A stretch of 39,024 nucleotides of DNA from Lacticaseibacillus camelliae DSM 22697 = JCM 13995. Lineage in GTDB: Bacteria; Bacillota; Bacilli; Lactobacillales; Lactobacillaceae. Numbering within the stretch: the stretch's first letter is position 1; the number at the start of each line of letters is the position of its first letter. A program made the translations under genes and the position numbers. The DNA lies in the NCBI RefSeq assembly GCF_001311195.1, contig NZ_BBAJ01000019.1:1-39024 (forward strand). The letters run 5' to 3'. Below, in pieces: positions 1 through 39,024 of this stretch. The notes beneath the pieces were generated by a model, which worked only from the letters and a program-made list of their open reading frames with translations, did not search any database and had not been told where the DNA came from.

Positions 1-699
1 AAGGGTACGACTGGCGACAAAGGCACGACCGGCGACAATGGCTTACCAAGTAATGCTAGTCAAGTTGGTATACCTGCCGATGGTATTCGTGAGTACACGA
101 TTAGCGTCGTAGCAGAACCGGTTTACCAGGAGTCAGAGTCTAAAGACCCAACAGGTGATCCAACCGGCGATCCAACTGGGAATCCTAAAGGCGATCCAAC
201 CGGTGACCCAACTGGGAATCCTACAGGTGATCCAACCGGTGACCCAACTGGGAATCCTACAGGTGATCCAACAGGGGATCCAACTGGGAATCCTACAGGT
301 GACCCAACTGGGAATCCTACAGGCGATCCAACAGGCGATCCAACAGGTGACCCAACAGGTGATCCAACTGGGAATCCTACAGGTGATCCAACAGGTGATT
401 TGACAGGTACGCCGAATGTCTCGACACATGCTGTGCCGAGTGGAGATGCCTCTCGAGGGTCAGAGGGCAACTCAACAATCCTGACTGAGGGTCCTGCCTC
501 ACTTCCAGGCGTTGGTCAAAAAGAATCGTATGCACTTGGCAACGGGGGCATTTCCGGTTCACAGACTTTACCAAAGACTGGCGAAACAGAGAATGGAAAC
601 ATTGTTCTTGCGGGTGTTGGCTTAACGGTTTTGGACGCTTTGGCAGCATTCGAGTTAGCCAAGAAACGCCGCAACGCAAAAGACGATAGGCTGTACTAA
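1..699 (+). CDS. LPXTG-anchored surface protein, C-terminal part
   Basis: The reading frame is open from the first base, so the N-terminus lies outside the window. It starts in a short Gly/Thr/Asp repeat (GTTGDKGTTGDNG), passes through about 22 tetrapeptides of the form [D/N]PTG (145-408), then a Ser/Gly-rich linker, and ends with the sortase signal LPKTGE (568-585), a hydrophobic stretch and the basic tail KKRRN. This is a cell-wall-anchored protein; the function of the missing N-terminal part is unknown. The membrane stretch is odd because it contains Asp and Glu (VLDALAAFELA). The next genes encode glycosyltransferases, so this Thr-rich protein is a plausible glycosylation target (inference). 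Confidence 0.9.
   Translation, partial: KGTTGDKGTTGDNGLPSNASQVGIPADGIREYTISVVAEPVYQESESKDPTGDPTGDPTGNPKGDPTGDPTGNPTGDPTGDPTGNPTGDPTGDPTGNPTGDPTGNPTGDPTGDPTGDPTGDPTGNPTGDPTGDLTGTPNVSTHAVPSGDASRGSEGNSTILTEGPASLPGVGQKESYALGNGGISGSQTLPKTGETENGNIVLAGVGLTVLDALAAFELAKKRRNAKDDRLY
145..408 (+). repeat. 12-bp tandem repeat coding for [D/N]PTG
   Basis: Twenty-two consecutive 12-bp units encode DPTG or NPTG with rare variants (NPKG, DLTG). Often the order is D, D, N, giving a higher 36-bp period. The codons for each residue vary (gat/gac, acc/act/aca), so the peptide is conserved more strictly than the DNA. Copy number may vary between strains by slippage or recombination. Confidence 0.95.
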
Positions 700-719
700 G
701 TTTAATAAATGCGAGCCTT

Positions 720-764
720 GAACAAGCTGGTTGCCTCGGTTAATCTGGGGTGGTCAGCTTGTTC
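720..764 (+). terminator. Stem-loop after the LPXTG gene
   Basis: GAACAAGCTG and CAGCTTGTTC form a perfect 10-bp stem around a 25-nt loop. The run after it is only TCT, so it is a weak intrinsic terminator or a processing/attenuation hairpin between the surface protein gene and the glycosyltransferase genes 29 bp downstream. Confidence 0.5.
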
Positions 765-792
765 TCTATGTATGGTGAAGAGGTAATTACAG

Positions 793-1783
793 ATGAAAAA
801 GGTTTCGATTATTATTCCTTATCATAGTGAAACATACGCGCAAATTAGGCGTGCTTTTGCCAGTGTCACAATGCAAGTAGGGGTTTCATTTAACGATATT
901 GAGGTTTTGCTAGTGGGTGATGGCGTGGCCCCGTTACCCAATGCACTTTTTCCCTCCCCCAAAGATTTATTGGTGCGGCAGCTCAATTACGAACCAAGTC
1001 GCGGCGCAGGGGTAGCCCGGCAAGCAGGCATTGACCACACCACAGGGCGTTACATTATGTTTATCGACGCTGACGATGAACTAATTGATGTGTTTGCGCT
1101 GAAGCATTTGATGGCGCCTATCTCGGTGCAAGATTATGACCTTGTGGTGGCGCGCTACACGAAGCAGCAACGAGGCCGCCAAGGCTTCAATTATGTGCTT
1201 TCTGCCAAACGTGACTGGAAGGCTGCGTACGGGAAGTTATACCAACGAGACTATCTCACACGCGTTGGGTTGCGATGGCACCCAGATTTACGTATTTTTG
1301 AGGATACCTATTTTGTCGGCTCTGCCTGCGAGCTTGCCCAGAATATCTATTATCTTGATCAATCGGTTTACGTCTGGTTATGGAATCCGAACTCAACAGT
1401 CCGTAAGAATGGCCACTCATTTGATCATCAATTGCACGTTTGGGCGCGCTCTAATCGCTACAGTTTGGCTGTACTACGTCAAAAAAAAGCCGAGCGTCTG
1501 GCCAAGAGACTTCTATCGCTATATGGCCGATTTGTATTACCGCCAGAACCAGCACACCCCTGCTGACCCAGTGAAATTTGCCGAGGAGCAGACCGCGTTA
1601 CTAGTGGAAAACCGAACACTTTGGACTAATGAGGGAGAACAGCAAATACGTGATCTTGTTGCTCGTTTTCGGCAGCCTGGCGAATCGTACGCTGGGCAGT
1701 CCGCGGACGGCCTCGATGAGTATATGAAAGATCAGGATCATCTCCTGCGGGAAGCGTTCCTCCGTGAGGTGCAAAATGACTAG
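793..1783 (+). CDS. GT-A glycosyltransferase (family 2-like), frameshifted in this sequence
   Basis: The product transfers a sugar from a nucleotide sugar in the cytoplasm; donor and acceptor cannot be told from sequence. The N-terminus MKKVSIIIPYHSE is the first strand of a GT-A fold, SRGAGVARQ (69-77) and FIDADDE (90-96, with the DxD metal site at 92-94) follow, and LRIFEDTYF is the usual acidic motif. The frame breaks in a run of eight A (1481-1488). Removing one A joins it to the frame ending at 1783, giving 329 residues. An RBS-like GAAGAGG lies at 777-783. The stop overlaps the next start, so the three GT genes are translationally coupled. The frameshift is probably a sequencing error. 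Confidence 0.85.
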
Positions 1784-2716
1784 TCCATGGTTAAGTTTGA
1801 TCATTCCATATAACTTGAATTATGGAACGGATTTTGAACGTGCACTGTCTTCTGTCTTTACACAGATAGGTGTAGACTTAAACCAACTCGAAGTAATCGC
1901 TGTCAATGATGGCGGGCCAGCGTTGAGTGAAGGTATCACGGAGCGGTGGCCGCTTCGTGAATATCTAATGACGGAGAGCAGGGGTGCCGGTGTTGCCCGC
2001 CAAACGGGGCTGAATCACGCCCATGGGGCATATGCAATGTTTTTGGATGCAGACGACATGCTGGCCAGCCCGATTGTTCTTCATGATTTTTTTAAGGCCA
2101 GTCGGGCGTCTCCGGACGTGATTGTCGCGCCGTTTTGGGGCGAGTCAAGGCTGGTGAGGGCGTAGACTATACGCTTCACGCCGCCTCCGACCACTCGGCG
2201 GTGTACGCTAAAGCATTTCGCATGGGTTATTTGAAAAGAATAGGCTTAACCTTTCACCCTTCGCTTCGAGTTTACGAAGATGTTTACTTTACTAGCCTGG
2301 CTTTGGATTTGACTACTAGCATCACTCGGTTGACTCGGCCGGCATATGTCTGGCGCTTAAATTGGCAATCTACAGGCCGCCGAGATCATTTTTCGATGGC
2401 ATTCAATGATGCCGCATGGCTGCAATCTGGACGCTATCGGCTTCAGTTCATACAGTCCCATGCGGCTGATCGCTGGGGACATGACTTCTATGAGCTGATC
2501 AGCGGCCTTTATGTCCACGCAAAAAAGTATCCGCCGAGTGATTTAGCTGCGTTGAAGGATGAGGTGCGCAAGTTGATGGCAGAGAATCGCCAGTGGTGGC
2601 AGCTTCATGATGCACATGCACTGGTCCGCCGCCTTGCAATCGATAAGGCACAAGCACAGAACCTTAAATCATCTGATATTGACGATTATCTAGACTTTTT
2701 GGAGGAGCAGACATGA
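1776..2716 (+). CDS. GT-A glycosyltransferase (family 2-like), frameshifted in this sequence
   Basis: This is a paralogue of the preceding gene: WLSLIIPYNLNYG start, SRGAGVARQTGLNHAHG, MFLDADDM with DxD at 91-93, and LRVYEDVYFTS. The ATG at 1776 overlaps the previous stop and has GTGAGGT just upstream. The frame breaks near the GGGG at 2137-2140; adding one G joins FWG to RVKAGEGVDY and gives 313 residues ending at 2716. The C-terminal third (LMAENRQWW, then a YLDFLEEQ tail) is shared with its two neighbours. Likely cytoplasmic; it would extend the glycan on the surface protein (inference). Confidence 0.85.
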
Positions 2717-3651
2717 ACAAGACGTTGAGCATCATCATTGCCATCGAATCAGCGAATGTAGAGGACCTAGTGGTACCACTTTCGTCGATCAACAATCAGC
2801 TGGGCGTAGATTTTAGCCAAGTTGAGGTCCTACTGATTGATAACGGTCGCTATCAGCTAGATGATTTGGAGCCCCTGCGCGTCTTCAATCACCTAAAGTT
2901 TCGGTACATTAAACCGGCGAAAATCTGGTCCTGGCCATTTGCTTTTGAGCAGGGCGTGATGCTGGCTACGGGCACTTATGTGGCCTTCATGGGGCCTAAT
3001 ATGCAGTTCAATTCGATTGATGTACTCCAACAGTTCTTTGCCACGCGTCGGCGCATCCTGAAGCCAGGTGGTCTCTGGACTGTTGATGCACCAGGAAATG
3101 AACCCAGATCGCAGCTTTAGCTATCGGGTCGAGTCTGCCTCACACTTTCTGGGTGGTCGCTTCATCAACCGCGCATTGATGATGCAAAGTCAGATCAAAT
3201 TTGAAGACTTTGGCGCGTACACTGAGACACTCGTTGCGCAGCTGATCGATGCCGTCGCCCAATCGGCACTAAGCTTGGACAGCGCGGTGACTGTGCAGTT
3301 TCTTGGCCGAACGGTTTCGGATGTAGTGTTGCACCCGGCTCCTGAAAAACTGCAGCTGGATTGGATTCGTATGATGACGCGCTACTTGTTCAGATTGCGA
3401 ACGCTTGCGCCAGAGCATTATATTCAGGCCCTTGCCACTACCATCGTTCGTTTCTATTCTCAGGCCGGACATGATTCAGCATGGTGGCGCAGATGGCTGA
3501 ACTAACCGCTCAGAATGCCCCTGAATGGCCGCAAGTGCTTGCTTTCGTCAACAAACAGCGCGACCAGGATCAAGCGCCGGCAGCACCCTGGAACGCCGAA
3601 CCATCAGCCTTTTCGAATTACTTGCAGCGGGTGTCGCCTTTAAGGGCATAG
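2713..3651 (+). CDS. Degenerate GT-A glycosyltransferase lacking DxD, frameshifted in this sequence
   Basis: This is the third paralogue in the row, starting at an ATGA overlap with a GGAGGAG site at 2701-2707. The fold-defining start (LSIIIAIES) and the VEVLLIDNG strand are kept. Where the other two read DADD this one reads MGPN (residues 93-96), and SRGAGVARQ is replaced by SWPFAFEQG. It therefore lacks the metal-binding residues expected of an active enzyme of this type. Two indels are suspected: an extra C at 3103-3105 and a missing base near 3487-3490. With both repaired the protein has 312 residues and ends at 3651 in a YLQRVSPLRA tail matching its paralogues. It may be an inactive partner subunit (inference). 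Confidence 0.75.
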
Positions 3652-3722
3652 ACTGAAACAAAAAAACAGCCACATTGCCTGGAGGCAACGGAACGATAGG
3701 CAATTATATCCTGGAGGGTCGT

Positions 3723-5248
3723 ATGTTCTACTTTATTGGTAACACGCTGGGTACTCAGATCACTGGGATAGAAAGCGCTCAGCTCAAAAGACTGAAACTT
3801 TTTGCTCAATTTGGCGAGCGGCAAAACTTGTCACTGCAGACAGGCAGATGAATCGTGCAGAAACGGCGGTAAAATATGGCCTAAACGCCTCTAGTTACGT
3901 GAATTTGCTCGACTTTGTTTGTGGAATCCCCTTTGACTACCATGCACGCGTCACGTTGGCCAGTTTGGGGGTGGCTTCCCCTCATGTCCGTCGCAGGCTG
4001 AGTCCCAACGAGGTCGACTATTACGATGGTAATCAACTGGTGGAAACCATTTATCACAAATCACTGTCGGAACAGGTTCAACTGATCCGCTATTACGATG
4101 CCAAAGGACGCTACCGCATCGAAGAAGAATTTGATTCAAGAGGATTCGTTGGGGTTCGCCGCTTTTACGATGAGAACCAGCAGATGACTCACCGTGATTA
4201 TCTTTCGCCGGCTGGGCGATTGTGTTTACGTGTGTTCATAAGTAATTCCCGGGATTCGTCTATTGCGGCCATTCAGGTCTTTGAACCGGACGGACGACTC
4301 ATTCAACTCAGCGGGGAACAGACGCTGCGACGTTACTTTTTCGACAAGCTCAATCTGACAACAGAACGAAATGTTTTTGTCTCTGACCGAACGCGAAAGA
4401 ATGGGTGGGCGTTGGAGCACATGACGACCAATGCGTTCAAGCTTTTTCACCTGCATAATGTGCATGCCCAAAATCTTCGCAGTGACCCGGCCTCCACGCG
4501 CTGGAATGAAAGTTACCGTCAAGCACTCAACAATTTAGATTTATGGCAAGGCGGCATCGTGTTGACTGATCAGCAACTGGCCGATGTGACCCGCACTTTG
4601 CCAAGATCTAAATTCTTCAAGGTTCCGGCCGTGGTGATTACCCAAGAAAGATTGAGTGCTCCGCATGTTTCGTTGAAGCAGCGGACCCCTGGCAAGATCG
4701 TTGCGGTGGCGAGAATTGATCGGCAGAAAAATCTCGAGGAATTGGTGCAGATTATTGCGCTGATTCATCAACAGCGGGCGGATGTCACCTTGGATATCTG
4801 GGGCTTGGTTCAAGACCGAGACTATCAAGCGAAAATCGAGTTTTTGATTCAACAATTGCACTTGACGCAGGTCGTCAAAATGCGGGGGTTCTCAGATAAT
4901 ATTGGGCAGGCCTATGACCAAGCGCAGCTGATGATTCTCACAAGCCGGGTTGAGGGGACGGTACTGGCTCTGGCGGAGGCACAATCACACGGCGTTCCTG
5001 TTATCTCATACGATTTCAAGTACGGGCCGCGTGAGTTTATTATCCCCGGAGAAAATGGTGCCATTGTCCCAGTGGGGGCCCGTCAAAATGCCGCTGAGCT
5101 GGCCCTGACGTGGCTCAACGACGCGGCAACTTGGCAGCAATATTCTGAGGGGGCCTACCGGGATTCTCGGCGTTATGATGCTGAGACGGTATTTGGCTAC
5201 TGGCGGCACGTGAAAACACAATCCGCAATCTTTTACGGAAAGGAATAA
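3723..5248 (+). CDS. GtfA-like glycosyltransferase with beta-sheet insert domain, frameshifted in this sequence
   Basis: The product resembles GtfA of accessory-Sec adhesin glycosylation, which adds the first GlcNAc to Ser/Thr of the adhesin in the cytoplasm. The start MFYFIGNTLGTQ with GIESAQLKRLKLF at an ATG after CTGGAGGG is typical. One missing G at 3820-3821 breaks the frame; repair restores AKLVTADRQMNR and a 508-residue protein, the usual GtfA length. Residues about 90-210 form the inserted beta-sheet region (DUF1975 type, FDSRGFVGVRR and YLSPAG). The C-terminal GT-B half holds VAVARIDRQKNLEELV and the E-x7-E motif EGTVLALAE. No secA2/secY2 or asp genes are present in the window, so the accessory-Sec link is by homology only. 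Confidence 0.8.
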
Positions 5249-5257
5249 GGCCGAGAG

Positions 5258-6076
5258 ATGGATTATTTTGTCGAAACGACGCTCGATTCACCAGCTGAGC
5301 CAAGCGAGAAGGCTGCATTGGCGCGCCTTGATGTTTTCAACGCCTTGCACCGGTACGCTAGGCTTTACCTGACTGACTATTCCCCTGTTTGGGCTGGTAT
5401 TGTGCCCGACAGTCAACGCAATCGCGTGACGGGGTTGTTCGATCAGGTCCAGCAGGCCGCTGCAGTCGCACCCAGACTGTTTTCCTTGCAGAACCTGGAT
5501 GGCGTGCTCGGTCTTTATGATCGGCGGACTGCTTCGGCACAAAGACGTCTATATGAGTATACGGATGGCGATAGGGTGATTGCCGGCGTGCATCTTTTTG
5601 AAAATGGCGGTGTGGACACAGTGACTTTTGTGGGGACTGGCGGGGCCACACTGGAAGTTGATCAGTACGATGCCCGTGGTTTTCTATCGCGCCGACAGGT
5701 TCGTTATGCCAATCGGCTGGTAGCTGAAGAGTATCTCACTCCGCACGGTGAGGTGAGACTCGAGCTCACTTATGGCGCTACGGGTAGAGTTGAATTGGTC
5801 CGCGAGCCTGACAGTGGGGAGACTTTTTCAACCTTCCGAACCTGGCAGCGCCATCGCTGCGAGCAGGCGCTACGGAGCGCAGAAAACATAGTGTCTAGTG
5901 AGCAGATCGCGCTTGATTTGTTAAAGAATATTTCAGTGCGGAAGTTCTATTACCAGCCGGGGCAACTTGGCTGGGTTCGAAAGAGCCCTAGCCAGGCAAA
6001 AAGTCGCGTGGTCATTGACGAGTTCAGTGAGGAGCAGGAAACCATTATAACCGAGTGGGCGAAGGCACTTGGGTAA
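5258..6076 (+). CDS. Short GtfB-like protein with DUF1975-type beta-sheet region
   Basis: This intact frame of 272 residues starts 10 bp after the GtfA-like gene. The centre (about 95-190) has strand-rich sequence with the signature YDARGFLSRRQ followed by EEYLTPHGE, the same pattern as the insert domain of GtfA and GtfB, which in GtfA/GtfB contacts the adhesin. The protein is much shorter than GtfB (around 440 residues), and I see no GT-B donor-site motifs such as E-x7-E. It is thus a candidate acceptor-binding or chaperone subunit rather than an enzyme (inference). Start chosen at ATG 5258 behind a modest GGAAAGGAA. Confidence 0.65.
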   Translation: MDYFVETTLDSPAEPSEKAALARLDVFNALHRYARLYLTDYSPVWAGIVPDSQRNRVTGLFDQVQQAAAVAPRLFSLQNLDGVLGLYDRRTASAQRRLYEYTDGDRVIAGVHLFENGGVDTVTFVGTGGATLEVDQYDARGFLSRRQVRYANRLVAEEYLTPHGEVRLELTYGATGRVELVREPDSGETFSTFRTWQRHRCEQALRSAENIVSSEQIALDLLKNISVRKFYYQPGQLGWVRKSPSQAKSRVVIDEFSEEQETIITEWAKALG

Positions 6077-6205
6077 TCGTCAAGAATCACGCGAGGGCTT
6101 TGGTGAGTTGGCCCAAGATGTTGTGAATGAAATGGGTTACTGCTTCATTGGGCATTTGTTGTCCGGACTATCAGTTAGGTGTTCCAGCAATTGGAGGTCA
6201 CGCGA

Positions 6206-7068
6206 ATGGTTGCGTATTTTGTCACCGGTATCTTGAAGAATCCCCCTTCAGCCCTTGACGAGGTGCTGTATGAACGGGTCAAAGTCTTTTCCAGTCTGGG
6301 CATTCAGGCAAAAATCGTCGCGGTTGGGTATGCCCCTGAATGGCTAGAGGCAGCGCAGACCTGTGGGGTCGCCGAAGGGCAGGTCATTGCGGTCTTTGAT
6401 CGGCTGCAGGAGGTAGGAAATCTGCCAATTCAGCCCCTGCGGCTCGCTGATTATCATGAGTTGGATGATGCCGATCGGCAAGCACGTGATGGTCGATTGA
6501 CGTATCTAAAGGATGGTCGGCGGTACGCAACGGTCGACCTCGGCGACGGTGACGAGGTTCGCGTAGTGAATTTCTATGACGCTGCCGATCAAGTTGAACG
6601 GTCTGAGATTTATGATCCACGAGGTTTAAGAGCCAAGTCCTGCGGTATACCAGCAAACGGTTGGACGAAGTAGACTATCTGACGCCGGCAGGCAACATTG
6701 CAATCGTTCAGGAATTCGGGGAGATTGTGCGCACCAGCGTTTTGGCTAGGCAACAAAGTTATGATAGTTTCGATGATTTTGCGACTGCCATGTTAATGGC
6801 ATTTGTCCGCTCGGGAGACTTGGTTGTGGCCGAGCAGCCTGAGTATCAGGCCATTGTTGCGCAGCTACCGGTGACGATCCAACGTGGTTATGATTTAGCG
6901 GATGCTGCGATGGCGGTTACGCCACAGCCGACGGATCTAGTGTTAACGCGACAATTCCGACCAAACTTTCCGCAGGCCAAAGTGTTTGATGAAGGGGCGG
7001 CCGACGCACAGCTTCAAAAAGGCTGGCGGCGGTTGCTGACTGGACTCGGTATTTTGGCCAGTCAGTGA
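6206..7068 (+). CDS. Short GtfB-like protein with DUF1975-type beta-sheet region, frameshifted in this sequence
   Basis: ATG 6206 has GGAGG at 6193-6197 with 8-nt spacing. The N-terminus MVAYFVTGILKNPPSALDEV resembles the first strand and helix of GtfB-like proteins. A beta-rich middle carries VRVVNFYDAADQ, IYDPRGLR and VDYLTPAGN. The frame breaks near 6631-6634; one added base joins DPRGLRA to QVLRYTSKRLDEV, giving 287 residues. It ends with LVLTRQFRPNFPQAKVF, a degenerate second Rossmann half. It is probably a paralogue of the preceding gene with a related but distinct acceptor specificity (inference). A 129-bp gap without a gene precedes it. Confidence 0.65.
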
Positions 7069-7232
7069 TGGCGGCGATCGGCCGGGCTGTTGACCAGGCA
7101 CGCTCGTTATTTGTGGGCGTGGTGCCATGCGCGTTTGCGTCTGACTAACAGGCGCAGGGGGAAAACGCGACTTGGCACAGTATTTCAAAATAGTGCAGTA
7201 TTTATAAACAGGGCATTGGTGGGGAGTAAATC

Positions 7233-9986
7233 ATGAGAGTGACGAAAAATGTGCTTGCGCGCACAGGCCTGTACGCGCTGGTAGCCTTGATCGCGGCGGG
7301 AATCGCAATTATCGGGTTAAAGTTGAATGGAATTGCACCTTTTGGGCCGCATACGATTCTGCGAATGGACATGAATCAGCAGTACGTCAGCTATTTCAGT
7401 TACCTGAAGCGCAATTTTGGCGACTGGCAGCATTTTCTGTACTCAAACAATATGACGCTTGGCGGCAACATGTTTGGGCTGATGACTTACTATCTGATGA
7501 GCCCATTTAATATCATTATTTTCATGTTTCCATACTCGCAGTTGCCGATTGCGCTCGCTTGGATCGCCGTGGCTAAAAATGCGGCCGCATCAGTGTCTAT
7601 GCTTGTCTTAGTTCGTTACTTCATTCGCCGCTATCAGCTGCAGGTGGGTGTGCCACTGCAGATTTTACTGGCGATATCCTGGGGCTTTTCCGGCTGGATG
7701 CTGCACTTTTCAATGGATCTGATGTGGCAGGATACGGTCATTTTGCTGCCATTAGTGGTTCTCGGTGTGGAGCGCTACATTGAGCATACTCGCTGGGCAT
7801 TCTACGCTGTGATGCTCGGTCTGTCTTTAATCATCAACTACTACATCGGCTACATGGTCGCGCTGTTCCTCGTTCACTATTTTATTCTCAGAATGGTGAT
7901 TGAGTGGCGTATTCACAATTGGACGTTCAAGCGGATTATGTTGAAGTTAGGCTACTTTGGGGCAATTTCGCTCGTCACGGTCGGATTGGCCTGGGTCGTG
8001 ATCTGGCCAACGCTGAAGACGCTGCAAGGGGTAAAAGGCACTCATCCCTACCATTTTAATTTCAATAATAGCTGGGTCCTCGATCGCCTCTTTAACAACT
8101 TTTTTAACATGACCTACACGAAGTACAGTTGGAACGCCTCTGCGCCGATGATATACACTGGCGTAATCGTGATGGGGTTACTGCTGGCTTTCCTGTGTGC
8201 CAAGCAGATACCAGGGGTGATCAGAGCAGCGACTGCTGGGATTCTCCTTCTATTAATTGCCGAGTCGTATTTTGATGGCACAAACGCTGCCTGGCATGGT
8301 TTTAACGAGCCAATTGGGTTTCTTCAGCGGTGGTCCTTTGTGTTTTCCTTCCTCTTCATTCTGATTGCGCTGTTTGTCTTAGGAATGATGCGACTGAGTA
8401 AGGTAGCCACGCGGCGTGTCTTCTTGGTCACTGTGCTCATCGGGGTCATGGTGGCGTTCAGGCAGCTAAGAATATTTGGCAAGATGGGAGATTACGGGTC
8501 TAATCAGTTTACTTCGTTGACGTTTACTTACAATGTCGGTGCAATGATTGCCGCGGCCTTAGCCTTGACACTCTATTTTTCTTTTCCTAAGTGGCGCCGC
8601 GTCACCGGATTGTTGGTTGCGGTCATTGGGCTGAGCGATCTGGCAGTGGCGACGGTGTGGAGCTATGGCCATCAGCAACCTTATTTCAACATGGCCAGGT
8701 ATTCAACCGAGGTGCGTCACACGAATGCTGCGGTGGCGTGGATTCAAAAACATGATTCCAGTGACTTTTATCGTATGGAACTGAATTATCAACGTTCCCG
8801 GAGTGATCCAATGGAGTTCGGTTTCAATGGGCTGACTCATTTTAGTTCGAGCCAGCCCCGGGCAATCGACTATTTGATGCAGGAGATGGGTTATCTGCAC
8901 AGCTCTCCTTGGACCTCCTATAATGGCGGTTCCACCCGGGCGGCTGACGATTTCTTCGGCATCAGGTATCTGGTTGAGGGCCCTTCAGGGGTCACCAACC
9001 GGGGCAGTAAGCTGGTGACTCAGGGACTGAAGAAACTTAAAACACTCAATGGGTATACGATCTACGAGAACCCCGCGGCGCAGCACATGGGCGTTGTGGC
9101 GCCGGATAAGACAACCCGCAAGCCTCGTGGTCGACTTACTTGTATATGGCCAATGCATACAATATCAGTTACGTCTATCGTGATATTACGGGAATCAAAG
9201 GCCTATATTTAAACCGCGGCGGGGTGAAAGAAACTGAGCGGAATCTAAAATCGCGGACTGTCGCGTTTACGATTCCTGGTGGAGGTATGAATCACCCGCT
9301 TTATCTTCAACTAGTGACTGATTCCCTTTACACGCTGTTGCCAGAGTCTGATCCTGATATTGATGTGTATGTGGATGGCCGGCGGGTCACCACGGATGGC
9401 ACGGAAAATGAGAACGCGGTCATTCCGCTGGGCGCGTTTCCAGTCAATCAAACCTTAAAAGTGCAACTAAAGGTCCACGACTTTACGATGGTTGAGAAAA
9501 AAAAGGCGCATAAGAAAATCACGCATTTGCCTAAATATAACGTCAACGTGGGCTACGGCGAGGTATTTAAGGCTGTACAAAAAAAAGATGGCCACTCAGC
9601 CGGTAGCCATGCACCGGCTGACGACGACCCACTGGGATGGTTCCGTCACGGCTGCTGCCGCGCATCAATCGCTGATCATGACCCTGCCTTATGACACCGG
9701 GTGGCAGGTCACAGTCGACGGGAAGCCTGTGAAGGCACACAAGTACCTGGAAATGATGAAAATTAATCTGAATTCTGCAGGGAAACACCACGTCGACTTA
9801 GTTTATGATTTTCCTCAGTTGCGTCAGGGCCTGAAGGTTAGCCTGGCCGCTGGGGTCGGTCTGATTATTTTGCTGATCGTCCAGGCGTTCACGGTTTGGG
9901 GATGGCGTATCCGCAATCGGCGTTTGGAACGGGTGGCAGCAGCCAATGCGCCTTTGTTTGATCCACATCACTTCGATTATCGGTAG
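7233..9986 (+). CDS. yfhO: YfhO-family membrane glycosyltransferase (GT-C), frameshifted in this sequence
   Basis: YfhO proteins take sugar from undecaprenyl phosphate and transfer it to an acceptor on the outer face of the membrane (lipoteichoic acid in Bacillus). The first 480 or so residues are a series of hydrophobic helices with the family sequence ILRMDMNQQYVSYFSYLK near residue 45. A hydrophilic outer domain follows, then a last helix close to the C-terminus (LIILLIVQAFTVWGW). Two indels are suspected: a missing C at 9115-9117 and an extra A in the run of eight at 9579-9586. Repair gives 917 residues, normal for the family. It lies within the glycosylation cluster, ahead of gtrB and gtrA, which would supply its lipid-linked sugar. 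Confidence 0.85.
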
Positions 9987-9995
9987 GAGGGCATC

Positions 9996-10993
9996 ATGGG
10001 TATTTTTCATCAAAAATCAGCGTTCAAAGAGACCGCCAACTTTCCGGATTATTACTTTCTTGATCGCATCGCGCCGACTATTTCTGCCGACCGCGCGGCG
10101 CATCTGATGGCAGTGAAGGCAGTCCTTGGCGACAAACAGATTCCAGTCTTATCTGGCGGCTTAGATCCGCGGGCGGAGGATAATTTTGAGATTTATCGGG
10201 ATAAAGGTCACTTTTTTTGCGGACAGCGCAGTGCACGAGAATTTTTTTTGCGGAACTGCATGGACACGCTCGCACTAAAGGGCTTGAGATGACCGCCCTA
10301 CCGCTCAACGGTTACCTCGCGAGTTGGAGCCTTACGAGGATTATGGCGCGTAGTGCCACTGTGTATAATAATCGCCAAAATCAACCAGTTTATCGGGTTG
10401 ACCGAGACGAGGCTGGGACGGTGACCGCCATCAATTATTACGCCGATGGGAAACCTGTCCGCGTTGACACGTACGATCACCACCACTGCCTGCTGATGTC
10501 CGAACAGTTCGGGGCCGTTGCTAATGCCACGCAGAGCGATGTGGCGGTGGATGCCGCAAGTGTCCACAGTCTTATGAGTCGGACCCTGTATTCCGAGGAA
10601 GGACGGCCTGTATTTTCGCAGACGTATTCACCGGCGCAGCTGTGGTTACTTGACGAACACGCCGTTCCAATTCGCCTTTTTAATACTGAAGCCGCGATGA
10701 TGGCCTGGTGGCTCACCGACCATGTGGATAAGCACAATCGAATCTATCTGGCGGCGGATAACAGCATTTTTGATCAGCTTGCAGGGTATGACAAGCTCCG
10801 GGTGCACCTAGTCCCAATCGTTCAAGATCAAATCGAAATTTCCAAGTTGTCAGGAAGCCCATTTCCTGAAATCATCGTCAATGAGTTGTTAAAGCCCGAC
10901 AGCTATGCGCAGTTTGCCGATAAAGTCACTACCATGCCCAGTTGGCGGGCGTTTAAGAAAAATCGTGGCTGGTCCGTCTTTCGAAGGTATTGA
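9996..10993 (+). CDS. GtfB-like protein with degenerate beta-sheet region, frameshifted in this sequence
   Basis: The gene starts 10 bp after yfhO behind TAGGAGGGC. The N-terminus reads MGIFHQKSAFKETANFPDYYF, and HGHARTKGLE (about 90-100) parallels the start of GtfA-like proteins. VTAINYYADGKPVRVDTYDH and FSQTYSP are the weakened beta-sheet region. The end (FPEIIVNELLK, MPSWRAFKKNRG) parallels the last part of GtfB. The frame breaks in the eight-T run at 10242-10249; adding one T, or removing two, joins AREFF to AELHGHARTKG, giving about 332 residues. It is the third and most divergent of the three short GtfB-like proteins. Confidence 0.6.
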
Positions 10994-11015
10994 GATGTTT
11001 GGGTCATTTGGGGCG

Positions 11016-11053
11016 AACTCACACTGCGTATAGTCATCTGCGCAGTGTGAGTT
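11016..11053 (+). repeat. Perfect 13-bp inverted repeat between glycosylation genes
   Basis: AACTCACACTGCG and its exact complement flank a 12-nt loop in the 170-bp gap before gtrB. Only GTTTGG follows, so it is a poor intrinsic terminator; an attenuator, RNA-processing hairpin or operator are all possible. Confidence 0.75.
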
Positions 11054-11163
11054 TGGTATGTATATGAGCGGAATGGACGGGGCTCTGTAGTGCACATGAG
11101 CGCCCGCGTGGTTTTTGGCGCTGATGGTTTGCGATTAGCGATTCTGGAGAAGTAAGAGTAGGG

Positions 11164-12129
11164 GTGAGGAATATGGAGAGATTACTGCTTGCAGTGCCAT
11201 GCTACAACGAAGCAGATAACGTTGAGGAATTATATCAGCGAGTGGTGACTGATATCGATTTTGCCGGATTGGGGCTGGCACACGAGGTCTTGTTTATCAA
11301 TGATGGCAGCACGGATCAGACTGGTGAGATTATCAAAGCGTTGGCGCACAAACATGAGGACGTCTCGTATATATCGCTGTCCCGCAATTATGGGAAAGAG
11401 ACGGCGATGGTGGCGGCCTTTGATTATTTTCATCACGATGCCATGATCATGATGGATGCGGACCTGCAGCACCCGCCGGTATTAGTTAACGATATGATCA
11501 AGCTTTGGCGATTGGGCTACGAGGATGTGTACGCAAAGCGTAATAAGCGTGAAGGTGAAAGTTGGTTCAAAATCAAGACTTCGCAGTGGTTCTATCGCCT
11601 GTTGGGGGCAATCTCCCGGACCCCGGTAACACCGGATGCCGGTGATTTTCGCTTGCTGGATAAAAAGGTGGTGGTAGCACTGAGGGCGCTTCGTGAATCG
11701 CAGCGGTACACCAAAGGTCTGTACAACGTGGTGGGGTTTCGCAAAGTCGCAATCGACTTTGACGCGGCGCCTCGGTTGCACGGCAAGTCGAAGTGGAGCC
11801 TCTTTAACTTGATCAATTTAGCATCTGAGGGGGTCACTTCTTATACGACCGCGCCACTTCGGTTGTCCACCTTTCTGGGTTTTATCGTGTCGGGCTTTGC
11901 ATTTCTTTACATGATCTATTTATTTGTGAAGACCATTATTGTTGGCCCGACTCAGTCAGGGTTCCCTACCATCGTGATTTTGATTCTTTTCCTTGGTGGA
12001 TGTATCTTGATTTCTAATGGGATTCTTGGCGAGTACTTGGCGCGAGTGTTCATGGAGTCGAAGAATCGGCCACTGTATTTTGTTGAAGAAAAGAAGACCA
12101 ACGATGAGCAGCGGGACTCATCACGGTGA
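11164..12129 (+). CDS. gtrB: GtrB/CsbB-type polyprenyl-phosphate glycosyltransferase
   Basis: The enzyme moves a sugar from a nucleotide sugar to undecaprenyl phosphate at the inner face of the membrane. AVPCYNEADNVEELY, FINDGSTDQTGEII and MMDADLQHPP (about 95-104) are the classic motifs. QRYTKGLYNVVGFR and HGKSKWS follow, then two C-terminal hydrophobic helices (about 230-300). The length of 321 residues is normal and the frame is intact. The frame can start at GTG 11164, with GGAGAAG upstream, or at ATG 11173; the first has better spacing. With gtrA and yfhO it makes the known three-component system for glycosylation outside the cell. Confidence 0.92.
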   Translation: MRNMERLLLAVPCYNEADNVEELYQRVVTDIDFAGLGLAHEVLFINDGSTDQTGEIIKALAHKHEDVSYISLSRNYGKETAMVAAFDYFHHDAMIMMDADLQHPPVLVNDMIKLWRLGYEDVYAKRNKREGESWFKIKTSQWFYRLLGAISRTPVTPDAGDFRLLDKKVVVALRALRESQRYTKGLYNVVGFRKVAIDFDAAPRLHGKSKWSLFNLINLASEGVTSYTTAPLRLSTFLGFIVSGFAFLYMIYLFVKTIIVGPTQSGFPTIVILILFLGGCILISNGILGEYLARVFMESKNRPLYFVEEKKTNDEQRDSSR

Positions 12130-12204
12130 TACTGGGCTCGGCGGTTTGATTGATGAGGATAGAGTGCGAGCAGATTTCAGCTAGACTAGGCGAGGAGAAA
12201 TAAA

Positions 12205-12648
12205 GTGAAACACTTTGTATTACAAGGGCAAGCATGGCTCAAGAAGCGACGATTGTGGGACGTCGTGACCTATATTTTCTTTGGTGGGCTCACCACCGTA
12301 GTCAACATTGTGACGTTTGCTGTCGCGATTCATGCGGGTATGCATTGGTGGATCGCCAATTTTATTGCGTGGGTCTTATCAGTTGCTTTCGCGTTCGTGA
12401 CCAATAAGCTCGGGGTTTTCAATTCCCATACAGCAAGCGTGCGAGAGCTGATTTGGGAGGCGACTAAGTTTGTCTTTGCGCGCGTGGTCAGTCTGGGCAT
12501 CGATTACGGCTTTATGGCGCTGTTTATCACCTGGTTAAAACTTGGGGAAGGCCTTGCTAAAGTGCTGACGCAATTTGCAATTGTGGTCGCCAATTATGCG
12601 TTCAGTAAGTTCATTATTTTCAAAAATAAACCTGCGGCAAAGGCGTGA
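12205..12648 (+). CDS. GtrA/GtcA-family membrane protein (putative lipid-sugar flippase)
   Basis: This 147-residue protein has four hydrophobic helices and the family features YIFFGGLTTVVNIVTF near the start, FVTNKLGVF in the middle and ANYAFSKFIIFK at the end. GtrA-family proteins are thought to flip undecaprenyl-phosphate sugar made by GtrB. It follows gtrB by 75 bp with GAGGAGAAATAAAG before the ATG. It is the last recognisable gene of the glycosylation cluster; a short CCTGA/TCAGG hairpin at about 12714-12728 followed by CCCTTTTA may be its terminator. Confidence 0.9.
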   Translation: MKHFVLQGQAWLKKRRLWDVVTYIFFGGLTTVVNIVTFAVAIHAGMHWWIANFIAWVLSVAFAFVTNKLGVFNSHTASVRELIWEATKFVFARVVSLGIDYGFMALFITWLKLGEGLAKVLTQFAIVVANYAFSKFIIFKNKPAAKA

Positions 12649-12732
12649 ATTATCTCCAATCACGTGAGACTGAAAGTAAATTTTTGCTGAGAGCGTCCAA
12701 CGAGTTAGTAACCTGAAAGTATCAGGCCCTTT

Positions 12733-12761
12733 TAGAAATCACCCTCAAATTGGTGTACAAT
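12733..12761 (+). promoter_or_regulatory. Likely promoter of the 12841 gene
   Basis: A -10 hexamer TACAAT lies at 12756-12761 with a weak -35 TAGAAA 17 bp upstream. The start is about 80 bp ahead of the gene, and the -10 is embedded in a perfect palindrome. Confidence 0.55.
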
Positions 12762-12769
12762 GATTGTAC
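12755..12769. promoter_or_regulatory. 7-1-7 palindrome over the -10 box (Fur-family-like box)
   Basis: GTACAATGATTGTAC is a perfect inverted repeat with a single central base. The AATnATT core and 7-1-7 geometry resemble Fur/PerR/Zur boxes (10 of 14 defined positions agree with the PerR consensus). Its place over the -10 suggests repression. Confidence 0.5.
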
Positions 12770-12840
12770 TCACAACTGATTTACGGAGCTGAGTTGCTCC
12801 TAGGTTGCAGTTTCGAGAATCAACGAAAGAAGGCAATTCA

Positions 12841-13437
12841 ATGCCAGCATTAACTATTGCAGGACGCACCTATTCGCAGTTGCCAATTCCAGAAAATTAT
12901 CAGGTCGTGGAGGACCAGCTGGTGCCGCGTGATGGCGAAAGTGTCCACATGCGGCGTTACCAGCCGAAGGAGTTACCCCAAGAAGCGATTGGCCGCGAGC
13001 ACATCACCGTGGTGTATCGCGACGATGGGTTCCTTTATACGTACAATGCGCTGACCCAGCCGCTGACTGGGGCGCTTCCCTGCTTGGACGCAGCGTGGGA
13101 CCACGCGGAGAAAATCTGGCAGGATGTCAACCCGGACTACCGCCAGCAGCTGGAGCGCCTCCGCACGCTGGGAAATCAGACGCGAAGCTATACTAACGCT
13201 GCTGGTAAAAAGGTAACGATTCCGATTTTGTGGGCCAAGTACGCCAACAAAGTCGTTGAGGGCAGTTATGAATGGATCGGCCTTGGCCCGGGTAACACAG
13301 TAGTTGAGTTTGAGTGCCACAATCTGTGGGATTACGCCGCGGGCCGCGAGCAAACGGAAATGTGGTACTCTGACACTTGGATCCTTGCCCGGCGCGGCCT
13401 TGGTCCGCAGTTGCAGCCACCACTGGCGAAGGCCTAA
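12841..13437 (+). CDS. Hypothetical protein, 198 residues
   Basis: I do not recognise a family. The start at ATG 12841 follows GAAAGAAGG; an upstream TTG start at 12805 would be poorly supported. The protein appears soluble: no signal peptide or membrane helix. It is rich in Trp, Tyr and Pro (AWDHAEKIW, YEWIGLGPGNTVVEFE, NLWDYAAG), with a hydrophilic middle. It is a single-gene unit, with its own promoter and a strong terminator behind it. The Fur-type palindrome over the promoter hints at a metal or peroxide response, but nothing in the protein itself (no Cys cluster, no His-rich stretch) shows that. Confidence 0.8.
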   Translation: MPALTIAGRTYSQLPIPENYQVVEDQLVPRDGESVHMRRYQPKELPQEAIGREHITVVYRDDGFLYTYNALTQPLTGALPCLDAAWDHAEKIWQDVNPDYRQQLERLRTLGNQTRSYTNAAGKKVTIPILWAKYANKVVEGSYEWIGLGPGNTVVEFECHNLWDYAAGREQTEMWYSDTWILARRGLGPQLQPPLAKA

Positions 13438-13463
13438 GCACTTGTTATCATATTAGAATCAAC

Positions 13464-13507
13464 AAAAGACAGCTGTTTTCCTGATTGGGGAAACCAGCTG
13501 TCTTTTT
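13464..13507. terminator. Bidirectional terminator
   Basis: AAAAGACAGCTG pairs with CAGCTGTCTTTT, extended by TTTTCC/GGGAAA around a short loop, with A-rich and T-rich ends on the two sides. It serves the hypothetical gene (+) and the alcohol dehydrogenase (-), which converge here. Confidence 0.92.
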
Positions 13508-13522
13508 GTCTGACGCGTGCAA

Positions 13523-14562
13523 TCAGTCGGTAACGACCAGCGACTTAATGGCTTCGCGCTTGTCCATGGCCTGGTAGGCGGCCTCGATCTCATCTAACTT
13601 GAACGATTTAGTGAAGACTTTGCCGGGGTGAATTGTGCCATCGAGAACTGCCTTCAGTAGGAATTCCTTGTCGTAAGTGGTGACCGAAGCAATCCCGCCA
13701 GTCACGGTGATATTCCGTGAGAAGACGGGCTTTAGATCCATCGCGGAGTTGTGCGGAATGCCGACGCGGCCAACGCGTGCGCCTGGCCGGCCAACCTTGA
13801 GGGCTGTGTCAACCGCCTGTTCGGTGCCGACACACTCCAAAACAGCATCGGCACCGACGCCGTTCGTGAGCGCCATGACTTTGGCCACGCCGTCGTCGCC
13901 GCGCTCAGGCACGATATCGGTGGCACCGAATTCAACGGCAAGCTTTTGGCGATCCTCGTGACGGCTCATGGCGATGATCCGCTTGGCGCCACGCATTTGC
14001 GCGGCGATGACGCCGCACAAGCCGACGGCGCCATCACCCACGACCACAACGGTGTCACCAGTGCCCACGGTGGCCATGCGCGCGGCGTGATAGCCGGTCG
14101 CCATGACGTCAGCCAGGCTGAGCAGTGACTTCAGCATGTCTTCGCTGTAGTCGCTTGGCTGGCTGGAATTTTGACCAACGCCCACTCACCGTGTTGATAG
14201 CGCATGTACTCGGCCTGGGCGCCTTCGCTGAAGTTATCTCGATAGCTGAGGCAATTTGCGTCAAAGCCTGCGCGGCAGGCGGCACAGTGACCGCAGCCGT
14301 GAGTGAACGGCGCAATCACGAAATCGCCGGGCGTCACTGTGGTGATGGCGCTGCCGACTGCCTCGACCACGCCAATTGCTTCGTGGCCACCGTTTTGTGA
14401 GTGCTCTGGCACTTTATCGAGGCCGCGGTAGTCCCATAGATCAGAGCCGCAGACGCAAGTGCGGACAATGTGTAAGATCACGTCATCTGGTGCCTGAACT
14501 TCTGGTTTTGCCACGTCCTCAATGGCTACGTGACCGGGTTTGATAAAAATTGCATCTTTCAT
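13523..14562 (-). CDS. Zinc-dependent alcohol dehydrogenase (MDR family), frameshifted in this sequence
   Basis: This NAD(P)-dependent oxidoreductase oxidises alcohols or reduces aldehydes in the cytosol. CVCGSDLWDYRG holds the catalytic Cys, GGHEAIG the next zinc ligand, and CGHCAACRAGFDANC the four structural-zinc cysteines. VVVVGDGAVGLCGV is the Rossmann dinucleotide loop. The start is the ATG at 14562, with TGGAGGT 8 nt upstream. The frame breaks at about 14156-14160; one added base joins KIPAS to PSDYSEDM, giving 346 residues, the usual length. It is monocistronic and convergent with the hypothetical gene. The substrate cannot be named from sequence. Confidence 0.9.
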
Positions 14563-14690
14563 CAGCAAATACCTCCATCTTTTGGGTGTTCAAAGAGGCA
14601 ACACCACTTCACGCTTATTATGCGCGTTATTGTTGCAGACCGCTAAGTCAAAAATGCGCGCTGCGAGGTCATGATGCAGACTGTTATGAC

Positions 14691-14707
14691 ATGTTTTAGT
14701 AAAACAT
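14691..14707. promoter_or_regulatory. Perfect 17-bp palindrome upstream of the alcohol dehydrogenase
   Basis: ATGTTTTAGTAAAACAT is a perfect 8-1-8 inverted repeat, about 130 bp ahead of the dehydrogenase start on the minus strand. No T-run follows, so a protein-binding site is more likely than a terminator. Its regulator is unknown. Confidence 0.5.
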
Positions 14708-14790
14708 AGCGTGGCTTTTGCGCCCGTACGCCGTGAAAATGTCCGCTCCCAGCAGGTGACTATCAGTTGGATCAGTTGAGCACAAGCAAA

Positions 14791-14833
14791 CAGCGACTGC
14801 CAGGCACCAGTTGCTGATGCTTAGCAGTCGCTG
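14791..14833 (-). terminator. Terminator of the polyphosphate kinase gene
   Basis: CAGCGACTGC and GCAGTCGCTG form a perfect 10-bp stem, with an inner GCACCAG/CTGATGC arm having one mismatch. On the minus strand it is followed by TTTGCTTG. Its place just past the predicted stop at 14848 supports that stop as the true end of the gene. Confidence 0.6.
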
Positions 14834-14847
14834 CAACCGTCGTAGTG

Positions 14848-15761
14848 CTAGTTTTTTTGTTGTTGGCCGGGGCTTTTGGCCGGTCAGTTCTTCCAGCGCC
14901 GCGTGCAGGCCGGCTTTTTGCTCGGCCGTGACAGTCGGGTAGGCCAAAGGCAAGGTGGCCAGGCGCGCGAGAATCAGTTTAGACACGATTAGCCGCCCAA
15001 ACCACTTGTTGTCTGCGGGGATGATGTGCCAAGGGGCTTTTTTTGGTTGCCGTGCCGGCGATGGCTTCCTGATAGGCCTGCTGGTAGTCGTCCCAGTAGC
15101 GGCGTTCGCGAATGTCGGCTTCCGAGAACTTCCAGTTTTTGTCAGGCTGCTCGATCCGGTCGAGGAACCGCTTCTTCTGCTCGCCTTTGCTCATGTGCAG
15201 AAAGAACTTTTCAATCACGATGCCGTCGCGGCTGGCCATGCTTTCCATGTGGCGAATATCCTTGTAGCGCCGTTTCCAGAGTTTTGGGGTGACATCTGCG
15301 ACAGTGTCGATGTGGGGCAAGTGTTCGAGCAGCAGATTCTCGGGGTGCACCCGGTCGACGAGGACTTCTTCGTAATGCGACCGGTTGAAAATGGTGATGT
15401 TGCCAGCCTGGGGAAAGGCGACCCGCGTGCGCCACAGGTAGTCGTGCGCCAGTTCCTCAGGGGTAGGCTGCTTGAAAGACACAACGGTGGTGCCCTGCGG
15501 GTTCACGCCGGACATGACGTGGCGAATCATGCCATCCTTGCCCGCGGCATCCAGTCCCTGAAAAATCAGCAGCAGGCTGTATCGCTTTTGTGCGTAGAGT
15601 TTGCTTTGCGCTTGTGCGAGGTCGTCAACGTTTTGGGCGATTTCGGTCTGGATTTCAGCTTCACTGAGCCCCTGCTCAGTCTTCGGGATATCGGTGTCCC
15701 AGTCCTGAATCCTAAAGGGGCCAGTGCCATCGTACGTAAAATGCGTCAAATCAAGTTTCAT
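14848..15761 (-). CDS. ppk2: Polyphosphate kinase 2 family protein, frameshifted in this sequence
   Basis: PPK2 enzymes use polyphosphate to phosphorylate nucleotides, usually ADP or AMP. The Walker A site reads IFQGLDAAGKDGMI, the Walker B area NITIFNRSHYEEVLV, and the lid RERRYWDDYQQAY. An extra base in the seven-T run at 15038-15044 breaks the frame. Removing it restores APWHIIPADNKWFGRLIVSK, the conserved end of the family. A second extra base at 14869-14872 probably hides the stop at 14848-14850; with both repaired the protein is 303 residues, the normal size. Without the second repair the frame runs on to 14696 through a terminator-like hairpin. The start at 15761 has AGGAGG 5 nt upstream. 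Confidence 0.88.
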
Positions 15762-15800
15762 GTTTGCCTCCTGCATTACTTACCGTCAGTCATCTCCCTT

Positions 15801-15835
15801 ATTATAACTGGCCGGGTATGTTGCATGCCCGGCCG
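15801..15835 (-). promoter_or_regulatory. ppk2 promoter -10 with an adjacent inverted repeat
   Basis: On the minus strand a consensus TATAAT (15801-15806) lies about 40 bp before the ppk2 start. Directly upstream, where the spacer and -35 should be, GGCCGGGTATG and CATGCCCGGCC (15810-15834) form an 11-bp inverted repeat with a 3-nt loop. This could be an operator covering the -35 region, as no good -35 hexamer is seen. Confidence 0.5.
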
Positions 15836-16145
15836 GTCCTTGGCGAGGCGAAATTTTTGCCGTGCGGCTTGATCCGGGTTAAACTGCAACTGTCGCTTGG
15901 GAGCTGCCGCCTGAGCGGCTGATCGATTTTGTCATTTCTGTTCCACTCCTCTTCATATTTGAGCCGTCTCCGCTTGGGTCAGCGGAGGCGGCTTTTTAAA
16001 TGCCTGAGTTGTCTGTTTTACTAAAAAAAGCGCGGAATATAGGCAGTAAACAAGTGTTCAAGAACCCGCCACAAGTCGGTAAGACAAGGGAGATATGCCG
16101 TGATAACGGCACGTAAAAGATTTCTCATTAAACTAAATTCCCAAA
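15836..16145. other. Intergenic region between ppk2 and mglB
   Basis: No gene is supported in this stretch. It holds the terminator at 15963-15997 and a short perfect hairpin TGCCGT-GATA-ACGGCA at 16096-16111. The open frame on the minus strand at 16021-16203 has no ribosome binding site and an unlikely composition. Confidence 0.6.
15963..15997 (+). terminator. Intrinsic terminator with no clear upstream gene
   Basis: GCCGTCTCCGCT and AGCGGAGGCGGC form a 12-bp stem (one G-U) around TGGGTC, followed by five T. On the plus strand no gene lies just before it, so it may end a small RNA or leader transcript, or block readthrough into the mgl operon. Confidence 0.8.
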
Positions 16146-16181
16146 AATATTCTAGGTCCAGCCAATAATATTCTATGGTCC
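16146..16181 (+). promoter_or_regulatory. 21-bp-spaced direct repeat upstream of mglB (AraC-type site)
   Basis: AATATTCTA occurs at 16146-16154 and again at 16167-16175, exactly 21 bp apart; both are followed by GGTCC with a one-base offset. Two helical turns of spacing and direct orientation are the usual form of AraC/YesN activator sites. The second copy abuts the predicted -35 region. Confidence 0.6.
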
Positions 16182-16204
16182 CGCGGCCCTGGCCCCTGTA
16201 CACT
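16176..16204 (+). promoter_or_regulatory. Likely mgl promoter
   Basis: A -10 TACACT lies at 16199-16204, but 17 bp upstream the sequence is TGGTCC, a very poor -35. A weak -35 next to tandem repeats fits an activator-dependent promoter. Confidence 0.45.
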
Positions 16205-16212
16205 GAGAATCA

Positions 16213-16226
16213 AGAAAGCGCATACA
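16213..16226 (+). promoter_or_regulatory. Candidate cre (CcpA) site before mglB
   Basis: AGAAAGCGCATACA matches the consensus TGWAANCGNTNWCA at 12 of 14 positions. It sits just after the predicted transcription start, where CcpA would repress. Confidence 0.45.
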
Positions 16227-16255
16227 GGACGCGCTTAAAGGGAGGAAGTTACACC

Positions 16256-17518
16256 ATGAAGAAGCAAAAAGCACTCGGAGCTTTGACTTTGGTTTTGGGG
16301 GCATCATTGCTGCTGGTCGCTTGCGGCTCTAAATCAGGCGGCGGCTCTGACAAGACGGTTGCAAACAAAGACAAACCAGTCGTCTTCTATAACCGGCAGC
16401 CATCGAACTCGAGCAACGGCAAACTGGATATGACGACCCTGAAGTTCAACAAAGACACGTACTATGTCGGCTTTGACGCCAAGCAAGGGGCCGAAGTTCA
16501 AGGCAAGATGGTCAAGGACTACATCACCAAGAATATTTCAACAATCGATCGCAATCATGATGGCATCATCGGGTATGTCCTCGCTATCGGCGACGTTGGC
16601 CACAACGACTCGATTGCCCGCACGCGCGGCGTTCGTGAGGCCTTAGGGACCGGCGTGAAGAAGAGCGGCGACATTAACTCTGCACCGGCCGGGATGAACA
16701 CGGATGGCAAGTCCGGCATTGTTAAGGACAGCAAGCTGACCGTCGGCGGTAAGACATACACGATCCGCGAACTGGCTTCGCAGGAAATGAAGAATAACTC
16801 AGGCGCGACCTGGGATGCAGCGACCGCGGGTAACGCGATCGGGACCTGGTCCTCAAGTCTGGGCAACAAGATCGATGTTATCGCCTCTAATAACGACGGC
16901 ATGGGCATGGCGATGTTCAACGCGTGGTCCAAGAAGAACAAAGTGCCAACCTTCGGCTACGATGCGAACTCTGACGCCGTTGCGGCGATTGGCGAAGGCT
17001 ACGGCGGTACCGTTAGTCAGCACGCCGACGTGCAAGCTTACCTGACCCTGCGCGTGCTGCGCAACGCCCTGGACGGCGCCAAGAAGGGTGTCGGGATCGA
17101 AACAAAGGACAAGACGGGCAACGTTCTGGCCAAGGACACCTACGCATACCGCGCTAACGAGCGTTCCTACTACGCGATGAACGTGCCGGTCACAGCGGAC
17201 AACTACAAGGATTTCATGAACCCAACCAAGACTTATCCGGATGCTTCCAAGCAGCTTTCGACCAAGACCTCACCGGAAAAGAAGGTATGGCTGGACATCT
17301 ACAACTCTTCAGATAACTTCCTGGGTTCCACTTACCAGCCACTGCTGAAGAAGTACGCGAAACTGATGAACCTCAAAGTTGAATTTATCGGCGGCGACGG
17401 CCAGACCGAATCCAACATCACTAACCGGCTGGGCAACCCGAGCCAGTACGACGCCTTTGCGATCAACATGGTGAAGACTGACAACGGCTCCTCATACACG
17501 TCCATTCTGAGTCGGTAA
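16256..17518 (+). CDS. mglB: Galactose/glucose-binding lipoprotein MglB, apparently circularly permuted
   Basis: This is the extracytoplasmic sugar-binding lipoprotein of the mgl ABC transporter. A signal peptide ends in the lipobox LVAC (Cys23). What follows does not start at the usual first strand but at KPVVFYNRQPS, which matches E. coli MglB past residue 100. The family then continues in order: YYVGFDAKQ, the calcium loop DRNHDG (98-103), GHNDSIAR, W186, SNNDGMGM and PTFGYDAN. The missing first segment is found at the C-terminus (342-420): DIYNSSDNF, then DAFAINMV. Ligand residues equivalent to Asp14, Phe16 and Asn91 of E. coli thus lie at 353, 355 and 404. The ATG follows AAAGGGAGGAAG. 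The frame is intact at 420 residues. Confidence 0.93.
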   Translation: MKKQKALGALTLVLGASLLLVACGSKSGGGSDKTVANKDKPVVFYNRQPSNSSNGKLDMTTLKFNKDTYYVGFDAKQGAEVQGKMVKDYITKNISTIDRNHDGIIGYVLAIGDVGHNDSIARTRGVREALGTGVKKSGDINSAPAGMNTDGKSGIVKDSKLTVGGKTYTIRELASQEMKNNSGATWDAATAGNAIGTWSSSLGNKIDVIASNNDGMGMAMFNAWSKKNKVPTFGYDANSDAVAAIGEGYGGTVSQHADVQAYLTLRVLRNALDGAKKGVGIETKDKTGNVLAKDTYAYRANERSYYAMNVPVTADNYKDFMNPTKTYPDASKQLSTKTSPEKKVWLDIYNSSDNFLGSTYQPLLKKYAKLMNLKVEFIGGDGQTESNITNRLGNPSQYDAFAINMVKTDNGSSYTSILSR

Positions 17519-17538
17519 TTCCGCCTCTGCATCACTCG

Positions 17539-17609
17539 CAACTCCAGGGATCAGGGATCGCCCCGTGCTTCTCGCATTTCGGAGCCGCCCCGTTGCCTGG
17601 AGTTGTTTT
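17539..17609 (+). terminator. Hairpin between mglB and mglA
   Basis: CAACTCCAGG and CCTGGAGTTG form a perfect 10-bp stem around a 47-nt loop, followed by TTTTA. Within the operon it probably acts as a leaky terminator or 3'-end stabiliser, giving more binding protein than ATPase and permease. Confidence 0.6.
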
Positions 17610-17649
17610 ATCAAAAAAATCAAGCAGGCGCTGGAAAGGAAGACGTATT

Positions 17650-19187
17650 ATGCAGGATTCAACATTACTAACACCAGAAAAGCCAGTCATTGGCGATGAT
17701 GTGATGCTGGCGATTCGTAACCTGAGCAAGTCATTTGGCCGCAACCGGGTCCTTCAACACATCGATATGGACGTGAAGAAGGGATCCGTGATGGGCCTGA
17801 TGGGTGAAAACGGCGCCGGCAAGTCCACCATGATGAAGTGCCTTTTTGGGATCAAGACCCGGGATGAAGGCCAGTTTTACCTCGATGGTAAGGAGGTGTC
17901 CTTCGCCGGCCCCAAGGATGCCTTGGAAAACGGAATCGCGATGGTCCACCAGGAACTCAACCAGGCGCTGGACCGCAGCGTGCTCGACAATCTTTTTCTC
18001 GGGCGCTACCCAACGACCTCACTCGGGTGATCAACGAGGCGCAGATGCGGCGCGAAGCCACGGAGCTCTTCCGGCGGCTGGGGATGACGGTCAACCTGAC
18101 GCAGCCCATGCGCAAAATGAGTGTGTCACAGCGGCAGATGGTCGAGATTGCCAAGGCGATTTCCTACCATTCAAAGGTGATCGTGCTCGATGAGCCGACT
18201 TCCTCGCTGATGGACCGCGAAGTGGAAAAGCTGTTCGACATGGTGCGGATGCTGAAGAACCAGGGCATCTCGATCATCTTCATCTCGCACAAAATGGACG
18301 AAGTGTTCCAGATCTGCGATGAGGTGTCTGTGCTGCGTGATGGGCACTTGGTCATGACCAAGAACACGAAGGATACCAACCTGAACGAACTGATCAAGGC
18401 CATGGTTGGCCGGCCGTTGGATAACCGGTTCCCGCCGGTCGACAACAAAGTCGGCGACACGATTCTGTCGGTCCAGCACCTATCGACCAAGTACGCGCCG
18501 TATCTGCAGGACATCTCGTTTGACGTGGGGCGCGGTGAGATCTTTGGCCTTTACGGCTTGGTCGGCGCCGGGCGCACGGAATTGCTCGAAACCATTTTCG
18601 GGGTGCGGACACGCGCGGCGGGTCGCGTGTACTTCAACGGCAAACTGTCTAACTTCAATTCGGCCAGAGACGCGATGGAGCATTGGTTCGCGATGATCAC
18701 TGAGGAGCGCAAGGCCAACGGCTTGTTCCTGAAAGGCAGTTTGACCTTCAATACGACCATCACCAACTTGAACGCGTATCGCCGCGGGCCGGCGCTGTCG
18801 GACCCGAAAATGACCAAGGCCACTCAGCACGAGATCAAGGTCATGAACACCAAGACCATGGGTCCAGACGAACTGATCGCCAGTTTATCAGGCGGCAATC
18901 AGCAAAAGGTCATCGTCGGTAAATGGCTGGAACGTGCGCCGCAAGTGTTCATGATGGACGAGCCAACGCGTGGGATCGACGTCGGGGCGAAGTACGAAAT
19001 CTACGAGCTGATCATCAAGATGGCCAAAGAAGGCAAGACAATCATCGTGGTTTCGTCAGAAATGCCCGAAATCCTAGGCATCACGAACCGGATCGGCGTT
19101 ATGTCGGACGGTCGGCTGGCGGGGATCGTCGATACCAAGAAGACCAATCAGGAAGAGCTGCTGAGGCTCAGCGCGAAATACATGTAA
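17650..19187 (+). CDS. mglA: Sugar ABC transporter ATPase MglA, frameshifted in this sequence
   Basis: This double ATPase powers galactoside import. The first domain has Walker A GENGAGKST, the signature MSVSQRQMVEIAK and Walker B VIVLDEPTSSL. The second has the degenerate Walker A GLVGAGRTE, signature LSGGNQQKV and Walker B VFMMDEPTRGIDVG. This asymmetry is normal for monosaccharide (CUT2) transporters. The ATG at 17650 follows GGAAAGGAAG. The frame breaks at the GGG at 18025-18027; one added G joins TTSLG to VINEAQMRRE, giving 512 residues, the usual length. It sits between mglB and mglC. Confidence 0.93.
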
Positions 19188-19200
19188 GGGGGAGACACAC

Positions 19201-20848
19201 ATGGCAGAAGATAAAGTGCTAACCGCGCAGGCCGAAGCAGAACTGCGCAAGCCGATTGATGATGCGGTCGGCAAGATTCAGGCTGAAGTTAATGAGCTGC
19301 GCAAGGACGGGACGGACCAGGTCATCAGTCTGAACAGTCACATCGAGGCGGTCAAACGCGACAAGAGTCTGAGTAAGGCGGAGCGCGATGCCGCAATCGA
19401 AAAAGATAAGCAGGCACTGGTCGGGGCTAAGCAAATTGAGGCCAAGAACAAGGATCAGGTCAGCAAGCTGGTCTCAGAGGCCGAAAGTTACATCAAAGCG
19501 CACTTCGACAAAGAGTATTACCAGCCGTTGCCGCGAGCTGTGCCGAGGAAAAGGTCATCGCCAAAAAGGCTTATGATGAGCAAGTGGCCCGCTTGGAGCA
19601 GGAGCACAAAGCAACCGTCATCAAGCTTTCTGATCGCAGCGAGATCAAAGAGGAGAATTATGTTCATAAGAACAAACTCTTTGACGCGAAAGTGACCCTG
19701 CAGGCGCGCCAGAGTCAAATCAAAGACCGCCAGCACGAGGCGTTCAACTACCAGTATCACCTACTTGACCTGTTGCGGATGTCTAAGTTCACCTTCTCGG
19801 AAAACATGAAGCAGAAGTGGGAGAACTACAAGTACACGTTCAACCGCCGCGATTTCCTGCTGCGTAACGGCTTGTACTTCGCCATCATCATTGTGTTCAT
19901 CATTTTGGCGATTATCACCCCAATCATCAAGGGGTCCTCGCTTTTGACCTACAACAACATCCTCAACATCCTGCAACAGGCGTCACCGCAGATGTTCTTG
20001 GCCCTTGGGGTCGCCGGCCTGATCTTACTTACCGGGACCGACCTTTCCATTGGGCGAATGGTCGGGATGGGCATGACGGCTTCTACCATCATCATGCACC
20101 AGGGCCCCAACACTGGGGAAGTCTTTGGCCACCTGTTTGATTTTTCGAAAATGGGACTGTGGTCACGGGTCATCTTGGCGTTGGTCGTCTGCATTGTCCT
20201 TTCGACGGTACTCAGCGCCATTGCTGGGTTCTTCACTGCGCGCTTTGGGATGCACCCCTTCATTTCAACCATGGCGAACACGCTGATCATCTTCGGCTTG
20301 GTTACCTACGCGACGAAAGGGGTGTCCTTCGGGGCGATTGATCCAGCCATTCCAAGCATGATTATTCCGCAGATTGGCGGCTTTCCATCAATCATTCTGT
20401 GGGCGATCGCGGCGATTGCCATTGTCTGGTTCATCTGGAACAAGACGCGCTTTGGTAAGAATCTGTACGCGGTTGGTGGCAACCCTGAAGCGGCTTCGGT
20501 TTCCGGGATTTCCGTCTTTGCCGTCACGCTTGGTGCCTTCGTTCTGGCCGGCATTCTCTACGGCTTCGGTTCTTGCTTGAATGCGCCGGATGGTCGGGTC
20601 AGGCTCTGCGGCTTATGGCCAGGCTGGGAAATGAACGCCATTGCCGCCTGCGTTGTCGGTGGGGTTTCCTTCACCGGTGGGATCGGCAAAATCTCCGGGG
20701 TCGTCGTCGGGGTCATCATCTTCACCGCGTTGACCTACGCGTTGACCATTCTGGGGATCGACACGAACCTGCAGTTCGTTTTTTTTCCGGGATTATTATT
20801 CTGGTCGCTGTCACCCTCGATTCTCTGAAGTATGTTCAGGAGAAATGA
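19201..20848 (+). CDS. mglC: Sugar ABC transporter permease MglC with long N-terminal coiled-coil extension, frameshifted
   Basis: The C-terminal 330 or so residues are a CUT2 permease: helices from LYFAIIIVFIILAI, the family sequence LGVAGLILLTGTDLSIGR, NKTRFGKNLYAVGGNPEAA, and AIAACVVGGVSFTGGIGKISG. Before the first helix lie about 220 charged residues rich in Lys, Glu, Gln and Ala with no membrane segment, likely a cytoplasmic coiled coil; E. coli MglC has nothing comparable. Four indels are suspected: near 19522-19526, at 20588-20589 and 20622-20623 (a compensating pair), and in the T8 run at 20779-20786. Repair restores AAYGQGWEMNAIAA and the end ILVAVTLDSLKYVQEK, 549 residues. GGGGGAG precedes the ATG, 13 bp after mglA. 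Confidence 0.88.
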
Positions 20849-20880
20849 CGATTGCACAGTCGTCTGGATGCGTCTCACAG

Positions 20881-20905
20881 AAAAGCCGCGGTTGCGGCTT
20901 TTTTT
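20881..20905 (+). terminator. Terminator of the mgl operon
   Basis: GCCGC-GGTT-GCGGC, flanked by AAAA and a run of seven T, 33 bp after the mglC stop. Confidence 0.93.
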
Positions 20906-21023
20906 GTTTAAGGCCGAGGCCTCACTGATCATTTTCATGATGGACAGCAATTAAACTGGGGTCACTTAGCAATCATACAACTGACTTGGCATAAAAATTA
21001 TAAAGTAAAGAAAGCCGTTTTAG

Positions 21024-21051
21024 TTGCTATTAAGCGCTTACATGTTACACT
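21024..21051 (+). promoter_or_regulatory. Likely promoter of the yesN-like gene
   Basis: -35 TTGCTA (21024-21029), 16-bp spacer, -10 TACACT (21046-21051), about 77 bp before the start codon. The candidate cre site fills the spacer. Confidence 0.5.
21029..21042. promoter_or_regulatory. Candidate cre (CcpA) site in the promoter spacer
   Basis: ATTAAGCGCTTACA agrees with the palindromic cre consensus at 12 of 14 positions, including the central AAGCGCTT. Lying between -35 and -10, it would repress the regulator gene when preferred sugars are present. Confidence 0.6.
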
Positions 21052-21127
21052 AAAATCAGTGAATGATTGCGCTGGATATTTAGTAAATGCGATTGCGGGT
21101 TTTGGGGTTTAAGTCAGGAGCATACTC

Positions 21128-22742
21128 ATGGGGAAGTACAGCGTACTGTTCGTTGAAGACGCACCCATTGCGTCAAGTTTGAAGGAGATTGTACCGTGGG
21201 CTGAGCTGGGGTTTCAGGTCATCGGTAGCGTGTTTTCGACTGAGGCGGCACTGAGCATGATCAGCGCTGCCAAGCCGGATGTGGTGCTGACCGAGGTGAA
21301 AATGAGCGACCTCGCGGATCTGGCCGTCGTCAAACGAGGCAAGGCCGCATCGCCGGAGACGGCGTTTGTGATCCTTACCGACTGCAATGATTTTGAGTGT
21401 GCCCAGCAGGCGATGCGGCTGGGCGTTGCCGATTACCTGACGATGCCGTTGAATGTGGCGGAGCTCAAGGCGGTGATGACCCGTTTGTGTCAGACGCTTA
21501 ACCAGCACCGCAACACCGTTCAGAACTGGCAGGCGATGCAGCACTACTACCGCGACTCGCTGCCGGTGATGCAGGCTAATTTTTACGCGGCACTGATCGA
21601 TGGCCAGGTCGAACCGGCGACCCTTGAGGCCTATTTGCGTGATTACCAAGTAGGCTTGACCGGACCTTTTTACGCCTGTCTGGTGCTGCATACCTCCAGC
21701 GCGCAGGCGCCGGATGGTAAAGATGTTACCGCCTTGCGAGCCGAGGTCCTCAAGCAGGCAAACGATTTTTTTGGCGCGCTGTGGACCACCGTGGCGTTCT
21801 GCTATTTGCGCAACACGGTCATGGTGGTCGAACTGCCTGCCGAAAGCGATGCGGCGGCCTTGACCGATGATGCTGACCGGTTCTGTAAGCTGATCAAAAG
21901 TCAGCTTGGGGCCGTGATCACCATCGGCATTGGGGCTGTCACTGACGATTTGCTGGATTTGCCCAAGGCCTATCACGGTGCGCGCACGGCGGTGTCTTAC
22001 CGCAGTCTGTATGGCGCCTGCAAAGTGATCAATATCAATGAAGTGGCACCGACCGAGATCACCGATTTCACCCCGATTTCTGACGCAGCCTTGGCGGACC
22101 TGTTCAAGGTCGTTCACGTCGGGCCGGACGAGGCAATTGCGGAAGCGGTCGAGGCTTACCTGGCAAATGTCAACCAGACAGCCACCTGTATGGCGCATCA
22201 CACGGTCGCAATCAATGACTTGGTTTCTTCACTGTATCGGTTTGCGGTGAATAATCACCTCCAGATTCCTGAGCTGACCGATGATCCGAAGGCGCTGTAC
22301 GCGCGGCTGCCGGAATTGTCGCCTCAGACGCTGAGCTTGTGGCTGCTTGACCTGTGCAAACAGCTGAATCGGCAGCTTGCGGCCGCGCGTGACAACTCGT
22401 CAACGGCCTTGATTCAAAGCGCCAAGGAGTTTGTCCGGGCCCATTACAGCGATGAGCAGCTGTCCCTTAACGACGTGTGTCAGGCGCTGGGGGTGTCCAA
22501 CTCGTACTTTTCGACGCTGTTCAAGCGCGAGGTGGGCCAGTCCTTCATTACTTACCTAACCGATTTTCGCATGGAGCGGGCGTCCCGACTGCTACTGGAA
22601 ACAACCGAAAAAAAGCCAGGCCATTGGCCATTTGGTCGGGTATGCGGATCCTAACTATTTCAGTTCTGTCTTCAAAAAGCACTTTGGCCGTTCACCAATG
22701 CAGTATCGCGGCGGCCTAGCGAAAGTCTCCAGCAGCAAATGA
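21128..22742 (+). CDS. YesN-like response regulator with degenerate receiver and AraC-type HTH, frameshifted
   Basis: The N-terminal receiver domain (1-120) is followed by a long middle region and a C-terminal AraC/XylS domain with two HTH motifs (LSLNDVCQALGVSNSYFSTLFK, then IGHLVGYADPNYFSSVFK). The acidic pair E10-D11 and T84 are kept. The phosphoacceptor Asp is Glu56 (VVLTEVKMSD) and the conserved Lys is Met106 (DYLTMPL). Phosphorylation in the normal way is therefore unlikely, and no histidine kinase gene is near. An extra A in the A7 run at 22608-22614 hides the true end; repair gives 537 residues to 22742. CAGGAG precedes the ATG. It follows mglBAC and probably controls it (inference). 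Confidence 0.88.
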
Positions 22743-22755
22743 GCCGCAGTGGTGA

Positions 22756-22796
22756 AAAATGACGGTCGCCTTGATTAAAAGGCCGGCCGTCATTTT
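22756..22796. terminator. Bidirectional terminator
   Basis: AAAATGACGG pairs with CCGTCATTTT, with a partly paired GC-rich inner part. It separates the yesN-like gene (+) from the convergent small gene (-). Confidence 0.88.
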
Positions 22797-22811
22797 GCTT
22801 ATTCCAGGTAC

Positions 22812-23159
22812 TCACCAATCCAGCGGACTGATTTCGATTCCGCGCGGTTTGGGCTCGATTGGCCGACCGGTGCTGGGCCAAAAATCCTTGGGGCCAAAGC
22901 CGCAGTAGTAGATGGTGAGGTGAGTGTGCGCATGGATGCCGGCGATGACCTGCTCGAAGTAGTCTAGGTCGGCAGTTTTCAGACTGTGCAGGGGCAGGGA
23001 ACGGCGCCGGTGCCCCTTAGGCGAGACGTTCATAAAAAAGGAAATCGCATCGTCTGCCTGGACTTTGCTGGCCATCAAGACGTAACGGGTGTTGTAGCGT
23101 CTGCGAAAGGCGGCATCGATACGTTCATTTAGGATTCGGACATCCTGGGCAACAGTCAT
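22812..23159 (-). CDS. Hypothetical protein, 115 residues
   Basis: I do not recognise the family. The frame is open further upstream, but the ATG at 23159 has GAGGTGAT at good distance and a promoter just behind it, so I use that start. The protein is small, basic and soluble: ERIDAAFRRRYNTRYVLMAS near the N-terminus, an Arg-rich centre (KGHRRRSLP), HAHTHLTIYYCGFG, and a Pro/Trp-rich end (FWPSTGRPIEPKPRG). It has one Cys and no metal cluster. It is divergently transcribed from the azoreductase gene, with a 198-bp gap between the starts. Confidence 0.7.
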   Translation of the reverse strand: MTVAQDVRILNERIDAAFRRRYNTRYVLMASKVQADDAISFFMNVSPKGHRRRSLPLHSLKTADLDYFEQVIAGIHAHTHLTIYYCGFGPKDFWPSTGRPIEPKPRGIEISPLDW

Positions 23160-23177
23160 GTTGATCACCTCGGAACC

Positions 23178-23206
23178 ATTATCGAACATGGGTTCGCATT
23201 TTGCAA
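23178..23206 (-). promoter_or_regulatory. Promoter of the small hypothetical gene
   Basis: On the minus strand: -35 TTGCAA (23201-23206), 17-bp spacer, -10 GATAAT (23178-23183), ending 18 bp before the start codon chosen above. This supports the shorter start at 23159. Confidence 0.6.
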
Positions 23207-23275
23207 TCACCAGGACTTGGCATACTGGCGCCCCGGTGAGCGGCTGGTGAGTTTCCTGATTAATTAACTTTTTCA

Positions 23276-23301
23276 AAAAAAGGTTGCCGGCCACCTTTTT
23301 T
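23276..23301. promoter_or_regulatory. 26-bp near-perfect palindrome before the azoreductase gene (MarR-type operator)
   Basis: Six A, then GGTTGCCGGCCACC, then six T form an inverted repeat with a single mismatched pair. The core GTTGCCGGC is also the core of the palindrome before the marR gene 1.2 kb away. It lies about 57 bp before the start of the flavoprotein gene, in its promoter region. Confidence 0.65.
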
Positions 23302-23357
23302 AGTGATACCTTATACGAGTGAACAAAACTGCTAGTCATGAAAGGAAGACAATCAAT

Positions 23358-23960
23358 ATGAGTCAGGTATTAGTTATTAAAGCACATCCTTTTGGTCCCG
23401 ACCGCTCCCGCAGCATGAAGGTGCTGGCCACCTTTATGAAAAGCTATCGCGCTGCCAATCCAGATGACACAATTGTTGAACGTGACCTTTATAAAGAGAA
23501 TTTCCCAGAACTTGACGGGGACATGCTGAAGGCCTTTGCCCCGAACGTCACGCCGACTGCCGAAGCCGCTGCCAAGTTGGCCGTGTTCGGGGACGCTTTG
23601 AACCAGTTCAAGACGGCGGACAAGGTCATTATTGCCAACCCGATGTGGAATTTGGGCATCCCCACCAAGCTGAAATCTTGGATCGATGCCATCACCGTGG
23701 TTGGTCAGACCTTCCGGTACACGGCCACCGGTCACATCGCTTTGCTGCCAGGCAAGAAAGTCATGCACATCCAGGCCGCTGGTGGTAAATACGCCGGCAA
23801 AGATCCGGCAACGCAGTACGTGCACGCAGCCTTAGAATACCTCGGGACGGAAAAGGTCGTTGATCTGCCGGTCGAGGGGATGGATCATTTTCCTGATCAG
23901 GCTAAGGCCATCGTTGAGGCTGCCGAAAAGCAGGCGGTTGAAGTCGGCAAGACATTTTAG
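23358..23960 (+). CDS. azoR: FMN-dependent NAD(P)H oxidoreductase, azoreductase type
   Basis: This cytosolic flavodoxin-fold enzyme reduces quinones or azo compounds with NAD(P)H. The frame is intact at 200 residues, normal for AzoR. VLVIKAHPFGPDRSRSMK is the FMN phosphate loop, IIANPMWNLGIPTKLKSWIDAI the flavin-binding and dimer motif, and GTFRYTATG-like GQTFRYTATG and HIQAAGGKY complete the pocket. The ATG at 23358 has AAAGGAAG 9 nt upstream. The palindrome in its promoter matches the one before the convergent marR gene, so MarR-type repression relieved by a small aromatic compound is likely (inference). Confidence 0.9.
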   Translation: MSQVLVIKAHPFGPDRSRSMKVLATFMKSYRAANPDDTIVERDLYKENFPELDGDMLKAFAPNVTPTAEAAAKLAVFGDALNQFKTADKVIIANPMWNLGIPTKLKSWIDAITVVGQTFRYTATGHIALLPGKKVMHIQAAGGKYAGKDPATQYVHAALEYLGTEKVVDLPVEGMDHFPDQAKAIVEAAEKQAVEVGKTF

Positions 23961-23985
23961 CTCAGTAACAATGAAGCTTGTATAA

Positions 23986-24013
23986 AAGCCATCAGGCGGC
24001 CGCCTGATGGCTT
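23986..24013. terminator. Perfect 28-bp palindromic bidirectional terminator
   Basis: AAGCCATCAGGCGG and its exact complement meet with no spare loop bases, with TTTTTTT on the plus side and TTTTATAC on the minus side. It overlaps the stop codon of marR by two bases and ends both azoR and marR. Confidence 0.92.
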
Positions 24014-24446
24014 ATTTTTTTAGTGCAGCCGTCATTTTCGCGGCTAATTGAATGTAAGTGGTTTGTTCCGCGGGCGAAAGCGCGGCGGTGGAGACTTGTT
24101 CCACATGCTGGCAGACGGTTTTAACGCGGCTAGCAAGCGTTAGGCCGGAAGCCGTGAGCGTCACCAGCGTGACCCGACCGTCTTGGGCAGAGCGTTCAGT
24201 TTGGACGATGCCTGCTGCCGCCATGCGGCGGACGGATTTCGCAATGGTCGAGTGATCAACGTCCAGCTGTGCGGCTAGCGTGCTTTGGGATTTAGAAGTG
24301 GCGCCGTCTTGCAGCAGGGCCATGAGGAGCATTTCCTGGCCCGGGTACACGCCGAGTTTGCGCAGTCCCTGTTCTGTTTTGGCCCGATGCGCGGCGACTA
24401 CATTAAGGGTCGCTGCCCCAACTGGAAATTCGTTAAAGATGAGCAA
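24012..24446 (-). CDS. MarR-family transcriptional regulator
   Basis: The winged-helix domain is clear: LAAQLDVDHSTIAKSVRRM is the recognition helix region and GIVQTERSAQDGRVTLVTLT the wing. GQEMLLMALLQ lies before it. I choose the TTG at 24446 as start because AAGGAG lies 8 nt upstream, giving MLIFNEFPVG and 144 residues; starting further upstream would put the operator inside the coding region. A perfect GTTGCCGGCAAC palindrome just upstream points to autoregulation, and a related site precedes the convergent azoreductase gene. Confidence 0.88.
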   Translation of the reverse strand: MLIFNEFPVGAATLNVVAAHRAKTEQGLRKLGVYPGQEMLLMALLQDGATSKSQSTLAAQLDVDHSTIAKSVRRMAAAGIVQTERSAQDGRVTLVTLTASGLTLASRVKTVCQHVEQVSTAALSPAEQTTYIQLAAKMTAALKK

Positions 24447-24466
24447 GTGAAAGACTCCTTTGATAG

Positions 24467-24478
24467 GTTGCCGGCAAC
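24467..24478. promoter_or_regulatory. 12-bp palindromic operator upstream of marR
   Basis: GTTGCCGGCAAC is a perfect inverted repeat located 6 bp upstream of the marR ribosome binding site. It shares nine bases with the core of the azoreductase operator. Confidence 0.65.
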
Positions 24479-24645
24479 ATACTAAGAATAACAGATTCAG
24501 CAAAGTTTACAAGTGTTGCTTTGCCGACCCGCGCCGTTGCGGCCGCGAGCGTGTGGGTGCTGCGCTCGATTCAGTGTTCCAGAAGTAGGGACGAGGCGTG
24601 GCTCACCCTGAAATTAACTGAAAAGAGCCCAAATTTAACCGGCAA

Positions 24646-24659
24646 AGAAATCGCTTTCC
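24646..24659 (+). promoter_or_regulatory. Candidate cre (CcpA) site upstream of the gnb operon
   Basis: AGAAATCGCTTTCC matches the cre consensus at 12 of 14 positions. It is 357 bp before the regulator gene, so its role depends on where the promoter is. Confidence 0.35.
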
Positions 24660-24812
24660 TAAAGCTTTTACGCTTCACAGGCGTTATTTAAAAGCCTGAT
24701 AGGCGAAGCCGTTTAGTAAAGTGATGAATGCTCAGCTTGGAAAATGGCCGCAATCCAGAGATGAACCTTTAAAATATAAAATAACTAATATGGGGAATAA
24801 CAGTGGGCATGC

Positions 24813-24856
24813 TTAGGCGATAAAAAAAAGGTACCTGATACTTTTTTATTGCCTAA
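24813..24856. repeat. 15-bp inverted repeat with A/T-tract core
   Basis: TTAGGCGATAAAAAA pairs with TTTTTTATTGCCTAA (one G-U), with GTA/TAC inside. It could end readthrough transcripts from either side. No gene ends close to it. Confidence 0.7.
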
Positions 24857-24972
24857 AATAATGGCTTTCTTAGGGATGCTGGCCTGCTTTCCCCATTTAG
24901 ATTAAAAAAACTGAAAGAAGACGATGAATTTCGAGTGTATCTGTTTGACGACGCTGCCATTTCGGGCGTAGG

Positions 24973-25000
24973 TTGTCCGTGGTAGGTACCACAAGGACAA
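24973..25000. promoter_or_regulatory. Composite palindrome before gnbR (GntR-type operator or leader hairpin)
   Basis: GTGGTAGGTACCAC (24979-24992) is a 6-2-6 inverted repeat. It is nested in an outer TTGTCC/GGACAA pair with two unpaired A. It lies directly before the GGAGG of the regulator gene, where binding would block transcription or the RNA hairpin could affect translation. HutC-subfamily GntR operators often have a GT-n-AC form like this. Confidence 0.55.
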
Positions 25001-25015
25001 ATGGGAGGTGATGAA

Positions 25016-25732
25016 ATGGCGAAAGAATCGTTATCTGAAAAGCTGACCAAGACGCTCGCAACCCTGGTGACTGAGCAGCTTTGTCCCAATGACAAACTAC
25101 CTTCAGAGCGGGCGCTCAGTGAGCAGTATCACATGAGCCGCAATACGGTGCGGGCTGCGCTCAACCAGTTGTTCTTGCAGGGGCTCATTTACCGCAGCCC
25201 AGGGAAGGGCACGTTCGTTGCCGAACCGCTGGATGATCGTGCCGACGTGGCCGCAGCATTCAGCTTCACCCAGCAGATGGGGGCAATGAAGCGCAATCCG
25301 GAAAGTAAAGTGGTTGGCCTCAAGCAAGTGCCTGCCTCGCCCATGGTTGCCGATCACCTGCGCCTTAACCACGGTGCCGCAGTGTATGTGCTTGATCGCA
25401 TCCGAATGGCAGATCATCGCCCGATGATGGCTGAGCGAAGCTACCTGCCCGCCGCTGTGCTGCCAAATTTGAGCAAGGCGTTGCTAAAGGACACCCCTCT
25501 TTATGACCTGCTCGAGCATCACTACGGCATTCACATCGCGACGGTGGATGAAACCTTTTTCGCCGACTTGATGTCCGCGGAATACGCGCAATTACTGGAC
25601 GTCCCACCAAATTCGGCTTGCCTGAAGATTCGCCGCACCGCCTTTACCAGTGCCGGCAACATCATTGAATACACCATGAGCGCCGCGCGCGCTGACCAGT
25701 TTGTCTATCACGTACAGCATGCGAACCACTAA
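25016..25732 (+). CDS. gnbR: GntR/HutC-family transcriptional regulator GnbR
   Basis: The N-terminal winged helix reads LPSERALSEQYHMSRNTVRAALNQL, followed by GLIYRSPGKGTFVAEP. The C-terminal UTRA ligand domain carries VYVLDRIRMADHRPMMAERSYLP and ends with IIEYTMSAARADQF, as expected for the HutC subfamily. The start is ATG 25016, with GGAGG 7 nt upstream, giving 238 residues; ATG 25001 would place the RBS inside the gene. It heads an operon in the order known for gnbREFGBCDA. Amino-sugar phosphates are the likely effector (inference). Confidence 0.9.
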   Translation: MAKESLSEKLTKTLATLVTEQLCPNDKLPSERALSEQYHMSRNTVRAALNQLFLQGLIYRSPGKGTFVAEPLDDRADVAAAFSFTQQMGAMKRNPESKVVGLKQVPASPMVADHLRLNHGAAVYVLDRIRMADHRPMMAERSYLPAAVLPNLSKALLKDTPLYDLLEHHYGIHIATVDETFFADLMSAEYAQLLDVPPNSACLKIRRTAFTSAGNIIEYTMSAARADQFVYHVQHANH

Positions 25733-25756
25733 ATCAATTTACTGGAGGAGACCACT

Positions 25757-26937
25757 TTGTTTGAAGAAACCACTGACACGCTGACCAAGATGGGAGCCCA
25801 GATCACGACTGCGGAAATCAAGCAGCAGCCCGATCTGTGGCTGGAAGCATTTGCCAATTATGAAAAAGAACAAGCCACCGTCTCGACTTTCCTGACGGCA
25901 GTTGCCAGCCAAGCCGGCGGCCGGCCGGTCCGGGTGCTGTTTACTGGGGCCGGCAGCTCACAGTATGTCGGGGATACCGTCGCGCCGTACCTGCAGGCGC
26001 ACGGTGACCGCAGCCGCTTCACGTTCGAGTCGGTTGCCACGACGAACATTGTCTCAGCGCCTGGCGACTACTTGACCGCAGATGAGCCGACCCTGCTCGT
26101 GTCGTTTGCCCGCAGTGGCAATTCGCCGGAAAGCCTGAAGACAGTCGAGCTGGCTGAGCAGCTCGTGAGCTCACTTCATCAAATCAGCATCACCTGTGCG
26201 CCGGATGGCCAATTAGCCTCAAGGCGCAAACCGAGCCGCAGACACTGCTGCTGATGCAGCCAGCCCGGTCGAATGACAAGGGGTTTGCCATGACGGGAAG
26301 TTTCTCCTGCATGTTGCTGACCGCGCTGTTGGTCTTTGACACTGCCAGCCTTGATGCTAAGCGGCAATGGGTGGAAACGCTCGCCGCAATGGGCCGAGAA
26401 GTGATTGCGCGGGAACAGACGATTCAAGCGCTGGTCGACCAGGATTTTGAGCGCATCGTTTACCTGGGTACGGGCAGTTTGAGCGGGCTGGCCCGGGAGG
26501 CGCAGCTGAAGGTCCTTGAGCTTACGGCAGGGCGGTACGCCACCATGTTTGACAGTTCCATGGGCTTTCGCCACGGGCCGAAAAGCTTTGTGAACGCGCA
26601 GACGCTGCTTTTCGACTTTGTTGCCAATGATTCTTACAGCAGACAATACGACCTTGACCTGTTGGCCGAAGTCAAAGGCGACAACATTGCCCCTGTCGTC
26701 ATGGCGGTCGGGACCCATTCAGCACAGGATTTTGCCGGCAGTGGCTTCTATTTTGAACACGGTTTAGCGACCATGCCGGAGGCTTACCAAGCGCTGCCGG
26801 ATGTGATGTTCGCGCAGACGCTGGCGCTGCTGGCCTCGATCAAGGTCGGCAATCGGCCTGATACCCCTTCACCGACTGGCACCGTTAACCGGGTCGTCAA
26901 AGGCGTGATTTTGCACGACTACCCAGCAGGGCGTTGA
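25757..26937 (+). CDS. gnbE: SIS-domain sugar-phosphate isomerase/deaminase (AgaS type) GnbE, frameshifted
   Basis: AgaS-type enzymes turn galactosamine-6P into tagatose-6P and ammonia. Two SIS domains are visible: VLFTGAGSSQYVGD with LVSFARSGNSPESLKTVELA, and YLGTGSLSGLAREAQLKVLELT with MGFRHGPKSFV. The start is a TTG at 25757 with GGAGGAG at 25744-25750. A missing C near 26217-26218 breaks the frame; repair joins DGQLA to LKAQTEPQTLLLM, giving 393 residues, the family length. It follows gnbR by 24 bp. In the pathway it acts after NagA deacetylates GalNAc-6P. Confidence 0.9.
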
Positions 26938-26959
26938 GCTTCGAGAGGAGTGAAAAAAA

Positions 26960-28120
26960 ATGAGTGAGTACGTTCATGCCGCCAAGTTTTTTTCTGCCGC
27001 ATGCGGTCGAGACCGGCGGTTATCTCGAGGTCACCGCGGCCGGCAAGTTTGGGGCCTACCTCCCGGAAGGCGTCCGGCCGACCGGCAAAATCGTCGAGCA
27101 GTCTGGCCGGTGGATCGCGCCAGGCTGGTTGACACTCACATTCACGGCTTGCTCGGCCACGACGTCATGGATAACGACTGGTCCGGGATCGCCGCGATGA
27201 GCCAACACCTGGTTGAGGCCGGGGTGACCAGCTGGCTGCCGACTACGCTGACAGGGTCATTCGAGCAGCTGAAGGCCGTGTGCACCACAATCGCCGACCA
27301 TGCCGGCGAGGAGCCTGGCGCCAAGATCCAAGGCATTTACTTCGAAGGGCCTTACTTCACCACTGAGCACAAGGGCGCGCAAAATCCGAAATACTTTAAG
27401 AATCCAAGCGTGGCTGAATTTAATGAGTGGCAGTCAGCCGCGCAGGGTTTGGTGAAGAAAATTGCGATTGCCCCGGAGCGGCCAGGAGCGGTGGCCTTTA
27501 CGCAGGCCGTTGCGGCGGCCGGTACCGTGGTGGCACTGGGTCACAGTGATGCGACATTTGAGCAGGCCAAAGCGTGTGTGGACGCCGGGGCCACGGTGTT
27601 CACCCACACGTTCAACGGCATGAGTCCGCTGAGTCACCGTGCACCGGGCATGGTGGGGACGGCAATGGCGCTTGAAGGGGTGACTGACGAGCTGATCTGC
27701 GATGGCCATCATGTCCGACCCGAAGTCGCCACGATGCTGATTCGCTTAGTGGGGCCGGAACACATCGCCTTGATCACCGATTGCATGCGTGCCGGGATGA
27801 TGCCGGATGGCGATTACACGCTGGGAGAGTTTGCGGTTTACGTCAAGGACGGCATGGCGCGGCTCAAAGCTGGCGACAGTCTGGCCGGCTCAGTGCTGCA
27901 GCTTAAAGATGCGCTTAGTCATCTGCTTGCCTGGGGCGCAGGCACCCCTGCGGCCATTGTCAAAATGGCGACGCAAACGCCAGCGGCCTCCTGTGGCATT
28001 CAACACCGCTGCGGAAGTATTTTACCCGGTCGGGCGGCCGACTATCTGGTTTTGGATCCTAACCTGCACCTTCTTGAAACGCACCTGGATGGCGCGTTGG
28101 TGTACCAGGCGGGCCACTGA
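26960..28120 (+). CDS. gnbF: N-acetylhexosamine-6-phosphate deacetylase (NagA type) GnbF, frameshifted
   Basis: The enzyme removes acetate from GlcNAc-6P or GalNAc-6P. DTHIHGLLGHDVMD, YFEGPY, LGHSDATFEQ, FTHTFNGMSPL and the catalytic LITDCMRAGMMPDG are all in family order. Two compensating indels near the start, an extra T in the T7 run at 26987-26993 and a missing G at 27123-27124, leave the frame open but scramble residues about 12-55. Repair gives AKFFLPHAVETGG and WIAPGLVDTHIHG. The length is then 386 residues. GAGAGGAG precedes ATG 26960. In the gnb operon the main substrate would be GalNAc-6P or GlcNAc-6P released by the neighbouring glycosidase. Confidence 0.92.
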   Translation: MSEYVHAAKFFSAACGRDRRLSRGHRGRQVWGLPPGRRPADRQNRRAVWPVDRARLVDTHIHGLLGHDVMDNDWSGIAAMSQHLVEAGVTSWLPTTLTGSFEQLKAVCTTIADHAGEEPGAKIQGIYFEGPYFTTEHKGAQNPKYFKNPSVAEFNEWQSAAQGLVKKIAIAPERPGAVAFTQAVAAAGTVVALGHSDATFEQAKACVDAGATVFTHTFNGMSPLSHRAPGMVGTAMALEGVTDELICDGHHVRPEVATMLIRLVGPEHIALITDCMRAGMMPDGDYTLGEFAVYVKDGMARLKAGDSLAGSVLQLKDALSHLLAWGAGTPAAIVKMATQTPAASCGIQHRCGSILPGRAADYLVLDPNLHLLETHLDGALVYQAGH

Positions 28121-28165
28121 CCGAGCGGTACAGGTCAAATGACCACCTGAAGGAGAACTGAGCGG

Positions 28166-29962
28166 ATGACAACTTTCACAGTGGACCAAGAATTTTTGCT
28201 CAACGGTCAGCCATTCAAAATCTTGTCCGGGGCGATTCACTATTTTCGCGTTCATCCCAGTGATTGGCAGCACAGTTTGTACAACCTGAAGGCGCTGGGG
28301 TTTAACACCGTCGAGACCGTTGTCCCGTGGAACCTGCACGAGGCCCATGAGGGTCAATTTGACTTCGCGGGCTGGTTGGACCTCCAGCACTTTCTGCGGA
28401 CCGCCCAGGCACTTGGGCTGTATGCCATCGTACGGCCCTCCCCGTACATTTGTGCAGAGTGGGAATTTGGTGGGCTGCCCGCCTGGCTGCTGACCCAACC
28501 CATGCGGCTGCGAGAAAACGATCCTGCATTTTTGGCGGCAGTTGACCGCTACTATGATGCGCTCATGCCCCAGCTTGTTGGTTGCCAGGTGACTCACGGT
28601 GGCAATGTTTTGATGATGCAGGTGGAAAACGAGTACGGCTCATACGGCGAAGATCACGCGTACATGCGCGCGTTAGTCAAAATGATGCGCCAACACGGCG
28701 TGGACGTGCCCCTAGTCACCTCAGACGGGCCATGGCCAGCCGCGCTGAACGCCGGCAGTCTGATTGATGATGGCATTTTGGCGACGGGTAACTTTGGCGG
28801 CCGGAGCATGCGCAATTTCGATTGCTTGGCAGCCTTTCACCGCGCGCATGGCCGCAAGTGGCCGCTCATGTGCATGGAATTTTGGACCGGCTGGTTTAAT
28901 CGCTGGGGTGAGCCAATCGTGCGGCGCTCGCCTGAAGAGACTGCGGCGGCACTGCGCCCCGTCATTGAACGGGGCAGTGTGAATCTTTACATGTTCCACG
29001 GCGGGACCAGTTTTGGGTTCATGAACGGCACGTCTGCGCGCCAGGCGCATGATCTACCACAGGTGACGTCCTACGACTATGACGCGCTGCTTGATGAACA
29101 AGGCAATCCGACGGCCAAGTACGACGCCATTCAGCAAATGGTCCATGAGGTGCTGCCGGCGCTCCCTCAGGCCAAGCCGTTAGTCAAACCGACGCTCAAG
29201 CCGGCGACAGCACCGTTGATCGCCAAGGTTTCGCTGTTCGCGGTTCTTGACCAGCTGGCCCAGCCAGTGGCGGCTCCGTATCCGCAAACGCAGGAGGCCT
29301 TAGGGCAAACGGGTGGTTACACGCTGTATCGCAGCCACCCAGTGCTCGAATCCTCCGATACCGGCGCGGCTTTGAAGCTTCGAATCATTGACGCGCGCGA
29401 CCGCATCCAAGCGTTTGTTGATGAAAAGTGGCTCGGAACACAGTATCAGGAAGCCATTGGGGATGCACTGACTTTGCCTGACGAGCACGGTCGGCATCAG
29501 TTGGATGTGCTGCTGGAAAACATGGGGCGGGTGAACTATGGCCCGAAGCTCGGGGCGGCGACCCAGCACAAAGGGGTGCGCACCGGTGTGATGGTCGATC
29601 TGCACTTTATTCAAGGATTTGTTCAGCACGCGCTGGACCTCGACCGGGCCCCGCAGCTCGATTTTTCCAGAGGGTGGCATGCAGGTGTGCCAAGTTTTTA
29701 TCAGTACCAAGTAACACTTGATGAACCGCAAGACACGTACCTAGATTGTCGCGGCTTTGGTAAGGGGGTGATGCTGGTTAACGGGTTTAATGTCGGCAGA
29801 TTTTGGGATCTGGGCCCAACGTTTTCGCTGTATGTGCCAAAGGGGTTGCTGCATGCAGGCGAAAACACGGTGATCGTATTTGAGACCGAGGGGCGTTTCA
29901 CCGACAGTCTGAAGTGGGTTGACCACCCGCTTGTAGCGGATAGCAAAACAAAGGAGGAATAA
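28166..29962 (+). CDS. gnbG: Glycoside hydrolase family 35 beta-galactosidase GnbG
   Basis: The frame is intact at 598 residues. The N-terminal TIM barrel has GAIHYFRVHPSDW, VVPWNLHE, RPSPYICAEWEFGGLP, the acid/base Glu in VENEYGSYG (about 154) and the nucleophile in CMEFWTGWFNRWG (about 235). Beta-sandwich domains follow. There is no signal peptide, so it acts in the cytosol, like BgaC of streptococci and GnbG of L. casei. It would cleave the phosphorylated beta-1,3 galactosides brought in by the adjacent PTS. Start ATG follows AAGGAG at 10-nt spacing; a GGTCA-AA-TGACC repeat precedes it. Confidence 0.95.
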   Translation: MTTFTVDQEFLLNGQPFKILSGAIHYFRVHPSDWQHSLYNLKALGFNTVETVVPWNLHEAHEGQFDFAGWLDLQHFLRTAQALGLYAIVRPSPYICAEWEFGGLPAWLLTQPMRLRENDPAFLAAVDRYYDALMPQLVGCQVTHGGNVLMMQVENEYGSYGEDHAYMRALVKMMRQHGVDVPLVTSDGPWPAALNAGSLIDDGILATGNFGGRSMRNFDCLAAFHRAHGRKWPLMCMEFWTGWFNRWGEPIVRRSPEETAAALRPVIERGSVNLYMFHGGTSFGFMNGTSARQAHDLPQVTSYDYDALLDEQGNPTAKYDAIQQMVHEVLPALPQAKPLVKPTLKPATAPLIAKVSLFAVLDQLAQPVAAPYPQTQEALGQTGGYTLYRSHPVLESSDTGAALKLRIIDARDRIQAFVDEKWLGTQYQEAIGDALTLPDEHGRHQLDVLLENMGRVNYGPKLGAATQHKGVRTGVMVDLHFIQGFVQHALDLDRAPQLDFSRGWHAGVPSFYQYQVTLDEPQDTYLDCRGFGKGVMLVNGFNVGRFWDLGPTFSLYVPKGLLHAGENTVIVFETEGRFTDSLKWVDHPLVADSKTKEE

Positions 29963-29965
29963 TTC

Positions 29966-30456
29966 ATGGCAATTATTGCAGCACGGATTGATGGCCGACT
30001 GGTCCACGGTCAAGTCGCCAACCTTTGGACGACCAAGCTCGGGCCGACCCGGATCATTGTGGTCGATGATGACGCGGCAAAGAGTGATGTGGAAAAAAGT
30101 GGCTGCGTATGGCAACGCCTGATGGGGTGCGGTTGTCAGTGCTAGATACTGAACGCGCCGCCAAGCAAATTCTGGATCACCGGTATGATTCGCAGAAAGT
30201 CTTTCTTGTCGCCAAGCGGCCAGAAACCTATTTGGCCCTAGTGAAGGCCGGGGTGCCGATCAAAGAAATCAACGTTGGCAACATGTCGCAAACGGATCAG
30301 ACCCGCTCAATCACGAAATCGATCAATGTCGTCGATGCCGATGTGGCGACCTTTGAACAACTTGATGCCCTTGGGGTGCACCTGGTGGCTCAGATGGTGC
30401 CGGGAGATGCGGCGGCGGACTTTATGCCGCTGCTCAAAAAGGATAGGAGGAGCTAA
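29966..30456 (+). CDS. gnbB: Mannose-family PTS EIIB component GnbB, frameshifted
   Basis: EIIB takes phosphate from EIIA and passes it to the sugar. IAARIDGRLVHGQVANLW contains the phosphorylated His15, and RIIVVDDDAAKSD is the next conserved part. A missing G at 30101-30102 breaks the frame; repair gives KSGLRMATPDGVRLSVLD and 163 residues, the normal size. AAGGAGG lies before ATG 29966, three bases after gnbG. The next gene starts two bases after its stop. Confidence 0.92.
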
Positions 30457-30458
30457 CA

Positions 30459-31364
30459 ATGATCGCATGGTGGCAAATTGCAATTTTAACATTATACGCA
30501 GGCTATCAAATTCTTGACGAGTTGCAAATCTATTCCGCGATGAGTTCACCCGTCTTCGCGGGCCTGGTGACCGGGCTGGTCATGGGGGATATGCGCGCCG
30601 GACTGCTGATAGGGGCGTCGATGCAGCTGACCGTCCTCGGGGTGGGCACGTTCGGCGGCGCATCAAGAATTGATGCGAACTCGGGGACTATTTTGGCCAC
30701 GGCCTTTTCAATCAGTTCCGGGATGAAGCCAGCGGCCGCGGTCGCAGCCATTGCCGTTCCAGTGGCCAGCATCATGATTCAAACGGATATTTTGGCCCGG
30801 TTCGCCAACACCTTCTTCGCCCACAAGATCGACAAGATGGTGGATGAATATAACTACAAAGGCATTGAGCGTTACTTCTTGGCCGGGGCACTGCCATGGG
30901 CTTTGTCCCGGATGATTCCAGTAGGGCTGGCTTTGGCATTCGGCGGCGGGTTTGTGGCCAACCTGGCTCGTGTGCTGAACACGAGCTGGAAGTGGCTGGG
31001 CGATGGGCTCGCGACAGCTGGGGCGGTACTGCCGGCCGTTGGGTTTGCGATCCTGCTGCATTACCTGCCGGTGAAGAAGCATTTTGCTTATCTGATTCTT
31101 GGCTTCACCGTGACAATGCTGTTCTCCACCGTCTTCGGCAACATTCAAACCTTAGGAACCGCGATGGCTGGCGTGGCGAAGACCTTTACGACGTCCTTCA
31201 ACGGGCTGTCCATGCTCGCCATTGCGCTGATTGGGTTTGCTTTTGCTGCGATCGCCTACCAGCAGTCGACATCGACCAGTGGCAGTGGAAGCAGCGGGTC
31301 TGGCACCAGCGACAAGAAGCCTGCCGCGGATGAGAAAGGAGAAATCGAAGATGATGAACTCTAA
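30459..31364 (+). CDS. gnbC: Mannose-family PTS EIIC component GnbC
   Basis: This intact 301-residue membrane protein forms the channel with EIID. Hydrophobic segments and the conserved GLVTGLVMGDMRAGLLIGA and LTVLGVGTFGGASRIDAN are typical of the sorbose/mannose EIIC family. The last 35 residues are unusual: after the final helix comes a hydrophilic Ser/Gly/Thr tail (STSTSGSGSSGSG) and then an acidic end. Most EIIC proteins of this family stop near residue 270. AGGAGG lies just before ATG 30459, and the 3' end overlaps gnbD by 14 bp. Confidence 0.93.
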   Translation: MIAWWQIAILTLYAGYQILDELQIYSAMSSPVFAGLVTGLVMGDMRAGLLIGASMQLTVLGVGTFGGASRIDANSGTILATAFSISSGMKPAAAVAAIAVPVASIMIQTDILARFANTFFAHKIDKMVDEYNYKGIERYFLAGALPWALSRMIPVGLALAFGGGFVANLARVLNTSWKWLGDGLATAGAVLPAVGFAILLHYLPVKKHFAYLILGFTVTMLFSTVFGNIQTLGTAMAGVAKTFTTSFNGLSMLAIALIGFAFAAIAYQQSTSTSGSGSSGSGTSDKKPAADEKGEIEDDEL

Positions 31365-32172
31365 GACGCCGACTTATAAGCTGAACGATGAAGACTTCCG
31401 TCAGATCAACCGACGTAGTTTGTTCGGTTTCCAGCTGGGTTGGAACTACGAACGGATGCAAGGCTCCGGCTACCTGTACACGATCCTGCCGCAGCTGCGC
31501 AAGATTTACGGGGATGGCACGCCAGAGTTGAAAGAAATGATGAAGACGCACACCCAGTTCTTCAACACCTCGAACTTCTTTAACACCATCATTACCGGGA
31601 TCGATCTGGCGGTGGAGGAAAAGGAAGGCATCAAGGGTGAGGAAACTGTTGCCGGGATGAAAGCCGGGTTAATGGGTTCGTTCGCTTCAATCGGGGACTC
31701 GATTTTCGCAGCCTTGATCCCTGCGATTTTTGGCGCGATTGCGGCTAACATGGCGACAAAAGGCAATCCGATCGGCGTGTTCATCTGGATCCTGGCGCAA
31801 GTTGCGGTCATGGTCTTCCGGTGGAAGCAGCTGCGGGTGGCTTACAACGAAGGGGTCGCCCTTGTGACCACCATGTCACACCGGCTCGCTGCTTTGACCA
31901 ACACGGCGACCATCATGGGGGTCTTCATGGTTGGCGCCTTGGTTGCCACCATGATCAACGTGAAGTTTGCCTGGGCGCCTAACGTGGGGTCCGTCCCGCT
32001 GGACATTCAAAACAGTCTGGACATGATCTTGCCTAAGCTGCTGCCGGCGCTAATCGTTGCCGGGATTTACTGGCTACTAGGGCGCAAGCACATGACCTCG
32101 ACCCGCGCCATTTTCATCGTGCTGATCGTGTCCGTGGTGCTTTCCGCACTGGGGCTGATCGCAAAGGGTTAG
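31351..32172 (+). CDS. gnbD: Mannose-family PTS EIID component GnbD
   Basis: This is an intact membrane component of 273 residues. LFGFQLGWNYERMQGSGYLYTILPQL at the N-terminus, FFNTSNFFNTIITGIDLA, and GLMGSFASIGDSIFAALIPAI are family signatures; hydrophobic helices fill the C-terminal half. I start at ATG 31351, with AAGGAG 9 nt upstream inside gnbC; the longer open frame upstream is a shadow of gnbC. It forms the sugar channel with EIIC. A 90-bp gap with only a small CACGG/CCGTG hairpin separates it from gnbA. Confidence 0.94.
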   Translation: MMNSKTPTYKLNDEDFRQINRRSLFGFQLGWNYERMQGSGYLYTILPQLRKIYGDGTPELKEMMKTHTQFFNTSNFFNTIITGIDLAVEEKEGIKGEETVAGMKAGLMGSFASIGDSIFAALIPAIFGAIAANMATKGNPIGVFIWILAQVAVMVFRWKQLRVAYNEGVALVTTMSHRLAALTNTATIMGVFMVGALVATMINVKFAWAPNVGSVPLDIQNSLDMILPKLLPALIVAGIYWLLGRKHMTSTRAIFIVLIVSVVLSALGLIAKG

Positions 32173-32262
32173 TTAAACTGGCTATAAGAGGCGCTGTCGC
32201 ACGGGAACCAGCCGTGTCTGGCGTCTTCGTTGTGCAAATTAATGGGTAAGGGAGTCAATAAA

Positions 32263-32643
32263 ATGAGCAAATTGGTTTTGATCAGCCATGGGGATTTCAG
32301 CGCCGCGCTTAAGGCCAGCGCTGAAATGATCATGGGTCCGCAAGATGACATTGCGACTGTGGGGCTGCAGCCAAACGAAGGACCGGAAGATTTTCGCACC
32401 AAGTTCGAGGCCGCCATTGCCGGCGAGTCAAAAGTCACGGTGCTGGCCGATCTGAAGGGCGGGACGCCGAGCAATGTGGCCGCCGCGGTGCTGGCGCAAG
32501 GCGGCGACTTTGACCTGTACGCCGGCGCCAACCTGCCGATGGTGATCAGCTATTTGAATGCCCAGATGCTGGGGGCGGAACCTGACCTGCTGAAAGATGG
32601 GCAGGCCGGTGTGGTTTACATCAATGACATTGTGAAGCACTAG
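32263..32643 (+). CDS. gnbA: Mannose-family PTS EIIA component GnbA
   Basis: This cytosolic protein of 126 residues carries phosphate from HPr to EIIB. LVLISHGDFSAALKASAEMI holds the active His (residue 8 in this numbering), and VLADLKGGTPSNVAA and GANLPMVIS are conserved. The start at ATG 32263 follows AAGGGAG; upstream in-frame codons lack an RBS. It is the last of the four PTS genes, in the order B, C, D, A as in L. casei gnb. Confidence 0.94.
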   Translation: MSKLVLISHGDFSAALKASAEMIMGPQDDIATVGLQPNEGPEDFRTKFEAAIAGESKVTVLADLKGGTPSNVAAAVLAQGGDFDLYAGANLPMVISYLNAQMLGAEPDLLKDGQAGVVYINDIVKH

Positions 32644-32688
32644 CACGGCTGACTGAACATTTGGGGTAGAAATATTGGAGGGACAAAC

Positions 32689-33689
32689 ATGTCGGTAAAA
32701 TTGACACAGGGTCAATATCAACATCTGGAGCAGCTGTCGAACGATCAACACGTCATTGCCGCCTTGGCGATCGACCAGCGGGGCTCGTTGCAGAAAATGC
32801 TGAACGCAGCGGCTGCTGGAGCGGCCAGTGAAACTGCACTGAGTGATTTTAAGGAGGTCGTGTCCGAGGAGCTGACCAAGTACGCCAGCGCGATCTTGCT
32901 TGATCCAGAATTTGGGCTGCCTGCTGCCAAGCCCGCGCGGCCAGTGCCGGACTGCTGCTTTCATACGAAAAAAACGGGCTACGACGCCACTGAACCGGGC
33001 CGCTTTCCGGATCTGATCAACAACCAAAGCGCGCTGCGCATCGCCGAAGAAGGTGGCGACGCGGTCAAGTTCCTGCTCTATTACGACGTCGATGAAGGCG
33101 ATGCGGTCAATGAGCGCAAGCGGGCCTTTGTGGAACGAGTTGGGGCGGAAGCCGCGGCCAACGATTTGCCGTTTTTCTTGGAGCTGGTCACTTACGCCGC
33201 GGATTTGACCTCTGTGGCCGATGCGGCATACGCAAAAGTGAAGCCGCACAAGGTGATTGAAACCACGCGGGAGTTTAGCAATCCCCGTTACCGCGTCTCG
33301 GTGCTTAAAGTCGAAGTGCCAGTTAACCAGGCGTTTGTTGAAGGCTTTACTGACGGCGAAAACCCGGTTTACAGTCAAGCGGAAGCCGCAAGCTATTATC
33401 AGCAGCAGCTGACGCCACGGATCTGCCGTTTATTTTCCTGAGCGCTGGCGTCTCCAACGAGTTGTTTTTGAAGGAATTACAGTTTGCACATGACGCCGGC
33501 TCCACCTTCAATGGGGTGCTGTGCGGCCGGGCGACCTGGAAGGATGGGGTCATCCCGTTTGCGGCGCGCGGCGAAGCAGCCGGTAGAGAATGGCTGCAAA
33601 CCGAAGGCAAGGCCAACATCGATCGTTTGAACGCCGTGTTGGCCACCACTGCGACGCCTTGGGACGACGTCGTGACAATCGTTGAGTAA
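32689..33689 (+). CDS. lacD: Tagatose-1,6-bisphosphate aldolase (LacD), frameshifted
   Basis: The enzyme splits tagatose-1,6-bisphosphate into dihydroxyacetone phosphate and glyceraldehyde-3P by a Schiff-base lysine. [56 protein letters not shown] and VLKVEVPVN are family motifs. Three indels are suspected: a missing G at 32931 and an extra A in the A7 run 32968-32974 (compensating), and a missing base near 33405-33411. Repair restores [13 protein letters not shown] and [17 protein letters not shown], giving 333 residues. GGAGG lies before the ATG, 45 bp after gnbA. It adds the last step for tagatose-6P from GnbE; no tagatose-6P kinase gene is in the window. Confidence 0.9.
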
Positions 33690-33712
33690 CCAAAGTTTCA
33701 CGTGATTTTTGC

Positions 33713-33747
33713 CCCCTTGAACGGCCACTGCCGCTCAAGGGGTTTTT
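33713..33747 (+). terminator. Terminator of the gnb-lacD operon
   Basis: CCCCTTGA and TCAAGGGG form a stem with an inner GGC/GCC pair, followed by five T, 24 bp after the lacD stop. Confidence 0.92.
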
Positions 33748-33827
33748 CGATAAATGGCAACCGCGGTTGACTGACGTGTTGCCTCCGCTCTAAACCCTTG
33801 GGCCGCAACGTATCACGCCGCCGCGTC

Positions 33828-33845
33828 AGTGACTCGAAAGTCATT
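33828..33845. promoter_or_regulatory. Candidate TetR operator before the ABC exporter
   Basis: AGTGACT-CGAA-AGTCATT is an inverted repeat with one mismatched pair and a perfect TGACT/AGTCA core. Its right end overlaps the -35 box, so a bound repressor would block the promoter. A TetR gene lies at the end of the same operon. Confidence 0.5.
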
Positions 33846-33872
33846 GACCGGGCAGTCACCAGGCCGTACACT
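33844..33872 (+). promoter_or_regulatory. Promoter of the ABC exporter operon
   Basis: -35 TTGACC (33844-33849), exactly 17 bp, -10 TACACT (33867-33872), 27 bp before the start codon. Confidence 0.75.
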
Positions 33873-33899
33873 TGCCTCATCAATTGGGGAGGCGAGATC

Positions 33900-34801
33900 A
33901 TGGCAGACGTTTTGACCGTTGATCACTTGCAGAAAAAGTTCGGAAAGTTTCAGGCCCTGAAGGATATCACATTCAGCATTCACCCTGGGGAAGTGTTTGG
34001 GTTCATTGGGCCAATGGTGCCGGCAAGTCGACAACCATCAGGACGCTGCTCGGCATTCTGCGCCCAACTGCTGGCCGGGCAACCATTTTTGGCCAAGACG
34101 CGTGGCCGATGCGGTCAGCATCCACAAGCGCATCGCTACGTGCCTGGGGATGTCAATCTGTGGCCGAACCTAAGCGGCGGTGAGGTAATCGATTTTTTGC
34201 TGCGGCTGAACGGCCAGTGGCACACGGCCCGCACCGACGAGCTGATTAAGGACTTTGATCTGGACGTGAGCAAGAAGGCCCGGACTTACTCGAAAGGTAA
34301 CCGGCAGAAAGTGGCGCTGGTCGCGGCGTTTTCCAGTCAGGCGGACTTATATATTTTTGACGAGCCGACCAGCGGCCTTGACCCGCTGATGGAGGAGGTC
34401 TTCCAGCGGGAGGTCTTGGCACTGAAGCAGACGGGGAAAAGTGTTTTGCTGTCCTCGCACATTCTCAGCGAAGTGGAGCGAATGTGTGACCGCATCGCGA
34501 TCATTCGCCAAGGCGAGATCATTGAGGTGGGCAGTCTGGCGAGATGCGTCAGCTTAGTCGCAGCACAGTGCACGTCACGACTCAGCAGCCACTGACCGGC
34601 TTAAAAGCGCTGCCGGCAGTGCATCAGTTCAAGGCCAAAACGCCGACCCAGGCAGTTTTTTCGGTGGACGCAGAGGCCATCGGTCAGACAATTACGACCC
34701 TCAGCCGGCTTGGCATCACCCAGCTGACCACCACTCCGCCGACGCTTGAGGACCTGTTCTTGCGTTACTACAACCAAGAAGGTGGCAAAGATGAGCAGTA
34801 G
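33900..34801 (+). CDS. ABC exporter ATPase, frameshifted in this sequence
   Basis: This is the ATPase subunit of a drug- or polyketide-exporter-type ABC system. VDHLQKKFGKFQALKDITF and HPGEVFGFIGP open the domain, with Walker B LYIFDEPTSGLDPLMEEVF and switch SVLLSSHILSEVERM. The signature is weak, TYSKGNRQKVALV instead of LSGG. Four missing bases are suspected, at about 34011-34012, 34101, 34136 and 34540. The first repair restores Walker A GPNGAGKSTT and the others DAVADAVSIHKRIAYVPGD and LAEMRQLSRS, giving 301 residues. A GGGGAGG site precedes ATG 33900. Its end overlaps the permease start by 11 bp. Confidence 0.85.
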
Positions 34802-36407
34802 GTTCGCAAACACTTGGTCGTTGGTGCGCCTTGACCTGCACCGCGACTGGCTGAAAATTGGGCTGTGGATTGCTGGGCTGGCAGGCTTGATGGCCAGCGC
34901 GGCCGCGAAGTTCGAGAGCATCTACGGCACCCCCAAAGCGATGGCGTCAATTGCGAAAACCTTAAAGACCCCGGCCATGGTGTCGCTGCTTGGGCCGTTT
35001 ACCGCGACACCACCATTTTCTTCGGCGGTGATCTACGGGGCGGAAATGATGGTGTTCATGGGCCTGTTTGCCGCAATGATGAACATCTACTTTGCCGTCC
35101 ACGCCACGCGGGCTGAGGAGGATACCGGCACCACTGAGTTGATCTTGGCCCATGCAGTCGGCAGACAGAGTCCACTGCTGGCCGCCATTGTTGAATTGGT
35201 ACTGATCAATGCCGTGGCTGGTATCCTGGAGGCCCTGGGTCTGCAGGCGGCCAGTATGCCTGGTGCCAATGCTTTAGGCAGCTGGCTGTTTGGGCTGGGG
35301 CTGGCCGCGTTTGGGTTCATGTTCGGCACCTTTTCACTGCTATTTGCGCAGATGGTTAGCTCCGCGCGCGCGGCGACGATGCTGAGTTATGTGTGGTTGG
35401 GCCTGCTGTACATGACGCGGATGGGGACCGACGTGCAGAACCCCAACCTCACGTGCTGGACCGTTTTTGGTTGGATCGAAAAAAATGCAACTTTACACCG
35501 CGAATGTCTGGACGCCGATTTGGCTGATGCTGGGCCTGAGTGCTGGCGTGCTGCTTGGTGCGGTGGGGCTGGCCAACGCGCGCGACATTGGGGCCGGCCT
35601 GGTTGAACCGCGCGCAGGTCGCAGCACTGCATCACGCTTCCTGCAAGGGCCGCTGATGCTCCTTGCACGGCTTGAGCGAACCAGCACGATAATTTGGTTG
35701 ATCGGCTTATTTGTCCTCGGCGCCGCGTATGGGTCGATTTTTGGCACGGTCGGCGACTTGGTCAAATCAAATCCCATGATGGCTAAGCTGCTGGGTAATA
35801 GCGGGGTCAATGCGGCCAACCGCGCCGTGGTGCTGGGACTCGCCAATACGCTGGTCGTGATTTTCGCGGTGGTGGCTGCAGTGCCGGCAATTTCGATCCT
35901 GCTGCGGCTGAACGCCGACGAGCGCAAAGGGTATCTTGAGCTGCTGCACGCCGCGCCGGTTTCTCGCCTGCGCCTGTTTCTCAGTCATACGATTCAGGCG
36001 GTCAGTGTGGGCACCCTGGCCCTGGCGCTTGGCGTCTTGGGCATGGCAGTGGCCGGCAACGCTCGATGACCACGACAATCAGCTTGGCTCGGTTTATGCG
36101 CGGTTTTATCGGCTACTGGCCGGCGCTGTTGGTGGTCTGCGGGATCGCGGCGCTGCTGGTGGGATTGCTGCCCCGACTTCAGGCACTGATCTGGGTCGTA
36201 CCAGTGTATGGGGTGCTGTCCATGTTTCTTGGTCCCATGCTTGATTTTCCCAAGTGGGCAGAGCGGCTGTCGCCATTTGGCTGGGTCAACGCGGTCCCGA
36301 CACACGCAGTCGCCTGGCCCACTTTTGCCTGGATGACCGCGCTGGGGATTGCCTTGTTCGGGCTGGCTTATGTCGGTTACCGCCGGCGTGATTTGACGAT
36401 GAATTGA
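34791..36407 (+). CDS. ABC exporter permease, frameshifted in this sequence
   Basis: The permease partner of the ATPase is an integral membrane protein with about 12 hydrophobic segments in two halves. It resembles the exporter permeases annotated for polyketide antibiotics (TnrB3 type): LRLDLHRDW-like LVRLDLHRDWLKIG at the start, EEDTGTTELILAHAVGRQ in the first loop and the matching DERKGYLELLHAAPVSRLR in the second half. Two indels are suspected: an extra A in the A7 run 35479-35485 and a missing base near 36062. Repair gives FGWIEKMQLYTANVWTPIWL and 538 residues, the normal size. The exported compound is unknown. Confidence 0.83.
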
Positions 36408-36416
36408 GGGATCGCG

Positions 36417-37069
36417 ATGCTGAAAAAAGAGTCAAAGGTGCCGCGTGATCCGGTCAAAGTCGACCGGATCTTGGCGGCCGCGATGCATGAATTCGCCTGC
36501 CAGGGCTATCAGGCGGCAAAGACAGACGTGATTGCCCAAGCGGCGCAGGTCTCGAAGGGGTTGATCTTTCGCTATTTTGGCAGCAAGGCCAAGCTGTATC
36601 TGGCCGTTGCCCACTGGGTGTTCGACCGGCTGAATGCGGTCGCCGATTTTTCCGTTTGGCAGAATGCGCCAGACCTCCAGTCGATGCTCACTCGTGCGCT
36701 CCGCTACAAGATTCAGCTGCAGCTGCAGTTCCAAGACGAAATGCGCTTTGGAATGGCACTGTACGGCGGCAGCGACCTACCAGAAACGGTCAAACCGCAG
36801 CTGCAGGCCCTGATTCAAAATGAACTGAGCATGGCGAGCACCGACTTAGCCGGTCCGGTCCTGGCGCGCATGCCGCTGCGCGAGGGCGTGTCGCCAGCCT
36901 TGGTCGAAGGCTTGATTCAGGGGATGATCACCTTGGTCAGTCAGCAAGCGCAACCGTTTCTCGACGCGCACCCGCACGCCAAGGTCGAGGACCTAGAGTG
37001 GTTGGTCGATGAGGTGCAACAATATCTTGACGTGTTAGAACATGGTTTTCTACAGGCTGATCCGGTTAG
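36417..37069 (+). CDS. TetR-family regulator, probably frameshifted near its end
   Basis: The N-terminal HTH reads RILAAAMHEFACQGYQAAKTDVIAQAAQVSKGLIFRYFGSK-like sequence, with the helix-turn-helix at about 30-50. A helical ligand domain follows. As sequenced, the frame runs to 37271, through a terminator hairpin and the next gene's promoter, which is unlikely. A single missing base near 37053-37060 would bring in the TAG at 37067-37069 and give 217 residues, a normal TetR length. It starts 9 bp after the permease stop, in the same operon, and likely represses it through the palindrome at 33828-33845. Confidence 0.82.
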
Positions 37070-37080
37070 GGCACCATTGC

Positions 37081-37111
37081 GGCTTTCTGCTCACGTGCAG
37101 AAAGTCGTTTT
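37081..37111 (+). terminator. Terminator after the TetR gene
   Basis: GGCTTTCTGC-TCACGT-GCAGAAAGTC (one G-U pair), followed by GTTTTAA. Its position supports the TetR stop at 37069. Confidence 0.75.
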
Positions 37112-37123
37112 AATCTTTGCTTT

Positions 37124-37152
37124 TTTTCATTTGTGGCGGGCGGCGCTATACT
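37124..37152 (+). promoter_or_regulatory. Promoter of the hydroxyacid dehydrogenase gene
   Basis: -35 TTTTCA (37124-37129), 17-bp spacer, -10 TATACT (37147-37152), 29 bp before the start codon. Confidence 0.6.
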
Positions 37153-37181
37153 GGTTAGTGTCAAGAATAGGAGGCGAGCAG

Positions 37182-38051
37182 ATGCAGATCGGATTTATTG
37201 GGACCGGCATTATGGGCACAGGAATCATTAAAAAATTTCCTGCGCGCCGGCCATGTCGTGACTGTGTATAACCGCACGCCGGCGCATGCGCAGGCAGTGC
37301 TGGACGCAGACGCAAAGTGGGCGGATTCGCCGCGCGCCGTGGCGGCAGTGAGCGATGTGACGTTTACGATGGTCGGCTTTCCCCGGGACGTCGAGCAGGT
37401 TTATTTTGGCTCCGATGGGGTGCTGGCTGGTGCCAAACCCGGCAGTACGGTGGTCGACATGACCACTAGCCAGCCCGTTTTAGCTGCTCGAATCGCCCAG
37501 GCCGCCGCGAAGCAATCCGTGCGTGCCTGGATGCGCCGGTTTCTGGCGGGGACGTCGGCGCGCAAAAAGGGACGCTGACGATCATGGTTGGCGGCGACCG
37601 GTCGGCGTATGATCAGCTGCAGTCGCTGTTTTCAGTGATTGGTCAAACCGTCCACTACTTTGGCCAGGCGGGCAACGGGCAGCATGCCAAAATGGCCAAT
37701 CAGATCATGATTGCCGGCACGATGACCGGCCTGACCGAAATGCTGGTGTACGCCAAGGCCGCTGGGCTGGACCTAGAGTCAGTGCTGGCCACGGTTGGCG
37801 GCGGCGGTGGCGCCAATTGGAGCCTGGCCAATTACGGCCCGCGGATCCTGGCCGGTGACTACACGCCCGGCTTTTTCGTAAAGCACTTCGTCAAGGACCT
37901 GCGCATCGCCTTAGAGGAGGCCGACCGCATGGGGCTGGATCTGCCCGCCACCAAGCAGGCCAAGGCCTTGTATCAGGCGCTGCTGGATGCAGGTCACGGC
38001 GATCTGGGCACGCAAGGGCTGATCACCAGTTATCCAAGCTGGCAGAAGTGA
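37182..38051 (+). CDS. 3-hydroxyisobutyrate dehydrogenase/tartronate semialdehyde reductase family protein, frameshifted
   Basis: These NAD(P)-dependent enzymes reduce or oxidise small beta-hydroxyacids in the cytosol. MQIGFIGTGIMGTGI is the Rossmann loop, VYNRTPAHAQAV the cofactor-specifying region, and GNGQHAKMANQIMIAG holds the catalytic Lys (GxGxxxKxxxN). The end FFVKHFVKDLRIALEEAD is also conserved. Two indels are suspected: an extra A in the run 37230-37235 and a missing C at 37526-37527. Repair gives IIKNFLRAGHVVTVYNR and LDAPVSGGDVGAQKGTLTIM, the substrate motif, and 289 residues. AGGAGG lies 7 nt before ATG 37182. The true substrate is unknown. Confidence 0.9.
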
Positions 38052-38077
38052 CGCTCGAGTTCACCATAGGGTACAAT
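38049..38077 (+). promoter_or_regulatory. Likely promoter of the aldo/keto reductase gene
   Basis: -10 TACAAT (38072-38077) with a weak -35 TGACGC 17 bp upstream, 38 bp before the start. The -35 overlaps the previous stop codon. Confidence 0.5.
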
Positions 38078-38115
38078 AGAAGTAATTGACAGCACAAACA
38101 GTAAAGGAGTTTATC

Positions 38116-38988
38116 ATGGCAGAAATTTCAAAAATGAGCGACACGTATACTTTAAGCAACGGCGTTAAGATCCCAATCGTGGGGTTTGGGACCTGGCAGA
38201 CGCCGGATGGCGACGTGGCTAAGCACAGCGTGGAGGTGGCCATCAAAGACGGCTATCGGCACATTGATACGGCGGCCATGTACCGCAACGAGGACAGTGT
38301 TGGCGAAGGCATTAAGGCGGGACTGGCAGCTGCAGGGTTAAAGCGCGACGACCTGTTTGTCACCACGAAGCTGAACAATAATGCCCACAGCTTTGACCTG
38401 GTGCAAAAGGCCATTGATGAGTCCCTGACCAAGCTGGGTCTGGACCATGTTGACCTGTACCTGATCCACTGGCCGAACCCGGTGAGTTTCCGTGATTCTT
38501 ATCCGGACAGCCTGAAGGAAACCTGGCGCGGGATGGAGCAAGTGTACAAGGATGGCAAGGCCCGCGCGATTGGGATCTCCAACTTCCGGCAGGCCCATTT
38601 AGACGTCATCAAGGCTGATGCGACCGTTGAGCCAATGGTCAACCAGATCTTCCTGAACCCATCGGATCTGCAGCCGGCGGTCACCAAGATGAACGCGGAA
38701 AACAACATTCTGAGCGAGGCCTACAGCCCGCTTGGCACCGGCAAACTGTTAGGCAACGAAGAGCTGGCCAAGGTCGCTGCCAAGTACGGCAAGGGCGTCG
38801 CCCAAGTCCTGCTGCGCTGGTCTTTGCAGCACGGCTTCCTGCCGCTGGCCAAGTCGGTTCACGACGCCCGCATCAAGGAGAACACCGAGTTGTTCGACTT
38901 CACCCTCAGCGATGAGGACATGAAGACGCTGGACGGCATGCGCGGCGTGGCCGGGCTCGCCACTGATCCTGACACCACTAACTTCTAA
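38116..38988 (+). CDS. Aldo/keto reductase
   Basis: This intact 290-residue NADPH-dependent TIM-barrel reductase acts on aldehydes and ketones in the cytosol. GFGTWQTPDG opens the barrel; the catalytic Asp and Tyr lie in GYRHIDTAAMYRNE, the Lys in FVTTKLNN and the His in LYLIHWPNP. GISNFRQAHLDVI and AKSVHDARIKENTELFDF complete the NADP site. It belongs to the 2,5-diketo-gluconate reductase-like group; the substrate is unknown. ATG 38116 has AAAGGAG at 38103-38109, which rules out the longer frame from 38086. No terminator is seen after it; a GGAGG at 39007-39011 may belong to a next gene beyond the window. Confidence 0.93.
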   Translation: MAEISKMSDTYTLSNGVKIPIVGFGTWQTPDGDVAKHSVEVAIKDGYRHIDTAAMYRNEDSVGEGIKAGLAAAGLKRDDLFVTTKLNNNAHSFDLVQKAIDESLTKLGLDHVDLYLIHWPNPVSFRDSYPDSLKETWRGMEQVYKDGKARAIGISNFRQAHLDVIKADATVEPMVNQIFLNPSDLQPAVTKMNAENNILSEAYSPLGTGKLLGNEELAKVAAKYGKGVAQVLLRWSLQHGFLPLAKSVHDARIKENTELFDFTLSDEDMKTLDGMRGVAGLATDPDTTNF

Positions 38989-39024
38989 ACCGCTTGATTT
39001 GAATTTGGAGGTTGAGACACAAAG

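Follow-up and report, generated by a model that had tools for sequence, protein, structure and literature searches.

The mglB gene of Lacticaseibacillus camelliae encodes a genuine natural circular permutant of MglB. With very little doubt its product is a solute-binding lipoprotein of the TpMglB-2 type (Type Ic / Cluster Bc) that belongs to an MglBAC-type ABC importer, in which the permuted chain rebuilds the clamp around a ligand likely to be D-glucose and/or D-galactose, and whose topology likely goes back to a single duplication or fusion. The preliminary description of this DNA implied that such a natural form was new. This has to be withdrawn: the available parts of PMC4990184 (2016) present the solved permuted topology, name it Type Ic / Cluster Bc, note its occurrence in Gram-positive bacteria and report permutation, glucose binding, a conformational change and a fourth hinge for TpMglB-2 of Treponema pallidum. 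Natural permuted MglBs have thus been known since 2016, and since the topology is already published the L. camelliae protein belongs to a known kind, of which it is a further case. The new detail is an extra helical arm on the partner permease, which has no counterpart in ordinary relatives.

Organisation of the permuted MglB

The window analysed was a stretch of 39,024 nucleotides. Its mglB gene was divided into the following parts:

16256..17518, + strand: mglB, permuted glucose/galactose-binding lipoprotein of 420 aa (P0001), intact frame of 420 codons
16256..16324, + strand: signal peptide with lipobox LVAC (residues 20-23, Cys23), read from the sequence
16376..17218, + strand: residues 41-321, the counterpart of what lies between EcMglB mature residue ~86 and the C-terminus of canonical MglB (hhalign E 5e-31) and including the ligand residues N46, H116, D118, R122, W186, N213, D236 and Q255 (residue table)
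17219..17278, + strand: linker, residues 322-341, leading from the old C-terminus to the moved segment; the alignment of the body stops at residue 321
17279..17515, + strand: moved N-terminal segment, residues 342-420, with D353 and F355 (Pfam PF18610 at 341-411)

The mature chain would thus open with what is strand four of a canonical N-lobe, run through the C-lobe to the old C-terminus, return by way of an extra linker and finish with what are normally the first three strands of the N-lobe. The domain databases reflect this arrangement. Pfam recognised positions 77-257 of PF13407, the general periplasmic-binding domain, at residues 36-275, leaving out the first 76 positions of the model, and then a separate family, PF18610 (Peripla_BP_7), covering the end of the protein at 341-411. 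With NF011924, the NCBIfam equivalog of canonical MglB, the protein reached 98 bits in two stretches against a cut-off of 420.

For comparison we used 87 permuted sequences, which include three duplicates (L024=L028, L025=L029, L027=L034) and therefore represent 84 distinct ones. The intact frame and proper signal peptide had already been pointed out in the preliminary description. A possibility mentioned in the available parts of PMC4990184 is that the permutation persisted on account of its fit with lipid anchoring at the N-terminus. A lipobox-like motif was indeed present upstream of the core in 77 of the 87 permuted sequences. However, the same pattern occurred in 15 of 17 Bacillota loci with canonical order, and ten permuted sequences were devoid of the motif; among six of these that were inspected, three had a TAAC variant and three no Cys at all. 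This explanation is therefore unlikely. The three sequences without the cysteine (L041, L048 and L075, Clostridia records) are permuted MglBs with a signal-like N-terminus, so some Gram-positive permuted MglBs are not lipid-anchored.

Order of the two parts

The permuted order was tested with a canonical hidden Markov model (HMM) built from 15 MglBs, one from E. coli and 14 from Bacillota. When residues 342-420 were placed first, the best-domain score of the L. camelliae protein rose from 56.2 to 71.8 bits, as the comparison proposed in the preliminary description would have it, whereas 200 reordered controls with a shuffled segment gave a mean of 57.9 bits (SD 1.4, maximum 66.2). The whole-sequence score increased less, from 101.2 to 110.0 bits, the body alone reaching 98.1. 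The best-domain score was raised in 87/87 permuted sequences, with a median gain of 18.0 bits. Other rotations that rejoin the end of the protein to its start also scored high, namely 76.7-77.1 bits for cuts at 140-320 and 72.7 at 340; cuts at 120, 360 and 380 gave 66.7-67.2 bits and cuts at 60-100 gave 42.3-43.9. Because several rejoining rotations score high, this test demonstrates that the two parts are adjacent, not one exact break.

Homology of both parts to canonical MglB emerged more clearly from profile-profile comparison. The body (residues 41-341) aligned with canonical MglB from PVVFFN onward (E 5e-31) and reached the last canonical residues (VDKDNLAEF with VTADNYKDF). The segment 342-417 aligned with the canonical N-segment over 65 columns (E 6.3e-5; 22% identity in one pair), residues 343-411 being matched. 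The break falls between EcMglB mature residues ~84 and 86, earlier than residue 100, after which it had been placed at first. The segment was also compared with eight further canonical windows, two of them sharing part of the N-segment; seven gave lower scores and one no alignment.

These results bear on a question left open in 2016, as far as the available parts of PMC4990184 show: whether the topology is a true permutation or the capture of a foreign segment. According to the second alternative, which is raised there, the C-terminal segment has its source in another gene and became similar to the N-terminus of MglB by convergence alone. In its favour, the segment alone scores low with the canonical HMM: the values for all segments ranged from 2.4 to 10.5 bits, with 6.0 for L. 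camelliae, and of 1,740 shuffles made, the 1,238 that were scored reached 5.7 at most. The profile match to the position-matched canonical N-segment, however, persisted without the two Treponema sequences (E 1.3e-4), and its score of 28.1 was reached by 0/100 column shuffles (maximum 17.3). Moreover D14, F16 and the AIN[LM]V strand coincide in the moved segment and the canonical N-terminus, and nothing of the canonical C-terminus is missing before the linker. An origin from a different gene is hence quite improbable, and so is one of the situations that would have undermined the original proposal, a segment unrelated to the MglB N-terminus. Because the segment is homologous to the canonical N-terminus and preceded by a complete canonical C-terminus, a duplication-fusion is favoured: the most likely course would be a single event in which mglB was duplicated in tandem or fused and the outer parts were then lost.

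Ligand-binding residues

As a key we used the ten sugar-binding residues of EcMglB listed in Table 2 of PMC4990184 (available in part). Their equivalents in L. camelliae (EcMglB residue in second place) are D353=D14, F355=F16, N46=N91, H116=H152, D118=D154, R122=R158, W186=W183, N213=N211, D236=D236 and Q255=N256. All ten positions were invariant in 87/87 permuted sequences and nine are identical to EcMglB; the tenth is Gln, as in TpMglB-2 (Q215). The four residues His116, Asp118, Arg122 and Trp186 had been named correctly beforehand, in the numbering of the protein itself. Three ligand residues had been assigned to the moved segment. For D353 and F355 this holds, but N404 aligns with EcMglB Asn66, which lies outside the ten residues of the table, and the true equivalent of Asn91 is N46 in the motif FYNRQPS at the start of the protein.

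A putative EF-loop-like Ca site is formed by D98, N100, D102, G106 and D207. These residues align with TpMglB-2 and were invariant in alignments A1 and A2. The site is altered in the same way in both proteins, with Gly at the position of EcMglB Q142 and Asp at that of E205.

The position of EcMglB D14 distinguishes the two. TpMglB-2 of T. pallidum has Asn (N311), whereas the L. camelliae protein keeps Asp, as do Treponema saccharophilum and all 87 permuted sequences. To judge from the alignments the Asn looks like a lineage-specific change. Since it is common neither to T. saccharophilum nor to the 87 sequences, the L. camelliae MglB may be predicted to bind galactose better than TpMglB-2.

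Once folded, the chain is expected to give an ordinary clamp of two lobes, where D353 and F355 from its end come together with N46 from its start and with the residues of the C-lobe. The permutation would alter the order of the chain and leave the binding site as it is. The lipid-anchored clamp would capture D-glucose and/or D-galactose outside the cell, close, and hand the sugar to MglC/MglA.

Predicted structure and relation to TpMglB-2

The nearest solved chains were those of T. pallidum TpMglB-2 (Tp0684; 5JX2, 6BGC, 6BGD; E 6.6e-91 to 6.2e-89). The match is collinear and in one stretch, residues 37-418 of 420 corresponding to 19-385 of 5jx2. The search for such proteins described in the available parts of PMC4990184 asked for a match to TpMglB-2 of >90% with matching N-termini; the L. 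camelliae protein matches TpMglB-2 over more than this, and the N-termini agree. In the alignment the two matching parts are separated by residues 322-341, the counterpart of the linker/fourth hinge of TpMglB-2. The proteins share the permuted order, the break, the linker, the ligand residues and the lipoprotein character. They are 45% identical (alignment A1), and the L. camelliae protein is ~14 residues longer between positions 133 and 157.

An AF2 model built with 49 alignment rows (pLDDT 82.5, pTM 0.83; residues 1-34 below 50) gave four TpMglB-2 chains as the top Foldseek matches in the PDB (387-392 columns, E 4e-37 to 7e-35, TM by target 0.81-0.88). The next twelve entries were of the canonical GGBP type, with 282-290 columns, TM 0.56-0.61 and E values of 7e-11 or weaker, a shortening that is expected when a sequential aligner meets a permutation. 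Residues 342-420 contain the predicted strands 342-348, 373-379 and 400-404. Given the nearly full-length match to TpMglB-2, a structure in which the last 79 residues form a separate domain is not what the model suggests. Together with the order test, the two profile alignments and the match over residues 37-418, this upholds the original proposal that the protein is a natural circular permutation of MglB with the usual first part of the family, residues 342-420, at its end.

E. coli MglB/GGBP (2FVY, 2GBP) belongs to the same sequence family and has the same ten ligand positions, nine of them identical, but differs in its canonical order, the lack of the extra linker and a partner MglC without N-terminal extension. 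Canonical MglBs of Bacillota (e.g. L138-L150, L154) are mostly lipoproteins as well and are encoded in the same mglB-mglA-mglC gene set. They too differ in chain order and in the partner MglC. Among the titles listed by full-text literature searches, none concerned another natural permutant among binding proteins. Natural permutants are of practical value as scaffolds for sugar sensors, for which permuted forms are usually made by engineering.

Distribution and origin

A search of 60 genomes (that of L. camelliae and 59 relatives) with the protein gave matches in 12. Full-length permuted matches were present in L. camelliae itself and in three genomes of the same genus (G018, G014, G016; 97, 95 and 87% identity), all with the same order; the other eight were short and weak and included a canonical MglB in G058. 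PF18610 was detected in 6/201 genomes of the Lactobacillaceae and 2/398 of the phylum (L. camelliae included in both) and in 14/250 genomes of the family of G313.

A GTDB scan confirmed at least 551 relatives, of which 80 were examined, and the C-terminal segment was present in 80/80. These loci came from Lacticaseibacillus, Schleiferilactobacillus, Lapidilactobacillus, Enterococcus, many Lachnospiraceae and other Clostridia, Holdemanella, Lactimicrobium, members of the class Coriobacteriia, and one MAG labelled Bacteroidales. A permuted MglB is also encoded on a plasmid of T. saccharophilum. The natural permutation of a textbook binding protein thus persists across phyla. That the order is an assembly or sequencing artefact, which the several interruptions of the mglA, mglC and regulator frames and the state of the genome (84.5% complete, 161 contigs) might suggest, can be dismissed, as the preliminary description had expected, because the order is identical in the three genomes of the same genus and the C-terminal segment recurs in the 80 loci, in T. 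saccharophilum and in the crystallised TpMglB-2 chains.

In a tree based on the common part, 30 permuted and 13 canonical sequences were split by a single branch of length 2.42 with a support of 100/100; the tree took about one third of the permuted locus sequences, three permuted and five canonical sequences were absent from it, and it carried a long-branch warning. By this measure the permuted MglBs would fit one origin.

Permuted mglBAC genes were found on large plasmids in two phyla, in Agathobacter rectalis (L156) and on pTS2 of T. saccharophilum (L155). Such plasmids might allow horizontal spread, though both were typed as non-mobilizable.

N-terminal extension of MglC

In L. camelliae mglB is followed by mglA, mglC and a response regulator gene:

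17650..19187, + strand: mglA, ATPase; frame broken near 18027, continuous there in G018 and G014
19201..19835, + strand: helical extension (~210 aa) at the N-terminus of MglC, distributed over two frames of the assembled sequence
19836..20848, + strand: part of mglC that encodes the permease; the assembled sequence has additional frame breaks here
21128..22654, + strand: response regulator comprising receiver, GGDEF-like and AraC HTH parts; Glu takes the place of the phospho-acceptor Asp

The frame breaks between 17650 and 22654 affect mglA near 18027 and mglC, first near 19530 and again further on; the response regulator is probably broken towards its end. With mglA and mglC broken, transport in this strain is putative. 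Since relatives of the same genus have an intact mglC and a continuous mglA, sequencing error is the likely cause.

An MglC-like frame was found with 80 of the 87 permuted MglBs (77 distinct). In 77 of the 80 it starts 169-218 residues, mostly 209-218, before the start of EcMglC; in the remaining three (L. camelliae, L098 and L105) the extension lies upstream in another frame. Seven loci had no MglC frame. Three of them (L030, L089, L106) carry the extension just where the available DNA runs out, and in three (L075, L091, L107) the DNA ends before the MglC region. The seventh, L099, was considered as an exception to the linkage and set aside as uninformative: its mglA stops after ~350 residues and is followed by an unrelated gene, with no mglC. 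The extension was thus seen in 83/87 permuted loci (80/84 distinct), the other four not being judgeable. An MglC frame was present at 15 of the 17 canonical loci, in no case with such an extension (offset at most 21 residues).

The linkage was also apparent in wider surveys. MglC of T. saccharophilum has 562 residues, and its extension was matched at 30% identity (E 3e-13). In the Lactobacillaceae the same 6/201 genomes carry PF18610 and the extension. In the family of G313 (250 genomes) PF18610 occurred in 14, the extension in 15 and both in 14; in the one genome with the extension alone (G846) a contig of 3.4 kb begins inside mglA, so that mglB lies off the contig. Among 72,556 plasmid records the extension was present in two, those with the permuted MglB. 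A tree of a subset based on the permease without the extension, made by a quick method and carrying a long-branch warning, showed the same split of 25 against 16 sequences with one change.

AF2 predicted helices at 10-36, 39-54, 60-143, 147-194 and 200-214 of the extension, with pLDDT near 90 up to residue 190, while the membrane part of the whole MglC model was poor (mean pLDDT 67.0, pTM 0.43). No convincing family or fold emerged for the extension. When two MglC proteins were scanned with Pfam and NCBIfam, one had no match outside the permease part. The other gave three weak matches there (Pfam E 0.055, bearing a toxin T-domain name; NCBIfam E 1.3e-4 and 0.09), which we read as coiled-coil noise; the one with E 1.3e-4 is a lipoprotein family matched with 21 bits against a cut-off of 275. 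A profile search of the PDB with the extension had a best E of 0.28, and Foldseek with the whole MglC model a best E of 0.33, BAR-like and designed helical bundles being non-significant with E >1. Among the titles listed by literature searches on MglC and TP0686, none dealt with the extension, and in the available parts of PMC4990184 tp0686 is named once, for its distribution.

Permeases of this kind are oriented in the membrane such that the N-terminus is on the cytoplasmic side, and the extension would accordingly be cytoplasmic. MglB works on the outer side of the membrane, which makes it unlikely that the permuted protein and the extension touch directly. Coupling of the extension to a downstream histidine kinase was considered and is disfavoured, since no kinase is annotated in the 4.7 kb after mglC of T. 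saccharophilum and the extension persists at the Lacticaseibacillus/Schleiferilactobacillus loci, where the DNA examined gave no kinase match. The two features may be linked simply because their operon, of single origin, is inherited as a whole. We slightly favour the view that the Mgl importer was remodelled once in two parts, the permuted MglB and a ~210-residue, predicted all-helical cytoplasmic N-terminal domain of MglC, which co-occur in Bacillota, Coriobacteriia and Treponema and are absent from canonical systems, and that this domain has an undescribed dedicated regulatory or scaffolding role. The co-inherited extension offers a well-defined element of this importer type that can be put to the test and that seems not to have been characterised.

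Neighbouring genes

The Glu at the phospho-acceptor position of the response regulator was shared by four distinct relatives from Lacticaseibacillus and Schleiferilactobacillus (L022-L025). The Asp was present in 45 of 51 regulators found by BLAST. Downstream of the Glu-type regulators no histidine kinase match was obtained in the 4.1-5.2 kb examined, whereas the Lapidilactobacillus and Enterococcus loci showed a kinase match. Judging from these sequences, the Glu-type regulator may be constitutive after loss of the kinase.

Further downstream, at 25001-29962, a GntR/UTRA regulator, two SIS-domain frames, an amidohydrolase and a GH35 beta-galactosidase are encoded. Near the sugar importer, they probably constitute a cluster for the utilisation of galactosyl-amino-sugars.
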